From contig NZ_KB235937.1 in the NCBI RefSeq assembly GCF_000332315.1, positions 766,675 through 830,674 of the forward strand: a DNA stretch of 64,000 nucleotides, given 5' to 3'. Each line of letters opens with the position of its first letter. Position 1 is the first letter of the stretch. Both the position numbers and the translations under genes were made by a program. Shown piece by piece: positions 1 to 64,000 of the stretch. Under the pieces are notes generated by a model. That model did not search any database, was not told the DNA's origin, and saw nothing but the letters and a program-made list of their open reading frames with translations. The stretch comes from Prochlorothrix hollandica PCC 9006 = CALU 1027 (GTDB taxonomy: Bacteria; Cyanobacteriota; Cyanobacteriia; Prochlorotrichales; Prochlorotrichaceae).

Positions 1-701
1 AAACCCCGGAAGGTGGTGGCATCGTCACCATCTTCAAACAGGGTGTTCTCCACCGTGGCACCGTGGATGGCGCACAGCAACGCTCCACCCAAGACACCGG
101 CCACTCCCATCATGTGGAAGGGGTTCAAGGTCCAGTTATGGAAGCCTTGGAAGAAGAGAATGAAACGGAAAATTGCCGCCACACCGAAGCTGGGAGCGAA
201 GAACCAACTGGATTGACCCAGGGGGTAAATCAGGAACACGCTCACAAACAGGGCGATGGGAGCCGAAAAGGCGATGGCGTTGTAGGGACGCACACCCACC
301 AAACGGGCAATCTCGAACTGACGCAGCATGAAGCCGATCAGGGCGAAGGCACCGTGGAGGGCGGTGAAGGTCCACAAACCACCTAACTGAACCCAGCGCA
401 CAAAGGCACCCTGGGCTTCGGGTCCCCACAGCAGCAAGAGGGCGTGGCCCATGCTGTCGGCGGGGGTGCTGATGGCCACGGTCAGAAAGTTACAGCCTTC
501 CAGGTAGGAGGAGGCGATGCCGTGGGTATACCAGGACGTGGCGAAGGTGGTGCCGGTGAGCCAGCCCCCGATGGCCATGTAGGCACAGGGGAAGAGCAGC
601 AATCCGGACCAACCCACGAAGACGAAGCGATCGCGCTTCAGCCAATCATCGAGGACATCAAACCATCCCCGATCGCTAATGCGACCTACTGCAGTTGTCA
701 T
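1..701 (-). CDS. psbD: Photosystem II D2 protein, C-terminus cut by the window edge
   Basis: D2 is one of the two core reaction-centre subunits of photosystem II in the thylakoid membrane; it binds chlorophyll, pheophytin and the plastoquinone QA. Translation from the ATG at 701 starts [20 protein letters not shown] and contains the D2 signatures [51 protein letters not shown] and [20 protein letters not shown]. About 233 residues are present out of the usual 352 or so; the rest lies left of the window. In many cyanobacteria psbD overlaps psbC downstream, which cannot be checked here. An AGAGG ribosome site lies about 10 bases before the ATG. The identification is very secure from sequence conservation. 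Confidence 0.97.
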
Positions 702-763
702 CGAAATAAAACCTCTTGCTTAACTAGAAGATTGCAAGCATTAAGCTGGTTATCGTTTTTATT

Positions 764-791
764 ATCTTACGCACTTAATAAATTGTTGCAA
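764..791 (-). promoter_or_regulatory. Possible sigma-70 type promoter of psbD
   Basis: On the minus strand TTGCAA (786-791) and TAAGAT (764-769) are separated by 16 bases in an AT-rich stretch about 60-90 bases upstream of the psbD ATG. Position and spacing fit a -35/-10 pair. This is a pattern match only. Confidence 0.4.
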
Positions 792-1110
792 CCTCTTAAG
801 GCTTCATCACAAATCTTCCCTCTACGCTGGGACTCCTGGGAATAGATAGGGAGTTATTGCAATGCAAAGCTTAATGCTAGGAAAGGCGAAGGGAACCAAG
901 GCAAAGCCAGGTACCAGGCTTGTCTCCCCCTGGATAGCTTAGGCAGGTTGAGGGCGGTCTGCTGCAACTGAAGGTTACGAACGACCGGAACCCGAACCGT
1001 CTAGGCTCGCTGTCTATGCTCTCATTAATCGGTTCCAATCTTCCACCCATTGCCCAAATTTACTGAGAATCCAGAGTAGGATCGAGACTTCGTAGGTATT
1101 AGTACTCAGC

Positions 1111-1167
1111 GATCGTCCCCTATTACGTCGTCCCCTATTACGTCGTCCCCTATTACGTCGTCCCCCA
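1111..1167. repeat. Tandem 15-bp repeat (about 4 units)
   Basis: The unit CGTCGTCCCCTATTA is repeated about four times in the gap between psbD and the NUDIX gene. No gene is evident between 792 and 1224; this array is the only structure I see there. Confidence 0.85.
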
Positions 1168-1224
1168 TGACAGTGGGCTTGACCGGGATCAATCCCCAGA
1201 ACGACGACTAGGGATCTTTGGGTT

Positions 1225-1770
1225 TCAAGCACCCAAGTGGGGCTGGGCGAGGAAAAAGCTGGCGATCGACTTGGCATCAATGGGTTCCCCGTCGAGAATG
1301 GCGGACTGGAATTGGGCGGGGGTCATCAACACCGTTTCGATGTCTTCATCCTCATCTTGGGCCGGAGGTGTTGCCAGCCGCTCCAAATCCTGGGCCAAAA
1401 AGGCATAAATAATTTCATCGGAGTAGCCCGGAGCGAGGAAGAACTGACCCAGGGTCGTCCAGCGGTGGGCGCGATAACCGGTTTCTTCTTCAATTTCTCG
1501 GCGAATCGTAGCGGCGGGATCCTCGTGGTCTTCCACAGTGCCAGCGGGAAACTCCAACAGCCAGCCCTGGACGGCAAAGCGATACTGGCGCACCAACACC
1601 AGTTCTCCGTCAGCGGTCACAGGAATGGCCAAGGCTCCCCCAGGGTGGCGCACACATTCCCATTCCCCCTCGGCTCCGTTGGGCAACCGGAGGCTGCTGA
1701 CTTCGTAGTTAAACTTACGACCTTGGTACAGCAGGCGCTGGTGGAGAACTTGGTGGGGGGTGGGGTTCAT
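1225..1770 (-). CDS. NUDIX hydrolase, ADP-ribose pyrophosphatase type
   Basis: The 181-residue protein carries a perfect NUDIX box (G-x5-E-x7-REUxEExGU) in GTVEDHEDP...REIEEETGY around residues 78-100, where the glutamates bind the catalytic metal. The flanking segments LVRQYRFAVQGWLLEFPAG before the box and FLAPGYSDEIIYAFLA after it match the ADP-ribose pyrophosphatase (NudF-like) branch, so hydrolysis of ADP-ribose or related nucleotide sugars is likely; the substrate is inferred. It lies on the same strand as folK with a 153-base gap that contains a 17-bp tandem repeat. A NUDIX gene beside folK is, to my knowledge, common in cyanobacteria. Confidence 0.9.
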   Translation of the reverse strand: MNPTPHQVLHQRLLYQGRKFNYEVSSLRLPNGAEGEWECVRHPGGALAIPVTADGELVLVRQYRFAVQGWLLEFPAGTVEDHEDPAATIRREIEEETGYRAHRWTTLGQFFLAPGYSDEIIYAFLAQDLERLATPPAQDEDEDIETVLMTPAQFQSAILDGEPIDAKSIASFFLAQPHLGA

Positions 1771-1856
1771 GGCAAAAAGGGCGGTATGGGGTTAATGAGT
1801 CACAGGTTCAGCCCCCTCAAAGCATCTGACAGCGATGCTTGGGGGGGATAGGAATG

Positions 1857-1925
1857 GGTTGCACCCTAGGCACGGTTGCACCCTAGGCACGGTTGCACCC
1901 TAGGCACGGTTGCACCCTAGGCACT
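1857..1925. repeat. Tandem 17-bp repeat (4 units)
   Basis: The unit GGTTGCACCCTAGGCAC occurs four times in a row between the NUDIX gene and folK, running into the folK stop codon. The 17-bp unit is not a multiple of three, as expected outside coding sequence. Confidence 0.9.
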
Positions 1926-2538
1926 AGGGGTCGGGAATTGGATCAGGGGGGGCTTCCGATCGCCGCTGAACGCCAGAACAGTCCAAGTGGTGGAGTAGTT
2001 CCGCGATCGATCGCTGGGAGCGAGGATCCCGCCACTGGGGAACAATTTCCGCCAGGGGAACCAACACAAAGGCGCGATCGATCATACGGGGATGGGGCAA
2101 TTCCAGGGTGGGAGTGGTGAGGATGCGATCGCCGTAGAACAATAAATCTAGATCCAGCAACCGAGGTCCCCACCGCTCCCGCCGCACTCGTCCAAACTGC
2201 TGCTCCACCTGCAATAGGGTCTCTAGCATTGTCTCCGGCGACAGGGTGACCGCCAACAGCGCACAGGCATTGAGATAGTCGGGCTGGGGAGGACCAACGG
2301 GTGCAGTGCGATAAAAACTAGACTGGGCCTGCACCTCCAGGCCAGAAACCTTGGCCAGGGCCACCAGGGCGGCGCTGAGAATCCCAGCAGAGTCCCCCAG
2401 ATTACTACCCAAGGCAATGGCCACAGCAACCGGCGCTGGAGAGGCAGGGGTGAGGGGCACAGTAAGCAGGGGCACAGTAGGCAGGAGATCCTCCATGGAC
2501 AGGGCATCACGATCGGTCAGGCAAAGCTTGACTAACAA
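1924..2538 (-). CDS. folK: 2-amino-4-hydroxy-6-hydroxymethyldihydropteridine pyrophosphokinase
   Basis: FolK (HPPK) transfers pyrophosphate from ATP to 6-hydroxymethyl-7,8-dihydropterin in cytosolic folate synthesis. Family signatures are visible in order: ALGSNLGDS near residue 42, FYRTAPVGPPQPDYLNACAL, then RWGPRLLDLDLLFYGDRIL and LPHPRMIDRAFVLVPLAEI. The longest frame begins with TTG at 2538, giving 204 residues. The family normally starts a few residues before ALGSNLGD, so the true start may be the ATG at 2496 or a site nearer the motif; the first ~35 residues are unsupported by homology. Folate genes recur in the window (the thymidylate-synthase-like gene and metF), but not in one operon. 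Confidence 0.93.
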   Translation of the reverse strand: MLVKLCLTDRDALSMEDLLPTVPLLTVPLTPASPAPVAVAIALGSNLGDSAGILSAALVALAKVSGLEVQAQSSFYRTAPVGPPQPDYLNACALLAVTLSPETMLETLLQVEQQFGRVRRERWGPRLLDLDLLFYGDRILTTPTLELPHPRMIDRAFVLVPLAEIVPQWRDPRSQRSIAELLHHLDCSGVQRRSEAPPDPIPDP

Positions 2539-2552
2539 ATCTCCTGAAACCC

Positions 2553-2719
2553 TTGAAATTTCGTGACGAATTTGCGTTGCTTCAGGGACTTGTGTCAGTC
2601 GGGAGCAAGGGGCTAAAGCCCCTTGTCTAGCTAACCTTAGCGTTGGCGCTGACTTAATCTGGTTTCTGCTGTTGAAATTTCGTGACGAGTTTGCGTTGCT
2701 TCAGGGACTTGTGTCAGTC
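2553..2719. repeat. Direct repeat of 48 bp flanking a hairpin
   Basis: The segment starting TTGAAATTTCGTGACGA occurs at 2553-2600 and again at 2672-2719 with very few differences. Between the copies is a stable hairpin (AAGGGGCTAAAGCCCCTT, about 2607-2626). No gene is apparent between 2539 and 2869. Confidence 0.8.
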
Positions 2720-2737
2720 AGTCAGCCCCACACCACC

Positions 2738-2850
2738 GGCAGGGTCAAGAAACCTGACCCCTATATTGACCAAAACCTGGAACCAAAATCGGGTAGGGGC
2801 GGGGTTTCCCCGCCCGATGCAGAATCTTTTGTTAGTCAACCAGGTTCAAC
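2738..2850 (+). repeat. Dispersed repeat H, copy 1
   Basis: This stretch (GGGTCAAGAAACCTGACCCC ... GTTAGTCAACCAG) resembles the reverse complement of 25411-25510. It contains the palindromes GGGTCAAGAAACCTGACCC and GGGGCGGGGTTTCCCCGCCC. It ends close to the lipase stop codon. Confidence 0.7.
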
Positions 2851-2869
2851 CCAGACTCGTCAGCAGCAA

Positions 2870-3730
2870 CTAGTCAGCAAAAAATTGGGGGTGTTGCCGT
2901 TTATATTCTGCTTTCAAGGCAGTTAAATATCCGTGTTCACCACCGAGAAGGTGACTAGCCACCATCGTAAATTGGCCCAAGTTCTCTACGGTTACAGATA
3001 TTTGATCCAAAAATTCTTTCCAAGGATTGGGATCCACTTGCCACCCACCATCTCCATCATGAAAGACACAGGTTCCCACATGATTAAAGCCAAAATTACG
3101 GGGCGGAACACGGGTGACAATATCGTTACCATTGACAACACGAAAGGTGAACCGGCCAAAGTCTGGCTCAAAGAAATCATCAAATTTATCGTCTCCAACC
3201 CGAGGAGAACCAAAGGTATACAACCCACTCACAGGGTGCTTCTGATGGCGATAAAAGGCAGTGGCGAGGGTGGCCAATGCTGCCCCTAGGCTATGGCCGG
3301 TAATCCAAAGGGATTGCTCATTATCTCGCATTTCCTCGACAGCCGCCAATACATCATCAATGACAGCTTCCAGAGCCGATCGAAACCCCTTATGAATATA
3401 ACCAAACATTGCCTTGACCTTAGGAAAGTTTAGGTCAGTACGCCAGTCTGTGCGGTTTTCAGTGCCTCGAAAGGCTAAAATTATAACTTTGTCATTCCCC
3501 ATAATAAAGCCTTGGGTATCAATGACTGCAATCTTATCTTCCAAAAACTTAAACCTTGGAAATCCCCATTGCTCTGCCTGGGCTTTAATATCACTTTCGG
3601 ATTTATAGGCTAGATCACAGGCTAAGGCTAGGGAGAGGGAATTACGAATATCATACTTCCCGACAATGTGGGGCTGAAAGTCAAAGTAACGATAATCGTT
3701 ATCATGGGTTTCTGGCAAAGTTGAAGTCAT
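2870..3730 (-). CDS. Class 3 (fungal-type) lipase family protein
   Basis: The 286-residue alpha/beta hydrolase belongs to the lipase class 3 family, which hydrolyses acylglycerols or related esters. Visible features: the nucleophile elbow ITGHSLGAALATLATAF near residue 142 (Ser in GHSLG), the preceding IILAFRGTE segment that forms the oxyanion-hole region, YTFGSPRVGDDKFDDFF, which supplies the likely catalytic Asp, and SHLLGGEHGYL near the C-terminus for the His. No clear signal peptide is seen, so it is probably cytosolic or membrane-peripheral. Substrate is unknown. It stands alone, flanked by repeats on both sides; the upstream 200 bases hold no gene before the A-family repeats. Confidence 0.9.
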   Translation of the reverse strand: MTSTLPETHDNDYRYFDFQPHIVGKYDIRNSLSLALACDLAYKSESDIKAQAEQWGFPRFKFLEDKIAVIDTQGFIMGNDKVIILAFRGTENRTDWRTDLNFPKVKAMFGYIHKGFRSALEAVIDDVLAAVEEMRDNEQSLWITGHSLGAALATLATAFYRHQKHPVSGLYTFGSPRVGDDKFDDFFEPDFGRFTFRVVNGNDIVTRVPPRNFGFNHVGTCVFHDGDGGWQVDPNPWKEFLDQISVTVENLGQFTMVASHLLGGEHGYLTALKAEYKRQHPQFFAD

Positions 3731-3925
3731 CGCTTCTGGGCCTCCAGTCTAAATAATTTGGGGTAGATTAGGGTAATCAAGCAAACGGATCGATCGAAGC
3801 ATGGTCGCGTGGTCGTTGCGTCGTCAGGGCTGAAACCCGTCTCGACTCCGGTTATTTTTCCAAGTCTACTGAACGGCACCCCCCTACAGCGCAGGGATCG
3901 TCTCTGTTTTTGCATAAAACCCTAC

Positions 3926-4028
3926 TACAGCAATCCTAAATCAGTTGTAAGGATCTCGATCGCTGAAACCCTTTACGTGGCGTGTGCCCTCCGGGCGCAC
4001 ACCACACAACCCATCTCAGACGGCTGTA
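3926..4028 (+). mobile_element. MITE-like repeat A, copy 1
   Basis: 103-bp element. Its ends TACAGCAATCC and GGCTGTA are imperfect inverted repeats, and the centre is a long palindrome (GTGTGCCCTCCGGGCGCACAC). Same family as the other eleven A copies. It lacks coding capacity, so it must be moved in trans if mobile. The terminal TA suggests insertion at TA. Confidence 0.85.
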
Positions 4029-4039
4029 TAAAACGAGTA

Positions 4040-4142
4040 TACAGCACTCCTAAATCAGTTGTAAGGATCTCGATGGCTGAAACCCTTGGTGTGGTGTGCC
4101 CCCGGAGGGGGCACACCACACGACCCATTTAGGACTGCTGTA
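4040..4142 (+). mobile_element. MITE-like repeat A, copy 2
   Basis: 103-bp A element in tandem with copy 1, separated by 11 bases. The word TAAAACGAG follows both copies, as if the pair arose by insertion next to a duplicated flank. The element ends only 16 bases before the start of the broken ADP-ribosylglycohydrolase gene. Confidence 0.85.
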
Positions 4143-4158
4143 AAACGAGGTGAACACC

Positions 4159-4516
4159 ATGTTATCGTTGGGCGATCGCCAGCGGGGCTGTCTTTTGGGG
4201 TTGGCGGTGGGGGATGCCGTCGGGGCGCATGTCAGGGTTGGGGGGGTGCATCGTAGGGGCGAAGCATGGGCGGCAAAACTTGGGGCGATCACCCAGAGAA
4301 TACCTACGCCCATGCTTCGCCCGTACCCAAAATGGGGGCATTGACCTCCCCTGATTTCAATCCGATCCTGCCCCCCCAATGACGAGATGCGCCCGATGCC
4401 GTCGGTACCACAGTGGAGTTTAAAGCCCGTGGTTCATTTCCTACCGTTACAGACCTAGTGGGGGGGTGGTCCCTTTGCCTTGCCTGCCGGAGCCTAGACC
4501 GATGACACTTCTATGG
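4159..4516 (+). pseudogene. ADP-ribosylglycohydrolase (DraG-like) gene remnant, split by a MITE
   Basis: The frame starting ATG 4159 reads MLSLGDRQRGCLLGLAVGDA, the typical N-terminus of ADP-ribosylglycohydrolases, which remove ADP-ribose from proteins or metabolites using two Mg ions. At VGDAVG the reading is broken by element C1; directly after it the same codons resume as AVGTTVEFKARGSFPTVTDL. Further on, a G run has 7 instead of the 6 Gs needed for VGGGPFALPAGA (a +1 frameshift), and the expected Trp codon before TDDTSM reads TAG. The remnant then stops at TDDTSM, where the pbpC tail begins. Three independent lesions plus truncation mean the gene is dead. The family match is by eye but very characteristic. 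Confidence 0.9.
4223..4394 (+). mobile_element. MITE C, copy 1, with 10-bp target duplication
   Basis: 172-bp insertion with imperfect terminal inverted repeats (GGGCGCATGTC at the left, GACGAGATGCGCCC at the right) flanked by the direct repeat GATGCCGTCG at 4213-4222 and 4395-4404. An inner inverted pair (GGGGCGAAGCATGGGCG / CGCCCATGCTTCGCCC) could form a long stem. No coding capacity. Two further copies lie near 42.1 and 52.4 kb. Confidence 0.95.
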
Positions 4517-7096
4517 AACCGGTTTTTCCTGGGGGTTGCTCACACCGTCGGCTTCTGGGGTTTCGACGAGGGTAAACCCCCGCTTCAAGGTGGTTCCCGC
4601 TGCTTCCCCTAGGGCTTCCACCGTAAACCCGACCTCCTCCTGCCAATCCGCCGCCACCACCTTCAGCACCCAATCCCCCGGTGCCAAATCCCAGAAGAAA
4701 TCGGGCTGGCGTTGGGTTGCTAGGGGGTGATCATTGAGGAACCAGGACACCGGTTGAGGGGGTGTGGCGGTGAGTTGGAACTGGATCCGTTGGGAGGGGG
4801 TGGGGGGGGATCCAGGGGGATGGGATTCGATTGGGGCATCAGACGAGCTAGGGCCAGAGCTAGGCATAGGGCCAAAACTAGGGCCAGAACTAGGGCCAGA
4901 ACTAGGGCCAGAATTAGACTGATCTGTGATTAGAAAAAAGCGATCGCCCGGTGCCGGGAACTGAATATGGCGGACAGGGGCAGAGTCTGGGCGATCGACA
5001 CCACAGGCCGAGGAGGGCGCACAGACCCCCGAACCGGGCGCAGAGGGCTGAACGCTAGACAAGGCTGCATCAGAGCCAGGGGCAGCATCGGATCGAGGCG
5101 ACTGAGGGCGACTATATTCCAGCACCATCGTGGCGCAGGGAGTCCCCCGACTATCATCTGCGGATAACCCCGTGGCGGCACACACCGACACCTGGGGCCA
5201 ATCCGGCAGGGGGAATGGCTCCGGTTCCTGGTGTTCATGGAGCTTCAGCATAATACGCTGCCACAGGGGAGCCGCCCCCGTCACCCCCGACACCTCCACC
5301 ATGGCACTGCCATCAAAATTGCCAACCCAGGTGGCCACGGTGTAATCCTGGGTATAACCCACGGTCCAGGTATCCCGAAATTGAGACGAGGTGCCCGTCT
5401 TCACCGCTGCGGGAAAGGGCAGGGTCAACACCGACTCCACCCCAAAGGCTTGGGCACGGGCATAGGGATCCCGCAGCATATCCGTCAGTAAATAGGTGGT
5501 GGTGCGATCGAGGCTGGCCATTGACTCCAGGGCACCGGGCTGCACCGCAACCCCCGGCACTGTCACCATCTGCCGCCCCTGGCCCCCCGTAGCCAAGGTC
5601 ATATAGGCCCGCGCCAACTCCCACAAACTGACCTCACCGCTCCCCAGGGCCAGCCCCAAGCCATAGAAATCCGAGGACTGGGTGAGGTGGCGAAACCCCA
5701 ACTGCTGTAGACGGGTCAGGAACACCGGCACCGTCACCCGCTCCAACAACCGCACCGCCGGGAGATTGAGGGAATTGGCCAAGGCCAACCGCACCCGCAC
5801 CGTCCCCTGAAAACGACCGCTGTAGTCCATGGGGCTGTAGAGTTGGGAGCCGGGAATGGGGTAATGGGTGGGCACATCGTCCAAGAGGCTGGTGGGCTGG
5901 AGGCTACCCCGATCGAAGGCCAGTTGATAGAGAAACGGTTTGAGGGCAGAACCGGGTTGGCGCAGGGCTTGCACCCCATCATTGCGACCCTGGAACCCCT
6001 CCCAATAGTCGGGGGATCCCACATAGGCCAACACCTCCCCGGTGCCATTGTCCAAGACCAGAGCAGCAGCATGGGTGACATTGTGGGAGGCCAGGGCGGT
6101 GGTCACCTGCTGGACTTGGGCCTGCACAAAGGTTTGCAGATCGGGATCAATGGTGGTGGCGATCGTAGCGCCCACCCCCGGAGGCAACTGGCCACTGAGC
6201 CAAAACAGAAAATGGGGCGCTTGGAGGCGATCGCCCCCGCTTTGGCGCAATTGCAAGGTGGGCAGTTGGGCCGCGATGCGATCGGCCTGCACCGCATCCA
6301 AATCCCCCTCCGCCACCAACCGATCCAAAACATAACCCTGGCGCTGGCGCAAGGCCATGGCATGACTGTAGGGATTCAAGCCGTTGGGATCATTGGGCAG
6401 TGCCGCCAAGACCGTGGCTTGGTCCCAGGTCAAATCCGCCGCCGGAACCCCAAAATAAAACCGCGCTGCCGCCTCCACCCCATAGAGATTGCCCCCCATG
6501 GGTAGCCGGTTGACATAGGCTTCCAAGATCTCGGCTTTGGTCAGTCCCGCCTCCAGCCGCCACGCCAGCCACACCTCCCGCAGTTTCTGGGGTAGGGCGC
6601 GATCGCCATCGGGGTTCTGGGCCTGGGACAGCAGCCGCGCCAACTGCATGGATAGGGTGGACGCACCGCTAACAATGTGACCCGCCTTCAGCGCCTGCTC
6701 GGTGGCCCGCACCGCTGCCCCCCAATCCACCCCCCGGTGCTGGTAAAAGTGCTGATCCTCAGCGGCAATAATGGCGTTGATAAACCGGGGCGAGACCTGA
6801 TCCAAGGGCACGGTTAGGGTTCGCTCCTGACTCTGGCTGAGGAGGGTTCCTAGGGGTTGGCCCTGGCGATCGAGAAAAGTCAGGGCGCGATCGGCCTGCT
6901 GTAGCGACTCTGGCTGCACCGGCATCACCAGGGGCAAACCCCGAATCCCCAACCCCACCACCACAATCCCCCCCACGGCCCAAGCCCACCGCTGCCCAGG
7001 TCTCTGTTGCCCAGGTCTCTGTTGCCCAGGTCTCTGTGGCCTGCCCGATCCCAACCGTTGCAGCCACCGTACCACCGCCGTCCCCTGTCTCACCAT
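4511..7096 (-). CDS. pbpC: Penicillin-binding protein 1C, bifunctional glycosyltransferase/transpeptidase
   Basis: The 861-residue protein polymerises glycan strands and cross-links peptidoglycan at the cytoplasmic membrane. It has a basic N-terminus, one membrane anchor (WAWAVGGIVVVGLGIRGLPL near residues 37-56), a GT51 domain (AAEDQHFYQHRGVDWGAAVR with the catalytic Glu, GASTLSMQLARLL), a transpeptidase domain with SxxK in GSALKPFLYQ, SLN and KTGTSSQFRDTW, then the PBP1C C-terminal domain near residues 770-830. The N-terminus holds an in-frame repeat RPGQQRPGQQRPGQ and the linker before the last domain an in-frame SGPS repeat (12-bp DNA unit). Its last codons abut the ADP-ribosylglycohydrolase relic. 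Confidence 0.93.
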   Translation of the reverse strand: MVRQGTAVVRWLQRLGSGRPQRPGQQRPGQQRPGQRWAWAVGGIVVVGLGIRGLPLVMPVQPESLQQADRALTFLDRQGQPLGTLLSQSQERTLTVPLDQVSPRFINAIIAAEDQHFYQHRGVDWGAAVRATEQALKAGHIVSGASTLSMQLARLLSQAQNPDGDRALPQKLREVWLAWRLEAGLTKAEILEAYVNRLPMGGNLYGVEAAARFYFGVPAADLTWDQATVLAALPNDPNGLNPYSHAMALRQRQGYVLDRLVAEGDLDAVQADRIAAQLPTLQLRQSGGDRLQAPHFLFWLSGQLPPGVGATIATTIDPDLQTFVQAQVQQVTTALASHNVTHAAALVLDNGTGEVLAYVGSPDYWEGFQGRNDGVQALRQPGSALKPFLYQLAFDRGSLQPTSLLDDVPTHYPIPGSQLYSPMDYSGRFQGTVRVRLALANSLNLPAVRLLERVTVPVFLTRLQQLGFRHLTQSSDFYGLGLALGSGEVSLWELARAYMTLATGGQGRQMVTVPGVAVQPGALESMASLDRTTTYLLTDMLRDPYARAQAFGVESVLTLPFPAAVKTGTSSQFRDTWTVGYTQDYTVATWVGNFDGSAMVEVSGVTGAAPLWQRIMLKLHEHQEPEPFPLPDWPQVSVCAATGLSADDSRGTPCATMVLEYSRPQSPRSDAAPGSDAALSSVQPSAPGSGVCAPSSACGVDRPDSAPVRHIQFPAPGDRFFLITDQSNSGPSSGPSSGPSFGPMPSSGPSSSDAPIESHPPGSPPTPSQRIQFQLTATPPQPVSWFLNDHPLATQRQPDFFWDLAPGDWVLKVVAADWQEEVGFTVEALGEAAGTTLKRGFTLVETPEADGVSNPQEKPVP

Positions 7097-7247
7097 GGGT
7101 TTTAGTTCCCGATCTCGCCATAAAACCAGCCAAACCCAAAACTCGGATCCCTGATAGCCCCAGGCAGAGGGCGAAGCCAGCCGGCATCAGTCCCAGACCC
7201 TCAAGGCTGTCTCCCCCTCGCACCCCAAGCCTAACCCAAACCGCAAC

Positions 7248-7346
7248 TACAGCAATCCTAAATCAGTTGTAGCCATCTCGATGGCTGAAACCCTTGGGGT
7301 GGTGTGCGCCCAGAGGGCATACACACGACCCACTTAGGACTGCTGT
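7248..7346 (+). mobile_element. MITE-like repeat A, copy 3
   Basis: 99-bp A element, slightly shortened in the central palindrome, lying between pbpC and the kinase gene on the opposite side of both stop/start regions. Ends TACAGCAATCC and GGACTGCTGT. Confidence 0.85.
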
Positions 7347-7352
7347 CAGGGG

Positions 7353-8813
7353 CTAAACCGTCACCAAGGGTTGGGACACTTTACAGAGGCGCAGAGCTTG
7401 CCGTACCTCCTTCACCGTCGGGTAGCGGTGCTGCAAATCCGGCTGAAGTAGACAACTTAACGTCCGGGCCAAGGGCAGAGAAATGGAGGGAATGGCCTGG
7501 GCATAATAGGCGGAATCCTCCTGTTGGTAATGGTGGATACCCATGGGGTTCTTACCCGTCAACAGGTAAATCAAGGTGGCCCCCAGGGAATATAAATCGG
7601 ACTGGGTTCGAGGCTGGCCCTCCTCCTGTTCCGGTGCCGTATAGCCCCCCGCCGTAATCCGGGTAGCCTGGGCAGAGGTCAGGGACTTGACCGCCCCAAA
7701 ATCCACCACCACAATCCGTTGATCCCGGTGACGCAACACCAAGTTAGCCGGTTTAATATCCCGATGCAAAATCGGGGGGGATTGGCCATGGAGATATTCC
7801 AGCACATCACAAACTTGCAGCGCCCAATCAATCACCTGGGACGGAGCCATTACCCCCCATTGCCGCAAATAACGCTTCAAGTCCAACCCTTGGATCATTT
7901 CCATGACCAAGTAAAGCTGGTTATTTTCCTCAAAGAAATCTAAAAACTGGGGAATACTGGGGTGATGGAGCCGTTTTAGGGTGCTGGCCTCCCGTTCAAA
8001 TAACTCCCGCGCCTTCTTCGACTTTGCCATCGTTTCATTCATCTGCTTCAGCACCACCAGACGCTGTTCCAACTCAAAGGCATAGGCTCCTCCCCCCTCG
8101 CTGCCCAAGGCTCCCTGTCGCCATGCCACGCAGGTTGATCCCATGCCGCCTCGGCTGAGGGGCTTCAAAATTTGGTAGCGGCCAATGGTGCTTAAAAAGC
8201 GCAGGGGTTGGCCGCAGTTCATGCAAAACAGATCCTGGGCTGTGCCGTGGAGATGCTCGCAGGCGCGATCAGGGTTCGGACCCCGGTGGCTCTGGGGCAA
8301 TCCCTGGGACGATCGCCCCCAGGAACGAGGATGGCTCCCCCCCGGACTCCCCAGGGTCATTTCGGCCAAGGACGGCAGGGGCGATCGCCCTGCACCATCC
8401 CCCGACACCCCTAAGCTGGACGATCCTAACTGGAGGCGACGAACAGCGTCAGCATCCGGCACCAACAGGGGGGAGTGCTGATCCACCACCGCTAAGGCAA
8501 ACCGGAACCGTGGACCCTTAGAAGCCAGTTGGATCAGATCCCCATCTAACAAAAAAGCCTGCTCTGTGCGGCTATGGTTGAGAAAGGTCCCATTCTTCCC
8601 CAAACTCTGGATCACCCAACGGGATCCGTCCGCCGTGGCCGATCGATCGCCGTCCCAATATTTGATTTCCACATGGTACCGAGACACCAGGGAATCCTTG
8701 ATCACCACCTCATTGTCCATGGCTCGCCCGATGCGAATCCGCCGCTGGGTCGGGAAGTCCCACCACTTCAACGGTTCAAGGCTTGGAGTATCAAGAAAAG
8801 CCAGACTAACCAC
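7353..8813 (-). CDS. FHA domain-containing serine/threonine protein kinase
   Basis: The 486-residue protein begins with a forkhead-associated domain (RIGRAMDNEVVIKDSLVSRYH, residues about 27-48), which binds phosphothreonine peptides. Next come a linker and a Cys/His cluster (CEHLHG...FCMNCGQPL, near 185-203) that may bind zinc, then a Hanks-type kinase: glycine loop LSRGGMGS, VVLKQM with the ATP-binding Lys, HRDIKPANLVL catalytic loop and DFGAVKS magnesium loop. The gap between glycine loop and Lys is unusually long. No membrane segment is seen, so it is cytosolic. The frame starts at GTG 8813. A PP2C phosphatase lies upstream on the same strand, a natural antagonist. Confidence 0.93.
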   Translation of the reverse strand: MVSLAFLDTPSLEPLKWWDFPTQRRIRIGRAMDNEVVIKDSLVSRYHVEIKYWDGDRSATADGSRWVIQSLGKNGTFLNHSRTEQAFLLDGDLIQLASKGPRFRFALAVVDQHSPLLVPDADAVRRLQLGSSSLGVSGDGAGRSPLPSLAEMTLGSPGGSHPRSWGRSSQGLPQSHRGPNPDRACEHLHGTAQDLFCMNCGQPLRFLSTIGRYQILKPLSRGGMGSTCVAWRQGALGSEGGGAYAFELEQRLVVLKQMNETMAKSKKARELFEREASTLKRLHHPSIPQFLDFFEENNQLYLVMEMIQGLDLKRYLRQWGVMAPSQVIDWALQVCDVLEYLHGQSPPILHRDIKPANLVLRHRDQRIVVVDFGAVKSLTSAQATRITAGGYTAPEQEEGQPRTQSDLYSLGATLIYLLTGKNPMGIHHYQQEDSAYYAQAIPSISLPLARTLSCLLQPDLQHRYPTVKEVRQALRLCKVSQPLVTV

Positions 8814-9083
8814 CGCCGCATCCCAAATCGTTATCGATCGACTTCACTAACCCAGAGGGTGATCCGGACTGATCTAAGCCCGTCTGGACTGGCCCAAAAT
8901 AGCCTGAAATGGTCTAGGCTGGCCTAACAAAGCATTGAATCACTTAAACAGCCCTAAACAGCCCTAGGCTAATCCAAACTGAAGCTAGGCAGGTATCAGT
9001 GCAGCAGGTATGAGTTAATGGGACGGGCAAATCGCAATATTGCCCCGATCGGGCTAGGGCAATCTGCCATCACACCCAAGGCT

Positions 9084-9404
9084 AACCGTAACCGTCCCAG
9101 GCTCAGGTTTGTAGTAGCGACTTCAGTCGCTCAGGTTTGTAGTAGCGACTGAAGTCGCTCAAGTTTGTAGTAGCGACTTCAGTCGCTCAGGTTCGTAGTA
9201 GCGACTTCAGTCGCTCAGGTTTGTAGTAGCGACTTCAGTCGCTCAGGTTTGTAGCTTCCTGGAGGGGAACGACTGAAGTCGTTATTACGAACGTAACCGT
9301 GCCAGGTATTTAACGAAGATTGATCGTTTCAGACTGACATAGCTGAAACCTTTTAAACTCGTTCGCTACCAACCGCGATCGGAGTCTCTGGGACGGTTAC
9401 GGCT
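9084..9404 (+). repeat. Repeat E, copy 1, with five 28-bp hairpin units
   Basis: The 613-base gap between kinase and phosphatase genes holds this block. It contains five 28-bp units of the form GTTTGTAGTAGCGACTTCAG followed by TCGCTCAG, then a variant unit and a unique tail ending in GGGACGGTTAC. Each unit has the inverted repeat GCGACT/AGTCGC. An inverted, shorter-array copy is at 25101-25363. The remainder, 8814-9083, shows only short imperfect repeats (CTAGGCTGGCCTAA type). Confidence 0.9.
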
Positions 9405-9426
9405 AAACCGCCATGGGGTAAACCCC

Positions 9427-10362
9427 TTAAAGCATTAACGTCGCCATATTCGGCTTAACCTTAGCCCGGATCGCGATCGCCGTAATATTGTCATGGCCGT
9501 TGCACTCATTGGCCAACTCCATCAGTTCGATCATACCCTGATCTAAATTGGTGCGAGAACTCAGCAGCGGTTTGATGTGGGTTTCTGCGGACTCCTCCAA
9601 CAGATCATTATCCGAGAGACCATCGGAACAGAGCAAAAAGAGGGTGTCCTCGTTCAGTTCCAAGCAGGTAATATCGGGATCTACGCAATTATTGTCTCTG
9701 GGTCCCAGGGCTTGGGTCAGTTGATAGGCATCAGGCATGGCATAGGCCACCTCCGGATCCACACCCCGCTGGATTTCCAATTGTCCCAGTTCATGATCCA
9801 AGGTCAACAGTTCCAGCCCCTTCTTGCGGGTATAGCGATAGATGCGGCTATCCCCCACATGGGCAATGGCCACATGGGTATTATGGAGCAGCAACATGAC
9901 CAAGGTGGTGCCCATGCGACCACTGCCATAGCTGGAACTGTCCTGGTTGGCCCGATAGAGGTCTTGGTTGGCCCCCAAAATCGCCTCCCGAATCATGGCC
10001 TCGCTGGGCAGCTTATCCCAGGTGTGGGTCTCAAAAAATTGCTTAATAAAATTGGCCGCCTTAGCACTGGCCACTTCCCCTGCCGCATGGCCCCCCATCC
10101 CATCGCAGAGAACATAGAGACCGTGGGCTTGGAGGCTGCGCCCTTGGGGATTTTCAAGGCGCTTAATCAAGGTTTGAATCACAAACTCATCTTCGTTGTG
10201 ATTGCGCTGCTGTCCCACATCGGTTTGACCCGCATCATCTAAGCTCACTAGTTGCATGGGCAGCACAACGGTGGGGGAGTCATCGCCATGGCTGGCACCC
10301 GCTTCTGATGCCATGAAGACGTTAACAGTGGCAGAATCTGGGGAGTTAAGGTCTGGAGTCAT
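9427..10362 (-). CDS. PP2C-family (PPM) serine/threonine protein phosphatase
   Basis: The 311-residue protein dephosphorylates phosphoserine/threonine in a metal-dependent way. PPM motifs appear in order: DVGQQRNHNEDEF (metal-binding Asp/Glu), LCDGMGGHAAGEVAS, AHVGDSRIYRY, TQALG, LCSDGLSDN and GHDNITAIAI. There is no transmembrane segment; the protein has a Ser/Thr-rich N-terminus of about 40 residues and ends shortly after the catalytic domain. It lies 613 bases upstream of the FHA kinase on the same strand, so the two may act on shared targets; co-transcription across the repeat-filled gap is doubtful. Confidence 0.95.
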   Translation of the reverse strand: MTPDLNSPDSATVNVFMASEAGASHGDDSPTVVLPMQLVSLDDAGQTDVGQQRNHNEDEFVIQTLIKRLENPQGRSLQAHGLYVLCDGMGGHAAGEVASAKAANFIKQFFETHTWDKLPSEAMIREAILGANQDLYRANQDSSSYGSGRMGTTLVMLLLHNTHVAIAHVGDSRIYRYTRKKGLELLTLDHELGQLEIQRGVDPEVAYAMPDAYQLTQALGPRDNNCVDPDITCLELNEDTLFLLCSDGLSDNDLLEESAETHIKPLLSSRTNLDQGMIELMELANECNGHDNITAIAIRAKVKPNMATLML

Positions 10363-10450
10363 AGGTTCAGTTCAGAGTCACTCAGAGGGTATATCAAATC
10401 AAGCCACAATAGAGCATGGGCCTTAAGAGCAGCATCAGGCCACCGTCAGG

Positions 10451-10485
10451 ATTTATCAAAAATTTGGGTAAAAACCCCGTCCTTC
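10451..10485 (-). mobile_element. IS200/IS605-type right-end fragment
   Basis: On the minus strand GGACGGGGTTTTTACCC followed by AAATTTTTGATA matches the right ends at 46612-46653 and 23997-24035. The hairpin's first arm is missing; repeat A copy 4 begins exactly at the loop TA, so A apparently inserted into this end and the remainder was lost. Confidence 0.65.
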
Positions 10486-10588
10486 TACAGCAGTCCGAAA
10501 TGGGTCGTGTGGTGTGCGCCCGGACGACGCACACCACACCAAGGGTTTCAGCCATCGAGATGCCTACAACTGATTTAGGGTTGCTGTA
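10486..10588 (-). mobile_element. MITE-like repeat A, copy 4
   Basis: 103-bp A element in minus orientation. It joins directly to a truncated IS605-type right end on its left, and a short GGCAAAGCAAGA tandem repeat follows it at about 10592-10630. Confidence 0.85.
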
Positions 10589-10647
10589 GCAGAGAAGCAA
10601 GAGGCAAAGCAAGAGGCAAAGCAAGAGGAGGGGCTAGGGGAAGACCA

Positions 10648-11127
10648 CTAAAAGGGACGGAGACGGGTGACCTTAAGGGTAAATTCACCCCCAGCCCCTT
10701 CCCCAAAGGAACGAACTCGCACAATGTAGTCGCCCTGGGTGGTAATGCGAGTGAACAGGAGGGAGTTGGTGGTGCCATCGGGTCCATCGTCGTTTTCACC
10801 AATGGTCATTCCTCCTTGGCCCAATAACATCACCACCGTATCAAAGCTATCGGAGGTTAAGTCAATGGCGACTTGATCGCCTGTTTCGAGGGAAATGGCA
10901 TAGTCCCGTGCGTAGCCCCCTTGGCCGGTGGGAATGTCAAGATCGCTCAAAACATCGGTAATTTCGTTGCTAGAAGGCAAGGAAATGGGGGTATAAAAAC
11001 GGGATTGGGCCAGGGCATCAGGGATAGTTAGGGTCAATGATCCAGCCAGGGTGAGGGTAGCCGCCAGCGATCGCAACCAAGGGCGCACCAGCCGGGATAG
11101 GGATAAAGGGGTTAACGGAACAGTCAT
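10648..11127 (-). CDS. Secreted PPC-domain protein
   Basis: The 159-residue protein has a Sec signal peptide (basic MTVPLTPLSLSRLVRPWLRS, hydrophobic core LAATLTLAGSLTLTI, cleavage after DALA). The mature part reads like a single bacterial pre-peptidase C-terminal (PPC) beta-sandwich: RDYAISLETGDQVAIDLTSD, SFDTVVMLLGQGG, ENDDGPDGTTNSLLFTRITT and GDYIVRVRSFGEGAGGEFTL. PPC domains usually accompany secreted proteases or act as structural or binding modules; here it stands alone, so the role is unknown. It is likely periplasmic or extracellular. It is not in an obvious operon; the next 263 bases (11128-11390) hold no gene. Confidence 0.8.
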   Translation of the reverse strand: MTVPLTPLSLSRLVRPWLRSLAATLTLAGSLTLTIPDALAQSRFYTPISLPSSNEITDVLSDLDIPTGQGGYARDYAISLETGDQVAIDLTSDSFDTVVMLLGQGGMTIGENDDGPDGTTNSLLFTRITTQGDYIVRVRSFGEGAGGEFTLKVTRLRPF

Positions 11128-11390
11128 GGCAACGTCTCACTTTAAAATCATGGGGAGGGTTAGAATCCCTGGCGTTCAACGTCCCTGACGTTCAAGGGCT
11201 AAACACCTGAACCTGAACGGAGAACCCACACTATAAACCTTAGGGTTCAATGGGGGAAAATGGGTTGGGTCCCCCTGAAAATCATGGAAAATCTTAGGAA
11301 AGTTGCAGCGCTTCCGGCAGGCTACCCATCTATAAGCCTAGACAGGTGTTAAGCCTAGGCGGTTGCCGATCGCCGGTGCAGAAAACCTCC

Positions 11391-11720
11391 CTAGGGTTGC
11401 GTCCCCCCATACAAAGCATCAGGATAAACCACCGCTTCTTGATGGGTGAGCAGATGGCAGTCGCTACGGGCATAGGCAACACAGGTCACCGTAAACCCCT
11501 GTTGTCGTTCTGGTTCCTGGAGAAACCGCTGTTCCCGTTGATCCACCTCCCCGTAAACCACTTTGGCGAGGCAAACCGAACATTCCCCCTGAAGACAACC
11601 GGCGGGCAGTCGAATCCCTGCTGCGTCTGCCACGTCCAAAATATACTGATCATCGGGCACCGCCAGGGTGCGATCGAGGCTGCCGTCAGGGCTAGACAGG
11701 CGCACCTGATACACCGCCAT
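11391..11720 (-). CDS. Plant-type 2Fe-2S ferredoxin-like protein
   Basis: The 109-residue protein has the CX4CX2C cluster-binding loop CLQGECSVC near residues 42-50 and a fourth Cys in VTCVAYARSDCHL near 77, the plant-type [2Fe-2S] arrangement. It therefore carries one electron at a time in the cytosol; its redox partner is unknown. Compared with photosynthetic PetF it is longer at both ends, so a specialised ferredoxin is more likely. It starts 2 bases after the stop of the glycosyltransferase gene upstream, and its ribosome site (GGGAGG) is embedded in the last codons of that gene, so the two are probably translated together. Confidence 0.88.
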   Translation of the reverse strand: MAVYQVRLSSPDGSLDRTLAVPDDQYILDVADAAGIRLPAGCLQGECSVCLAKVVYGEVDQREQRFLQEPERQQGFTVTCVAYARSDCHLLTHQEAVVYPDALYGGTQP

Positions 11721-11722
11721 GG

Positions 11723-12652
11723 TTAGTGACCTCCCGCCAGGGCATCCAGCACTTGTTGGGGAGCGATGTCTTCCACGTTGCCTGTGGCGGACTGGAGACC
11801 CACAAAACGATCGCTTTGGGGCAAATACCGTTCAATTTTGGCGGCTCCCAACAGGGCAATGGTAAAGGTTTGCACCGCCACCGCCAGTTGTAAGGTTTTC
11901 CCTTCCGTACACAGCACCAGGTTAGCTCCGGCAATGAGAGCTGCCAGTTTTGCCGGTTCTTCCGGTACGAGCACTTTATAAGTAACCCCTGCCTCCTGAA
12001 GCACCGAGGGCAGCGCGGTCATGTCCTCGTCTTCCGTTAAAACAATGGGCAGAGTGGGTTGCTGTTCCTGGATGTTTTTCAGCACCAGCTTCCAGTTCCG
12101 GTTGGGGTAGCGTTCCCCGGTGGCATCCACCAACAGATAGCCCCCACTGATGCCCAAGCGTTGTTGTTCCGCCTCGGCCCACTGGAGATCTTTGCGGGGA
12201 ATCGTCAGGGTCGTTTCGGGACAGGGCTGGTTCACCCCCACCCCTTGCAGCAGGTCATGGTAGCGCTGGGCCAAATATTGGGCAGGCTTATCGAGAATGG
12301 CTTGGGTGAGAAAGGGGGTACCTTGCCCCGCAAATCCCAGGCGTTCAGGAATACCCGTGAGCCACAGCAGCAACCCCACGGCCCAACCCCCTTGGGCGGT
12401 AATGGCCAGTTCATACTCCTGTTCTCGGATAACCCCTAGGAGGTTGCTCCAGTCCGCAAGGCTGTTGCGATCGCTGAAGTTATAAGGAATTGCTTTGCGC
12501 ACTGTGGAAGCGACGCGGTATGCGCCCACGGATGAGGGGTCGGTGACCACATCGATCGTGGCGTTAGGGTACAGGCGTTTGAGGGTCTCTAGGGTTGGGA
12601 AAAAGAGAATTTGATCGCTAATTCCGCCAGGGACAAGGGCCAATATATGCAT
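11723..12652 (-). CDS. Glycosyltransferase family 9 (heptosyltransferase-like) protein
   Basis: The 309-residue protein starts MHILALVPGGISDQILFFPT, the family 9 nucleotide-sugar transferase N-terminus (in LPS heptosyltransferases, GGLGDxLLxxP). The two-domain GT-B layout is visible, with LLVDATGERYPNRNWKL starting the second half and a late IAGANLVLCTEGKTLQLAVA segment in place of the usual GPDTGPLHLA. The sugar donor and acceptor cannot be read from sequence; cyanobacterial homologues of this kind are widespread but, to my knowledge, uncharacterised. It is cytosolic or membrane-associated. The first gene of a two-gene unit with the ferredoxin. Confidence 0.75.
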   Translation of the reverse strand: MHILALVPGGISDQILFFPTLETLKRLYPNATIDVVTDPSSVGAYRVASTVRKAIPYNFSDRNSLADWSNLLGVIREQEYELAITAQGGWAVGLLLWLTGIPERLGFAGQGTPFLTQAILDKPAQYLAQRYHDLLQGVGVNQPCPETTLTIPRKDLQWAEAEQQRLGISGGYLLVDATGERYPNRNWKLVLKNIQEQQPTLPIVLTEDEDMTALPSVLQEAGVTYKVLVPEEPAKLAALIAGANLVLCTEGKTLQLAVAVQTFTIALLGAAKIERYLPQSDRFVGLQSATGNVEDIAPQQVLDALAGGH

Positions 12653-12742
12653 GGTGAAGGATTACCTGTGTGCTCTAGGGCGGCGACAGCGCAGCCATCG
12701 GTTGCCACGCAACCTCCAAACCTGGGTCCAAGGGAACGTTTC

Positions 12743-12821
12743 GGGTATCAACTTAAGCCGGGACAGTGGGGCGCTGTGTCCCACTGTCCCGTTCATCTTG
12801 TCCCGCTTTCAGCGGTAAGCC
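12743..12821 (-). repeat. Palindromic repeat B, copy 1
   Basis: About 79 bp: minus-strand consensus GCTTACCGCTGAAAGCGGGA, an inner palindrome (GGGACAGTGGGGCGC ... CCCACTGTCCC) and end GATACCC. Lies between the glycosyltransferase and the DUF2470 gene, close to both promoters. Same family as the other B copies. Confidence 0.88.
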
Positions 12822-12985
12822 GGAAAGTTTCCTCCAGAGCTGAGGCTGGGGGGTTGTTGTAGACAGGTCTATTAAACCGTTTTCAAATTGAGCTTGCAAG
12901 ATAGAGAATAGGTCTACCTCCCCCTGGGTGGGAGATTTCAAAGCATTACTTAACAGCATTCCGGCAAGGATGATTCAAAACCACC

Positions 12986-13261
12986 ATGACTAACTCGTTT
13001 CCCCCCGCCGTGAGCGATCGCATCTGTCGCCACATGAATCAGGATCACAGCGATGCGGTCGCCCGCTATGCCCAGACCTTTGGCCAAATCCCCGATGCTA
13101 CGGCTGCCACGATGCTGAGCATTGATGCGGACGGGATGAATCTCCAGGTGCAAGTGGGGGAGGTGTCCCAACCCCTCCGGATTCCCTTTGACCATACCTT
13201 GGTGGATGCCAAAGATGCCCACCAGACCCTGGTGGCTATGCTCCAACAGATGGAGAGATAA
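12986..13261 (+). CDS. Stand-alone DUF2470 domain protein
   Basis: The 91-residue protein matches the DUF2470 domain that usually follows the split-barrel flavin/haem-binding domain of HugZ-like or glutamyl-tRNA-reductase-binding proteins: RICRHMNQDHSDAVARYAQT, a central IDADGMNLQV strand, and LRIPFDHTLVDAKDAHQTLV. Here the domain is alone. In related proteins it contributes to haem binding or to regulation of tetrapyrrole synthesis; for this gene the function is unknown. It is divergent from the glycosyltransferase/ferredoxin unit and preceded by a B repeat. Confidence 0.82.
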   Translation: MTNSFPPAVSDRICRHMNQDHSDAVARYAQTFGQIPDATAATMLSIDADGMNLQVQVGEVSQPLRIPFDHTLVDAKDAHQTLVAMLQQMER

Positions 13262-13284
13262 ACCGGCTGGGGGGATGGTGAAAC

Positions 13285-13452
13285 CGTGTATCCACCTATT
13301 GCTCTAAACCCCGAAATCCTAATCTTGGCCCCCCGATGCCCCCAATCCTGGGGGGAACTGCAATCTTGTTCCCCTCCAAGGAGGGGCTAGGGGTGGGTTT
13401 AACCTGGCGATCGCAGCAGAGGATTAGAAATACGTCGAGTTATGGGTACACG
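13285..13452 (-). mobile_element. MITE F, copy 1 (one internal 30-bp unit)
   Basis: 168-bp element with inverted ends CGTGTATCCA and TGGGTACACG. It contains one copy of the unit GGAGGGGCTAGGGGTGG. The copy at 40541-40828 is the same element in the other orientation with five such units. It lies just after the cyclase stop codon. Confidence 0.9.
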
Positions 13453-13460
13453 GTAGGGAT

Positions 13461-14675
13461 CTAGGGGGTAGGCGATCGCCGCCCTGCAAACAAATAGGTC
13501 ATCATGTCCCCTTTCCCCTTGATGTGAACCTTGCCCCACTGTTCAAAGCGATACTTGTGCTGAAGGCGCTGATAGGTGGACTCCGTCACCTGGATCTTGC
13601 CCGGTAACCCCTGGGACTCCATGCGGCTGGCCACATTGACTGCATCCCCCCATAGGTCATAACTAAACTTGTGGAGACCAATCACCCCCGCCACCACGGT
13701 TCCCGTATTAATGCCAATGCGTAACCGCAAGGGTTTGTTGTCTTGCCGACGAAACCGACGGATTTCGTGGTTCATGGCGATGGCCATTTCCATAATCGCT
13801 TCGGCATGGTTCGGCTGGCAGGTAGGCACGCCCCCCGCCACCATATAGGCATCGCCAATGGTTTTAATTTTCTCTAGACCCAACTGGGCCGCAAGGCGAT
13901 CGAAGCCGGAAAACACTTCACTCAGCAACCGCACCAACGTCAACGCCGGCAGGTGGCTGGCCAAGGTGGTGAAACCGACAATATCCGCAAATAAAATCGT
14001 GGCCTCTTCAAAACGCTGGGCTGGGTTCGTTTCCCCCTGTTTCAACTGTTCCGCAATGGCCTTCGGCAAAACATTGAGCAACAGCCGTTCCGACTTTTCC
14101 TGTTCCTCCCGCAATGCCTGCTCCGCCAGGGTACGCTCCCGCACCTCCGCCAACAACAGTTGGTTTTGTTGATGCAAATGCTGGGACTGTTGATTGAGGC
14201 GCTTTTGAAGCAAGGTCAGCAGGGTAGGACTGGAGACAGAGGTAGCCACAGTGGGCCAAGGGCGATGGCTGGACTGGAGCATTAAGCACTGCCGTTGGGT
14301 CCGCAGGCACTGGGTTACTTCCGCTGAACTGAGAGGTTCCAGCAGATAGGCCACTGCCCCCGCCTCAAAGACCAAGGTGCGGGCTTCTGGACTGCTATCT
14401 TCCCCTAAGATCACCACCGGAATCGATCGGGTGCGGGGATTAGCCTGCAACATTTCACACAACCGCACCCCACTCAGATCCCCACCAACACCCGCTAAGA
14501 CCAACAGGTCTGGGGGATCAGTCTGCACCTGATCCAACGCTGCCCGCCCCCCGTCTAGTCGAGAAGGCTCGTAACCCTGGCTTAGGGCAGCTTCGGCCAA
14601 TATCATCCAACTCACCGGAGTGAGATTCACCATCAAAACAGAGCAGGGGCAGGGAGTTTGGGTCACAATAGTCAT
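13461..14675 (-). CDS. Class III adenylate cyclase with a degenerate receiver domain
   Basis: The 404-residue soluble protein has three parts. Residues about 12-125 look like a response-regulator receiver, but the phosphoacceptor Asp is replaced (DLLVLAGV), the N-terminal acidic pair is absent and the conserved Lys reads as Glu (LLEPLSS). Residues about 155-205 form a coiled coil ending in LLLNVLPKAIAEQL. Residues 215-395 are a class III cyclase: FADIVGFT with a metal-binding Asp, EKIKTIGDAYM and YDLWGDAVNVASRMES. The Lys and Asp at the purine-specifying positions indicate ATP, hence cAMP. A cyclic-nucleotide-binding protein is encoded at 60.1 kb. Regulation by phosphorylation of this receiver seems unlikely. 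Confidence 0.92.
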   Translation of the reverse strand: MTIVTQTPCPCSVLMVNLTPVSWMILAEAALSQGYEPSRLDGGRAALDQVQTDPPDLLVLAGVGGDLSGVRLCEMLQANPRTRSIPVVILGEDSSPEARTLVFEAGAVAYLLEPLSSAEVTQCLRTQRQCLMLQSSHRPWPTVATSVSSPTLLTLLQKRLNQQSQHLHQQNQLLLAEVRERTLAEQALREEQEKSERLLLNVLPKAIAEQLKQGETNPAQRFEEATILFADIVGFTTLASHLPALTLVRLLSEVFSGFDRLAAQLGLEKIKTIGDAYMVAGGVPTCQPNHAEAIMEMAIAMNHEIRRFRRQDNKPLRLRIGINTGTVVAGVIGLHKFSYDLWGDAVNVASRMESQGLPGKIQVTESTYQRLQHKYRFEQWGKVHIKGKGDMMTYLFAGRRSPTP

Positions 14676-14821
14676 CCATCCCTAGGCCAACGCCAAGGTC
14701 TTTAGCAAATAGACTCATCCCAACCGTCACCCGTCCCCCGATCGGAAAGTGTGTCTCTGGCATTGTGGACAAGTCTAATACTCTTGTTTCTAAATCGATG
14801 ACCCTGAACCCGGATTTCCCT

Positions 14822-14876
14822 TGATATTACTGGGGCGTATTACTGGAGCATATTACTGGGGCGTATTACTGGGGCG
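14822..14876. repeat. Short tandem repeat (ATTACTGGGGCGT type)
   Basis: Four imperfect units of about 13 bases precede the stop of the small membrane protein gene; the last unit runs into a HIP1-like GCGATCGC. Confidence 0.7.
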
Positions 14877-15120
14877 ATCGCCACTGCTGCCAGCGCTGCC
14901 CCAGCCAACCTCCCACACCGCTAACCAACGCCCCCGCCATCAACAACCCAATGGCAGGTTGAAACAGGGGCTGCCACAAGCCATACCACAGATCCAAACC
15001 CAAGGGAACCTGCACCATACGTCCCCCCACCGCCGCCAAAAACCAAAGGCAACTGGCCAGCACAAAGAAGAAGTTCAGCATCAAAATAGTGTTAATCCAG
15101 CGCAAAAAAGGCAGATTCAT
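14866..15120 (-). CDS. Small two-helix membrane protein, unknown function
   Basis: The 84-residue protein has two hydrophobic stretches (about residues 10-32, LMLNFFFVLASCLWFLA, and 53-73, QPAIGLLMAGALVSGVGGWL) and a short polar C-terminus. I do not recognise a family. It is transcribed on its own between the cyclase and the Npun_F0494-like gene. The start at 15120 gives a plausible MNLPFLRW beginning. The sequence is consistent with a conserved cyanobacterial membrane protein, but this cannot be tested here. Confidence 0.6.
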   Translation of the reverse strand: MNLPFLRWINTILMLNFFFVLASCLWFLAAVGGRMVQVPLGLDLWYGLWQPLFQPAIGLLMAGALVSGVGGWLGQRWQQWRSPQ

Positions 15121-15161
15121 AGCTTTTGCGTCATAAAGTTATTTTTCTAGGGTAGCAGGGG

Positions 15162-15240
15162 CGTACCGCTGCCAGCGGGACAAGATTAACGGAACCGTGG
15201 GGCGCTCCGTGCCCCGCTGCCCCGGCTTAAGTGGATACCC
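15162..15240 (+). repeat. Palindromic repeat B, copy 2
   Basis: About 79 bp, TACCGCTGCCAGCGGGAC at the left and GGCTTAAGTGGATACCC at the right, with a GGGGCGCTCCGTGCCCC inner hairpin. Lies upstream of the 144-residue protein gene. Confidence 0.88.
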
Positions 15241-15276
15241 AGCAGGTATCATGTTGACACGAGCAGCCCCAGTTTT

Positions 15277-15711
15277 GTGTCCCTAACCCCGTCCCTAAGC
15301 CCCATCACCATGCCCTCCGAACCCCCAGCCGTTGGCATTCCCTATTCCCCCAAAACCCTCCAACGGGCGAGTCTGGCCCTCCGGTGTTCCCGTTTCTGTC
15401 TGCCCCTCTTTCAAGCCATGCAACAGCGCAGTGTCCCCCTGGGATCCGTGGTTGCACCCCAGGGCATGAACCAGGGCTATACCCGCCGTGGCCTCACGGA
15501 AGCCGCCGCAGAATGGGATTTCAAGTGGCTGATTCAGGTGGGGATTTTACGGCGGGAAGTGGACGGCCAAGGCATTACCGACAGCTTTCGCCTCACCCCC
15601 CTCGGCCATCGTTTGCTGGAACAATGGCAAGGTCCAGAGTCCTTCGCCACCCCCACCATGGGCGATCGCCTTTATAATGCACTGAACCGCTGGCTACGGT
15701 TGACCCTGTAG
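15277..15711 (+). CDS. Conserved cyanobacterial protein (Npun_F0494-like)
   Basis: The frame encodes 144 residues; the ATG at 15310 (MPSEPPAVGI) is an alternative start. The conserved core is YSPKTLQRASLALRCSRFCL, then GYTRRGLTEAAAEWDFKWLI and VGILRREVDGQGITDSFRLT with PLGHRLLEQW. It looks like a small helical winged-helix-type fold, given the EAAAEWDFKWLIQVGIL-basic-wing pattern, but that is inference. I recall this as a family found only in cyanobacteria, named after Npun_F0494, without known function. It precedes cobQ by 110 bases on the same strand. Confidence 0.65.
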   Translation: MSLTPSLSPITMPSEPPAVGIPYSPKTLQRASLALRCSRFCLPLFQAMQQRSVPLGSVVAPQGMNQGYTRRGLTEAAAEWDFKWLIQVGILRREVDGQGITDSFRLTPLGHRLLEQWQGPESFATPTMGDRLYNALNRWLRLTL

Positions 15712-15820
15712 CCATTGCCTAAGCCATGCCCTAGCGTCATCAACAATCCTGGAGATTGCACCAGAGCAGCAAGGTATAGATTTACCGTTACATTAGAACG
15801 TTTAAGAGTTCCCCAAGCCT

Positions 15821-17299
15821 ATGCGTGCTCTGATGGTGGTAGGTACCACCTCCCATGCCGGAAAAAGCCTGCTGACCACTGCCATTTGCCGCATTTTAAT
15901 GCGTCAGGGTTGGCGAGTAACCCCGTTTAAGGGGCAGAACATGGCCTTGAACTCCTACGTCACTGCCAGCGGGGGGGAAATTGGCTATGCCCAGGCGGTG
16001 CAGGCATGGGCAGCAGGGATAACCCCCCGCATTGAAATGAATCCCATTTTACTCAAGCCCCAGGGCAACATGACCTCCCAGGTGATTTTAGAGGGACGGG
16101 CGATCGGCACCACCACCGCCGAGAATTATTATGAAACCTTTTTCCAGCGGGGCTGGCAAGCGATCACCGACTCCTTACGGCACCTAGAAGATGATTTTGA
16201 TGTAGTGGTCTGTGAAGGAGCCGGGAGTCCCGCTGAGATTAACCTCAAACACCGCGATCTAACCAATATGCGGATCGCCAAGCACCTCAACGCTCCCACA
16301 TTGCTGGTGGTGGATATCGATCGCGGGGGAGCCTTTGCCCATGTGGTGGGTACCCTGGAACTCCTGGAACCCGATGAACGGGCCTTAATTAAAGGCATTG
16401 TGATCAATAAATTTCGGGGTCGCAAATCGATCCTCGATCCGGGCCTAACCTGGCTGGAAGAACGCACCGGCATCCCTGTGCTGGGGGTTATTCCGTGGAT
16501 TAATCAGGTCTTTCCCTCGGAGGATTCCCTAGACTTGCTAGAGCGGCGGGGTCATCGGAAACACGCGGATTTAACCCTGGCCGTGGTGCGCCTGCCCCAT
16601 ATTTCCAACTTCACCGACTTCGATCCCCTAGAGTCGGAACCCTGTGTGCGGGTGCGCTATGTGGAACTGGGGGAAGCCCTCAACTATCCCGACGCGGTGA
16701 TCTTGCCGGGATCAAAAACGACGATCGCCGATCTATTAGCCATCCAGAACACCGGACTGGCCCAGGAAATTTGCACCTATGCCGCCGCCGGCGGCACCGT
16801 GATGGGGATTTGCGGCGGATTCCAAATGTTAGGCCAGAGCATCATCGATACCGAAGGCGTTGAAGGCCATGAAGGCCGGTTCCCCGGCTTAGATCTGCTG
16901 CCGTTACGCACCTACTTTGGGGAACATAAGGTGACCCGCCAACGCCAGGTAACCTCTAAATATCCCCAGGATGGTCTGCCGATCCACGGCTATGAATTGC
17001 ACCAAGGCTATAGTAAGGTGCTGTCTGAAACCAGCCCTAGCGCCATGGCTCTCTTTGACGAGTCTAGCCTGGGTCTCGTCAGCACCAATCAAGCCATCTG
17101 GGGAACTTACCTCCACGGCATTTTTGATAATGGCCCTTGGCGGCGGGCATGGCTCAACCGCCTCCGCCAACAGCGGGGACTCAAAGCATTGCCCACAGGC
17201 ATCGCTAACTACCGCACCGAACGGGACGCTATGTTAGATCACTTAGCAGACGTGGTGACCGAACATCTGGACTTGTCGCCAATCCTGAACCAGTTTTAG
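15821..17299 (+). CDS. cobQ: Cobyric acid synthase
   Basis: CobQ amidates four carboxyl groups of adenosylcobyrinic acid a,c-diamide using glutamine and ATP in cobalamin synthesis. The 492-residue protein has the N-terminal ATP-binding fold (MVVGTTSHAGKSLLTTAICR, with FKGQNMALNSYVTASGGEIG following) and a C-terminal class I-like glutaminase with the nucleophile Cys in GTVMGICGGFQMLG and the His in GTYLHGIFDN. Length is normal for the family. No cobalamin riboswitch is evident in the 110 bases upstream. It is followed after 44 bases by a GNAT gene on the same strand. Confidence 0.96.
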   Translation: MRALMVVGTTSHAGKSLLTTAICRILMRQGWRVTPFKGQNMALNSYVTASGGEIGYAQAVQAWAAGITPRIEMNPILLKPQGNMTSQVILEGRAIGTTTAENYYETFFQRGWQAITDSLRHLEDDFDVVVCEGAGSPAEINLKHRDLTNMRIAKHLNAPTLLVVDIDRGGAFAHVVGTLELLEPDERALIKGIVINKFRGRKSILDPGLTWLEERTGIPVLGVIPWINQVFPSEDSLDLLERRGHRKHADLTLAVVRLPHISNFTDFDPLESEPCVRVRYVELGEALNYPDAVILPGSKTTIADLLAIQNTGLAQEICTYAAAGGTVMGICGGFQMLGQSIIDTEGVEGHEGRFPGLDLLPLRTYFGEHKVTRQRQVTSKYPQDGLPIHGYELHQGYSKVLSETSPSAMALFDESSLGLVSTNQAIWGTYLHGIFDNGPWRRAWLNRLRQQRGLKALPTGIANYRTERDAMLDHLADVVTEHLDLSPILNQF

Positions 17300-17343
17300 G
17301 GGCAGTTCATCCCCTCCCACCTTGCCTATTCCCCTGTCCTGCT

Positions 17344-18012
17344 ATGCACTGCGATTTTCAAACCCCTTCCGTCTCCTGGTCCACGCCCCAGTCCCACTAT
17401 CAAATTAAGCGGGCTAAGTTTCAAGATCTCCAAGACCTCGCCGATCTGCTCACCACCTGCTTTCACCATCAACTCCAACGCCAATGGTTCTATCCACTGC
17501 TGCGTCTAGGGGTTTGCGAAGATTTACGCCAGCGACTCAAATCTAGCGGTCCCCACCACACCTGCTGGACAGCTTGGGAACTGTACAGTCCCCTCCTCTC
17601 CCCTGGCCTACCCCGGCCCCCGGCCTCCCGGTTGGTGGGCACCGTCGAGGTGGATGTGCGCCACCCCTGGCCCTGGTCAGCGGAGGGGTTCTGGCGATCG
17701 CAAAACCCCAAGCAACCGGTGGCCTATGCCTATGTGTCCAATTTGGCCGTGTGTCAAGACGCTCGCCGCCGGGGCATCGCCAAACATCTGCTCCAAGCCG
17801 GAGAACAAACCGCCCGCCGTTGGGGTTTCCCTCGGGTTTATTTACATGTGTTGGAAAATAATCAACAGGCGCGGCAGCTTTACCAGGAAGCAGGATACTA
17901 CTTGGTTCGCATTGATGCGGGTTGGGAAACCTACATCCTAGGCCGACCGCGCCAGTTTCTCTTGGGCAAAACCCTTAAATCGCCGCCGGTTGAGTCCAGC
18001 GTTGGCGCATGA
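17344..18012 (+). CDS. GNAT family N-acetyltransferase
   Basis: The 222-residue protein has a GNAT acetyl-CoA-binding core: [20 protein letters not shown] (motif A, R/QxxGxG/A as RRRGIA) near residues 131-150, then [20 protein letters not shown] with [11 protein letters not shown]. The N-terminal third ([20 protein letters not shown]) fits the first GNAT strand and helix. The substrate is unknown; RimI-like protein acetylation is one option. Its 3' end overlaps the convergent rRNA methyltransferase gene by 38 bases. Confidence 0.85.
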
Positions 18013-19867
18013 CCTCATAGAGCACCAAGCCGGAGGCCACGGAGGCATTGAGGCTGGAGGATTTACCCTGAAGGGGAATGGAAACCAGCATATCGCAGTG
18101 TTTTTGGGTCAATAGACTTAAGCCTTCCCCTTCAGAACCAATGACCAACACAATGGGACCGTCAAATTGGATCTGGTGGGCGGTTTGGGAGGCTTCTGCA
18201 TCGGTGCCATAGATCCAGAATCCCTTGGTTTTGAGGGTTTCCAAGGCTCGGTTTAAGTTCACCACCCGGCTCACGCGGAAGTTACTGAGGGCACCGGCGG
18301 CCACTTTCATCACCGTCGAGGTGACCCCGGCGGAGCGGCGCTGGGGAATGACCAAGCCTTGGGCACCCAGGGCTTCAGCAGACCGGATAATGGCCCCCAG
18401 GTTATGGGGATCGGTGATGCCGTCCGTGGCCAAAATGATGGGGCGATCGTTGTCCTGTTGGGCGGACTCAATCAGGCTTTCCAGTTCCCAGTAGTCATAG
18501 GGAGCCACTTGGGCCACGATGCCTTGGTGGGTGGTGCCGGGGCTAAGTTGGTTCAGCCGAGTCATTTCCACCTCATCGACGATGGTGCCCCCGGCTTTGG
18601 CTTCATTGAGAAGCTCAAAAAATTGGGGATCGTAGCGCAGACGGGAGGAAACCCAAACCCGGTTAATGGACTGGTTACCGTCTAGGGCTGCCAGGACAGG
18701 GTGCCGCCCATAAATGAGATCGCTGCGTTCTTCCTGAAGGGTGTCAGGGGTCTCGTCCCCTGGGGCATCGGTTCTGGAGGAGTCAGCCCCAAAACGCCCT
18801 GATTCGGGGCGATCGGACGTAAATTTACCAGCACCAAACTTACCAGCACCAAACTTACCAGCACCAAACTTACCAGCACCAAATTTATCGGCACCAAATT
18901 TACTGTCCCCAAAGCGCCCTGGGCTGGGCCGATCGGACTTAAATTTACTGGGACCAAATTTACTGCCCCCCGATCGCCCGTTGCTGGGTCGGTCGGATCC
19001 ATAGGATCGGGACTCGGACTTACCCTGATAGGAATCCTGGGGGCGATCGCGGTCACCCTTTGGCCCATAGGCAGGCCGTCCCCCCCGACTCTCATCCTGC
19101 TGATCGCTGCGATAGCTGTCCCGCTGGGGGCTGGGTCGGTTGCCCCGATAGCCGCCCCCCCGCTGACCGTCCCGCTGACCGTCCCGCTGACCGTCCCGCT
19201 GACCGTCCCGTTGGTCACGGCGGTAACTGTCCCGATAGCCCCCCGGACGATCGTTACCGCGATCGTTACCGCGATCGTTGCCGCGATCGTCCCGATGCTG
19301 ATGGGTTCTGTCTCCCCGGTAGCCCCCTGGGCGATCGTCCCGCTGATCGCGGCGGTAGTCGTCCCGGTAGCCCCCCTGTTGCGATCGGGGTTTCGGGCGA
19401 TCCTGGCCCTGGAAACGCTGGGGACGCGCACCCTCCCGATCGCCGTGGGCAGAGTCATCACGGGAAAAATCAGAACGGAACCCATCGCGGCGGTTAGGGG
19501 AAGCAGCGGAATGATCCCCCTTCTGGATGGAGGGGCGACGATCGTAACCGGAGTCGGAACCCTTAGACCGTTGGGGACGATCGGAGGAACCCTGGCGATC
19601 GTAGCGGCCCTTACCCTGGGAACGATCGCGATCTCCATAGCGGTCTTGATCCCGATCCCAGTTACGATCGCCCCCACCCTGGACACTTCTAGGGGATCCC
19701 TTGGGGGAACCGTATTGAGGCTTAATCTTGGGGGATCGATCGGAATCAGCGGAGGAATGGTCAGATTTCATGGGGGAGGACTTAAATTTACCGGACTTAC
19801 CCTTGGCGGGCCTGCCCTTGGGGAGTTGAACACGGGTGAACGAACGGCGCTGGCGACGGGGAACCAT
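17975..19867 (-). CDS. rlmB: RlmB-like 23S rRNA 2'-O-methyltransferase with a long low-complexity N-terminus
   Basis: The C-terminal ~250 residues are a SpoU/TrmH-family enzyme: substrate-binding domain from [15 protein letters not shown], then motif 1 [18 protein letters not shown], motif 2 [10 protein letters not shown] and motif 3 [20 protein letters not shown]. These methylate ribose 2'-OH in tRNA or rRNA; the layout fits RlmB (G2251-type). In front are about 380 residues rich in Arg, Asp, Gly and Ser with tandem blocks (RDGQ, RGND, KFGAG). A frame open to 20026 exists, but ATG 19867 has a GGAGA ribosome site and a sensible basic N-terminus ([14 protein letters not shown]), so I prefer it. 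The tail may bind RNA nonspecifically. The gene symbol reflects family, not proof of target. Confidence 0.88.
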
Positions 19868-20210
19868 AAAACAATCTCCGGATGGGGTAAGGATGGGAGG
19901 GATCGAAGATAACGCAACACCCCAGCCTCTCCTGGAGACAGGGTTATGGGCAGCGGTGACGGTAGGTCTAAAGGCGGGTCTAAAGGCGGGTCTAACGGCG
20001 AGTCTGCCCCCAGGGAAGACTGACATAACCCAAGCCGGATGGGGTTGCTACGGTCACGAAAAAAACCAAGGCCAAGGGTCAGCTATGGGGTCGGTCTACG
20101 ATCGTAACAAACATCACCCTCAGCACGGGAGGGGGTCACAGGGGGGGATATCGCCCCTAAGGTTGGGACAGAGTCCCGCAGCAGCTCCCCAAGTCGAGGG
20201 CTACCTCTAT

Positions 20211-20313
20211 TACAGCAGTCCTAAATGGGTCGTGTGGTGTGCCCCCGGAGGGGGCACACCACACCAAGGGTTTCAGCCGTCGAGATCCTTACAACTGATT
20301 TAGGGTTGCTGTA
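20211..20313 (-). mobile_element. MITE-like repeat A, copy 5
   Basis: 103-bp A element in minus orientation in the 634-base gap upstream of the rRNA methyltransferase gene. The rest of the gap (19868-20210 and 20314-20501) shows a short GGGCGGGTCTAAA tandem near 19970-20000 and GGAACGGAAGG repeats near 20335-20355, and no gene. Confidence 0.85.
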
Positions 20314-20501
20314 CAGAGAATTGGGCACGGAAGGGGGAACGGAAGGGGGAACGGAACTGATCCCCCAGCCCAGCACAAGGAGCACAACCGAGATGTCACA
20401 CAGCAGAACACTCCTATCCGACGATCGGACGGAGTGGCACTGGGATCGCTGAGCAGATTCAGAGAAGCCGCGATCGGCACCCCCTAAGGGGAGTCACAAA
20501 A

Positions 20502-21056
20502 CTAAGGGGAGTCACAAAAAACAAGGTACTGCCAGAGAACCTTTAACCGAGCTGGATCTGTTAAATAGAGATAACCCACCAAAGCTTCTAGGGCTGTAGC
20601 TTGCTGATAAACACTGACCTTAACCCGCTTGGGAGCGGATGTAGCAGCATTACGCCCCCGGCGCACAATGGCCGACTCAGCCTCCGTGAGGTGCTGCCGC
20701 AACGTTTGAAGGTGAAGGGATTGTTGCTCAGCCCGCACCTGCCCCACAACCTGACGATGATAAGCCTGAATCCGTTGAGGGGGGAGCAAGTAATGGAGAC
20801 GAACATAAAGTTCATAAATGGCATCACCCACATAAGCTAGGAGGACGGGGGACAGGTGCTGGGCTTCCTGGGGGGAAAGCAACGGCTGGCCACCATCCAT
20901 AGCTATGGCAGTGATGGACTGGGACAAGGGGGATGGCTTAGGGTCTGCCTCCATCGGGGAGTTCAGAATACTGGCTACCTCACCATCAGCTATCTCAAGA
21001 CCAGGGTTCTGAACCTGAGGGTTCTCATCTGGCAGAGACATTTTCGAGGGCCGCAT
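20502..21056 (-). CDS. mrnC: Mini-ribonuclease 3
   Basis: MrnC is a dimeric RNase III catalytic domain without a double-stranded RNA-binding domain; it processes 23S rRNA precursors. Visible: [19 protein letters not shown] (catalytic Asp/Glu region), [33 protein letters not shown] and [11 protein letters not shown]. The 184-residue length includes a non-conserved ~50-residue N-terminus. Starts are possible at 21056 or at the ATG at 21041; either overlaps the 3' end of the STAS gene upstream (by 32 or 17 bases), implying coupled translation. Confidence 0.9.
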
Positions 21057-21393
21057 CTACGGAGGTCTGAAGCGCTAAAAACTTCTCCAGGCGCACTAAC
21101 TTCACGGTTTGGGTCACCCTGGGATTGGTGACGATTTGGAGGGAACCTTTAGCATCCTGAGCCTGTTTGGCAAGTTGAACTAAGGCACCTAGTCCAGAAC
21201 TATCAATAAAGTCAATGTGGGAAAGATCGAGAATGATGTTTTTGTGGCTATCTTCAATGTACTTCCCCAGAACCTTACGGACAGTAGGCTCTGAAAAGGC
21301 ATCTAATAGCCCCGTGAGGCGAAATAATTGACAGTTTCCCCTAACTTCGCGGGTGCCTCTTAAACTTACCGTTAGGGTTAGCGGATCAGGAAT
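21025..21393 (-). CDS. STAS-domain anti-sigma-factor antagonist, apparently starting at ATT
   Basis: No standard start exists, but the frame encodes a clear STAS protein: [60 protein letters not shown] (phosphorylatable Ser in the DSSGLGAL motif), and [24 protein letters not shown] antagonists bind anti-sigma kinases when unphosphorylated, and PP2C phosphatases reactivate them. A stop codon (TAA) lies 10 codons before the proposed start, and there is no ATG, GTG or TTG in frame before the conserved region. An AAGGAGG ribosome site lies 5 bases before ATT 21391-21393, so ATT is the best start. About 122 residues. Confidence 0.85.
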
Positions 21394-21573
21394 AGCTTCC
21401 TCCTTCGATCTCTCACAAACTTACCGACGACTCAGTATAGGGCAGGATGACATACTCTGCAACCCTGCCCTGAAATCGGACTACCACAAAACCCAGAGAG
21501 ACTGCAAGCAGCTATGGGCTACCTCTGGGTCAGGCTGCAATGGTTTAAACCATGCCGTTTATCATGCCGTTTA

Positions 21574-22722
21574 TCATGCCTCTGGGCGACGATCGACCAT
21601 GGCTTGGACAAACTGTTCAAACAGATAGTCGGAGTCGTGGGGACCGGGGCTGGCTTCGGGGTGGTATTGCACCGAGAAAATGGGCAGGGTTTTATGGCGC
21701 AGTCCGGCAACGGTGCGATCGTTGAGGTTGAGATGGGTCACCTCCACATCATCCCCCAGGGAGTCGGCACCAATGGCAAAACCATGGTTCTGGCTGGTGA
21801 TTTCCACCTGTTGCTGCAACCCACAGGGATGGTTCAACCCCCGGTGGCCAAATTTGAGCTTGAAGGTTTCGGCCCCTAAGGATAACCCCAAAATTTGATG
21901 GCCGAGGCAAATGCCAAACATGGGCTTTTGGCTTTGGAGCAGGGCTTTGGTGGTTGCGATCGCTTCGGTAACAGCGGCGGGGTCCCCAGGGCCGTTGGAC
22001 AGAAAAATGCCCTCTGGGTTATGGGCCAGAATGTCGGCGGCGGGGGTGTTGGCGGGTACCACAGTCACCTGACAACCATAGCTGGTGAGACGGCGCAGGA
22101 TATTGCGCTTCACCCCAAAGTCTAGGGCCACCACCCGCAGGGGGGGATCGATGGGGGGGCGATCGGCGGTGTGGAATTCCCAACCGTCCAAGGTGCCCTC
22201 AGACCATGCATAGGTGTCTGGGGTGGTCACGGTTTGGGCAAGATTCAGCCCCTGCATGGAGGGAGCTTCCTGCACCCGGGCCAACAGTTCAACGGGATCG
22301 GTGATTTCGGTGGAAATGGCACCGTTGACAACACCAATGGAACGGAGCTTCCGGGTCAAGGCGCGGGTGTCAATGCCGTAAATGCCAGGGATCTGGTGTT
22401 CCTTGAGGTAGTCCGAGAGGGATTGGGTCGATCGCCAGTTGCTGGGGCGATCGGTCACATTGCGGGCAATGGCCCCCTTGACCTGGGGATGTTGAGATTC
22501 TTCATCATCGGAGTTCACCCCCGTATTGCCCAGCTCAGGATAGGTAAAGGTGACGATTTGGCCACAGTAGCTCGGATCGGTGAGCACTTCTTGGTAGCCC
22601 GTCATACCGGTGTTAAACACCACTTCGCCGATGGTCGTACCCTCCGCCCCAAAGGCTTTACCGCGATACACTGTGCCATCAGCCAGTACGAGTAAAGCAA
22701 GTTTTTTATCCGTCCGCGCCAT
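21574..22722 (-). CDS. carA: Carbamoyl-phosphate synthase small (glutaminase) subunit
   Basis: CarA hydrolyses glutamine and channels ammonia to CarB for carbamoyl phosphate, used in arginine and pyrimidine synthesis. The 382-residue protein has the N-terminal CPSase small domain ([38 protein letters not shown]) and a class I glutaminase: nucleophile Cys in [25 protein letters not shown], and His/Glu in [15 protein letters not shown]. Length is typical. carB is not beside it. The two-fold repeat CCGTTTATCATG lies directly after the stop codon (21550-21575). Confidence 0.96.
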
Positions 22723-22939
22723 GTTCGTCTCCGGGAAAAGTCCGGTGCCTATTATGGCATGGTCATTTCCCTAGCACGTCAGCAAATAATGACCCTTTGG
22801 CCCAGATCTCTGCCCCAAATCCGCTCCCAGGGCGGCTAATCTGATATCTCTAATCTGATATCTAATAGGATCCACCGACTTAACTCAGAGACTAACTCAG
22901 ACGGCGACAGCACCTCGACCACGCCTAGGGCTTACACGC

Positions 22940-23995
22940 CTAGGATTGCAGGAAAGCCACCAAATCCGTCACCTTATCCCAGGGGGCACCACTGCTGATC
23001 ACCGATCGCGCCAAGGCTACCCCGGCTGCCAGGGAATCCACTTTTTGGCCCACCTGAAGCGCTAAGGCACTATTGAGAATCACTACATCCTGTTGGGCGG
23101 GAGTCCCTTTGCCCTGGAGCACCCCTTGGAGAATGGCCGCATTCTCGGTCACATCCCCCCCGACCAACGCTGCCAGGGGAGCCGCCGTCAGTCCTAGGCT
23201 CTGGGGATCCAGCACCGATTGCTGCACCTGTCCCCCTGCCAACTGCGCCAGATCCGTCACGGATCCTAGCCCCGCTTCGTCTAAGCCCTCCCGTCCATGG
23301 ATCACCATGGCTTGCTCTAGGCCCAACTGGTTCAGTGCTTCCGCCAAGATGGGCACCAGGGCCGAGTTGGACACCCCCAACACTTGGCCCGTGGGACGGA
23401 GGGGGTTGACCAGGGGACCCAGTAGGTTAAAAATGGTGCGCACCTTTAGGGTTTTACGCAGCGGAACCACCGCTTTCATGGCGGGGTGCCAGCCTGGGGC
23501 GAAGAGGAAGGTGATGCCCACGGCATCCACGGCCCCATAGATTTGGTCGGGGGATGCCCCTAAATTAATGCCGAGGGCTTCCAGTACGTCGGCAGATCCC
23601 ACTTTGCCAGAGGCCGATCGATTGCCATGTTTGGCCACGGCAACCCCTGCGGCGGCAGTCACGAAGGCGACCGCAGTGGAAATATTGAAGGTGGAAGCTC
23701 CATCCCCCCCGGTCCCACAGGTATCCACCAAGGGCCGACTCTTAACAGGAACCTGGGCTTGGGTCGCCTGGGCCTGTAAGACCCGTGCCATGCCCACCAA
23801 TTCTGAAGCGGACACGCCTTTCGCTTGGAGAGCCGCTAAGATAGCTCCAGACAAGACAGGGGGAATCCCATCCTGGAGCCAGCCCGTCATCAGTTGCGTG
23901 GCCTGTTCCAGGGACAGGGACTGGCGATCGAGGAGTTGCTGCAACAACAAGGGCCAGGTTTCGGGGGTGGGGAGAAGGTTGACGGGTTGGCTCAT
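22940..23995 (-). CDS. trpD: Anthranilate phosphoribosyltransferase
   Basis: TrpD transfers phosphoribose from PRPP to anthranilate in tryptophan synthesis. Signatures: [20 protein letters not shown] (PRPP-binding GTGGD loop), [40 protein letters not shown] and [20 protein letters not shown]. The annotated frame can be read from TTG 23998, but ATG 23995 is the natural start, giving 351 residues. Oddly the bases immediately before the ATG are an IS200/IS605-type right end (minus strand CCCAAATTTTTG then ATGAGC), so the ancestral leader is gone and no strong ribosome site is visible. carA and trpD are separated by about 217 bases with no gene. Confidence 0.95.
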
Positions 23996-23996
23996 C

Positions 23997-24290
23997 AAAA
24001 ATTTGGGTAGAAACCCCGTGCTGAAGCACGGCTTTACATAGAACCCTTGCGGGTACTGGTTTTTAATTGCCGATAAGGCCGAGAACCAGCAAATCGTTTA
24101 AGTCCCCTCCCACAACACAACTAAGATGTCTTGTCTCACAACGCCCTACCAATAAGGCTTAGAGGGCATCCGAACTGGGGAAGTATTCGGAGGTCTGTGC
24201 CAAGTTGTGTCTCAGTGTGGTAGTCGCTACTTACGTTGCCTAAATTGGTTTAGGCAAGCTCCGTCCTTTAGGGCGGAGTTAGTGACAGGT
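23997..24290 (-). mobile_element. IS200/IS605-type deletion derivative (PATE) upstream of trpD
   Basis: Read on the minus strand, a left-end-like hairpin CTCCGCCCTAAAGGACGGAG (24259-24278) and a right-end hairpin CCGTGCTTCAGCACGG with GGGTTTCTACCC and AAATTTTTGATGA (23997-24035) bracket about 220 bases without an open frame. The two ends match the style of single-strand transposons of this family. The right end touches the trpD start. Left boundary is approximate. Confidence 0.6.
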
Positions 24291-24497
24291 CAGACAGTGA
24301 GGCAATAACAGGATGAGATCTATTTAACAATACCTTGCCTTCGCACCTTGCCTCTGCCTGTCCCCGGTCTACCCCCAGAACCCTGGAGTGGTTCTCGGCT
24401 GGGGATCCGGCCCAAGGGGTGGCCCTAGGTTAGGGGGTGGCAGGAACGGGTGAGGGGGATAGGGGTCTTCCCCTGGATAACCGTTACACCCTTGCGG

Positions 24498-24577
24498 GCT
24501 TACCGCTTAGAGCAGGACAAGATAAACGGGACAGTGGGGCGCGGAGTGCCCCACTGTCCCGGCTTAAGTTGATACCC
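24498..24577 (+). repeat. Palindromic repeat B, copy 3
   Basis: About 80 bp, GCTTACCGCTTAGAGCAGGAC at the left, GGGGCGCGGAGTGCCCC hairpin, end GATACCC. Between here and 25100 I see no gene: only a partial B half (24957-24990) and AT-richer unique sequence. Confidence 0.88.
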
Positions 24578-24956
24578 CAAAAAACCTCAAAAAAAGAATC
24601 CGGATACCCAGACACCCTAGGGAATACTATTTAGGGAATCGAACTAGTGAATCGAACTCTGTCTACAATGGGTTCTTAGCAAACGACTATGGCTAATGGC
24701 AAAACAGACCATCAGTAGGGAGACAACTGACCCTAATTGTCTTCAAGAACAATGGTTAATTTCTATGGCGATCGCGTAACAAATGCGATGGCCAAGCATG
24801 GCTTATTTTAACTATAAAAACTACTCAGATCCTTCGTAGTCTCTCCTATTTTTTACATCTATAAATATACGCAATATTAAACAATAGGACACCTGTGGAT
24901 ACTGAAATCCTAATAATTCAAATCCATAGATTGACGTGATTAGCAGGTGGGATTTT

Positions 24957-24990
24957 CGCTTTAAGCAGGACAAGATTAACGGGAGGGCGA
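24957..24990 (+). repeat. Partial repeat B (left half only)
   Basis: Only the left half of the B consensus is present (GCTTTAAGCAGGACAAGATT, then AACGGGAG), with no closing hairpin. Probably a decayed copy. Confidence 0.6.
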
Positions 24991-25100
24991 GGGATCTATG
25001 CACCCCCGTGAATCCAGATAGCCAAAACCAATAGTGCCTCCAGCCCAGAGCTATTGACAAAATCAACTCTGGTGGCCCAAGGTCTTGAAGATCGCCGCTA

Positions 25101-25363
25101 TAGACGTAATCGTCCCAGAGACTCCGATCGAGATTGGTAGCGAACGAGTTGAAAGGGTTTAAGCTATTTCAGGCTGAAACGATTGATCTTCATTAAATAC
25201 CGGGTACGGTTACGTTCGTAATAACGACTTCAGTCGTTCCCCTCTAGGAAGCTATGGACCAGAGCGACTGAAGTCGCTACTACAAACCTGAGCGACTGAA
25301 GTCACTACTACAAACCTGAGCGACTGAAGTCGCTACTACAAACCAAAGCCTGGAACGGTTACC
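25101..25363 (-). repeat. Repeat E, copy 2 (inverted, three 28-bp units)
   Basis: Reverse-complement relative of 9084-9404: CGTCCCAGAGACTCCGATCG at the left, the ATTAAATACCGGGTACGGTTACG stretch in shortened form, then about three units with GAGCGACTGAAGTCGCTAC. Array length differs from copy 1 (about 3 versus 5 units). Confidence 0.88.
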
Positions 25364-25410
25364 TATAGACTGCCCTAGCCAGGGTCAATCCCCAGAAACC
25401 CAATCCTCGA

Positions 25411-25510
25411 AGCTGGTTGACTGACAAAGGATTCTGTCTTGGGCACGGAAACCAAGCCCCTGACGGGTTTTGGTCGCTGTAGGGGTCAGGTTTCCTGACC
25501 CGGCCAGTGG
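25411..25510 (-). repeat. Dispersed repeat H, copy 2
   Basis: Resembles the reverse complement of 2738-2850, including GGTTGACTGACAAAGGATTC and the GGGTCAGGTTTCCTGACCC palindrome. 25511-25799 is unique sequence without an evident gene. Confidence 0.65.
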
Positions 25511-25799
25511 TCCAGATCCTAGGGCTAGGGGGATTCATGGACAGAAATTTGAGGGGGGCAGCAGTAGGCATTCCCCCGTCTGGCTTCAGATTTCTAGGGG
25601 TCTGAGATCGCCCTAAACCATCATGCAAAAAATCTTTTGTGTCAGGTTCCAAATATAAGCTTATTCTTACAGCTAAGGTAAGATGACCAACAGGCTCCAA
25701 CCCAGGATTTACCCTTATCTCCTCTGACTAAATCTAGGCCAGGATTTACCACGGGTTGGACAGCTAGTCCTTAGCTTAAATCCAGCAGTATCTATGTTC

Positions 25800-25902
25800 T
25801 ACAGCAGTCCTAAATGGGTCATGTGGTGTGCCCCCTCCGGGGGCACACCACACCAAGGGTTTCAGCTATCGAGATGCCTACAACTGATTTAGGGTTGCTA
25901 TA
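25800..25902 (-). mobile_element. MITE-like repeat A, copy 6
   Basis: 103-bp A element in minus orientation, 220 bases upstream of gvpA and thus at the edge of its promoter region. Confidence 0.85.
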
Positions 25903-25998
25903 GCTCAGGCTAATTTTAGAAATTTAGAGACTTGATCACCATGTTTAACTTATGTGACGGAATTCTTTCCGGATCCCAGCACTGTTAGGCATAAAGAA

Positions 25999-26004
25999 TA
26001 TAAT
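25999..26004 (+). promoter_or_regulatory. Candidate -10 element upstream of gvpA
   Basis: A perfect TATAAT lies about 118 bases before the gvpA ATG. The sequence 17 bases further upstream (CCAGCA) is a poor -35, so an activator or alternative sigma factor could be needed. This is a pattern match only. Confidence 0.3.
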
Positions 26005-26121
26005 CAAGGCTGGATTGCTGTTAGGTTAATGTTCATGATATCTCAGACTCTGTTTGGGATATTGCAATGACTTCTCCCCTTGGGGAGCTTAGTTCTAAAA
26101 CTGTCTTAGGGAGCTATAAAC

Positions 26122-26337
26122 ATGGCTGTTGAAAAAGTAAACTCCTCCTCTAGCTTGGCCGAAGTGGTCGATCGCATTTTGGACAAGGGCATCGTGATTG
26201 ATGCTTGGGCACGGGTGTCCCTGGTGGGCATCGAGCTTATTTCCATTGAGGCTCGGATCGTGATTGCCTCCGTTGAGACCTATCTGAAGTACGCCGAAGC
26301 CGTGGGTCTCACCGCCCAGGCTGCTGTGCCCGCCTAG
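26122..26337 (+). CDS. gvpA: Gas vesicle major structural protein
   Basis: GvpA is the small hydrophobic protein that builds the ribbed gas-vesicle wall giving buoyancy. The 71-residue product has the diagnostic core [20 protein letters not shown], then [19 protein letters not shown] and a short tail rich in Ala; length is exactly typical. A GGGAG ribosome site lies 8 bases upstream. Only one gvpA copy is present in the window. A hairpin directly after the stop probably ends or attenuates transcription, which in gas-vesicle operons makes gvpA message more abundant than downstream message. First gene of gvpA-C-N-J-K-F. Confidence 0.98.
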
Positions 26338-26347
26338 ATAACGCCAT

Positions 26348-26367
26348 AAAGGGGAACTCTCCCCTTT
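26348..26367 (+). terminator. Hairpin after gvpA
   Basis: AAAGGGG-AACTCT-CCCCTTT forms a 7-bp perfect stem 10 bases after the gvpA stop codon. There is no long T run, so it may be a partial terminator or an mRNA-stabilising hairpin. Confidence 0.65.
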
Positions 26368-26641
26368 AGCGCTCAGGTGGTCAATCCCGACGGGGTTATC
26401 CCAGCCCTGAGACCGGAGAGGGTTAAGGTGTCTTAGCCTTCCCCGCCTCAGGATGCTTGGATTAATCTGTCGGTTCGGTTCAGGGCTTTCCAGGGGTAAG
26501 TCCAGAGACAATCCTGATCACAGACCATGCTGCCCCAGATATCATCCTAAGTCAGGGTTGATCCTGAGCCAGGGGCAATCCTGAGCCAGGGGCAATCCTG
26601 AGCAACGGATCTCAACCGGCCCACCCTGACACTATTAAGAT

Positions 26642-26695
26642 TTTTCCATATACCCCTCTTTCCCATATACCCCTCTTTCCCATATACCCCTCTGC
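26642..26695. repeat. Tandem 17-bp repeat (about 3 units)
   Basis: CCATATACCCCTCTTTC occurs three times in the 827-base gap between gvpA and gvpC. The gap also holds GAGCCAGGGGCAATCCT duplicates (26560-26600), a D element and a B element, and no gene. Confidence 0.85.
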
Positions 26696-26708
26696 CCCAA
26701 CCCACTAT

Positions 26709-26822
26709 GGGTCACCTCGCAAAATCCCAATGCTCGCCCCTGTCCTAACGCAAGCATAACCAACGCAACACTAGGGGTTGGGGCTGTGGGCGAAGCCGCC
26801 TGCCCCAATGAATGGAGGTGCC
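26709..26822 (+). mobile_element. MITE-like repeat D, copy 1 (diverged)
   Basis: Diverged copy: left end GGGTCACCTCG, inner TGCTCGCCCCTGTCCTAACG and GGGCGAAGCCGCCTGCCCC, right end GGAGGTGCC. About 114 bp. Confidence 0.6.
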
Positions 26823-27057
26823 GGTGCCCTATGGCTAAGGCCAAGGCACAAGGGTCTAGGGTCAACAGTACTGAAGGGATCCTAACCCGCCTCAGATCCT
26901 CTTCAGCAGGCTGTGATGGCCATTCACAGACCCCTGGTCTAGATCAGCCTCAGTGGGTTAACCGGGCCAGCAGTCTACCGGGTCAGCCGTGATCTTCTAT
27001 CCTTAGCTGACCTCTTATGCAAAACTCCTAACCTTTAAACACCCCTCCACCGTAGGG

Positions 27058-27135
27058 TTCCCGCTTAAAGCGGGACAAGATTAACGGGAGAGTGGGGCGC
27101 GGATCGCCCTACTATCTCGGCTTAAGTTGATACCC
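27058..27135 (+). repeat. Palindromic repeat B, copy 5
   Basis: About 78 bp, ending 29 bases before the gvpC ATG, so it lies in the gvpC leader. Left arm CCGCTTAAAGCGGGACAAG, end GATACCC. Confidence 0.88.
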
Positions 27136-27164
27136 CACCGTAGACAACAAACCCAGGGAAAATT

Positions 27165-28187
27165 ATGACTTCTTTACAGGCCCAATGGCGAGCTGCCCAG
27201 CAGCAACGACAGCAGGAACTGGCCAACCGTGCCCAAGCGGTGCGCAACCGCCTCAGCAACCTGACCATGGAGCGGGATCACAACACCCAAGCCCTGCGGC
27301 AAAACCTGACTCAGTTCCGGGATGAGTTGGCCCTGGAAGGGGATTTATTCAAGGAACAGTGCCAGCACCAGGATCAACAGCGCCGCATGGCGGTGACCAC
27401 TCAGCTCCAGGGTTTTCTGGACGATCGCCAGCAGCAAGCCCAGGAAACTCGTCAAAACTTAGCGGAATTTCGCCAGGATTTAGCCCAACAGCAGGCAGAG
27501 TTGTTGCAAGCTGCCCAAGTCGCCGATCGCTCCCGTCACCAAACAGCCCAGGCCCGCCATCGCCAAACCCAAGCCCAGGTGGCCCATCTCCACGCCGATC
27601 GCCAACAACAGGAACAGAACCTGCGGCAAGACCTCCATAACTTTCGGCACCATTTAGCCCAGGTCCACAACGCCGATACCCAATATCGGCAAGCCGTCCA
27701 CGGGGCGATCGCCCAATCCACCCAAGCCTTTCTCCAAGAAGCCCAGCAATTGCGGCAAATTCAGGCTGAGGAGCAACGCCAAAGCCTACAGGAGCACCGC
27801 GCCAGCATTAGTACCCACGTCTGGGGCACCCCAGAGTCCTTACCCAAAGCCGCCGCCCCCCGTCGTCCCCTCAGCAGCCCGCCGCGCCCTGCCGCTGTTC
27901 CTGGCCCTGCCGCTGTCCCTCGCCCTGCCCCCGTCGCGATCGCCGCCCCCACCCCGGCTCCGGTAGCCGTGGCCGCCCCCACCCCCGCCGCTCCCGCCGC
28001 CCCCAACACCCAGGATCAGGTGTACAACTACCTGAAACAACACCCTGGGCAACGGTTAGCCGATTTGGATGTGCCCTTGGGCCTAACGCGGGTTCAAGTG
28101 GGGGATGCCCTCCGAGAATTGACCAAACAGGGCAAAATCACCCAGCAAGATCGTGCCTATTTCGTCCAGGAGACCCCTAACTCGTGA
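27165..28187 (+). CDS. gvpC: Gas vesicle outer protein GvpC with a C-terminal winged-helix-like domain
   Basis: GvpC binds the outside of the gas vesicle as amphipathic helices and stiffens it. Residues 1-215 are a Gln/Arg/Ala-rich helix with recurring R-Q-[ND]-L-x-x-F-R motifs ([12 protein letters not shown] near 45, [12 protein letters not shown] near 96, [12 protein letters not shown] near 154); spacing is 51 and 58 residues, not the clean 33-residue repeats of classical GvpC. A Pro/Ala linker (about 225-280, with [10 protein letters not shown]-type repeats) leads to residues 283-335, [18 protein letters not shown] then [20 protein letters not shown], which looks like a winged helix and is related to the end of GvpN. 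Identity as GvpC rests on position between gvpA and gvpN plus composition. The stop overlaps the gvpN start (GTGA). Confidence 0.78.
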
Positions 28188-29881
28188 CCACCGTCCTACA
28201 GGCTCGCTCCCGGGGATTTGTCAGCACCCCATTTATTGAACGGCTGACACGGCGGGCATTGCGCTACTTGCAGTCCGGCTATTCGGTGCATTTGCGCGGG
28301 CCTGCGGGAACCGGCAAAACCACCATGGCCTTGCACTTGGCGGATCTGTTGGGTCGTCCCATCATGTTGATTTTTGGCGATGATGAGTCCACCAGTGCTG
28401 ACCTCATCGGCAACCAAAATGGCTATAGCCGCAAAAAGGTGGTGGATAACTACATCCACAGCGTGATCAAGGTGGAAGATGAGATGCGCCACAACTGGGT
28501 AGACTCCCGGTTAACCATGGCCTGTCGAGAAGGCTTCACCTTGGTTTATGACGAGTTCAACCGATCGCGGCCTGAGGTCAATAACGTCCTGTTGTCAGCC
28601 CTGGAAGAAAAACTACTGGTGTTGCCGCCCTCGGCCCAACATACGGAGTATTTACGGGTTGATCCCCATTTCCGGGGTATTTTCACCTCTAACCCAGAAG
28701 AGTATTGCGGGGTTCACTCCACCCAAGATGCCTTGATGGATCGCCTGATTACCATTGATGTGCCGGAGCCTGATGACTTAACCCAACAGGAAATCATGGT
28801 GCAAAAAATGGGACTGGTGCGGGAGTCCGCCCAAACCATTGTCAAGTTGGTCAAATCCTTTCGCCAAGACTGCAAGGTGGGCAAGTCGTCGGGCTTACGG
28901 GCGGCCTTAATCATCGCCAAAATCTGCCAGGAACATCAAATTCCCGTCAGTGCCCGCAATGATCACTTTCGGGATACCTGCTCTGATGTGCTGCTGTCCC
29001 GCACCAAGTTGCCCTTAGAAGACACCACCCAGGTGTTATGGCACTGCCTTAACCGCATGGAGACCCTGGAGCGGGAGTCGGGCGGTCCCCTCTTAATGCC
29101 CATGGCCACATCGGCCACGGAGTCCCAAGGAGGGGGAGACAGTACCACTGCCAACCCTAGTACCACTGCCAACCCTAGCCTTGGATCAGCTCCGCCGGAG
29201 CATGGCCTCGCCGGTAATGGACACCAGGACAACGGCCTAACCAGCAACGGCCTAACCAGTAACGGCCTAAACGGCAACGAGTCAAAAAGCCATGGGCTAA
29301 ACGGTAACGGCCTAACCAGTAACGGCCTAACCAGTAACGGCCTAAACGGTAACGGCCTAAACGGTAACGGCCTAAACGGTAACGGCCTAAACGGTAACGG
29401 CCTAAATGCTAACGGCCTAAACGGCAACGGTCACAATGGTAACGGTCACAATGGTAACGGTCACAATGGTAACGGAGCCAATGGCCATGCCGACAGTCAG
29501 GGCACGGTGAATCGGGTTCAGGCAGACAGCCCTGGCTCTGGGGTTCTGGAGCATCCCCCCAGCGATCGCCCTAACCCCCCCCTTACCCCTAGCTCTGGCG
29601 ATCTAGTCCCCCTGCCCCGCCACGGCAGCAGCCTAACCCCTGCCACCGACGAAACCCTCTCCTTTGGTAACGACACGGAACAGGCCATTTACCGTTACCT
29701 CCAAGCCTCCCAGGGTCAACCCTTGTCGGCGATCGAAGCGGCCCTAGGCATTAACCGGATTCAGGCCGTGGATGCCCTGCGATCCTTGGCTGAACAGGGC
29801 CGGGTGGTGATCCAACGGGATGCATCCGCTGCCCATGATGCAGGGCGTACCATCTACAAGGTGGAGCCATCCCAGGACTAG
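28184..29881 (+). CDS. gvpN: Gas vesicle ATPase GvpN with long Asn/Gly linker and C-terminal winged-helix-like domain
   Basis: GvpN is an AAA/MoxR-like ATPase needed for vesicle enlargement. Residues 1-295 are GvpN proper: Walker [13 protein letters not shown] near 39-50, [13 protein letters not shown], Walker [21 protein letters not shown] near 120-139, [20 protein letters not shown]. Then comes a low-complexity stretch (about 338-433) of [10 protein letters not shown] and GHNGN pentapeptides encoded by a 15-bp tandem repeat, a Pro-rich segment, and residues 498-560, [19 protein letters not shown] then [20 protein letters not shown], similar to the end of GvpC. At 565 residues it is clearly longer than the GvpN core. 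Starts with GTG overlapping the gvpC stop. Confidence 0.93.
29224..29475 (+). repeat. 15-bp tandem repeat inside gvpN
   Basis: Unit GGCCTAAACGGTAAC and variants (GGCCTAACCAGTAAC, GGTCACAATGGTAAC), about 17 units, all in frame and encoding [10 protein letters not shown] and GHNGN pentapeptides. Uniform blocks of identical units suggest recent slippage or unequal exchange. Confidence 0.95.
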
Positions 29882-29975
29882 GACCGGTCGATCGCAGCCT
29901 TCTATGGGAGACTGGTCGAAGTCTCCCCGGCGATCGCGCCCCCTCCATCGGTTACTCCCCACCCCCCATCACCCT

Positions 29976-30353
29976 ATGCAATCCAACCGAGGCGTTCCCT
30001 CAGCTATTCAGTCTTCCACCTTGGCCGATGTCTTAGAACGAGTCCTAGACAAAGGGCTGGTCATCGCTGGGGATATTTCTGTCTCGGTGGCCTCCACGGA
30101 ACTCTTAAACATCCGCATTCGCCTCTTAATTTCCTCCGTAGACAAAGCCAGGGAGCTAGGCATCAACTGGTGGGAAGGGGATCCCTACCTCCAGAGCCAA
30201 GCTCGCCAACTGGCGGAAACCAACCAACAATTGCAGCTCAGGCTCCAGCAACTGGAACAGGAACTGCACTATTTACAACAACAACGGGCTGAGAGCCTGC
30301 CCCCCGTTACCCCCAAGGTGGACACCTCCCCCAGCTATCTAGAAGACGAGTGA
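29976..30353 (+). CDS. gvpJ: Gas vesicle protein GvpJ (GvpA-family)
   Basis: GvpJ is a minor GvpA paralogue thought to act in nucleation of gas vesicles. The frame from ATG 29976 encodes 125 residues. The GvpA-like core is STLADVLERVLDKGLVIAGD, then ISVSVASTELLNIRIRLLIS and SSVDKARELGINWWEGDPYL, typical of cyanobacterial GvpJ. The tail is a Gln/Leu-rich coiled coil (LAETNQQLQLRLQQLEQELH). An upstream in-frame extension to 29820 exists but overlaps gvpN and encodes unrelated residues, so it is not used. Gap to gvpN is 94 bases. Confidence 0.93.
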   Translation: MQSNRGVPSAIQSSTLADVLERVLDKGLVIAGDISVSVASTELLNIRIRLLISSVDKARELGINWWEGDPYLQSQARQLAETNQQLQLRLQQLEQELHYLQQQRAESLPPVTPKVDTSPSYLEDE

Positions 30354-30377
30354 AGTCAACTCCCCTAACCCCCAACT

Positions 30378-30947
30378 GTGTCTGAATCCGCCCCTGAATC
30401 TACCCCTGAATCTCTCCCTCCAGTGACTGCTGCATCTGACTCCCCCCTCAATACTCCCCTCCTGGTCAAAGCGACGGGCAGTTCGTCTAGGGGGGGCCGT
30501 TCTGATGCGGGCTTAGCGCCCCTGTTGCTGACGGTGACCGAACTGATTCGGCAACTGATGGAGGCCCAAATTATCCGACGCATGGAAGCGGAAGCCCTGA
30601 CCGAGTCGCAACTGGATGAAGCGGCCCAAAGCTTACAAGCCCTGGAGACCCAGGTGCTGCGACTATGCGAGATTTTCGAGATTGATCCGGCCCAACTCAA
30701 TATTGATCTAGGGGAACTGGGGAGTTTGCTGCCCAAGCAAGGGGGCTATTATCCCGGCCAAGGGTATCAACAGACGACGGTGCTGGAACTCCTCGATCGC
30801 CTCCTACAAGTGGGTATTGTGGTGGAGGGGGATGTGGATTTAGGCATTGTCAATTTGAATCTGATTTGCCTGAAGCTACGGCTTGTCCTCACCTCCCAAC
30901 CCCAACGCTCCATCGAGGGCTTACCGCTGCCAGCGGGACAAAATTAA
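30378..30947 (+). CDS. gvpK: Gas vesicle protein GvpK with a GvpA-like C-terminal segment; tail supplied by a repeat
   Basis: GvpK is a small helical gas-vesicle assembly protein. From the GTG at 30378 (no in-frame ATG before the conserved part) there are 189 residues. Residues about 44-125 are GvpK (DAGLAPLLLTVTELIRQLME, IRRMEAEALTESQLDEAAQS, IDPAQLNIDLGELGSLLP). Residues about 134-175 (TTVLELLDRLLQVGIVVEGD, then VDLGIVNLNLICLKLRLVLT) resemble GvpA/GvpJ; I believe other cyanobacterial GvpK share this layout. The last residues, EGLPLPAGQN, are encoded by a B repeat that also provides the stop codon. The N-terminal 40 residues are Ser/Pro/Thr-rich and probably disordered. Confidence 0.92.
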   Translation: MSESAPESTPESLPPVTAASDSPLNTPLLVKATGSSSRGGRSDAGLAPLLLTVTELIRQLMEAQIIRRMEAEALTESQLDEAAQSLQALETQVLRLCEIFEIDPAQLNIDLGELGSLLPKQGGYYPGQGYQQTTVLELLDRLLQVGIVVEGDVDLGIVNLNLICLKLRLVLTSQPQRSIEGLPLPAGQN

Positions 30948-30998
30948 CGGGACCGTCGAGCACTCCGCGCCCCACTGTCCCGGCTTAAGGTGATACTC
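30919..30998 (+). repeat. Palindromic repeat B, copy 6, forming the end of gvpK
   Basis: GCTTACCGCTGCCAGCGGGAC is read in frame as the last GvpK codons, and the TAA of AAATTAACGG is its stop. The rest of the repeat lies downstream. A D repeat follows within five bases. Confidence 0.93.
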
Positions 30999-31002
30999 CA
31001 TC

Positions 31003-31103
31003 GGGCACCTCGAAACACTCCAATCCTGATGGATCCAGTCACAAATTTGCCCGGATTTGATGGGGAACGGCTTCGCTGCGCCCCCTATTAATCGAGATGC
31101 TCC
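31003..31103 (+). mobile_element. MITE-like repeat D, copy 2 (diverged)
   Basis: Left end GGGCACCTCGA, right end AATCGAGATGCTCC, about 101 bp, between gvpK and gvpF. The inner arms differ from copies 4 and 5. It ends 33 bases before the gvpF ATG. Confidence 0.7.
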
Positions 31104-31135
31104 ATCCCCTCTCCTACTGTTCAGTGAATTCAACC

Positions 31136-31882
31136 ATGGCTAACGGCTTTTACCTCTACGGCATCTTCCCCCCTCCCGGACCCACCCACCTGGATATGGT
31201 GGGCTTGGATAAACAGCCGGTACGCCTGCAAAATGTGGATGGCTTTGTTTTTCTCTATTCCGAAGCCCAACAGGATCGCTATTTAGCCAGTCGCCGCAAC
31301 TTGTTGGGCCATGCCCAGGTGCTGGAAAAGGCCATGGTAGAAGGCTGCCGCACCCTGCTGCCGCTACCCCTGAACCGGCTGATTGTCCAGAGTTGGGACG
31401 AAGTGGCAGACCAGTTCACCATTCCCTATGGGGAAACCCTGAAGCAACTGTTTACCCGACTGGAGGGTAAGCGGGAAGTGAGCGTTAAAGTCTATTGGGA
31501 CGAAGGGGCAGAACTGGAAACCCTGATGGCGGAAAACGCAGACCTCCAGGCCCAGCGGGAATTACTGGAAGGGAAAAAACTGAGCATGGAGCAGGTGATT
31601 GCCATTGGCCAATCCATTGAATCGGGCCTGCGGGATCGACAGTCGGATGTGATGGATGTCTTTCGCCAAACCCTCAATCCCTATGCCATAGCCCTAGTAG
31701 ACAGCGATCCCCAAACCCAATCCATGATTTACAACACGGCTTATTTAATCCCTTGGGACACCGAGCCAGCCTTTAGCCAAGCAGTGGAAGCGTTAGATCG
31801 TCAGTTTGGCGATCGCCTGCGGATTCGTTACAACAACTTCACCGCCCCCTATAACTTTGCCCAACTGGATCAACTGGAGTAG
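31136..31882 (+). CDS. gvpF: Gas vesicle protein GvpF/GvpL
   Basis: GvpF is a two-domain assembly protein that interacts with GvpA. The frame from ATG 31136 encodes 248 residues: MANGFYLYGIFPPPG at the N-terminus, the typical LLPLPLNRLIVQSWDEVADQ region near residue 77, LFTRLEGKREVSVKVYWDEG, then MIYNTAYLIPWDTEPAFSQA and IRYNNFTAPYNFAQLDQ at the end, all GvpF/L hallmarks. An upstream start at 31097 lies inside the D repeat and is not preferred. Last gvp gene in the window: gvpG, gvpV and gvpW, which normally follow, are not here. Confidence 0.95.
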   Translation: MANGFYLYGIFPPPGPTHLDMVGLDKQPVRLQNVDGFVFLYSEAQQDRYLASRRNLLGHAQVLEKAMVEGCRTLLPLPLNRLIVQSWDEVADQFTIPYGETLKQLFTRLEGKREVSVKVYWDEGAELETLMAENADLQAQRELLEGKKLSMEQVIAIGQSIESGLRDRQSDVMDVFRQTLNPYAIALVDSDPQTQSMIYNTAYLIPWDTEPAFSQAVEALDRQFGDRLRIRYNNFTAPYNFAQLDQLE

Positions 31883-32034
31883 GCAGCGTTGCGCCCCTAA
31901 ACCCCACGCCCCACAGCCAACCCACTGCACCAGCAACACCAACCCCAGTGGCCCGATCGACCCTCGGGAAGACTAGGATAGTAGCAGTCTCTCTGCTGCG
32001 CTTGCTGCCACGCTCTAAGGGCAACCCACCTGTT

Positions 32035-33279
32035 ATGGCCAATGAGGAACACCTGGCATTAGTTAAAGAGGGCGTAGCGGCCTGGAACCGCTGGCGTACT
32101 GACAACCAAGATATCTATCCCCAACTAGTACAAGCTGCTTTAGGAAAAGCCGATTTAGCCCAAGGGGATTTTCGCCAGGTGGACCTCAAGCTGTCCAACT
32201 TAGCCGGGGCCATCCTCCACCGGGCCAACTTTGCCGATGCCATCCTCTATACGGCCAACCTTAAGGAAGCCGATCTCCAGGGAGCCAGCCTCCAGGGAGC
32301 AGATTTACGGGAAGTGAACTTTTCCCTGGCGGATCTGAGTGCCGCCGATTTACGCCGTGCTGACCTGCGATCGGCTGATCTCTATACGGCCAACCTGCGG
32401 GAAGCTGACCTGCGGGAGGCCACCCTGAGCCAAGCCGATCTGGCGGAAGTAGACCTGACCATGGCCAACCTCAGCGGTGCCGATCTCCGAGAAACGCGAC
32501 TCACCCGTGCCACCCTCTACACCAGCAACCTCAGTCTTGCCTTACTGCAAAACGCCGACCTGCGCCATGCTGACCTGCGGGAGGCCGATCTCTATACCGC
32601 CAACCTCCAAGGGGCCAACCTAGAACGGGCCAACCTCAGCCGCGCCGACTTGGGGGAATGTGATCTGAGTCGGGCCAACCTGCGCTTTGCCAACCTGCGG
32701 GAAGTGCGATTACGGGAATCGAACCTGGAACAAGCAAACTGCCAGGATGCCATTCTCTACAAGGCCAACCTCAGCCGCAGTTGCCTGCGCCACACCAATC
32801 TCAACCGGGCCAAAATCCAAGAAGCCGAACTCCATGAATCAGATCTATCGGGAGCCTCCTGTACCCGTAGTAATCTCGTGGGCGCTAGCCTCTATTGCTG
32901 CAACCTCAGTTATGCCAACCTGTGCATGGCCAATGCTTGTATGGCCAACCTAGTCCGCGCCAACCTCAGCCACAGCATCCTCATTGGCTCCAACCTCATT
33001 AGTGCCAATCTCTACCGCACAAACCTCCAACAGGCGGATTTATCCTGGGCTGACCTGCGGGAAGCGACCCTCTGCGAGGCGAGTTTCCAGGGAGCGGATC
33101 TGCGGGGGGCCGATTTACGGTGGGCTAATCTCCGGGATGCTAATTTTACCGATGCAGATCTCACCCACGCCCTCTTCACCGCCACTAATCTCCAGGAAGC
33201 CGATCTCAGCCCCCAACAGTTATCCCAAATCCGGCAGGTCAGTGATGTCAAGACCCGATCGCCCACCCCGGCCCGTTAA
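32035..33279 (+). CDS. Pentapeptide-repeat protein
   Basis: The 414-residue protein from ATG 32035 has an N-terminal helical segment (MANEEHLALVKEGVAAWNRW) common to cyanobacterial members, then about 65 tandem A(D/N)Lxx pentapeptides (ADLREA, ANLQGA, ADLSWA patterns), which build a square right-handed beta helix. No signal peptide or other domain is seen, so it is cytosolic. Function is unknown; some relatives mimic DNA, most are uncharacterised. A longer frame to 31948 adds 29 unsupported residues. It follows gvpF on the same strand after 152 bases without a gvp-type sequence; a functional link to gas vesicles is unproven. Confidence 0.93.
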   Translation: MANEEHLALVKEGVAAWNRWRTDNQDIYPQLVQAALGKADLAQGDFRQVDLKLSNLAGAILHRANFADAILYTANLKEADLQGASLQGADLREVNFSLADLSAADLRRADLRSADLYTANLREADLREATLSQADLAEVDLTMANLSGADLRETRLTRATLYTSNLSLALLQNADLRHADLREADLYTANLQGANLERANLSRADLGECDLSRANLRFANLREVRLRESNLEQANCQDAILYKANLSRSCLRHTNLNRAKIQEAELHESDLSGASCTRSNLVGASLYCCNLSYANLCMANACMANLVRANLSHSILIGSNLISANLYRTNLQQADLSWADLREATLCEASFQGADLRGADLRWANLRDANFTDADLTHALFTATNLQEADLSPQQLSQIRQVSDVKTRSPTPAR

Positions 33280-33327
33280 TCCCCACGATCGCCATAGCCC
33301 CACGATCGTCCCTGTAAGTTCCCCTCC

Positions 33328-33408
33328 AGCTCTACATCCTGAAGCTCTACATCCTGAAGCTCTACATCCTGAAGCTCTACATCCTGAAGCTCTACATCCT
33401 GAAGGGCA
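33328..33408. repeat. Tandem 15-bp repeat (5 units)
   Basis: CTCTACATCCTGAAG occurs five times just after the pentapeptide-repeat gene. The following 630 bases (33410-34040) contain only ATCTAAACCAG and AGATTTAGACA short repeats near 33690-33775 and no gene. Confidence 0.92.
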
Positions 33409-34040
33409 CCTTACATAATTCCCAGGGTTGTCCCGGTGCCAACGGGAGCACCAGGGTTGTAGCGGGCGACTGCGCCACATCACCCCATTAACCGAGGTAC
33501 CCTGAAGCTAGGGAATAACGTCATCGGCATAAAAATCAGCCAGAATTGATAAAACTTAATGTCAATACAATTATTTTCGTCAGGAATTACCCTAATACAC
33601 AACGTAGGGTATCTGGGAACTTTAAGTTCGCCCTAACGTCTTATGGGATCTTGGCTCTCTCCGTACTATGGGCTGCATCTACCCGATCCCAAGATTTAGA
33701 CAAGATTTAGACAAGATTTAACCTACCCCCAGATCTAAACCAGATCTCAACCAGATCTAAACCAGATCTAAACCTCCGCAAATCTAGGCCAACTCCCCCC
33801 ACCGCGATCGGTGATCATCGGTGATCAATAAACCTACCCCAACGAGAAGCCTACCCCAACGAGATCCCGTATAAGGCGACTCTCCAATGCTGATGGGAAG
33901 AAGTCCATGGATACAACGTGGAAGAAAAATAGTCGATCAGAGTAAGCCAATGGGGGCAAATTCAGATTTATTTTCCACTTTCCCAGACCTTCCCAGATTT
34001 GAACTCCAATCTGTGATCTGTGAACATTGGCAGGACTACC

Positions 34041-35528
34041 ATGGCAGCTCTCCCCCTTTCCCCGAACTCCAAGCCTTGCAAGACACCAGACTCCCTAACC
34101 TGCGATTTCCCCGACGATGCTCCGGCTGTCTCCCCCGATGTCACTGGTTTTGCTACAGCCGCGATCGCCCAAACCCTCAACCCGGAAGATCTAGACTTCG
34201 ATCCTACCGATGCCATCCCAGAGGATCACGAAAAGGATACAGAACTGGAAATAGACCTCCAGGCGATCGACCTCCAGGCGATCGATCTCCAGGCCATCGA
34301 CCTCCAAGCGATCGACCTCCAAGCGATCGACCTCCAAGCCATCGATGCTGAAGCCCGAAAAGCTTTAAAAGACGCTCAAGAACCAGAGACAGAAACGATC
34401 CCCACCTCCCACAAACTGAAGGCAGCACCCGAGGACACCAGTCGCCGTTCCACAGACTTAGTGCGGCTCTATCTCCAGGAAATTGGACGGGTGCGCCTCT
34501 TGGGTCGGGATGAAGAAGTCTCGGAAGCCCAGAAAGTCCAGCGCTATATGAAACTCCTGGAACAACGGAGTCAGTGCGCCCAGCAGGAAGGGGGGATCCT
34601 GCAACATTATGTGACATTACTGGAGGTGCGGGATACCTTAACCGCTCAACTGGGCCATCGTCCTTCCCTCGATCGCTGGGCGAAAGCAGCCAACATTGAC
34701 GGGTCCGATCTCAAACCACAGTTGGCGGAGGGGAAACGCCTCTGGGCGGAACGGCTGGAGTTGACCGTGGAGGAGATGGAGCAAATCCAAGGGGCAGGGA
34801 TCAAGGCTAAAGAGCATATGATCAAGGCCAATCTGCGCCTAGTGGTGTCGGTGGCCAAGAAATACCAAAATCGCGGTCTGGAGTTGCTGGATTTGGTGCA
34901 GGAAGGCACCCTGGGGCTGGAACGGGCCGTGGAAAAATTTGACCCCACCAAGGGCTACCGCTTCAGTACCTATGCCTACTGGTGGATCCGCCAAGGCATT
35001 ACCCGGGCGATCGCCACCCAAAGCCGCACCATTCGCCTGCCGGTACACATCACCGAAAAACTGAACAAAATCAAAAAGGCCCAGCGCAAAATCTCCCAGG
35101 AGCAGGGCCACACCGCCACGGTGGAAGATGTGGCCAAAGAACTAGACATGACCCCGGAGCAGGTGCGGGATGTGTTGGTGCGGGTTCCTCGGGCGGTCTC
35201 CCTGGAAACCCGGGTTGGCAAAGAGAAAGATACAGAACTGGGGGATCTGCTAGAAACCACGGATTTATCCCCCGAAGAGCTACTCATGCGGGAATCCCTG
35301 CGGCGGGATCTGCACCGGCTGCTGGCGGATCTGACCACGCGGGAACTGGAAGTGATCAAAATGCGCTTTGGACTCTGGGACGGGCAAAGTTATTCCCTCG
35401 CCGAAATTGGTCGCATTCTCGATCTCTCGCGGGAACGAGTCCGCCAAATTGAAGCCAAGGGCTTACAAAAACTGCGGCAACCCAAACGCCGCAACTGGGT
35501 GCGGGATTATTTAGAGTCCCTCAGTTAA
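34041..35528 (+). CDS. sigC: Group 2 sigma-70 factor, SigC-like
   Basis: The 495-residue protein directs RNA polymerase to promoters. Region 1.2 is STDLVRLYLQEIGRVRLLG, a non-conserved block follows, then regions 2.1-2.4 (KANLRLVVSVAKKYQNRGL, STYAYWWIRQGITRAI), region 3 (GHTATVEDVAKELDMTPEQV) and region 4.2 (YSLAEIGRILDLSRERVRQI). Compared with known cyanobacterial group 2 factors the wording is closest, from memory, to SigC. ATG 34041 with AGGA 5 bases upstream is preferred to GTG 34020. The N-terminal ~150 residues are acidic and contain six tandem IDLQA repeats (15-bp DNA unit, 34254-34345). Neighbours do not reveal its regulon. Confidence 0.9.
   Translation: MAALPLSPNSKPCKTPDSLTCDFPDDAPAVSPDVTGFATAAIAQTLNPEDLDFDPTDAIPEDHEKDTELEIDLQAIDLQAIDLQAIDLQAIDLQAIDLQAIDAEARKALKDAQEPETETIPTSHKLKAAPEDTSRRSTDLVRLYLQEIGRVRLLGRDEEVSEAQKVQRYMKLLEQRSQCAQQEGGILQHYVTLLEVRDTLTAQLGHRPSLDRWAKAANIDGSDLKPQLAEGKRLWAERLELTVEEMEQIQGAGIKAKEHMIKANLRLVVSVAKKYQNRGLELLDLVQEGTLGLERAVEKFDPTKGYRFSTYAYWWIRQGITRAIATQSRTIRLPVHITEKLNKIKKAQRKISQEQGHTATVEDVAKELDMTPEQVRDVLVRVPRAVSLETRVGKEKDTELGDLLETTDLSPEELLMRESLRRDLHRLLADLTTRELEVIKMRFGLWDGQSYSLAEIGRILDLSRERVRQIEAKGLQKLRQPKRRNWVRDYLESLS
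34254..34345 (+). repeat. 15-bp tandem repeat inside the sigma-factor gene
   Basis: Unit GACCTCCAGGCGATC (with CCATC/AGCC variants), six in-frame copies encoding IDLQA in the acidic N-terminal region. Confidence 0.93.
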
Positions 35529-35624
35529 CCTGGGTTTGGGATAGGCCAGAGAACGTTTAACCACCCGACAAAACCCAAGGCAGGCCGCTGAACGTCTTGC
35601 CAAGCCTAACCCCAGGGCTAGACA

Positions 35625-37235
35625 ATGACGGGCGCAACGGTTGCCCCATTCGCCCCTCTGATCATGGCTGACATTTCCCCCCCCGCCCCCTATATCCCCC
35701 ACTACAAGCCCAACCAAGTCCTGCGGGGCAGTGGCTCTGTGGTCATTGTCACCGGCTGGACGGTGCGCCATACCGTGGCCAAGGCGTTGAACCCCCAGGA
35801 CTATGGGGCCATCGGCCAACTCTATAGCCCCACCCGGGGCATTAGCCTGCTGCTACGGAACTTGCTGGCCAATCCCCAGGTGCGAGATCTGGTGATTCTG
35901 AGTGCCACCAAGGAGGATCGCAACGCTGGGGGGTGTCAGTGTTTGCTGGACTTCTTCACCTGGGGCTTTGAGGCTGGGTTCAGTGATACGGGGGCTGCTT
36001 GTTGGTTAATTCGCGGCCCTGGTGAGGCGATCGGCACCGGGGACACTGCAACGAGGGAACCCAGGACACCGGACGAGACCGATCGCCCCACCATCCGGGG
36101 CTACATTGATGCTGAGATTGCCGCCACGGCCCTGGAACAACTGCGACAGCAGGTGAGACCCCACGGGGTCACCACCTTGGGGGAGGCGATCGCCGCTGTC
36201 CACGCTTGCAACCAATCCCCCACTGCGGCTCCCTGGGGATCCCCTCAATTTTTCCCCCTCACCGAACCCACCCCCACGGTGTTCCCTGGTCCCCGCTACG
36301 GCCATCGCATCGAGGGCAAAACCATTGCCGAGACCTGGGTTCGCCTGATCCATCGCATTAAAACCACCGGCACCCTGCGGCCCACGGGCTACGATGGCCA
36401 GTGGCAGGAACTGATTGATTTAGTCGCTATTGTCACCGCTGAACCGGAGGGGTTTTACTTCCCGGAACCCAATTATTTACCCTGCGATCGCCCCTTTATC
36501 CAAGATTACATTGCCCAAATTTTGGAGGATGCCCCCTACCGGGAAGGGGTGAAATACACCTATGGTCAGCGGCTGCGATCGTGGTTTGGCCGGGATCAAA
36601 TTGAACAGGTGGTGCAGAAACTGGTGGGGGAAATCGATGCCGCTAGCGCCGTTATGAGCCTGTGGGATGCCAAGGATCACGAAACGGGGGGTAGCCCCTG
36701 CCTGAACCATATTTGGGTGCGGGTGGTGGCGGGGGAATTGTCCTTAACGGCCCTATTCCGCAGTAACGATATGTTCAGCGCGTGGCCCGCCAATGCCATG
36801 GGGTTACGGGCCTTGCAGCACCATATCCGCGATCGCATTGCCCAGGAGTCTGACTATGATCTGACCCTGGGACCCTTGATTACCATTAGCCAGAGCGCCC
36901 ATATTTATGACGATACCTGGGACAACGCCGATCGCCTGATTGCCGATCAATATGCCCGTCTCCACGAGACCCCAGATTTTGCCGATCCAGCGGGTAACTT
37001 CCTGGTGGAGGTGGAGGGGGCAGAGATCCAGGTGACCCACACCACCGGGGGCAGCGGGGAAGTAGTGCAACGATATCGGGGCAAACAGCCCCTACGGCTG
37101 CTGCGACAAATTTGCCAGGGTTCCCCCATGGTGCGCCCCGACCACGCCGGTTATTTGGGCCTGGAGTTACAGAAAGCCGCCATTTGCCTCAAAACAGGCC
37201 AGATTTACCAGCAGGATCGGGAATTGTCCCAGTAG
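35625..37235 (+). CDS. Thymidylate-synthase-like cyanobacterial protein with an extra N-terminal domain
   Basis: The 536-residue protein resembles a cyanobacterial family usually annotated as thymidylate synthase (with DUF4346). The N-terminal ~200 residues (VVIVTGWTVRHTVAKALNPQ, YGAIGQLYSPTRGISLLLRN, ATKEDRNAGG) recall MtrA/DUF4346-type domains. The C-terminal part is ThyA-like: GHRIEGKTIAETWVRLIHRI, YTYGQRLRSWFGRDQIEQVV, PCLNHIWVRVV (candidate Cys nucleophile), FRSNDMFSAWPANAMGLRAL, SQSAHIYDDTWDNADRL. If catalytic it would methylate dUMP using methylene-tetrahydrofolate. It faces metF convergently (53-base gap), which supplies a folate context. ATG 35664 is an alternative start. Catalysis is inferred, not shown. 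Confidence 0.78.
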   Translation: MTGATVAPFAPLIMADISPPAPYIPHYKPNQVLRGSGSVVIVTGWTVRHTVAKALNPQDYGAIGQLYSPTRGISLLLRNLLANPQVRDLVILSATKEDRNAGGCQCLLDFFTWGFEAGFSDTGAACWLIRGPGEAIGTGDTATREPRTPDETDRPTIRGYIDAEIAATALEQLRQQVRPHGVTTLGEAIAAVHACNQSPTAAPWGSPQFFPLTEPTPTVFPGPRYGHRIEGKTIAETWVRLIHRIKTTGTLRPTGYDGQWQELIDLVAIVTAEPEGFYFPEPNYLPCDRPFIQDYIAQILEDAPYREGVKYTYGQRLRSWFGRDQIEQVVQKLVGEIDAASAVMSLWDAKDHETGGSPCLNHIWVRVVAGELSLTALFRSNDMFSAWPANAMGLRALQHHIRDRIAQESDYDLTLGPLITISQSAHIYDDTWDNADRLIADQYARLHETPDFADPAGNFLVEVEGAEIQVTHTTGGSGEVVQRYRGKQPLRLLRQICQGSPMVRPDHAGYLGLELQKAAICLKTGQIYQQDRELSQ

Positions 37236-37287
37236 ACGACAGCGTTCTGGTGGGGATCTCGGCTGCAAGCGCCTAGTAGACTACGGC

Positions 37288-38229
37288 CTAGGCCAAGGCA
37301 GGGGTCGGGGCGCTCAGGGGAGGGAGAGCCGTGGCCAGGGGGGGCAAGGGGGCAATGCCCGCTCGATCGAGAATGTGGGGCACCAAATCTTCCCGCTTAA
37401 TGGCCATGAGATGCACCCCTTGACAGAGTTCCTGGGCCAGTTGCACCTGCTCTGCGGCAATGGCGACCCCTTCCTCTAGGGGGTGTTTGGCTTGGGCTAG
37501 GCGATCGATCGTGGACTGGGGAATATGCACCCCCGGCACATAGCGATTGATAAATTCCGCATTTTTGGCCGACTTCAGCAGAAAAATACCTGCCAATACC
37601 GGTTTACCGTGATCCTGGGCAATGTCGGTCATGAAGGTGTGGAAGCGATCGAAATCCGTAATCATCTGACTTTGGAAAAACTGGGCACCCGCCGCCACCT
37701 TGCGCTCAAACCGCTTGGCCAACGCCGACCAACTGGGTAACTGGGGATCCACCGCCGCCCCCGCCAGCAAATCCGTCCCCCCATCGGGCAGGGGTTGGTC
37801 GTTCCAGTCTTGCCCCCCATTGAGCTTCGTAATCAGGGTCAGGAGCCGCACCGACTCCAAATCAAACACGGCCCTAGCCTTAGGATGATCCCCCGCCTTC
37901 ACGGGATCCCCCGTCAACGCCAAAATATTCTGGAGACCCAGGACATGGGCACCCAGGAGATCCGCCTGTAAACCGATGCGATTGCGATCGCGGCAGGTGA
38001 ACTGACAAATGGGTTCAATGCCCTGGCGTTGCAACAAGACACAGGCCGCCAAGGATGACATGCGCATCACCGCACGGCTACCGTCGGTAATATTGACCCC
38101 GTGAACCCGCTGTTTCAGGGTAGAGGCCATGGCCAACATGTGGGCAGGATCGCCCCCCTTGGGGGGGGAAATCTCGGCTGTGATGAGAAATTCACCAGCT
38201 TGAATTGCTGTACGGAATCGATTAAACAT
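37288..38229 (-). CDS. metF: Methylenetetrahydrofolate reductase
   Basis: MetF reduces 5,10-methylene- to 5-methyl-tetrahydrofolate, a flavin-dependent TIM-barrel reaction feeding methionine synthesis. Seen: FLITAEISPPKGGDPAHMLA with the conserved Glu, GVNITDGSRAVMRMSSLAAC, FTCRDRNRIGLQADLLGAHV, NILALTGDPVKAGDHPKARA, FFQSQMITDFDRFHTFM and KPVLAGIFLLKSAKNAEFIN. 313 residues, typical length. It is convergent with the thymidylate-synthase-like gene, so both enzymes that compete for methylene-THF are side by side. Confidence 0.93.
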   Translation of the reverse strand: MFNRFRTAIQAGEFLITAEISPPKGGDPAHMLAMASTLKQRVHGVNITDGSRAVMRMSSLAACVLLQRQGIEPICQFTCRDRNRIGLQADLLGAHVLGLQNILALTGDPVKAGDHPKARAVFDLESVRLLTLITKLNGGQDWNDQPLPDGGTDLLAGAAVDPQLPSWSALAKRFERKVAAGAQFFQSQMITDFDRFHTFMTDIAQDHGKPVLAGIFLLKSAKNAEFINRYVPGVHIPQSTIDRLAQAKHPLEEGVAIAAEQVQLAQELCQGVHLMAIKREDLVPHILDRAGIAPLPPLATALPPLSAPTPALA

Positions 38230-38244
38230 GGGGGCTGGATTACT

Positions 38245-38308
38245 TGCTGTGGACGCTATGAGCTGTGGACGCTATGAGCCGTGGACGCTATGAGCCGTGG
38301 ACGCTATG
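38245..38308. repeat. Tandem 16-bp repeat (4 units)
   Basis: Unit CTGTGGACGCTATGAG and its GCCGTGGACGCTATGA variant occur four times just upstream of metF, in its probable leader. Confidence 0.88.
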
Positions 38309-38377
38309 AACAGATGACTCCTGGGGCTATCCATCCTGGACCCTAGGGGGCAACCCAAACCTTGCTTTCACAGGCTC

Positions 38378-40114
38378 CTAGGGTTGTTGAGGTTGGGTCC
38401 ACCAAGCTAGCCCATAGGGCTGCACGGGTCCATGGGTCTGGTCTTGGTATTGCACTCGTACCTTATAAAATCCCGCCTGGGGGACCTGCACAAATAAATG
38501 CTCGGTACTATCCACCGGACTCACAGAGGAAGCTACCGCCGCCGCTGTGTCTGTGGTCTCTACGGGCAATAAAAAGAGATCCAGGTTATTCAGTCCCCGA
38601 TTCTGGAAGGTTTCCCCCAAATCATAGGCTCCATTGCCGTTGAGATCCACCAACTCCACCTGCCGATCCCACACTAAGGTGGCCGATAGATAGCTGTCCG
38701 CCTCTAGGGGCTGCTGAAACACATAGTCCCGAAAGACAGGATTAGCCTGACCTGCCCCGGCCTGGGCCACCTGGTTATAGTCCCAACCCCGATCGGGCAC
38801 AGCCGCCACCGCAATCCCCGGGCCGGATCCAAACTGCCCTGCCTTAAACTGCTCATAGGCCCGGAAAACATTGAGGTGACCGGCTCCCATGGTGAGATCC
38901 AACGGCATCGCCGGTTGACCATAGGCGGGAGACTGGAGCCAGGTTTGGCCCCGCTGGTTCAACAGGGTACGTTCCATGGCCAAAAAATGACCATTGCCCT
39001 CATCCTGGAGCTTATCGGCACTGTTGAGCAACACCGCCTTAGTCACCTCATGGCGACGGGCCACCAAATTCCAGCCGGGGGTTGCTGCCGCCAGTTGGCG
39101 ATCGCCATATTCCTGCAACAACGCCACCGCTGCCGTCACATGGGGGGCCGCAAAACTGGTACCACTGCTGGTCACCGCCTCACCATTGGGGTTAATCAGG
39201 GCCAACTCACTCCCGGGAGCCACTAAATCAATGGAACGCCGCTGATTCAGATTCCGCTCTCGACCCACCTGGAGGCTCGCCACACTGGCCAACTCTCCCC
39301 CCACATTGGCAAAATCCACCTTCCGAAACACCCCATCCCAGCGGGCACTAAAGGCCACATTGACCCCATTAAAATTATCCGTGGGAATGGGAATACCCCC
39401 CTCACCCTGGTTACCCGCCACCACATAGAGCACATCATGGACACGGGCGGACCAATCCACACAGAGGGTCAACAGGGCATTGCCATCCAGTTGGGCATTG
39501 GGGCGAGGATCCCGAGCCAGGGATTCCCCAAAACTGAAATTAATGGCCCGCACATCTTCCCCGTTTTGCATCGCAATGTGGTTAGCTGCCCGACATTCCT
39601 GGGACTGGCCGCTGTTTTGAATGGAACCGACCCCTGCGGAATAGAGCCGCGCCCCCGGTGCGACCCCCGGTAAAACCTTATCCCCACTGACCATGATGCT
39701 GGCCACCTTATGGGCATGGGCATCCACCTCCCGGTCTCCCTGGCCAGTATCGCCCCGATCGCTCTTGGCCGGTCGATCGCGGAAAAACAGCCCCCCGGGT
39801 CGCATCATTTGGCTGCGGATCGACACCTTATCAAAGCCAAATTTGCCCGGTCGCCCCAGTTCCACCTGGCCGATGGCAATTTTCCGCCCCGTCAGGTCAT
39901 AGGGGGCTGTGTGCAACACCAGGGCATTCACCCCCGCTGGACCCATGGAATCCTGGGCTAAGGCGGGCAACGGCAGGACAACAAAGATCAAGCTAGCGCA
40001 ACGGAACCCACGCACTCCCCAGATCCGGATCTGGGGCAACCCGTGGAACTGGCAAAGCTGGGAACCCAAACGACGGGCATGGAGGCGATATCGACGGGGG
40101 AGCAAGGTATTCAC
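38378..40114 (-). CDS. Secreted subtilase (S8)-like protein with an altered Asp motif
   Basis: The 578-residue frame starts with GTG at 40114. After about 35 residues comes a signal-like segment (CASLIFVVLPLPALAQD). S8-family elements: DAHAHKVASIMVS (catalytic His), RAINFSFGES, DVLYVVAGNQGEGG (oxyanion Asn) and TSSGTSFAAPHVTAAVAL (catalytic Ser). The segment where the catalytic Asp should be (usually DTG or DSG) reads IAIGQVELGRPGKFGF, so an acidic residue is present as Glu only; activity is uncertain. The C-terminal part (DNGAYDLGETFQNRGLNNLD style, then PQAGFYKVRVQYQDQ) looks like a P/PPC-type beta-sandwich. Likely exported; substrate unknown. Confidence 0.82.
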   Translation of the reverse strand: MNTLLPRRYRLHARRLGSQLCQFHGLPQIRIWGVRGFRCASLIFVVLPLPALAQDSMGPAGVNALVLHTAPYDLTGRKIAIGQVELGRPGKFGFDKVSIRSQMMRPGGLFFRDRPAKSDRGDTGQGDREVDAHAHKVASIMVSGDKVLPGVAPGARLYSAGVGSIQNSGQSQECRAANHIAMQNGEDVRAINFSFGESLARDPRPNAQLDGNALLTLCVDWSARVHDVLYVVAGNQGEGGIPIPTDNFNGVNVAFSARWDGVFRKVDFANVGGELASVASLQVGRERNLNQRRSIDLVAPGSELALINPNGEAVTSSGTSFAAPHVTAAVALLQEYGDRQLAAATPGWNLVARRHEVTKAVLLNSADKLQDEGNGHFLAMERTLLNQRGQTWLQSPAYGQPAMPLDLTMGAGHLNVFRAYEQFKAGQFGSGPGIAVAAVPDRGWDYNQVAQAGAGQANPVFRDYVFQQPLEADSYLSATLVWDRQVELVDLNGNGAYDLGETFQNRGLNNLDLFLLPVETTDTAAAVASSVSPVDSTEHLFVQVPQAGFYKVRVQYQDQTHGPVQPYGLAWWTQPQQP

Positions 40115-40540
40115 AAAAAGAAAACGAAAGATAGAAGGGCTGCAATCAACAGAAGAAGAGGAGCGGGAACCAACACAACCATCACCAGAACCAGAACAAA
40201 AAGCACCAAGACGAGGAGAGACATGGCTACAGCCCTGGTGTGACGGTCAAGGCAGACATAACCACGTTAGACAACCCTTTCAAAAACCAGAATAGAGTCC
40301 AAGTCAGTCAGAATCCGTAATCATCGGCAGAAATAGCCACATAATCGAGGTTTCAGCCGTGTTTACCTCTGTTTATTAACTCCAGTTTCCTTAAATGGGA
40401 TTAGGGTGACCAGTCTGGACGAGGATCAGTTTGGACGAAGACCAGTTTGGACGAAGACCAGTCTGGACGACCAGGGTTATGGGGTTAACAAAGGGTTGGG
40501 GAAGGACAGGAGAGACTAGGGCAGAAGTCGGGGTAGCTAC

Positions 40541-40828
40541 CGTGTACCCATAACTCGAAGTATTGCTAATCCTCTGCTGCAATCCCCAGATTAAACCCAC
40601 CCCTAGCCCCTCCCAGGAGGGGAAAACCACCCCTAGCCCCTCCCAGGAGGGGAAAACCACCCCTAGCCCCTCCCAGAAGGGGAAAACCACCCCTAGCCCC
40701 TCCCAGAAGGGGAAAACCACCCCTAGCCCCTCCCAGGAGGGGAATAAGATTGCATTTCGCCCCAGAATTGGGGGCATCGGGAATCCAAGATCAGGACTTC
40801 GAGGTTTAGATCAATAGGTGGGTACACG
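40541..40828 (+). mobile_element. MITE F, copy 2 (five internal 30-bp units)
   Basis: 288-bp element with exact inverted ends CGTGTACCCA / TGGGTACACG. It holds five copies of the 30-bp unit built around CACCCCTAGCCCCTCCCAGG. The single-unit copy is at 13285-13452; the size difference is exactly 4 x 30 bp. 40115-40540 upstream shows no gene, only an A-rich stretch with AGAAGAGGAGC-type simple sequence. Confidence 0.92.
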
Positions 40829-40870
40829 ATCGATCGGGGTAATCGATCGGGGTAGAGGATGGGAAAGGCT

Positions 40871-40973
40871 TACAGCAATCCTAAATCAGTTATAAGGATC
40901 TCGATGGCTGAAACCCTTGGTGCGGCGTGCGCCCTCCGGGCACACACCACACAACCCATTTCGGACTGCTGTA
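40871..40973 (+). mobile_element. MITE-like repeat A, copy 7
   Basis: 103-bp A element with intact ends TACAGCAATCC and GGACTGCTGTA, 160 bases upstream of rpe. Confidence 0.85.
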
Positions 40974-41132
40974 GAGGATAGGGAAAAGAACGTTGTACCC
41001 AGAATCCCATGGCCTTCTACAGACTTTGTTAAGATTGTCCTACTGGACGGACTGAGCATCAAGGCAGCGTCAAAGATTTCCTGATACCTGTTGCCCCCGT
41101 TTAGACCCTATAGAGGTCATGGAGAGCCTGTT

Positions 41133-41828
41133 ATGACTCAAAAATCTACTGTTATTTCCCCTTCCATTTTGTCGGCGGACTTTAGTCGCCTGGGGGACGA
41201 AGTGCGTGCGGTGGATGCCGCCGGAGCTGATTGGATCCATGTGGATGTGATGGATGGCCGTTTTGTGCCCAACATCACCATTGGTCCCCTGATCGTCGAA
41301 GCCCTGCGCCCGGTCACCCAGAAGCCTTTGGATGTCCACCTGATGATCGTGGAACCCGAAAAGTATGTGGAAGACTTTGCCAAGGCAGGGGCTGACATCA
41401 TCTCAGTCCACGCCGAACATAATGCTTCCCCCCACTTGCACCGCACCCTCTGCCAAATTCGGGAACTGGGCAAGCAATCCGGGGTCGTGCTCAATCCCTC
41501 CACCTCCCTGGAGATCATCGAGTATGTGCTGGATGTGTGCGACCTGATTTTAATTATGAGCGTTAACCCCGGTTTTGGGGGCCAAAGCTTTATCCCCAGC
41601 GTCGTTCCCAAAATTCGGAAGCTGCGCCAAATGTGTGATGAGCGCGGTTTGGATCCCTGGATCGAAGTGGATGGGGGACTCAAGGCCAATAATACCTGGC
41701 AGGTCTTGGAAGCGGGAGCCAATGCGATCGTGGCCGGTTCGGCGGTGTTCAAAGCCCCTGACTATGCAACGGCGATCGCAGACATCCGCAACAGCAAACG
41801 TCCGGAACGGGAACTGGCGGCGGTGTAG
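41133..41828 (+). CDS. rpe: Ribulose-phosphate 3-epimerase
   Basis: Rpe interconverts ribulose-5-phosphate and xylulose-5-phosphate in the Calvin cycle and the oxidative pentose phosphate pathway. The 231-residue TIM barrel has [36 protein letters not shown] (metal-binding His and Asp), [33 protein letters not shown] and [14 protein letters not shown] (catalytic Asp). ATG 41133 is chosen because it begins [16 protein letters not shown], the usual length; the frame is open to 41091. A strong terminator follows, so it is likely monocistronic. Confidence 0.96.
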
Positions 41829-41950
41829 CGCTGTGTAGTGATCAGTTCCTAAAGGAAACCGAGACCAGTCAGGTTCAGAAGGTGGGGACTCAACCCACAC
41901 CGTTTTTTATTCCTGCGACTGAACTCGGTTTTTCATCAAATCAAGGTTCC

Positions 41951-41978
41951 AGATGGGTTACCCAACCCATCTTTTTTT
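41951..41978 (+). terminator. Rho-independent terminator of rpe
   Basis: AGATGGGTT-ACCC-AACCCATCT forms a 9-bp perfect stem with an ACCC loop, followed directly by TTTTTTT. Confidence 0.92.
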
Positions 41979-41988
41979 ATGGTTTTTG

Positions 41989-42275
41989 GCTTACCGCTAA
42001 AAGCGGGACAAGATTAACGCGACAAGATTAACGCAATAGTGGGGCGCTCCGCGCCCGGGCGCATGTCAGGGTTGGGGGGGTGCATCGTAGGGGCGAAGCA
42101 TGGGCGGCAAAACTTGGGGCGATCACCGAGAGAATACCTGCACCCATGCTTCGCCCGTACCCTTCGCCCGTACCCAAAATGGGGGCATTGACCTCCCCTG
42201 ATTTCAATCCGATCCTGCCCCCCCAATGACGAGATGCGCCCCCGCGCCCCACTGTCCCGGCTTAAGTTGATACCC
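41989..42275 (+). repeat. Palindromic repeat B, copy 7, interrupted by MITE C
   Basis: The left half GCTTACCGCTAAAAGCGGGAC and right half CCACTGTCCCGGCTTAAG ... GATACCC of a B repeat are separated by MITE C copy 2. The left half also has a duplicated GACAAGATTAACGC. Confidence 0.92.
42057..42241 (+). mobile_element. MITE C, copy 2, nested in repeat B
   Basis: 185 bp, inserted within the B hairpin with an 8-bp duplication CCGCGCCC on each side (42049-42056 and 42242-42249). It is 13 bp longer than copies 1 and 3 because of a tandem TTCGCCCGTACCC. Confidence 0.93.
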
Positions 42276-42457
42276 TGGTTTTTTGGAGCATCAACTTAAG
42301 GTTAAGACTTAAGGTTAAGACGGGACAACTTTAACAGTAAGGGTTTGAGCCTTTAGCCCTGTAGAGCCGATGGCACGGGCATGTCTATCAGTCGAGGGCT
42401 GTCTGTCAGTGTCCCGCGTTGTGCTTCTACCCGTTTTTTGAACAGATCTGGATCCTT

Positions 42458-42560
42458 TACAGCAATCCTAAATCAGTTGTAAGGATCTCAATGGCTGAAA
42501 CCCTTTGGGTGGTGTGCGCCCTCCGGGCGCACACCACACGACCCATTTCGGACTGCTGTA
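42458..42560 (+). mobile_element. MITE-like repeat A, copy 8
   Basis: 103-bp A element ending six bases before the SpoIID gene stop codon region. Central palindrome GTGTGCGCCCTCCGGGCGCACAC. Confidence 0.85.
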
Positions 42561-42566
42561 GATCCC

Positions 42567-43967
42567 CTAGGGGGTTACCTGAATTTGGGCCAGTCCGGCA
42601 TTTTGATAGTAATGGCCCAGAATTTGCTGATAGCCATAACCCTGGCTGGCCAGTCCATAGGCTCCCCATTGGCTCATCCCCAAACCATGGCCAAAGCCAC
42701 GCCCCTGCACCACAAAGGTGGCCGGCACCGTGGATTTAGCACCGCTCCCTGCTCCGCCGCTGGGGCTGACCTGGAAGAGAGAGCTACGCAATCCTAAAGC
42801 ACTGCGCAACTCATCCCCCGACAGGGTACGTTGACCCGCATCCCCAACCACCTTCATCTGACGAACCCGACCATTGGGGGTCAGGGCAATGGGAGTCATG
42901 GCTAAAATATTGCCGACCCCTGTAATGCGTTGGCGCATTTGGGCAGCGGAGAACGTTTCCTGCCACTGGAACACAGGGGCATACTGGTCATAGTCCGCAA
43001 CACCCCGTAAATAGGGCAAAGGGCTAGACCACACATCTTCCACATTTTCGGTATGTCCCCCCGAAGAGGAGTGGAACACAGCTTCAATAATGGCACCGTT
43101 GTAGGTTAGAACTTGGCCAGCGGTTTGTACCACAGCAGTTTGGGTACTGGTGGTTTCCGCCGTAATACCCTTATAGACCTGCCAACGGGTGGTGTCCCCT
43201 AGGTCATATTGGGCATTGCCTACCTTACTGCGCTTGTGCAGGGCATAGGAGCGGGCCGCAACAGCCTGGGATTTGAGGGCTTCCAGGGGCCAGTTGGTGG
43301 GCATTTCGCTGCCTACGACGCTGTATAGGTATTCATCTAAATCGACATAGTTGACGGCCAACACACCGCCCCCCTTAGGGGAGAGCAGGGCACGACCGCG
43401 ATACCAACGATCGCCGATCCACACATAGCCCCCTGCCTGGGGTTCTACCCACAGTTGCCCAGACTTAAGCCCGCCTAAGGTCACCTGGCCCCCTTGGCTG
43501 CCTGCCACTAACCCATCCATGGCCTTAAGCTGGCCCACCTGTCGTCCGGCAGCATCCCGCACCACAGCAGCGGAAGAGGTACCCACTTGCACCTGGGATA
43601 CCCCATCTTCAATGGCAACCCGCAGTTGGAGGGCGGCTTGGGCGGGAGCGGTGGCACTGAGCACTAGGAGGGCGGTGAGCCAGCCCAGGCGACCCTGGGG
43701 ACGACGATCGCCCACCGCAGGACGGGGCTGATGCCGACTTTGCCGGGAACCTACAGCCAGGTTCAGGGATCCCGCTACTTTGGCCCGCCACTGACCCAGA
43801 ACTTTGCTGCGATCGAGGTACGATCGCAGCCCACCCCGTCTTCCACCCCGTTGACCAGGTATCCCATCCGCAACCATCGACGGCAGGGAAGCAGCAGTGG
43901 GGCTAGAGGAAGCGGGGGTACGGGAGGGACGGGTCACGGAGGAATCAGCAGTATGGGCCGGGAGCAT
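42567..43967 (-). CDS. SpoIID/LytB domain protein
   Basis: The 466-residue protein has a long non-conserved basic N-terminus (about 1-95), a hydrophobic segment LGWLTALLVLSATAPAQAA (about 92-110) that could be a signal peptide or anchor, and a SpoIID/LytB domain: GVLAVNYVDLDEYLYSVVGS, EALKSQAVAARSYALHKRSK, YKGITAETTSTQTAVVQTAG, YNGAIIEAVFHSSSGGHTEN and GRGFGHGLGMSQWGAYGLAS. SpoIID proteins are lytic transglycosylases acting on peptidoglycan; in non-sporulating bacteria they act at the cell envelope. The N-terminus may be over-extended: a start near residue 90 would give a normal signal peptide. Its neighbour element A copy 8 lies at its 3' end. Confidence 0.88.
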   Translation of the reverse strand: MLPAHTADSSVTRPSRTPASSSPTAASLPSMVADGIPGQRGGRRGGLRSYLDRSKVLGQWRAKVAGSLNLAVGSRQSRHQPRPAVGDRRPQGRLGWLTALLVLSATAPAQAALQLRVAIEDGVSQVQVGTSSAAVVRDAAGRQVGQLKAMDGLVAGSQGGQVTLGGLKSGQLWVEPQAGGYVWIGDRWYRGRALLSPKGGGVLAVNYVDLDEYLYSVVGSEMPTNWPLEALKSQAVAARSYALHKRSKVGNAQYDLGDTTRWQVYKGITAETTSTQTAVVQTAGQVLTYNGAIIEAVFHSSSGGHTENVEDVWSSPLPYLRGVADYDQYAPVFQWQETFSAAQMRQRITGVGNILAMTPIALTPNGRVRQMKVVGDAGQRTLSGDELRSALGLRSSLFQVSPSGGAGSGAKSTVPATFVVQGRGFGHGLGMSQWGAYGLASQGYGYQQILGHYYQNAGLAQIQVTP

Positions 43968-44007
43968 AGGGTCAACGTCCTTCGGGAAAATAGGTGTATA
44001 AACGGCA

Positions 44008-44085
44008 GGGGTATCAACTTAAGCCGGGACAGTGGGACACAGCGCCCCACTGTCCCGTTAATCTTGTCCCGCTTTCAACGGGAAC
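44008..44085 (-). repeat. Palindromic repeat B, copy 8
   Basis: About 78 bp, GGGTATCAACTTAAGCCGGG at the left and TTAATCTTGTCCCGCTTTC at the right, just upstream of the SpoIID gene. 44086-44500 contains short repeats (GGCCAGGGGTCA; TGGATTACCGGGGCA) and no gene. Confidence 0.88.
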
Positions 44086-44505
44086 CCAACGGCAGATGTT
44101 ATGAACGGGAAATTTATAACGTTAATAACGAGGTAATAACATAGTCATTTCGGTAAGTTCAAGGGGGATCGGCTCCCCAAACGAGATTACCGCTGAACCC
44201 TGGGCAATGGACAGGGGTTAGGCCAGGGGTCAGGCCAGGGGTTCCTACCCAGCGGGTCAGCCGCAACAGAACCCGGATGAACCCGGATCCAGAGACCGAG
44301 TCGGGGCTATCCAGGATGATACCGTAGAACTCTGGGGAACCCCATAGAGCATCATGGATCACGGGAGCATGGATTACCGGGGCATGGATTACCGGGGCGG
44401 GGAAGTTCCCCTGCTGACCCAACCCTAGGCCCAAACCCCAAGCCCCTGGAAGCATCCTCCTGGGCTTAGGTTCCCTGTTGTTTACCCCTTGGCTTGAGAT
44501 TTCCT

Positions 44506-45450
44506 GTGCAAATCATCTTTTTAGGCACGAGTTCTGGTGTGCCCACGCGATCGCGCAATGTGTCTGCCATTGCTCTGCGGCTGACCCAGCGGGGAGAGGT
44601 CTGGCTCTTTGATTGCGGCGAAGGCACCCAACACCAACTTCTTCGCAGTGACCTCCGCATCAGCCAACTGCGACGAATTTTTGTGACCCACATGCATGGG
44701 GATCACACCTTTGGCCTCATGGGACTCTTGGCAAGCTGTGGCCTTGCGGGCAATCCAACGGCGATCGACATCTACGGACCCAAACCCCTGCGAGACTACC
44801 TCCAAGCCTGCGGGCAATATTCCCAAACCCACCTCTCCTACCCCCTCAACACCCACAGCGTCAAGCCCGGTTTAGTCTGGGAAGATGAAGACTACCAAAT
44901 CCACTGCCGCATCCTGGAACACCGGGTCACGGCCTTTGGCTACCGGGTCCAGGAAAAAGACCGGCCCGGTCGTTTAGACGTGGCCCAGGTCAAAGCCTTG
45001 GGCATTCCCCCTGGACCCCTCTATGGGGAACTGAAAGCCGGTAAAACCGTAACCCTAGCCGATGGGCGCACCATTCGGGGCAGGGATCTGTGTGGACCCT
45101 CCCGCGTGGGCCGGAGCTTTGTCTATTGCACCGATACGGTGTTTTGTGAGTCGGCGATCGCCCTCGCCCAAGGGGCCAGTGTCCTGGTTCATGAAGCCAC
45201 CTTTGCCCACCAAGATGCGGACATGGCCTTTCAACGGCTCCACTCCACCTCCACCATGGCCGCCCAAGTCGCCCTAGCAGCGGGAGTGGATCAATTAATC
45301 CTCACCCACTTCAGCCCCCGCTATGCCCCCGGCAATGCCGTCACCTTAGACAACCTCCTGGGGGAAGCCCGGTCCATTTTCCCCAATACGATCCTGGCCC
45401 AGGATTTCATGAGCTATGACATCCCGGAGGCGATCGCAGCCTCAGCCTAA
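44506..45450 (+). CDS. rnz: Ribonuclease Z
   Basis: RNase Z removes the 3' trailer of tRNA precursors. The 314-residue metallo-beta-lactamase-fold protein has [15 protein letters not shown] from GTG 44506, the zinc motif [17 protein letters not shown] (HxHxDH), [16 protein letters not shown], the [15 protein letters not shown] exosite region, YCTDTVFCE and [11 protein letters not shown] prefer GTG 44506 because the family starts directly at the first beta strand; TTG 44494 would add four residues. A tandem CAGCCTAAAACC repeat (about 45470-45515) and repeat A copy 9 follow. Confidence 0.95.
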
Positions 45451-45523
45451 ACCCCAGCAAAGCATGGCCATCAGCCTAAAACCCAGCAGCCTAAAACCCA
45501 GCAGCCTAAAACCCAGCAAAGCA

Positions 45524-45626
45524 TACAGCAGTCCTAAATGGGTCGTGTGGTGTGCCCCCTCCGGGGGCACACCACACCAAGGGTTTCAGCCATCGAGATG
45601 CCTACAACTGATTTAGGGTTGCTGTA
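45524..45626 (-). mobile_element. MITE-like repeat A, copy 9
   Basis: 103-bp A element, minus orientation. Ends TACAGCAGTCC and GGGTTGCTGTA; central GTGTGCCCCCTCCGGGGGCACAC. Confidence 0.85.
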
Positions 45627-45885
45627 GGTTAAAAGCGGTCACACCCGCCGAGGGCGATCGTAACCCCCCGCCTCACCCTAGCCCGGTCTGATCAGCCTTG
45701 CGCGTTATGGGACAACGATCGCGGTGTTTGACACCGCCATCAGCCCAGGGGTCTGGGGAACCACGGGACAACTGTTAAAAAAAATTTACAAACTCTGTTG
45801 CGAAAAATAACAGGTTTTCACCTCCGTTCGCCTCTGAGCCGGTTTCTGGTGCAGAGATGGAATGATTGTCCACAGCTTATGAGAG

Positions 45886-46161
45886 CATTAATGTCAGAGT
45901 GCTAGTCAGGAGCGACGTGAAACGAATGCATTTTAGAGAACATGTCACCAACCTCGAGCTAAAGCGACGGGGCTTGTCGAAAGCTAAAGCCAATAGCGGA
46001 AAGCAAGGGTAAGTGGGACTAGACAACGGCTGAGAAGCCAAATTGGAGCGCTGAGGGTGGCACCTCGCTAGACGTTACAGACTCCTCCCTAATCCGTAAC
46101 CGCTCTGCGTTTCTAATGTCGAAGGGACTTATATAGCAGCCTTTATCGGGCAACCAAAACG
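45886..46161 (+). ncRNA. Probable omegaRNA region of an IscB (OMEGA) element
   Basis: The ~275 bases directly before the iscB relic start have no open frame but many short complementary arms: CGAC-GGGGCTT-GTCG, GGCT-GAG-AAGCC, GGTGGCACC. IscB genes are known to be preceded by a structured omegaRNA of roughly this size that guides the nuclease. I infer an omegaRNA from position and potential structure; I did not match it to a covariance model. The 5' limit is a guess. Confidence 0.55.
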
Positions 46162-46624
46162 ATGCAGTATGTTCCAGTAGTCGATTCCAATCAACGCCCC
46201 CTGATGCCAACAACGCCCAACCGAGCAGAGCGTTGGATCAAATCGGGCAAAGCGACTCCGTTCTTATTGTGTTGATTCCTGGGTTCTGGCTTATTTACTT
46301 GTCGGCGGTGATTCCTTCCCCGGTAACACCGAGGTCATAGAATGTAAACCCATTAGATTGCATCGTCGTCAGCTTCATGTTTTCAACCCTGGAGAACGCG
46401 GGTATCGCCGTCCTTACGGCGGATCAATGTCTCAAGGACTAAAACGTGGCGGGATTGTCAAACATCCCAAGTATGGCAAGTGCTATGTCGGTGGCGAGAA
46501 CCTTGTGAAGTCTCGCGTGAGTCTCCACAGTCTTGCTACAGGCAAACGTCTTTGTCAAAACGCAAAGCCAGAAGATTGTAGGTTTTTAGCTTACAACTCA
46601 TGGCGAACTGTAAAGCCGTCCTAA
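46162..46624 (+). pseudogene. iscB: IscB RNA-guided nuclease, N- and C-terminal remnants joined by an internal deletion
   Basis: From ATG 46162 the frame reads [20 protein letters not shown] then [14 protein letters not shown], the IscB N-terminus with its PLMP motif and RuvC-I start, followed after three codons by a stop. In the next frame the sequence resumes as [13 protein letters not shown], then LHRRQLHVFNPGERGYRRPY, GGSMSQGLKRGGIVKHPKYG, VSLHSLATGKRLCQNAKPED and FLAYNSWRTVKPS: the end of RuvC and the C-terminal domain of IscB. The bridge helix, RuvC-II and HNH parts (roughly 250 residues or more) are missing and the junction is out of frame, so no nuclease can be made. IscB is the transposon-encoded relative of Cas9. 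Confidence 0.88.
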
Positions 46625-46653
46625 AAGGACGGGGTTTCCACCCACATTTTCTG
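46612..46653 (+). mobile_element. IS200/IS605-type right end after iscB, touching the psbV start
   Basis: Hairpin CCGTCCTAAAAGGACGG followed by GGTTTCCACCCACATTTTCTG; the psbV ATG begins at once at 46654. The iscB stop codon TAA lies inside the hairpin. The same end structure is found at 23997-24035, 10451-10485 and 56655-56699. Confidence 0.75.
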
Positions 46654-47142
46654 ATGAAAAAATCTTTCTTGCTATCCCTTGCGGCTTTATTAATGGCCTT
46701 TGGTTTCCTCGGTGGCAGTGCATGGGCCGCCAGTTTAGATAAAGAGACCCTAACTATTCCCCTCAATGCCATGGGGGATACGACGGTTCTCTCCGTAGAA
46801 CAGGTTATCCAAGGCGAACGTCTATTCAATGATAAGTGCGCCGTCTGTCACAACAGTGGTGGCACCAAAACTAACCCCAACGTGGGCCTCGGAGCCGATG
46901 ATCTCTCCTTTGCCGTTCCTGCTCGGAACAACCTAGAAGGGATGGTAGATTATCTGAACAACCCCACATCCTACGATGGGGAATACAGCATTGCCCTTTT
47001 CCACCCCAGCATCAAAAGTGCTGTGGTTTTCCCCAAAATGCGGGATGTGGATCAAGACGATCTGAAAGCAATTTCCGGTTATGTCCTGATTCAGCCTAAG
47101 GTTCAACCCGATCGCTGGGGCGCTGGTAAGTACGCTTTCTAA
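46654..47142 (+). CDS. psbV: Cytochrome c-550 of photosystem II
   Basis: PsbV is a lumenal extrinsic subunit that stabilises the oxygen-evolving complex. The 162-residue precursor has a signal peptide (MKKSFLLSLAALLMAFGFLG, cleavage after SAWA), the haem-attachment motif CAVCH near residue 66, GGTKTNPNVGLGADDLSFAV, MVDYLNNPTSYDGEYSIALF with FHPSIKSAVVFPKMRDV (second axial His) and the PsbV-type end QPDRWGAGKYAF. Length is as expected. Unusually, the IscB-element right end ends exactly at its ATG, so its native promoter and leader have been displaced or replaced. A gene for cytochrome c6 is distinguished by its shorter length and different end. Confidence 0.94.
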   Translation: MKKSFLLSLAALLMAFGFLGGSAWAASLDKETLTIPLNAMGDTTVLSVEQVIQGERLFNDKCAVCHNSGGTKTNPNVGLGADDLSFAVPARNNLEGMVDYLNNPTSYDGEYSIALFHPSIKSAVVFPKMRDVDQDDLKAISGYVLIQPKVQPDRWGAGKYAF

Positions 47143-47393
47143 GCAAGCCTTACTCGTCCCGCCAAGGGTAAACTCCTGGGGGTTACTCGTTTGTCAGCCT
47201 ACCCTGGGTTCTCTGGCAACTCCCCCACTCTCCTACCTAATATTGCGGCACCCAGATTTAGGCCATCCACCCCCCCAGTCCCTCGGACCCAGGCCCAGGA
47301 TCTTGGGGGGTCTCCTGAATGGAGGGTACCGCGATATTGGTTAGTGACCCACAGGATTCGCTCAAAGCAGAAGCCAGTTTTTTCAACCTAGAG

Positions 47394-47436
47394 GGGTTAC
47401 GAGCCATGGGATTCGTGCCCCCTTTGTTTTAGGAAG
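47394..47436 (+). terminator. Possible terminator downstream of psbV
   Basis: GGGGTTACGA and TTCGTGCCCCC can pair imperfectly around CCATGGG and are followed by TTTGTTTT. The remainder of 47143-47555 has no gene that I can see. Confidence 0.4.
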
Positions 47437-47555
47437 GTTTGTAACTAGCAGTTGTGGGAATATCAACCCGCAACCTACCGTAGAGGGTACCGCAGCACCG
47501 TGGTTAACGACGATTGTGGTCAGCTAATCTCTTCTTTGCCCTCTGTCGATGTGCT

Positions 47556-48365
47556 ATGTCGATCCATAAACTTTCCCTGACCGGTCTCCAGAAAGTCCGT
47601 TCCCATCTCCAGGACTCGCTGGTGATTCCTCACCTGGAAAATAATCCATCCACGGTATCACTCCTAGATATGGACGATGAGGTACCAGAACCCACGTCAT
47701 TAGATAGCCTGGGGGATTTGTTTCGGGCTGCCAGTGATCCGGAGGATGTGATCAGTGCCCCCAACCTAGATGGACGCTGGTTTCTCAGTTCAGCCAATGC
47801 TGGCATTGCCTTAAGAAAGTTGCCGGGACTGCAACTCCAAGCCAACTTACGCCTCGTGACCTATTTACTGCGCACCCCCACAGAGGGCCAGGGGGTAACT
47901 TGGGCGATACCAGAAGCCACCAGCGGTACCGCCCAGTTGGAAGAAGCCCTCGAAACGAGCGATCGCAACACCCCTCCCCGCCCCCGCCAAAGCCTAGACA
48001 ACCTGATGCTGGCCCTGACGGGGGATAGCTCCCCCACCTCCTATTTACTGGCCTCCTTGTTTAGTCGGGAGGTACAGGAATTCGGCATGGTGGGCAGCCA
48101 ACACCCCTGGGTTAACCACCGTCTGGTGGGGTCTCCCCCGGCCCAGGTGCAGTGGGAGTGGAAGGTAAAACCTCCCCAGGACTTTACGCCGAAGGTGCGG
48201 GTTTTTGAGGATGGACGCAAAGCGGTAGAGTTTTTCTCCTGCCACATTACGGCACCCATTACCCTCTATCGCCATTTGGATCAATATCCGGCCCAGGGCT
48301 ATGCACCCCATTGCTCCGATCGCCCCATCGCCGTCGCCACTAGAAAAATTGGTAGTGCTGTTTAG
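47556..48365 (+). CDS. Conserved-looking protein of unknown function
   Basis: From ATG 47556 (MSIHKLSLTGLQKVRSHLQD) there are 269 residues; a frame open to 47514 adds 14 unlikely ones. No signal peptide or membrane segment is seen. Recognisable blocks are LDGRWFLSSANAGIALRKLP, LRLVTYLLRTPTEGQGVTWA, a Pro-rich patch near 150, LDNLMLALTGDSSPTSYLLA and FTPKVRVFEDGRKAVEFFSC with HITAPITLYRHLDQYPAQGY. I do not recognise a family with certainty. Codon use and GC resemble neighbours. It stands alone between psbV and a tandem repeat. Confidence 0.7.
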   Translation: MSIHKLSLTGLQKVRSHLQDSLVIPHLENNPSTVSLLDMDDEVPEPTSLDSLGDLFRAASDPEDVISAPNLDGRWFLSSANAGIALRKLPGLQLQANLRLVTYLLRTPTEGQGVTWAIPEATSGTAQLEEALETSDRNTPPRPRQSLDNLMLALTGDSSPTSYLLASLFSREVQEFGMVGSQHPWVNHRLVGSPPAQVQWEWKVKPPQDFTPKVRVFEDGRKAVEFFSCHITAPITLYRHLDQYPAQGYAPHCSDRPIAVATRKIGSAV

Positions 48366-48399
48366 GGAGTGAAAAGGAGAGTTTCACTTCAATGATGTC

Positions 48400-48590
48400 A
48401 AGTACAACTGGACAATCCCCCTGGGAAACTCGACACTCCCCCTGGGAAACTCGACAATCCCCCTGGGAGAGCCGACTTGTAGTCGGCTTCGGGTCGAGTA
48501 CAACTCGACACTCCCCCTGGGAAACTCGACAATCCCCCTGGGAGAGCCGACTTGTAGTCGGCTTCGGGTCGAGTACAACTCGACACTCCC
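48400..48590. repeat. Compound tandem repeat with GTCGAG and TAGTCGGC hairpins
   Basis: A unit of about 80 bases is present twice, itself built from CTCGACACTCCCCCTGGGAAA repeats and a GAGCCGACTTGTAGTCGGC hairpin. Short reading frames exist on both strands, but only as products of the repetition. Confidence 0.85.
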
Positions 48591-48744
48591 ATCTCAACGT
48601 TCGAGAGGGTTCAGCCAATGGGATGAGGCATCACGACACAGGCCAACAGATGCTAGCGATCGCCATCGACCAACAGCATTATTTGAGTGAAACTCTCGAT
48701 CGCAGCAGGGGCAGCACCTTGCGATACTGCCCCCTTTAGTCCAT

Positions 48745-48830
48745 CCGGTTTAACCCATCCGGTTTAACCCATCCGGTTTAACCCATCCGGTTTAACCTAC
48801 GCAGTTTTAACCCATCCGGTTTAACCCACC
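48745..48830. repeat. Tandem 14-bp repeat (5-6 units)
   Basis: CATCCGGTTTAACC occurs about six times just after the clpC stop codon and runs into its last codons. Confidence 0.88.
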
Positions 48831-51283
48831 AGGGCCAACACCCGATCTTTCCGCTGCACCGTCACCTGGTCTTCCCCGTTGACATCCACCAAGGCCGTCT
48901 CCCCAGCCTTCACCTGTCCCGACAAAATGGCTTCCGCCAACCCGTCTTCCAGGAGACTCATTACCGCACGGCGCAGGGGACGCGCTCCATAGGTGGGGTC
49001 ATACCCCTGCTTGACCACCTTAGCCTTAAAGGCAGGAGTCACATCCAAGGCAATGGACTGTTGCGCCAAGCGATCGGCCACCTCTTGCAGCATCAAGTCC
49101 GCAATTTGAGCCACCTCCGGCTCCAGCAACTGCCGGAAGACAATGACATCATCCAGGCGGTTGAGGAATTCAGGACGGAAGAACTGCTTCATCTCCTCCA
49201 TCACCCGGCTACGAATTTGCTGGTAGCGCACCTCGTCTTGATCATCCCCCGAAAACTCAAAGCCCAACCCTTGGCCCCCCTTCTGGATCGCCTTAGACCC
49301 TAGGTTTGAGGTGAGGATAATGACCGTGTTTTTAAAGTTGACCACGCGACCCTTGGCATCGGTGAGCGCCCCTTCATCCAGCATCTGCAACAGAATATTG
49401 AAAACATCGGGGTGGGCCTTTTCCACTTCATCCAAGAGAATGACGCTATAGGGACGGCGACGCACCGCCTCCGTCAGCTTACCCCCATCCTCAAACCCCA
49501 CAAACCCAGGGGGAGACCCAATCAGTTTGGACACCTCATGGCGCTCCATAAATTCCGACATATCCACCCGGATTAAGGCATCCTCCGACCCAAAAAGGGC
49601 GGCGGCTAGGGCTTTAGACAGTTCCGTTTTACCCACTCCCGTTGGCCCAGAGAACACCAAGCTGGCAATGGGGCGGTTGGGATGGCTCAAACCAACGCGG
49701 GCACGGCGCATGGCCTTGGCCACCGCAGCCACGGCTTCATCTTGGCCAATGACCCGCTCATGGAGGTGGGTCTCCAGGTTGAGGAGATTGGCGGTTTCCG
49801 TCTCGCTCAGTTGACTGACGGGCACCCCGGTCCACAGGGCCACCACTTCGGCGATTTCTTCCCCCGTCACCACCAAGGGCGCGGGCAACACATCCACTTC
49901 CAAGGCGCGAATCTTCCGTTCCAAGGCCAGTTCCTGATCCCGTAACTTGGCCGCTGCTGGGAAGTCTTGGCTTTGGATCACCCCTTGTTTTTCCCCTTGG
50001 ACCTGGCGCAGTTCTTTCTGGAGATCCTTTTGGCTGGACTTGCGGGCATGGCGCAAACGCATCCGAGAACCAGATTCATCCATGAGGTCAATGGCTTTAT
50101 CGGGGAGAAAGCGATCGTTAATGTAACGGTGGGACAGTTGGGCCGCCGCCAGCAGGGATTCATCGCTGAAGATCACCCGGTGGTGGGCTTCATAGGTGCT
50201 ACGCAGCCCCCTGAGAATTTCCACGGTGTCGGTAATGGTTGGCTCATTCACCTTCACGGGCTGGAACCGCCGTGCTAGGGCTTCATCCCGCTCAATATAC
50301 TTGCGGTACTCGTCGGTGGTGGTGGCTCCAATGCATTGCAGTTCTCCCCGGGCCAAGGCAGGCTTCATCAAATTAGCCGCATCCGTGCCCCCCTCAAAGG
50401 AACCGCCCCCCACCATGGTGTGGACTTCATCCATCACCAAAATCACGTTGCCCGACTCCTTGACCTCGCTCAGAATTTGGGTCAGACGCTCCTCGAAGTC
50501 TCCCCGGAACCGGGTTCCGGCGACGATCGTCCCCATATCCAGACTAATGACTTCTTGGTTGAGGAGGCTTTCTGGCACATCCTGCTGCACGATGCGCTGG
50601 GCAATGCCTTCGGCGATCGCGGTTTTACCCACCCCCGGCTCCCCCAGCAAAATGGGATTGTTTTTGGTGCGTCGCCCCAGGATCTGCACCACCCGCTCAA
50701 TTTCCACCGCCCGACCCACTACGGGGTCTAGTTTGCCTTCCCGGGCCAAGTCGGTCAGGTTGGTGCCAAATTCCTTTAGGGCTTTGCCGCTGCGGCGATC
50801 GCGGGGACGCTCAGGATCCAGGGTTGGGCGATCGCCAGCCACCACCGACTCCTCACCAATGCGACGGATCAACTGGTTGCGCACTTCAATGGGATCCACC
50901 CCCAAACGGCGCAGCACCTTAGCCGCGACACCCCCCTGATCCTGACTCAGGGCCAGCAACAAATGATTGGGGGTAATGTAGCGCTCCGACAGTTGCCGTG
51001 CTTCCTGAAAAGACTGCTCCAAGACTTTTTTAGCCTTGGGGGTAAAGGGCAAATCCGTGGGCACTGGCCCATTGCCCCGGCCCGACACATCCAACACCGC
51101 CTGCCGCGCCCCCTCCAGGGTCACCCCCAGATCCTTGAGAATTTTGGAGGCCATGTTCACATCTTCCCGCAGCAATCCCAATAACAGTTGCTCGGTGCCC
51201 ACGGAGGATTGATTGAGACGACGGGCTTCCTCCTGGGCCATCATGACAACTTTGACCGCTTGATCCGTAAAATATTCAAACAT
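48821..51283 (-). CDS. clpC: Clp protease ATP-binding subunit ClpC
   Basis: ClpC is an AAA+ unfoldase that feeds substrates to ClpP-type proteases in the cytosol. The 820-residue protein begins [20 protein letters not shown] with the ClpN double repeat (about 1-145), then AAA-1 with Walker [19 protein letters not shown] and [20 protein letters not shown], a UVR-like middle domain, and AAA-2 with [40 protein letters not shown] and [20 protein letters not shown]. The C-terminus is [17 protein letters not shown]. Length is standard. It is transcribed on its own, away from clpP. Confidence 0.97.
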
Positions 51284-51509
51284 GGCTGAGTCTCCCAGAA
51301 TGGTAGTGGCGGGGTGACCCCTTGCTCAGAAGCGCCAGTGGTTCAGGACGATGGTGTTTCCTAGGGCAGGGAGTTGAGGGGTCGGCTTGCGATCCTAAGG
51401 GGCTAGGGGAAACGTTGAGCGCTGAACCCAACCAGAAGGACACCGACCCACCTAGCGTTCAAGACCGACTATAAAAGTAAATATTTGTAACTGTATCTAT
51501 CATATACCG

Positions 51510-51938
51510 TTACGGAAGATTAAGTCTTAGGGTAAGGAGTGAGGTTAGCCGTCTGTGGGGACATTCGGGGGTTCGGTCATGGAGACTCGCTGCACTTGGG
51601 CGGCGGTCTGCCAGAGATCTAAATCCTTGTTCTGCTCTAAATACTTGTTCTGCGGTGATCAATTTTTTTAACATGACTCGGCCAATGGTGCCCTGGGATC
51701 CGGATCCCAGAGCGGGGGGATTCACTTCTAGCATGAATACTGCATCCTCAACCCGGTACAGCCGCAGCCCATGGGAGGCTTCCCCCTCGGCGATCGACCC
51801 CATGGATCCCCCTGGGATCAGAGCCAGCCCCATGGGTTCAATGATGGGCGATCGCCGCCAGAGGAGACTATTCCACAACCCCCCCAACTCCCAAACCCGC
51901 CCAATCGTCCATTCGTCCGTTAAAAAAAAGTATTTCAT
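51510..51938 (-). CDS. Cyanobacterial protein of unknown function (MKYFFLTDEW type)
   Basis: The frame is open to 52055, but ATG 51938 gives a natural start, MKYFFLTDEWTIGRVWELGG, and a 142-residue protein. The core includes LWNSLLWRRSPIIEPMGLAL, GLRLYRVEDAVFMLEVNPPA and QGTIGRVMLKKLITAEQVFR. I have seen similar uncharacterised cyanobacterial proteins but do not know a function. The C-terminal part after EQVF is of low similarity potential and coincides with a local TGTTCTGCTCTAAATACT duplication, so it may have been altered recently. No signal peptide or membrane helix. Confidence 0.65.
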   Translation of the reverse strand: MKYFFLTDEWTIGRVWELGGLWNSLLWRRSPIIEPMGLALIPGGSMGSIAEGEASHGLRLYRVEDAVFMLEVNPPALGSGSQGTIGRVMLKKLITAEQVFRAEQGFRSLADRRPSAASLHDRTPECPHRRLTSLLTLRLNLP

Positions 51939-52093
51939 GGTCTGCTGCCTCCAGGGTGGTTGAGAGGATTGTGGCTGACACGATCGGGGTTGACACGATC
52001 GGGGGTCACAGAATCGGGGGGCAGCAGCTTGAACGATGGGCCACGATCGAACCAATAGACCCTACCCCTGTCCTGTCCAGTGTCCTCCGTAAC

Positions 52094-52180
52094 GGGCACC
52101 TCGAAAATCCAAATTCTCGCCCCTGTGCCAACGCAAGAATAGGGGTTGTGGCGGGCGGCTCCGCCCAACCCAATTAATCC
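52094..52180 (+). mobile_element. MITE-like repeat D, copy 3
   Basis: Left end GGGCACCTCGA; inner ATTCTCGCCCCTGTGCC and GGCGGGCGGCTCCGCCC. The right end is degenerate (AATTAATCC). Confidence 0.75.
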
Positions 52181-52266
52181 CGCCACAATTAATAAAAATA
52201 CCCGTAACGTAACCGCTTTTGCCGACAGTGGGAGCATACAGTGGAGTTCCAGACGGTTCAAAAAAT

Positions 52267-52526
52267 GGGTATCACCTTAAGCCGGGACAGTGGGGCGCTC
52301 CGCGCCCCACTGTCGGGCGCATCTCGTCATTGGGGGGGCAGGATCGGATTGAAATCAGGGGAGGTCAATGCCCCCATTTTGGGTACGGGCGAAGCATGGG
52401 CACAGGTATTCTCTGGGTGATCGCCCCAAGTTTTGCCGCCCATGCTTCGCCCCTACGATGCACCCCCCCAACCCTGACATACGCCCCCCACTCTCCCGTT
52501 AATCTTGTCCCGCTTTAAGCGGGAAC
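52267..52526 (-). repeat. Palindromic repeat B, copy 9, interrupted by MITE C
   Basis: GGGTATCACCTTAAGCCGGG at the left and GTTAATCTTGTCCCGCTTTA at the right bracket MITE C copy 3. Lies upstream of the PucC gene; a tandem AATAATCCCAAA follows (52542-52580). Confidence 0.92.
52315..52486 (-). mobile_element. MITE C, copy 3, nested in repeat B
   Basis: 172 bp, opposite orientation to copies 1 and 2, with flanks CCCACTGTC (52306-52314) and CCCACTCTC (52487-52495), a 9-bp duplication with one mismatch. Confidence 0.93.
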
Positions 52527-52588
52527 CCTCTAGACTGTTCAAAAAATAATCCCAAAAATAATCCCAAAAATAATCCCAAAAACCGATC

Positions 52589-52700
52589 GGCCCTCCTTAG
52601 ATTTGGATGAAAACAGTCTATTTTGATACAAACAAAAGGACTGAAACGGTAGGTTTAGGGTGGGGGCGCTCAGTGCCCCCACCCTAAACTCAGGAGAGCC
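52589..52700 (+). mobile_element. MITE G, copy 1
   Basis: 112-bp element with ends GGCCCTCCTTAG and CAGGAGAGCC and a GGTTTAGGGTGGGGGCGCTCA / CCCCCACCCTAAACTC hairpin near the right end. Flanks AACCGATC and AACCGGTC look like an 8-bp target duplication with one mismatch. The other copy is at 60681-60792. Confidence 0.85.
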
Positions 52701-52760
52701 AACCGGTCACAACCTCGATACTGCCCCGATCGGCCCCGATCCTTTGCCCTGTGATATGCC

Positions 52761-54206
52761 ATGACCTCAGACTTTGCTAGCCCAGCCAATACCCCACCCA
52801 ATACCCCAATCCAGACCCCAGCCCCCGTAACCCTGCCCCTGATGTTTCGCCTGGGGTTATTCAACGCGGGCCTAGGGGTGATGTCCGTGCTGACCTTGGG
52901 GTTGCTCAACCGGGTCATGGTAGCGGAACTGAATATTCCCTTAGGGGTCACCGCCGGCATGTTGGCCCTCTCCCAAATTACAGCCCCCGCCAAAGTCTGG
53001 ATCGGTCAACTGTCCGACAGCAAACCCCTAAGGGGATACCACCGCAGCGGCTACATCTGGCTTGGCTCCCTACTCTTCTGTAGCTTGGTCTTTGGCATTG
53101 TCCAACTCATGTGGAGGCTCGGAGATGCGGTAGCCGCCGTGGGCCAGTGGCAATGGACCGGGGAGATCATGCTCTGGTCTAGCCTGCTGGGGGTTACCTT
53201 TGCGCTGTATGGACTGGCCATTAGCACCGCCTCCACGCCCTTCGTGGCCCTGCTGGTGGATATTACCGAAGAGGATAACCGATCCCAAGTCATTGGCATT
53301 GCCTGGTCTATGTTACTGGTGGGCATTATCGCCGGGGGCATTACCACCGCCATCATGCTCAAGCAGGTGGGCATTGAAGCCAACCTAGCCACGATTAAGG
53401 CCAGCCTGAATTATCTATTTGCCCTGATGCCCCTGGTGGTGCTGCTGCTGGTGCTGCTGGGCACCTGGGGCGTTGAAAAGCGCTATTCTCGCTATGCCGT
53501 GCGCTCCCAAGCCGTGAACCGGGACGATCAACTGGGCCTGACCGCAGCCCTGCGAATTTTGACAGCCACCTCCCAAACGGGCCTGTTTTTCTGCTGTTTA
53601 TTACTGGTGACCCTGGGGCTATTTATGCAGGATGCAGTCTTGGAAAACTATGGGGCAGAAGTGTTCCAAATGCCCATGGCAGACACCACCCAACTCAACG
53701 CCTTCTTTGGACTGGGTAATTTAGTGGGTCTCAGTGGGGCCGGATTTTGGATCGTGCCCCGCTTTGGCAAACTACGAACGGTGCGCATAGGCTGCGTCTT
53801 GGTGGCCACCACCCTCCTGTTGCTGATCAGTGTGGGACTCAATCCCCAACCCCCCCTCCTCAAGGCCATGGTGGGCTGTTTCGGCCTTGCCTCAGGCATC
53901 ACCACCAACGGATCCTTAAGCTTGATGTTGGATTTTACGGCAGCGGAAACAGCGGGCACCTTCATCGGAGCCTGGGGCTTAGCCCAATCCCTGGCCAGGG
54001 CCGGGGCCACGTGGCTAGGGGGACTGTTGCAAAGTTTGGGCAGTGTCATCTCGGATGATGGACTGGTGTCCTATGGCCTGGTCTTTGCCGTGGAAGCGGG
54101 GGTTATCTTGGGGGCGATCGTGGTGCTCAATCAGGTCAATGTCCATGAGTTCCAAACCAAAACCCGCGCCGCCATTAGCCAAATTCTGGAAACGGATCTG
54201 GACTAA
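52761..54206 (+). CDS. BCH/PucC-family major facilitator (light-harvesting assembly/transport)
   Basis: The 481-residue integral membrane protein has about 12 hydrophobic helices (for example FNAGLGVMSVLTLGLLNRVM, LWSSLLGVTFALYGLAIST, LFALMPLVVLLLVLLG) and the PucC/LhaA family text LRGYHRSGYIWLGSLLFCSL, FVALLVDITEEDNRSQVIGI and LMLDFTAAETAGTFIGAWGL. In purple bacteria PucC-like proteins support light-harvesting complex assembly; cyanobacterial relatives are thought to move or chaperone chlorophyll-related material at the thylakoid, which is inference. Length is typical. It is transcribed alone; element G lies 60 bases upstream. Confidence 0.9.
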   Translation: MTSDFASPANTPPNTPIQTPAPVTLPLMFRLGLFNAGLGVMSVLTLGLLNRVMVAELNIPLGVTAGMLALSQITAPAKVWIGQLSDSKPLRGYHRSGYIWLGSLLFCSLVFGIVQLMWRLGDAVAAVGQWQWTGEIMLWSSLLGVTFALYGLAISTASTPFVALLVDITEEDNRSQVIGIAWSMLLVGIIAGGITTAIMLKQVGIEANLATIKASLNYLFALMPLVVLLLVLLGTWGVEKRYSRYAVRSQAVNRDDQLGLTAALRILTATSQTGLFFCCLLLVTLGLFMQDAVLENYGAEVFQMPMADTTQLNAFFGLGNLVGLSGAGFWIVPRFGKLRTVRIGCVLVATTLLLLISVGLNPQPPLLKAMVGCFGLASGITTNGSLSLMLDFTAAETAGTFIGAWGLAQSLARAGATWLGGLLQSLGSVISDDGLVSYGLVFAVEAGVILGAIVVLNQVNVHEFQTKTRAAISQILETDLD

Positions 54207-54236
54207 CCCGATACCGCAAACGCTAGCTCCAAGCCC

Positions 54237-54296
54237 AGACCCAAGCTAAGACCCAAGCTAAGACCCAAGCTAAGACCCAAGCTAAGACCCAAGCAA
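54237..54296. repeat. Tandem 12-bp repeat (5 units)
   Basis: GACCCAAGCTAA repeated five times after the PucC stop. Confidence 0.9.
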
Positions 54297-54311
54297 TGTA
54301 TAACGGGAAAC

Positions 54312-54414
54312 TACAGCGACCCTAAATCAGTTGTAAGGATCTCGACGGCTGAAACCCTTGGTGTGGTGTGCCCCCGGAGGGGGCACACCACACGACCCAT
54401 TTCGGACTGCTGTA
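54312..54414 (+). mobile_element. MITE-like repeat A, copy 10
   Basis: 103-bp A element followed at once by a short GATAACGGGAA duplication and the inositol-monophosphatase-family gene. Confidence 0.85.
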
Positions 54415-54443
54415 GATAACGGGAACCTAGATAACGGGAAACC

Positions 54444-55415
54444 ATGATTGATTCATCCACTGATGCGTCCACCGATACGCCTATTCATGGGCCTACTGAT
54501 ACCGCGCCTACTGATACCGCGCCTACTGATACCGCGCCTACTGATACCGCGCCTACTAATGCATCCAGTGATGCGTCTACAAATTCGTCTCTGTTTTGGG
54601 CAGAGATTTGCCAGTTTGCCCATGACATCAGTGAGCGGGTGGGGTTGCATTTAAAAGCAGACTTTGGCACCGTCCACCCCAGCGAAAAAAGTGATGGCAG
54701 TTGGGTCACCCGCTGCGATCGCTGGGCGGATCAAGCGCTACGGGACGCGATCGCAGCCCGATTTCCAGATCATGGTCTCCTGACGGAAGAAACCCTCCAC
54801 GAATTTCCCCCCCAGGATTGGTGCTGGATCGTCGATCCCCTGGATGGCACCACCAACTTCGCCCTGGGAATCCCTATGTGGGGCATTTCCCTGGGCTTGC
54901 TATATCGCGGAACCCCCGTTTTTGGCTGCGTCCATTTTCCCGTATTGGGGCAAACCTTCCATGGCTTTTGGGCAGGCAACAGCGGCCTAACCCTACCCCA
55001 GGGAGCCTTCTGCAACCACCAGCCGATCCGGGTCAGTACTGCGGCCTTAAGCCCTAACCAGCTTTTTAGTTTCTGCACCCGCAGCATCACGGCTCTGCAA
55101 CAGGAACCCGCCGTTTCCCTAACCCTGCCCCTCAAAGTGCGAATGTTGGGAGTTTCCACCTATAACCTGCTGAGCATCGCCAGCGGCATGACCCTGGGGG
55201 GCGTGGAAGCCACCCCGAAGGTGTGGGACATTGCAGCCACCTGGGCGATCGTCCACGCCGCAGGGGCACAGTGGATCCCCCTGCAACACCAACCCTTTCC
55301 CCTGGAAGTGGGGCGCAACTACCAAGCCCTGTCCTACCCCACCCTCGTGGTGGCCCGTCCTGACCTAGCCCCCCAGTTCCTGCCCTTCTCGGTGCTCCTG
55401 GGATCTCCGGCCTAA
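54444..55415 (+). CDS. Inositol monophosphatase family protein
   Basis: The 323-residue metal-dependent phosphatase has an N-terminal low-complexity stretch with five TDTAP pentapeptides (15-bp DNA unit, about 54497-54560), then the FIG/IMPase core: SDGSWVTRCDRWADQALRDA, DHGLLTEETLHEF (metal-binding Glu pair), DPLDGTTNFALGIPMWGISL and the C-terminal motif KVWDIAATWAIVHAAGAQW. The substrate could be inositol phosphate, fructose bisphosphate or PAP; sequence alone does not decide. It is cytosolic. ATG 54444 is close to a GGGAA ribosome site. Confidence 0.92.
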   Translation: MIDSSTDASTDTPIHGPTDTAPTDTAPTDTAPTDTAPTNASSDASTNSSLFWAEICQFAHDISERVGLHLKADFGTVHPSEKSDGSWVTRCDRWADQALRDAIAARFPDHGLLTEETLHEFPPQDWCWIVDPLDGTTNFALGIPMWGISLGLLYRGTPVFGCVHFPVLGQTFHGFWAGNSGLTLPQGAFCNHQPIRVSTAALSPNQLFSFCTRSITALQQEPAVSLTLPLKVRMLGVSTYNLLSIASGMTLGGVEATPKVWDIAATWAIVHAAGAQWIPLQHQPFPLEVGRNYQALSYPTLVVARPDLAPQFLPFSVLLGSPA

Positions 55416-55462
55416 ACCTCTGTCTGGGTAGAATAGACCCAATAAAGTGGGGTAGACCCAAT

Positions 55463-55492
55463 AAAAAAGGCGCGATTGATCGCGCCTCAAGA
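55463..55492 (-). terminator. Terminator for the Ser/Arg-rich gene (minus strand)
   Basis: On the minus strand, GAGGCGCGATC-AATCGCGCC is followed by TTTTTTATT. The stem GGCGCGAT/ATCGCGCC is perfect. It lies 138 bases after the stop of the 88-residue gene. Confidence 0.8.
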
Positions 55493-55629
55493 CAGAGAAT
55501 GGATTACCTATTGATTCCAAAATCTGGAACTCTCTGGAATTCCATTGAGCAAAACTACAAATCCAGCAATTTCACAACAACGGCAGGTGTCAAAGCTGCC
55601 TGCCACAATTCATTGAAGGGTGCGATCGC

Positions 55630-55896
55630 CTAAGAGGCTCTGACGCGGGTTCTGGAGGAGCTACTGGCAGAACCACTGGGGCTACGGCGACGGGAAGGAC
55701 GGCGAGGGCCACCGCTGGCGGCACCAGAACGGGAGCTAGGGCTGGAAAACGAAGACCGAGACCGAGAAGCGGTTAAAGGGGTGTCAGCAGGACCATCCTT
55801 GAGTTCTCGCTTGAGTTGATTAATGCGAGAGCGCCAGTTGCTACGCTCCATGGCATCAAGGTTAAATGAACGGTCGGTGGATCGATAATCAGACAT
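55630..55896 (-). CDS. Small Ser/Arg-rich basic protein, unknown function
   Basis: The 88-residue protein has a normal-looking N-terminal half, MSDYRSTDRSFNLDAMERSN then WRSRINQLKRELKDGPADTP, and a C-terminal half almost wholly Ser, Arg, Pro and Gly (SRSGAASGGPRRPSRRRSPS). The reading frame uses typical codons, and a strong terminator follows on this strand, supporting expression. I do not recognise the family. The Arg-rich tail suggests nucleic-acid binding, but that is inference. The 530 bases upstream have no other gene, so it may have a long leader. Confidence 0.6.
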   Translation of the reverse strand: MSDYRSTDRSFNLDAMERSNWRSRINQLKRELKDGPADTPLTASRSRSSFSSPSSRSGAASGGPRRPSRRRSPSGSASSSSRTRVRAS

Positions 55897-56428
55897 ACAA
55901 ATTCTAAAACTCTAAACGACAGTGTCCTAAAGACAAGCGCCCTAAACAAACACAGTACTGAAGACCTTTGACAAGGCTAGGACAGCACAACAGTCACATC
56001 AGCACGGTTCACGATAGTCAAAAACCCGATCGGCCCAGGGGCTGGAGATAGCACAACAACTGAGCTTCATCTCCCCAAACTCTGGAGAGGCCGTGGGGGA
56101 ACTGTAGGGAAAAAGGGCAATTTCTCAACAGTGAAATGGTCAAATGCCTCTTATTCAGACACAAGAGATGCAAGGTACCTAGGCATTCCCTGGGAATTTC
56201 GTATGGCTGCTAAAGCGTACTGAATCCTAGGGCAACACGCCATGCCCAACCTTAGGCACTGTGCAAGGCAACCCACTACATTTTGTTGCTTCAAACCTGC
56301 ACAGGAGATAGTTGAGGGAAAAACAGAGCAACAATTCCCCTCAAGGGAAATCTCTGACTGACTAGATGGCGATTGTAGGTTGTGGGGGTTTCCAGCTTAG
56401 ACTAACTCAGAATTAATCCAGCATTTGA
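55897..56428 (-). other. Gene-free stretch, possibly leader or RNA
   Basis: No open frame with credible coding is seen in these 530 bases. The sequence is only moderately structured (for example CCTAGGCATTCCCTGGGAAT, and CACAGTGCCTAAGG/CCTTAGGCACTGTG pairing with itself near 56253-56262). I do not recognise an RNA family. Confidence 0.35.
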
Positions 56429-56699
56429 CATGCTCCCCGACCTAAAGGTGCGGGGATTCTCCGACTAGGCGAATAGTCCAAGCTGTTCGCTGTACGGCTG
56501 GCTAGACAAAGCAGTCGGATTGCCAGAAATCCTGGTCTTACGCCCGTTCTTTGTCCATTTAGAGTCTTGGATTAGCTCCAACCCAGACTTTTATTGTGCT
56601 TTTATGCTAATCAAAATAGCATAGATGGAGAAGGCTGGATAGATCAGTTGCAGGAAGAAAAGCCGTCCTAGAAGGACGGGGCTTTAGACCCAGATTTTA
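56429..56699 (+). mobile_element. IS200/IS605-type deletion derivative (PATE)
   Basis: Left-end hairpin CCCCGACCTAAAGGTGCGGGG preceded by CATGCT, right-end hairpin CCGTCCTAGAAGGACGG followed by GGCTTTAGACCCAGATTTT, with about 200 non-coding bases between. It has the ends of a TnpB-type single-strand transposon without its genes. Confidence 0.75.
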
Positions 56700-56785
56700 G
56701 GTAACGGTTGGAGAGACCTGTAGCTTAGGCACGGTCTCTAAACCCCTGGTGATGGCAGAGCAGCTTAGTGGATCAGGCTAACAGC

Positions 56786-57007
56786 TTATGCAAGGGTGTC
56801 AAAGGTTACCACCTTACACAAACGTTCCTTATGGCCTAGACGATACACGCTCAACGTCAGTTTTGACAAGTCCAGAAAAAATTGTTTCGGTTTTGTCCCC
56901 TCAGGCTGATCCCCAAAGGCTTGTCTGCATACCATAACCAGTTCTTCAAGGAACTGGACTCCAATCCCGGAGGCTTCAGCCAACTTGACACCCTGCTTGA
57001 CTGACAA
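56786..57007 (-). CDS. Small protein of unknown function, 5' end altered by repeat D
   Basis: The frame is open to 57055 (89 residues), but the first 16 residues (MWRVASPPATI...) are encoded by the D repeat. A TTG at 57007 with a GAGG seven bases upstream would give 73 residues: LLSVKQGVKLAEASGIGVQF, LEELVMVCRQAFGDQPEG, FFLDLSKLTLSVYRLGHKE. The composition looks like a real folded protein. I do not recognise it. It may be the remainder of a gene whose beginning was displaced by the repeat, or a small intact one. Confidence 0.45.
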   Translation of the reverse strand: MSVKQGVKLAEASGIGVQFLEELVMVCRQAFGDQPEGTKPKQFFLDLSKLTLSVYRLGHKERLCKVVTFDTLA

Positions 57008-57010
57008 AAG

Positions 57011-57108
57011 GGGACCTCGATTAATGGTGGCGGGCGGCGAAGCCACCCGCCACACTCCCTATTTTTACGTGGGACACGGGGCGAAAATTTGGATGTTTCG
57101 AGGTGCCC
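57011..57108 (-). mobile_element. MITE-like repeat D, copy 4
   Basis: 98 bp. Inverted ends GGGCACCTCGA (minus strand) and TCGAGGTCC; inner GGCGGGTGGCTTCGCCGCCCGCC hairpin. It begins four bases upstream of the TTG start proposed for the neighbouring small gene and contains the earlier ATG. Confidence 0.85.
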
Positions 57109-57315
57109 AAAAGAGGGTCGCTATAGGTTGGGTAGAGGGACGAAAACCGTAGGGCACCATCAGGGACAAGGGCAGCGCGGCAGACTAATCCTGCTCCGGC
57201 TGGTTTAAGGCTTGCAAAGATTCCGGCTCCCCCCTTGCCAGGGTCCCCGGCCAAGACCCATCATGGCTATAGTCCCTGGAAGCACCACTGTCTAGACCAG
57301 GGGACACAAGGGTTC

Positions 57316-57840
57316 ATGAGACATACATTGTCGGTTTTAGTGGAAGACGAAGCGGGGGTTTTAACCCGTATTGCCGGTTTATTTGCCCGTCGCGGCTTTA
57401 ATATCGAGAGCCTTGCGGTGGGTCCGGCGGAACAGGTGGGGGTTTCCCGGATCACCATGGTGGTTCCGGGGGACGATCGCGTCATCGAGCAATTGACCAA
57501 GCAGCTTTATAAACAGGTCAATGTCTTGAAGGTGCAGGATGTGACCGAGACTCCGGCGGTGGAGCGGGAGTTAATGCTGCTGAAGGTCAATGCCAGCAGT
57601 GCCGCACGATCGGAAATTCTGGAGTTAGTGGAAATTTTCCGGGCCAAAGTGGTGGATGTGTCAGAAGACTCCCTGATCATAGAAGTGGTGGGGGATCCCG
57701 GCAAAATGGTGGCCATTGTTCAGGTTCTCCAAAAGTTCGGCATCCGGGAGATTGCCCGCACGGGCAAACTTGCCCTAACCCGTGAGTCCCGTGTCAATAC
57801 GGAGTTCCTCAAGTCCTTGGAGGCGCGGGTCGGCCCGTGA
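57316..57840 (+). CDS. ilvH: Acetolactate synthase small (regulatory) subunit
   Basis: IlvH activates acetolactate synthase and mediates valine feedback in branched-chain amino acid synthesis. The 174-residue protein from ATG 57316 has the ACT domain [37 protein letters not shown] (valine-binding region), then [20 protein letters not shown] and [20 protein letters not shown], and the C-terminal [16 protein letters not shown]. Length is typical. The frame is open to 57235 but upstream residues do not fit. Its stop overlaps the next gene's GTG start. Confidence 0.97.
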
Positions 57841-58703
57841 GTCAGCCTATGGTATCCGCCCCGTCTTCCGGCCCGGTGCTGATCCCAGGTCAGTGGTACC
57901 GGGTGCAGCAGATCCTGGATCTCTACGATGCGCCCCAGGGTCCGGTGCCCCAGGGCGATCGTCTCGCCACCCAAGCCGCTCCAGGGCGTTTATTGCGGGT
58001 GACGGGGGCGATCGTGGCGGGTTGCTGGCCCGTGCAGTTGGGGGAAGATGGCTATGAAGCCTGGTGGCGGCCAGGGGCAGGGCAAGAACCAGGGGCAGGG
58101 CAAGAACCAGGGGCAGGGCAAGAACCAGGGGCAGGGCAAGAACCAGGGGCAGGGCAAGAACCAGGGGCAGGAGAAGAAGAAAAGACAGCGTTAACAGCAA
58201 TCCTAGGGCCACCGCCGTTACCACCCGCCCTAGAGCCAACGGCGATCGCCAGTCTCATACCCGCCATGATTGCCTTTGCCCAAGCGGCCCAAACCGTGCC
58301 CAACTGCTACCGCTGGGGGGGGACGGTGGCTCCGGACTATGATTGCTCTGGCTTAATGCAGGCGGCGTTTGCAGCGGTGGGACTGTGGATTCCCCGTGAT
58401 GCCTACCAGCAGGAAGCCTTTGCCCAACCCTTGCCCTGGGGTGCGGATCCCGATCGCCCCTGGGAACCCTGGGAACCCTGGGAACCGGGGGATCTAGTCT
58501 TCTTCGGCACCCCCACCAAGGCCACCCATGTGGGGCTATACCTAGGCCAAGGCCGCTATATCCACAGCTCTGGCATCGCCCAGGGCCACAATGGGATCGC
58601 CATTGATGCGTTATCTAAAACTGGGGATCAGATCAGTCGGGCCTATTTTGACCAGTTGCGGGGAGCGGGCCGCATTGTAGCCAGTTATCAACCTTCGCTC
58701 TAG
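57837..58703 (+). CDS. NlpC/P60 peptidoglycan endopeptidase with SH3-like N-terminus
   Basis: The 288-residue protein begins at GTG 57837, overlapping the ilvH stop (GTGA). The N-terminus ([38 protein letters not shown]) looks like an SH3b domain, a cell-wall binding module in this family. An in-frame 18-bp repeat encodes six AGQEPG blocks (58075-58175). The NlpC/P60 domain follows: [20 protein letters not shown] with catalytic Cys, [20 protein letters not shown] with His, and [19 protein letters not shown]. It cleaves D-Glu/meso-DAP or similar links. No clear signal peptide is visible, unusual for a wall hydrolase; ilvH coupling says little on function. Confidence 0.9.
58075..58175 (+). repeat. 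18-bp tandem repeat inside the NlpC/P60 gene
   Basis: GGGCAGGGCAAGAACCAG, about six in-frame units encoding AGQEPG between the SH3-like and catalytic domains. Confidence 0.95.
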
Positions 58704-58817
58704 ACCCTGGGGCAAGGCAGGCTAGAGATGGGTGATGAGGGCTTGATTCGCCTCAGTTTGTCCGGGTTTAAGCAACCCCACACCGACGAACCCTAACCCT
58801 AAACAGCGAACAAACTG

Positions 58818-58898
58818 GCTTACCGCCTAAAGCGGGACAAGATTACCAAGGGAGTGGGGCGCGGAGCGCCCCACTCCCCCGGCTTAAAGTTAATACCC
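58818..58898 (+). repeat. Palindromic repeat B, copy 10
   Basis: About 81 bp, 125 bases upstream of the LysR gene. Left GCTTACCGCCTAAAGCGGGAC, right GGCTTAAAGTTAATACCC. Confidence 0.88.
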
Positions 58899-59023
58899 GG
58901 CAAACTAGAAGTATTTCCGGCCAAAACTGTAGTTGCTAACACAGGACTGTAGTTAGTAACACAAATTGGGCCATACCCTTTCTCTTAGGCTGATGAGCAG
59001 TTGAGCACCTCCCCCCATTCCCT

Positions 59024-59947
59024 ATGCGTCTTGAGCAGCTACAAGCTTTTTTAGCGATCGCAGAAACCCACAGCTTTCAAGGGGCTGCTAAATACTGCCA
59101 GGTGAACCAGTCCACCATTAGTCGGCAGATTCAATCCCTGGAAGCTTCCGTGGGGGCCGAACTGTTCCACCGCAACGGCGCAGTCAGCTTAACCCTGGCG
59201 GGGCAGTCCCTGTTGCCTCGGGCGAAGCGCATCTGCCAAGAATGGCGCACCGCCACCCAAGAACTATCGGATCTGCTCAATGGCCACCAAACAGAACTGT
59301 GTGTCGCAGCCATTAGCTCGGTCTGTTGCCACTACCTCCCCGAAGCCTTTGAACAGTTCAACCAAGAGTATCCTGAGGTGCAACTGCGGGTTACGTCCCT
59401 GGGCAGCGATCGCGCCCTCAAGGTGCTGCGGGATGACTTGGTGGACATTGCGGTGGTGATGCAGAACCGGTTCCTCACGGCCTCCAGTCCCCTGGTGGTC
59501 ACGCCCCTGTTCCAAGACACCATCCATATCTTAATGGCAGCAAATCACCCCCTCAGCAGCCTGGAACGGGTGCCCTGGGATGCCCTGGCCCGCTATCCCC
59601 ATGCGGTGTTTAAGGATGGCTATGGGATGCGGCGCATCATTGAGGAACAGTTTAGCCAACAGGCCCAGACCCTCAATGTGGCCCTAGAACTCAATACCCT
59701 GGATGCCTTCCGGGGGATTGTGCGCAGGGGACAGGTGGTGGCGCTGTTGCCCCAGTCGGCGTTGCTGGAGGTGCAAGGGGATCCCAGCTTAACGGTGCGA
59801 TCGACCGTGGCCCCCCGCCTCACCCGCGAGGTGGTCTGTGTCACCACGGAGGATCGCCTGCGCATTCCCCCCATTCGTCGGTTCTGTGAGCTATTGCAGC
59901 AGGTGGTGGTGGCCCAAGAGCAACTGCCATTTCCCCAGGCAGTCTAG
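59024..59947 (+). CDS. LysR-family transcriptional regulator
   Basis: The 307-residue regulator has an N-terminal winged helix-turn-helix, MRLEQLQAFLAIAETHSFQG, CQVNQSTISRQIQSLEASV, followed by the RELFHR-type linker (AELFHRNGAVSLTLAGQSLL), and an effector domain with LCVAAISSVCCHYLPEAFEQ and VTSLGSDRALKVLRDDLVDI. The text resembles PacR-type cyanobacterial LysR proteins from memory, but the target is unknown. No divergent partner gene is next to it, unlike many LysR genes; the B repeat is upstream. Length is normal. Confidence 0.9.
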   Translation: MRLEQLQAFLAIAETHSFQGAAKYCQVNQSTISRQIQSLEASVGAELFHRNGAVSLTLAGQSLLPRAKRICQEWRTATQELSDLLNGHQTELCVAAISSVCCHYLPEAFEQFNQEYPEVQLRVTSLGSDRALKVLRDDLVDIAVVMQNRFLTASSPLVVTPLFQDTIHILMAANHPLSSLERVPWDALARYPHAVFKDGYGMRRIIEEQFSQQAQTLNVALELNTLDAFRGIVRRGQVVALLPQSALLEVQGDPSLTVRSTVAPRLTREVVCVTTEDRLRIPPIRRFCELLQQVVVAQEQLPFPQAV

Positions 59948-60125
59948 GGGCACGATCGGCCTTGAGGAAGGCAACGGGCGCTAGGGGCGCATTCGATCGC
60001 CCCATTTCGATCGCCCCATCAGGCTAGACATTTGACCAACTTGGGTTAAAGTGTCAGCAGCAATCTAGCGGTTAGGGGGTCGCCCTCCGCCACTAGCCTG
60101 ATCCCTGCTGACATCATGTTGACCT

Positions 60126-60659
60126 ATGCTCACAAGTGTCGAACGTTTACTCTTTGTTCGCGGTGTCCCCATTTTCAAGGAATTACGGGATGACTTTTTG
60201 GTGCGCCTAGCGTCCATCATGGAGGAACTGTCGTTCCCCACCCGCCACACCATCTTCCAGCAGGGGGAAGAGGGGCGATCGCTTTACATTGTCGTCAAAG
60301 GCCAGGTGCGGGTCCACATCGGGCAACAGGACATTGATCGACTGGGGGAAGGGGATGCCTTTGGGGAAATGGCCCTGTTTGACTCAGAGCCACGATCGGC
60401 CTCCGTCAGCACCCTTGATGACTGTGAATGTCTGGTCTTAACCCAGCAACAACTCTATGAAGCTGTGGAGGAGACCCCCGGCATTGCCGTCAATATTATT
60501 CGCCTCCTCTCCCGCCGCATTCGGGAACTGAATGCTCGCATTAGCGAAGAAGAAGCCGAGAACCGCCGCCTGACCACGATGTTACAGCCCCCCGGCGCTG
60601 CCCACTCCCTGCCAAACCTCAACTACGCCGCGAACCCGGCCCAAAGTGGCATTTTCTAG
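60126..60659 (+). CDS. Cyclic nucleotide-binding domain protein
   Basis: The 177-residue protein has one CNB domain: LLFVRGVPIFKELRDDFLVR, IFQQGEEGRSLYIVVKGQVR and the phosphate-binding cassette GDAFGEMALFDSEPRSASVS, whose Glu and Arg contact the cyclic nucleotide phosphate. An alpha-helical C-terminus (IIRLLSRRIRELNARISEEE) follows, and no DNA-binding domain is present. It may respond to cAMP or c-di-AMP-class ligands and signal through protein contacts; partner unknown. The window also encodes an adenylate cyclase, at 13.5-14.7 kb, far away. Two hundred bases separate it from the LysR gene on the same strand. Confidence 0.9.
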   Translation: MLTSVERLLFVRGVPIFKELRDDFLVRLASIMEELSFPTRHTIFQQGEEGRSLYIVVKGQVRVHIGQQDIDRLGEGDAFGEMALFDSEPRSASVSTLDDCECLVLTQQQLYEAVEETPGIAVNIIRLLSRRIRELNARISEEEAENRRLTTMLQPPGAAHSLPNLNYAANPAQSGIF

Positions 60660-60680
60660 GGACCGTCCCCCCAGGCCAGT

Positions 60681-60792
60681 GGCTCTCTTGAGTTTAGGGT
60701 GGGGGCGCTCAGCGCCCCCACCCTAAACCTACCATTTCAGCGCTTTAGTTTGTATCTGAATATACTATTTGCACCCAGATCTAAGGAGGGCC
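60681..60792 (-). mobile_element. MITE G, copy 2
   Basis: 112-bp element, reverse orientation relative to copy 1, with ends GGCTCTCTTGAG and CTAAGGAGGGCC. Flanks GGCCAGT and GACCAGT fit a 7-8 bp target duplication. It lies just after the CNB gene and 27 bases from the hypE stop. Confidence 0.85.
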
Positions 60793-60818
60793 GACCAGTG
60801 GGGCTAGAAAATGCGGCA

Positions 60819-61913
60819 TTAACAAATGCGAGGTAACTGCTCGCCGCTCATCATATCCACCAGGCGATCGGTGCCCAGGCGATTGTGCAAAATCAACTGT
60901 CCCGGACGCTCCGGTGTGACCTGACCAATGATGCGAGCGGTGACACCGGGGGGGTTGTGTTGATTCATGGCGGTCACCGCCACGGGAGCTTGGGCCAGGG
61001 GCACGATGGCCACAAACCGCCCCTCATTGGCAATATACAGGGGATCCAACCCCAGGATTTCACAGGCTCCCTGCACCTGATCCAGGACTTCAATCTCGGT
61101 TTCCTCGATGCGCATTCCCAACTGGGTGGCCTGGGCCAACTCATTCAAGGTGCTGGCCAACCCCCCTCGGGTCACATCCCGCAGACAGTGGAGATCGATC
61201 CCGGTGGCCAACAAAGCCTGAACACTACGGTGGAGGGGGGCACAGTCGCTTTCGATCGTCGTTTCAAACTCCAACCCCTCCCGCGCCGCCATAATGGCCA
61301 CCCCATGGCGACCCAGATCCCCGCTCAAAATAATGGCATCCCCCGGTTGAATCGACAGGGGCGTGATGGGGGGTTGCTCAGGAGCGGTGGTAATGATGCC
61401 CACCCCTGCTGTGTTGATGTAAATACCATCCCCCTTGCCCCGATCCACCACCTTCGTATCCCCGGTCACGATTTTAACCCCAATGGCTGTGGCCGTCGTC
61501 TGCATGGCCTGGACCACCTGCCACAGGGTTTCCATGGCTAACCCCTCCTCCAGAATAAAGCCAACGCTCAAGTAGAGGGGTCGGGATCCGGCCATGGCCA
61601 GATCATTGACGGTTCCGGTCACCGCCAGGGTGCCAATGTTGCCGCCGGGAAAGAACAGAGGCTTAACCACATAGGAATCGGTGGTAAAGGCCATGCGTTG
61701 GCCGGGTAGCACCAGGGTGGCTGCATCATGGGCAGACCCCGCAGCGGATCCAAAGGCGGGCAAAAACAATTCTTGAATGAGTTGGTGCATCAGTTTGCCA
61801 CCGCCGCCATGGGCCAATAGCACCTGGGGATAACGTTGAACCGGCAGGGGACAGGTGATGGATAGGGGTTGAGTCATGGGATCCCAGAAAACAGGAGCGA
61901 TCGAGTTTGACAT
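60819..61913 (-). CDS. hypE: Hydrogenase maturation protein HypE
   Basis: HypE, with HypF, makes the cyanide ligands of [NiFe] hydrogenase by dehydrating a thiocarboxamide on its C-terminal Cys. The 364-residue AIR-synthase-like protein has [77 protein letters not shown] and [20 protein letters not shown]; it ends PRIC, with the functional Cys last. Start: the frame opens at 61913; an ATG at 61877 ([17 protein letters not shown]) fits the family length better. No other hyp or hox gene is in the window. Confidence 0.96.
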
Positions 61914-61918
61914 GATGG

Positions 61919-61995
61919 GCTACCGCTTACAGCGGGACAAGATTACCGGGAGAGTGGGGCGCTCCGCGCCCCACTCCCGGTTTAAGTTGATACCC
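61919..61995 (+). repeat. Palindromic repeat B, copy 11
   Basis: About 77 bp, 6 bases upstream of the hypE frame start, i.e. in its leader; a HIP1-like motif is not included. 61996-62449 contains no gene I can support. Confidence 0.88.
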
Positions 61996-62449
61996 GGCAT
62001 GATCAGGGTCTGGCAGCAGATTTTGTCACAATCCTGGGGATGGGTCTGCCCCCCTGTAGAAAGGCTGATGGGGTTCTAGGGCGGCAAACCGTCAAGCCCG
62101 AAAACCGTGAAGCTTTAAGTCACAACCCTAGGATCGCGGGAAACTCTTGCACAATAGACTATGCCACAGAAGACCAGAGCACCGATCCAGCCCCCAGCCC
62201 CCCTCGATCGGGGAAACTCCTGGATGACCGGGAAACTGCTGGGAGACAGGTCTGGATCCCCAGGATCTCAGAATCATGGCTCTCGGACAAGTGGAGGCGA
62301 ACTGTGACCAAGAATTCAGTAAAATTCAGAGGGGCAGTCCCCCCGGTTGAGGGGAAGATGCGGCCTAGAATCCAACCATTCTGTTGGGGAACCCTAGGAT
62401 CGCGAACCCGATGGAGTGATAACCAGACGTTTTGGGAAGTATCCGCATC

Positions 62450-62932
62450 ATGGCTAAAATTGTTCGCCTCGAACCGATCGCCGAAGAAGCCGAGGTGGCT
62501 ACCAATTCCAACCTCCTCTCTCTCCTGCTCCATAAAGATCTAGATGTTTTAAAGGAATGCGGAGGGCGGGGGATGTGTGCCACCTGCCACATTTACATCA
62601 AGTCTGGCATGGAAGGGTTGTCGAGTATCAACCGGCGAGAGCAACGCACGTTGGAGGTGATCACCTCCTGTAAACCCAACTCCCGATTAGCCTGCCAAAC
62701 CCGTGTGTTGGATGAGGGAGTCGTGGTGGAACTGCCCCCCGGTATGTATGTCCAATCCTTAAAAGATATTGAAGATTTGATTGGACGAAGGGCAGAGCAG
62801 GATCTATTGCACCCCATTACAGGGGAAGTGTTGGTGGAGCAGGGCAAGATTATTACCCGATCGATGATGGTTCAAATGGAAGACACCAAGTTCGAGATTG
62901 GAGACTACTTTAACCAAAGTAGCGATTTCTAG
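62450..62932 (+). CDS. 2Fe-2S ferredoxin with adrenodoxin-like cysteine spacing and C-terminal extension
   Basis: The 160-residue protein from ATG 62450 has CGGRGMCATC (CX5CX2C) near residues 37-46 and a fourth Cys in LACQTRVL near 82, giving a vertebrate/Isc-type [2Fe-2S] spacing distinct from the plant-type gene at 11.4 kb. The extension (GMYVQSLKDIEDLIGRRAEQ, then ITRSMMVQMEDTKFEIGDYF) is unlike a simple ferredoxin and may hold a partner-binding role. Function in cyanobacteria is uncertain. An upstream frame start at 62432 adds six residues. It is transcribed alone. Confidence 0.85.
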   Translation: MAKIVRLEPIAEEAEVATNSNLLSLLLHKDLDVLKECGGRGMCATCHIYIKSGMEGLSSINRREQRTLEVITSCKPNSRLACQTRVLDEGVVVELPPGMYVQSLKDIEDLIGRRAEQDLLHPITGEVLVEQGKIITRSMMVQMEDTKFEIGDYFNQSSDF

Positions 62933-62942
62933 AGGACTGTTC

Positions 62943-63045
62943 TACCGCCATCCTCCATCAGTTGTCAGGATCTCGATCGCTGAAACCCTTTTTATGGTGT
63001 GTGCCCGGAGGGCACACACCATACGACCCATTTCGGACTGTTCTA
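62943..63045 (+). mobile_element. MITE-like repeat A, copy 11 (diverged)
   Basis: About 103 bp; ends diverged to TACCGCCATCC and GGACTGTTCTA, centre GTGTGTGCCCGGAGGGCACACACC intact. Confidence 0.8.
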
Positions 63046-63223
63046 GCCCCCCAACCCTAGGGCTAATGTTTCCATCTCAGAGCCAGCGCCGGGAAACATT
63101 AACGTTTATTGCAACATTCTGCCCTGGGGGCTAGGGGAACGAAAAAGGGGAGGAACCAGAGGAATCTATTGGCTTGGTCTTTTCAGTCATAATCGGAAAA
63201 ATTTCTTAAGTTTTTTTTCTGGG

Positions 63224-63303
63224 GCTTACCGCTGAAAGCGGGACAAGATTAGCGGGATAGTGGTACGTGGAGCGCCCCACTATCCCGGCTTAAGTGGATA
63301 CCC
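63224..63303 (+). repeat. Palindromic repeat B, copy 12
   Basis: 80 bp, GCTTACCGCTGAAAGCGGGAC to GGCTTAAGTGGATACCC. 63304-63403 has no gene. Confidence 0.88.
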
Positions 63304-63403
63304 TTTTCTAGGATTTCCGAGTCTGATCCGTCACATCATCGTTCCTGTCATCGTTCCAGATGGCCTACCTTGCACTGGTATAGAGAGATAGGGTTAAGAC
63401 AGA

Positions 63404-63506
63404 TACAGCAATCCTAAATCAGTTGTAAGGATCTCGATCGCTGAAACCCTTTTTATAGTGTGTGCCCTCCGGGCGCACACCACACGACCCATTTCGGACT
63501 GCTGTA
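63404..63506 (+). mobile_element. MITE-like repeat A, copy 12
   Basis: 103-bp A element with ends TACAGCAATCC and GGACTGCTGTA. Next 230 bases show no gene with credible coding. Confidence 0.85.
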
Positions 63507-63734
63507 GGGGGGTACCCCACCCTTCCTAAAGCTGTTAAGTTTGGTTGATAAAGGACAAGCTAGGATCGGAAAGACTGCAACAATGGCAGATACACCTTCC
63601 CATTCCCTTTTTCCCAAGCTCTGCTTTGTCTCTAAGGTTCTGGAGTCTCAGTCCTCCTTAGACTCCCAGCAAATCGATAGAGTTGGCAAGGGTCTCAACG
63701 ATTCGTCTCAGCCCTCTTTCTTACCCCCACAGTC

Positions 63735-63833
63735 GGGCACCTCGAAAAATCCAAATTCTCGCCCCTATACCAACGCAAGAATGGGGGTGCTGGCGGGCGG
63801 CGAAGCTGCCCGCCAACGTTAATCGAGGTGTCC
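63735..63833 (+). mobile_element. MITE-like repeat D, copy 5
   Basis: 99 bp; ends GGGCACCTCGA and TCGAGGTGTCC are almost perfect inverted repeats, and GGCGGGCGGCGAAGCTGCCCGCC lies inside. The best-preserved member of this family. Confidence 0.85.
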
Positions 63834-63885
63834 AGTCGAGTATCTGGGAAGCCTAACAACATCCCTTTGAACGGAGCATTAGCAG

Positions 63886-64000
63886 ATGGCCACCATAGAC
63901 CAACAATTACCCATTACGAAGCTTGCCTTCCCCAAGAAACACAATCATTATGGGTTCCGGGATTTTTTCCGATTTGATCCTGAACGAGGCACCATCCTCG
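63886..64000 (+). CDS. Partial unrecognised gene running off the right edge
   Basis: ATG 63886 opens a frame to the end of the window, MATIDQQLPITKLAFPKKHN followed by HYGFRDFFRFDPERGTIL. A GGAG lies nine bases upstream, in line with a start. Too little is present to recognise a family. It is the only frame here without repeats and without stop, so a real gene is likely. Confidence 0.5.
   Translation, partial: MATIDQQLPITKLAFPKKHNHYGFRDFFRFDPERGTIL

Follow-up and report, generated by a model that had tools for sequence, protein, structure and literature searches.

A probable relic of a Tri1-like ADP-ribosylglycohydrolase gene, interrupted by a MITE, in Prochlorothrix hollandica

The gene relic and its neighbours

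The window, a stretch of 64,000 nucleotides from Prochlorothrix hollandica (G000:C5:766675-830674), was analysed within its own genome, which was searched as 5.65 Mb in 13 contigs with a completeness of 99.16%. Photosystem and light-independent-reductase-like genes were also noticed in this genome (L077 among the loci), as fits a cyanobacterial host. An ADP-ribosylglycohydrolase (ARH, PF03747) gene is represented at positions 4159-4515 of the window, on the forward strand, by its first 54 or so codons, and a sequence read as the probable Shine-Dalgarno of the former gene, GAGGTG, lies at 4147-4152, 6 bases before the ATG. The immediate neighbours of the relic are both encoded on the reverse strand, a class 3 lipase-like gene (PF01764) at 2870-3730 on one side and a penicillin-binding protein 1C (PBP1C) gene at 4511-7096 (PBP_1c, TIGR02073, 565.7 bits) on the other, the latter running towards the relic in antiparallel orientation. 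Two copies of a dispersed palindromic repeat of about 114 bp are located just upstream of the relic (3911-4138, forward strand). A genome search with this repeat gave 673 candidates; scoring of 40 of them yielded 41 rows with a length of at least about 100 bases. A copy is also present behind the intact ARH gene found elsewhere in the genome (around 2636-2740 of its locus, L001).

The relic is made up of three pieces in order. The 5' piece (4159-4222) extends from the start codon to VGDAV, with the final G codon split, and is translated as MLSLGDRQRGCLLGLAVGDAVG. The second part (4395-4515) begins with DAVGTTVEF, ends with TDDTSM and is split over two frames. The middle piece is DAVGTTVEFKARGSFPTVTDLVGG when translated from 4395, and the third piece, one base over from the frame of the middle piece, is WGGGPFALPAGA*TDDTSM (GGGPFALPAGA*TDDTSM), in which the asterisk is a stop. 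The PF03747 profile search of the genome matched the relic with E 1.9e-5 and 25.8 bits, with one TGA and two TAG codons inside the match; together with its in-frame neighbours the match reaches 26.8 bits and thereby clears the cut-off of 26.2. A match this short and at the cut-off could in principle be a chance resemblance with no ARH gene behind it, a reading which we regard as extremely improbable and which is refuted by the three ordered pieces. In 43 of their 54 columns the pieces are identical to the family consensus, and each of them scores above all shuffles when compared with intact cyanobacterial relatives, with scores of 77, 90 and 65 against L041 (shuffle maxima 32, 38 and 33) and of 87, 100 and 67 against L037 (shuffle maxima 34-47), using 200 shuffles for each. 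The sequence-only reading, which had named the gene an ADP-ribosylglycohydrolase and proposed a protein search with the reconstructed sequence, is confirmed on this point.

The gene had also been described as truncated, and it is: the ARH homology stops at 4515, about 54 codons into a gene of some 300, and the final 80% or so of the gene is missing from the relic. Only positions 1-55 of the 287 of the PF03747 profile remain, leaving the catalytic domain incomplete. No second piece of the relic's subfamily was found elsewhere in the genome by the PF03747 search, which located two ARH places in total.

The PBP1C gene ends in a TAG at 4511-4513 on the reverse strand, antisense of the Ser-Met codons of the relic. 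After the last conserved RGF its tail has 20 residues (4511-4570, reverse strand), and the corresponding tails of nine relatives (L198-L206), counted by eye, are 6, 7, 6, 5, 5, 7, 3, 3 and 25 residues. Since its tail exceeds that of eight of the nine relatives, the PBP1C stop was probably taken from the relic. A 3' deletion would then have removed the original end of PBP1C and fused the relic to this gene, which now stops in the relic; from the tail comparison the deletion probably changed the PBP1C end, and the one long-tailed relative (25 residues) leaves this account uncertain. Neither a lipase nor a PBP1C gene was found (E <= 1e-5) in any of 109 loci of relatives, 29 of them from 39 relative genomes, which have only the rank of class in common with the host, and 80 from a second search. 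Inversely, no ARH was found beside PBP1C homologues in 11 other loci, a further locus (L197) being that of the window itself, with its relic. The PBP1C linker contains a Gly-Pro-Ser-Ser stretch that is encoded by a short tandem repeat of agggccagaact-like units (4850-4920).

The inserted MITE, the surplus G and the stop codon

The VGDAVG motif of the relic is interrupted by a non-coding dispersed repeat of 172 bp (4223-4394, forward strand) with inverted ends of 24 bp that are 79% complementary. It is flanked by an exact target duplication, GATGCCGTCG(G), with the left copy at 4213-4222 and the right copy at 4395-4404, which is 10 bp by the element boundaries and 11 bp with the ambiguous G. 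Being short, non-coding, dispersed, bounded by inverted ends and flanked by a target duplication, the element is a miniature inverted-repeat transposable element (MITE), splitting the motif with a perfect duplication as previously described. At least 57 distinct places in the genome carry the family among the 100 matches listed, and long matches were found at 40 distinct places when 40 of 84 candidates were scored. The end pattern occurs 109 times in the genome as compared to 2 times for the reversed control. Among the 30 copies most similar to that of the relic, whose flanks were tested, 25 are flanked by exact duplications of 8-11 bp and five by none, as against 1 of 870 mispaired flank combinations sharing at least 8 bp. 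Two further copies are present in the window at 42057-42241 (G000:C5:808731-808915) and 52313-52487 (G000:C5:818987-819161), and the flanks of one copy (L007) resemble the palindromic repeat of about 114 bp.

Of 194 genomes of the class, two matched the MITE, the host and another with only a 72-base stretch at 73%, and since this second match is weak and partial, the MITE appears lineage-specific as far as sampled. A 40-base core of the element had no exact match in the genome_contigs collection, which may omit the host genome. A parent transposon or transposase was not found in the genome, and among the matches listed no longer element was seen to lie between two GGGCGCATSTC ends. Ten stretches beside lone MITE ends comprised eight truncated copies, one with the end only (L077) and one without a match (L078). 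An IS-like transposase frame is found about 1.5 kb from a lone MITE end in L069 and is only a putative partner of the element.

Downstream of the MITE, the frame changes inside VGGGPF, where a run of seven Gs (4460-4466) contains one surplus G (+1 frameshift), which could be a homopolymer assembly error. The Trp before TDDTSM is replaced by a TAG at 4495-4497. At this position Trp is found in all 76 rows of the family alignment; the count is not an unbiased one, since the selection demanded W or I before TDD, but none had I. These rows were kept from 99, and the 23 others were dropped with the motif region missing, cut or changed, among them L040 with a stop at the Trp codon. The surplus base and the nonsense codon are hence where they had previously been read. 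Each single lesion, whether the MITE, the surplus G, the stop codon or the 3' loss, should on its own have sufficed to eliminate the enzyme.

A still useful fragment would have to be the product of the 64-aa open frame at 4150-4344, which starts in the relic and continues into the MITE, or be produced by way of frameshifting and readthrough. That frame is indeed open, and L040 has a TGA at the Trp codon of the relic in a gene that is otherwise open. The catalytic C-terminal part is however gone, the MITE and the duplication add 182 bases out of frame, and L040 is also altered at a conserved Asp (TDETSM) and is itself pseudogene-like, so that a retained function is highly improbable.

The relic's subfamily and its relation to Tri1 and DraG

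The lost activity had been taken to be DraG-like, and a relic of DraG proper, the dinitrogenase-reductase-activating enzyme partnered with DraT and PII, was weighed against a relation to Tri1. DraG (TIGR02662; PDB 2woc, 3g9d) belongs to the same Pfam family and has the GDAxG and TDDT motifs in common with the subfamily of the relic, and in matches to the intact subfamily the models and structures of DraG rank no higher than second. The best NCBIfam model for the intact subfamily is instead that of Tri1 (NF041672), an ADP-ribosylarginine hydrolase and immunity protein, which gives L041 346.4 bits, below the cut-off of 490, as compared to 166.7 bits for the DraG model TIGR02662, below its cut-off of 337.05. 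As neither cut-off is reached, the subfamily is here named Tri1-like and not Tri1. The catalytic domain is common to Tri1 and the intact subfamily over its whole length. The match of L041 spans positions 60-359 of the 361 of the NF041672 profile, so the subfamily lacks the N-terminal extension of Tri1, and since only 9 residues of the relic precede GCLLGLA, its gene was also without this extension.

The structures rank in the same order. The closest PDB chain to the intact relatives is 6dre, with E 4.6e-80 for L037 and 4.4e-78 for L041, followed by 2cwc, and the DraG-type chain 2woc is further down with 2.2e-36 and 2.6e-33, respectively. The PDB molecule name of 6dre is ADP-ribosyl-(dinitrogen reductase) hydrolase; we take 6dre and 6drh to be Tri1, the former from Serratia. 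The 6dre chain carries the WTDDTSM motif, as does the subfamily, whereas DraG has ITDDT or VTDDT with Glu or Gln as the next residue (2woc; L196). The second-best structure, 2cwc, with the molecule name ADP-ribosylglycohydrolase and presumably of Thermus origin, is likewise without the N-terminal extension.

A DraT partner, the search for which had been suggested as a check, was not recovered, with no match to the DraT model in the host genome. The same model matches one of seven comparison genomes, Methylobacter sp. KS41, in which draT adjoins a true draG (TIGR02662, 425 bits) and the Tri1-like ARH (L100) is a separate gene, identical to the DraG of this genome in 84 of 283 aligned positions. 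Against the true DraG beside DraT the pieces of the relic score 37-52, as compared to 65-100 against L041 and L037. Nothing above the cut-off for nifH was found in the host genome, the best match (212.9 bits against 394.35) being probably a chlL-type relative, we assume. By the bit scores, the scores of the pieces, the ranking of 6dre above 2woc, and the lack of DraT and of nifH above the cut-off, the DraG identity was rejected and is considered very improbable.

An intact paralogue had been suggested as a check, and the genome does contain an intact ARH gene (G000:C10:133902-134762, L001) with 206.7 bits to PF03747 and no stops, but of another branch than the relic. Its motif is MSDDTE, its best structure MJ1187, and its similarity to the Tri1-like L041 is local only; it is not a copy of the relic, whose pieces score much lower against it than against the Tri1-like relatives. 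No intact copy of the relic's own subfamily was found by the PF03747 search of the genome, and PADLOC matched neither of the two ARHs. The proposed loss of activity consequently holds for the relic's subfamily and not for ARH as a whole, L001 being intact.

Age of the lesions and implications of the loss

The locus very probably holds what is left of a stand-alone Tri1-like ARH gene, a dead N-terminal fragment with a MITE, a surplus G, a stop at the Trp codon and loss of the 3' part. It is an ordinary pseudogene. The initial observation of it is correct, but the name given to the subfamily and the reading of 'long decay' need revision. The set of lesions is not in itself evidence of a long decay. 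The MITE copy differs from the consensus of the 30 copies in one position, and the relic has kept 27 of the 29 conserved columns (>=90%), the Trp being one of the two lost, in comparison with 25-29 of 29 in the 76 family rows, among which L047 and L124 are genes with a later stop. The perfect duplication, the near-consensus MITE and the retained columns indicate few substitutions since gene death, so that the lesions, judged by substitutions, look young. The best identity of the relic to any row is 43 of 54, and the typical best among the rows themselves is higher (median 48). This may be because no close relative is among the rows or because some decay has taken place.

The wider ARH family is patchy in the phylum, with 59 of 386 genomes matching at E <= 1e-20. 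Seven genes from 29 loci are at least 70% identical to L037 (L036, L039, L040, L041, L047, L050 and L037 itself), of which four are open, two are broken and L050 runs off the stretch. One of the broken genes, L040 (G023:C1:862482-863288, reverse strand), is open over 295 aligned residues except for a TGA at the Trp codon of the relic and has TDETSM for TDDTSM with the conserved Asp changed, and the other, L047, is broken by a TAG at a different Trp. The same Trp codon has thus been stopped twice in the class, by TAG in the relic and by TGA in L040 of G023. Such patchiness and repeated loss would suit a protective gene that can be dispensed with, but the numbers are small. A more novel idea, which we consider very improbable, is that the Tri1-like orphan ARHs are dispensable antidotes often gained and lost in cyanobacteria, and that the Trp-TDDT codon is repeatedly hit by inactivation or even serves for regulated readthrough.

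An excerpt of PMC6397177 describes Tri1 as an ADP-ribosyl hydrolase that shields FtsZ from Tre1, and in a corresponding excerpt of PMC12483513 a conserved, broad-acting enzymatic activity is set beside a cognate-specific binding domain. A form without the extension would by analogy retain the enzymatic part only. The intact ancestor of the relic may, like Tri1, have stripped ADP-ribose from protein arginine, and would then probably have given broad defence against ADP-ribosylating toxins and not nitrogenase switching, before the gene was discarded by the lineage. Substrate and role are put forward by inference, since the intact subfamily reaches 346 of the 490 bits that the Tri1 model demands. 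The relic is a clear small example of a gene that died with a MITE inserted in it, and the name of the enzyme is corrected here; that PBP1C probably captured a stop codon is a mild curiosity. With the lost enzyme grouped with the Tri1-type ADP-ribosyl-arginine hydrolases, its loss would speak to toxin exposure and not to nitrogen regulation.

Follow-up and report, generated by a model that had tools for sequence, protein, structure and literature searches.

The window, the whole 64,000-nucleotide stretch of Prochlorothrix hollandica PCC 9006 DNA analyzed here, contains a cyanobacterial gas-vesicle cluster in the order gvpA-gvpC-gvpN-gvpJ-gvpK-gvpF. The features on which the analysis centers are as follows:

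26122–26337, + strand: gvpA, rib protein (Pfam Gas_vesicle, E 7.6e-17; NCBIfam GvpA subfamily model)
27165–28187, + strand: gvpC, long form of 340 amino acids, with helical repeats, Pro/Ala linker, and predicted winged-helix tail (classical-GvpC profile; located between gvpA and gvpN)
27834–28004, + strand: Pro/Ala-rich linker of GvpC, residues about 224–280 (sequence)
28005–28184, + strand: predicted winged-helix module of GvpC, residues about 281–340 (AlphaFold2, Foldseek)
28184–29881, + strand: gvpN, 565 amino acids, with AAA+ ATPase, Asn/Gly linker, and predicted winged-helix tail (TIGR02640 gas_vesic_GvpN)
28217–29002, + strand: AAA+ core of GvpN, residues 12–273 (TIGR02640, Pfam AAA_5)
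29126–29671, + strand: low-complexity linker of GvpN, residues about 315–496, with Asn/Gly repeats mid-linker, about 340–440 (sequence)
29672–29878, + strand: predicted winged-helix module of GvpN, residues about 497–565 (AlphaFold2, Foldseek, profile vs PDB sequences)

The coordinates and reading frames originally assigned to gvpC and gvpN were right, as was the 4-base overlap between the genes (GTGA), in which the GTG start of gvpN lies within the gvpC stop, and both low-complexity linkers (Pro/Ala in GvpC, Asn/Gly in GvpN) were confirmed. GvpN belongs clearly to TIGR02640 (E 2.6e-112; 374.6 bits vs a cut-off of 266.8), sharing the core that the model covers (residues 12–273), while its linker and winged-helix-like tail lie outside the model. 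The window GvpC was found by a profile of classical 33-residue-repeat GvpC (E 4.7e-7 among 3,940 ORFs), which detects most other long GvpC forms at E values of 1e-10 to 1e-28; this match relates the protein to classical GvpC, and its place between gvpA and gvpN is fitting. The Pfam PF01304 repeat was without a match in the window GvpC, and three other long forms (L009, L117, and L118) scored just under the cut-off of that model.

Several further observations concern the surroundings of the two genes. Short tandem DNA repeats (AACGGCCTAAACGGT type; 29200–29490) underlie the GvpN linker, the length of which may therefore vary between strains. GvpK (30378–30947) contains a GvpA-like domain at its C terminus (Pfam GvpK plus Gas_vesicle), and a GvpJMS-GvpK fusion has been described in review (PMC10903477). 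Directly 3′ of gvpF, on the same strand, lies the gene for a large HetL-like pentapeptide-repeat protein (31948–33279). A palindrome 5′ of gvpC (CCCGCTTAAAGCGGG; 27060–27074, between gvpA and gvpC) was considered as a regulatory element and rejected as not gvp-specific, because it belongs to a family with many copies dispersed in the window (13 at ≤3 mismatches vs 4.7 expected).

The C-terminal tails of GvpC and GvpN are homologous modules of one domain family. They align ungapped at 40% identity over 48 residues (BLASTP, E 3e-13 in a single comparison), and with the GvpN tail as query, the sole other match in the whole 5.6-Mb genome was the GvpC tail (E 1.1e-7). Profile-profile comparison of 25 GvpC tails with 31 GvpN tails returned an hhalign probability of 99.8 and an E value of 4.6e-30. 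The alignment of the tails reported in the initial annotation is thus borne out, and the profiles relate the two segments to each other rather than separating them.

A winged-helix-like fold common to both modules is well supported by structure prediction. When modeled alone with AlphaFold2, each tail assumed the same topology, H1-H2-H3 followed by a two-stranded wing, with mean pLDDT values of 86.9 (GvpC) and 77.4 (GvpN). Predicted elements comprise H1 280–292, H2 298–305, H3 309–321, and wing strands 325–328 and 331–334 in GvpC, and H1 497–508, H2 514–521, H3 525–537, and wing strands 541–545 and 556–560 in GvpN. In Foldseek searches of the PDB, Zalpha, MarR, and MntR winged helices ranked first for both tails (TM 0.68–0.82 against solved winged helices); the GvpC tail was closest to the Zalpha structure 4wcg (TM 0.82), followed by MarR/MntR, and the GvpN tail to Zalpha, AdcR/MarR, and SlyA. 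A GvpN-tail profile searched against PDB sequences recovered MarR-family AdcR (E 3e-4) and CodY (E 8e-4), and Pfam TrmB was matched by 20 of 25 GvpC tails and by all 31 GvpN tails (E up to 0.1; best 7e-8 and 1.5e-7, respectively). The window proteins did not reach the curated cut-off of any Pfam HTH family, the best being TrmB at 18.0 bits vs 25.6. AlphaFold2, Foldseek, and, below its cut-off, Pfam therefore concur with the winged-helix-like character first proposed for the shared module.

The domain pair is real and widespread among cyanobacteria. Of 390 genomes drawn once from the cyanobacterial class, 180 had GvpN and 118 had the module, with two module matches in at least 93; 117 of the 118 module-bearing genomes also had GvpN, the exception being G109 (E 1.4e-5). 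Gene-by-gene inspection of 80 gvp clusters identified GvpC and GvpN as the only carriers of the module. The search of gvp clusters in other genomes for the same tails found them widely, with the module on both proteins in 22 of the 69 rows of a GvpN tree, on GvpN only in nine, on GvpC only in three (L006, L009, and L020), and on neither in 35, five of which lie outside the main cyanobacterial class. The GvpN module was present in 22/25 clusters with a GvpC module vs 9/44 without, a coupling that is without significance because only three independent, well-supported lineage pairs (starred branches) differ in the GvpC module, with GvpN following in approximately 1.8 and behaving oppositely in none. 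The clusters with the module on GvpN only belong mostly to one clade, have a classical short GvpC, and include Nostoc sphaeroides plasmid p4. In one further cluster (L139:9172–13805), gvpA is repeated and GvpC is present as two copies truncated after the VWG motif; the module has thus been lost from GvpC but kept on GvpN, and the truncated copies make this loss appear recent.

The initial annotation described classical GvpC and GvpN as ending without such a domain. This holds for the classical short GvpC, for non-cyanobacterial GvpN, and for the Microcystis-type GvpN, the end of which looks like a remnant. However, the premise that GvpN is normally tail-less is wrong for much of the cyanobacteria, because many of their GvpNs, such as that of Nostoc sphaeroides (WP_118171795.1), carry the module tail unannotated. 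A search for a Pfam or NCBIfam model describing the module on GvpC or GvpN found none, and searches of open-licence literature found no relevant account of Gvp proteins with a winged-helix or DNA-binding domain; the pair is apparently undescribed in all three sources.

The presence of one module on two adjacent genes had been attributed to duplication between neighbors. Copying between GvpC and GvpN is retained, but not as a local event. Identity between GvpC and GvpN modules was 36.4% within a genome vs 36.2% between genomes (permutation p 0.41), which indicates that the duplication is ancient; GvpC modules among themselves are 47% alike. In a weakly resolved domain tree of 62 columns, the closest neighbors of the window GvpC module are GvpC modules of other genomes, and the window GvpN module is closest to another GvpN module; grouping of all GvpC modules in one clade was neither shown nor rejected (AU p 0.31). 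In four Nostoc-like clusters (L086–L089), gvpC lies 3′ of gvpA at the far end, approximately 6 kb from gvpN, and both proteins keep the module. A duplication that was recent or local to this genome, leaving two copies without shared function, would fit the adjacency and 4-base overlap of gvpC and gvpN but is highly improbable, given that sharing a genome does not bring the two copies closer to each other, that each window module is nearest modules of the same gene, and that two copies occur in at least 93/390 genomes of one draw; a recent event in this genome is ruled out by the same comparisons. The simplest reading of these sequences would be one old copying event between the genes, in one direction or the other, and then separate descent.

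The outward face of helix 3 (consensus R-[VF]-Q-x-[VI]-[DN]-A-L-R-S-L) bears on what the modules bind. Two outward positions that are polar in aligned DNA-binding relatives are here conserved hydrophobics (V/F and V/I). Position 36 is hydrophobic in 25/25 GvpC and 16/22 paired GvpN modules (41/47), and position 39, polar in the relatives, is V/I in 23/25 and 18/22 (likewise 41/47 paired modules); the window GvpC is a divergent member, with Gly313 at position 39. Neither GvpC nor paired GvpN modules thus exhibit the polar or basic outward helix-3 face of DNA-binding winged-helix regulators. Mean net charge is about +0.4 for GvpC modules and −0.7 for GvpN modules. The wing of GvpC carries a nearly invariant Q-R-D-R-x-Y motif that is not common to GvpN, in which the wing is often short or missing.

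One role initially suggested for the modules was DNA binding, through which GvpC and/or GvpN might sense vesicle assembly and control the gvp operon in response, or might anchor vesicles to the nucleoid. The hydrophobic V/F and V/I positions, the near-neutral charge of the modules, the reduced wing of many GvpNs, and the scores below Pfam cut-offs all argue against this role, as does the location of GvpC, which coats the vesicle in many copies and would be an odd site for a repressor; DNA binding is thus judged unlikely, although most of the closest structural and Pfam matches are winged helices that bind DNA (TrmB; MarR, MntR, and Zalpha as top folds) and the position of Arg309 in helix 3, which frequently contacts DNA in winged-helix folds, is invariant on GvpC modules. 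Although Zalpha gave the best structural match, a Z-DNA binder of this type was rejected since its contact residues (helix-3 Asn and Tyr) are not kept, the Tyr position being Arg in the module (23/25 GvpC) and the Asn position A/T/V in the PDB alignment. For reading of a control signal, the third suggested role, no evidence was found.

A shared surface signature (G-A-R, E-x-E, and R-[VF]-Q-x-[VI]-[DN]..R; 11 positions picked after seeing the GvpC alignment) scored 10.0 of 11 on GvpC modules, 8.5 on GvpN modules with a module-bearing partner, and 3.4 on GvpN modules whose partner had lost it. The fold core was kept equally in GvpN with and without a module-bearing GvpC (10.3 vs 10.6 of 11). Retention of the surface on GvpN therefore seems almost confined to clusters with a GvpC module. 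This pattern is suggestive only, because loss of the shared surface is essentially that of one clade and nearly amounts to one evolutionary change, the signature derives from the GvpC sequences themselves, and the L139 GvpN, whose partner appears to have lost its module recently, still scores 9. Mirror-tree covariation of the two modules was borderline (partial Mantel p 0.052).

These patterns are relevant to a further alternative, in which the modules, rather than docking on each other, would both have a third partner (a different Gvp protein, the GvpA rib, or, for each, modules of its own kind). Such a partner could account for clusters in which either gene keeps the module alone (GvpC in L006, L009, and L020; GvpN in nine clusters) and for the nearly invariant Q-R-D-R-x-Y wing, absent from GvpN, but not readily for the conservation of the same helix-2/helix-3 face on GvpC and, only where GvpC has the module, on GvpN; nor does any other Gvp protein in the 80 clusters carry the module. 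This alternative is considered rather unlikely, if slightly less so than DNA binding.

The best explanation, to which we give about an even chance of being correct, is a tethered winged-helix docking pair that would bring GvpN to GvpC-coated ribs. GvpN is an ATPase needed for gas-vesicle enlargement, deletion of gvpN leaving small bicones, and, as a member of the AAA+ superfamily, is probably ring-shaped. Each rib GvpC would display a tethered winged helix, and the GvpN module would recognize this GvpC module through its own conserved helix-2/helix-3 face, such that GvpN, with several matching modules, could be held at the coated surface by many weak contacts. There, the ATPase may load, loosen, or clear GvpC, letting GvpA in. 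GvpC modules may also bind each other. Because the GvpC wing is not common to GvpN, one module could not simply replace the other, and that of GvpC may make a further contact. The homology, predicted fold, distribution, and surface conservation of the modules were computed, whereas their physical binding and the remodeling of the coat are inferred. ATPase activity has been shown for Anabaena GvpN, and the Anabaena gvp cluster can be assembled in E. coli (PMC7204071).

Protein docking is favored over DNA binding, which appears less likely and weakened, on the grounds of the hydrophobic helix-3 face with near-neutral charge, the pattern of surface retention, and the finding that, in Halobacterium salinarum, the compact domain at the C terminus of GvpC both binds GvpN and self-associates (PMC9372576). 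On such circumstantial grounds, pairing of the GvpC and GvpN modules has the most support among the three roles first proposed. Counterpoints to docking include the three clusters with the module on GvpC only, the observation that GvpC and GvpN modules matched by genome are not more alike, and the fact that winged helices are best known as DNA binders. Gas vesicles are used as ultrasound reporters, and the module is a natural attachment domain on them. The role and mechanism of GvpN were called a compelling challenge in a 2024 review (PMC10903477); matching end domains on GvpN and the coat protein offer a concrete candidate contact point for how GvpN meets GvpC.

In the same review, cyanobacterial GvpC is portrayed as a run of uniform 33-residue repeats, with a C-terminal domain assigned only to haloarchaea (PMC10903477); this repeats-only picture fits a single branch of the cyanobacteria. 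Classical GvpC of cyanobacteria (PF01304, 33-residue repeats) is related to the window GvpC in its repeat region (E 4.7e-7) but ends after the repeats, whereas the long form adds a linker and a winged-helix-like domain. Other ends also occur. In two families, f26 and f27 (L133:10083–11108 and L137:4153–5115), a long GvpC ends after its linker in another conserved domain, LLxVxxDRxxVRDLLAxGAxxLxxDPSxIL..L, which gave no match to the winged-helix module, and the GvpN of these clusters is without a tail. A GvpC-like protein of an uncultured bacterium, encoded upstream of gvpN (L022:4344–5366), has a winged-helix-like end (MCM_C, E 0.005) that resembles the cyanobacterial module only marginally; no relatives of this protein were found among the viral contigs scanned.

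A close parallel is Halobacterium, in which GvpC likewise comprises helical repeats, a long linker, and a compact C-terminal domain, and gvpC and gvpN also overlap by 4 bases. GvpN there seems to compete with GvpC self-association (PMC9372576). In contrast to the cyanobacterial pair, Halobacterium GvpN has no matching tail, and the GvpC domain shows no sequence relationship to the winged helix but is a zinc finger of ROS/MucR-like type: the C terminus of pNRC100 GvpC (L147:2133–2318) matches the transcription-regulator family Pfam PF05443 ROS_MUCR over its cut-off (E about 1.6e-6 to 1.9e-6), a DNA-binding type of fold. Homology between the two was rejected, as the module profile scores below zero on the haloarchaeal domain. 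A broader and more tentative reading, possible but doubtful, is that GvpC across bacteria and archaea repeatedly gained a tethered domain of nucleic-acid-binding type (a winged helix in cyanobacteria, a ROS/MucR finger in haloarchaea, and other domains elsewhere) that was reused as a docking tag for GvpN and, in cyanobacteria, copied onto GvpN to form a homologous lock-and-key pair. Compared with TrmB, MarR, and MntR regulators and Zalpha, the modules are predicted to share the H1-H2-H3-strand-wing-strand fold, but they are without sensor or dimerization domains, score below Pfam cut-offs, are hydrophobic on the usual DNA-facing side, and sit on structural and assembly proteins.
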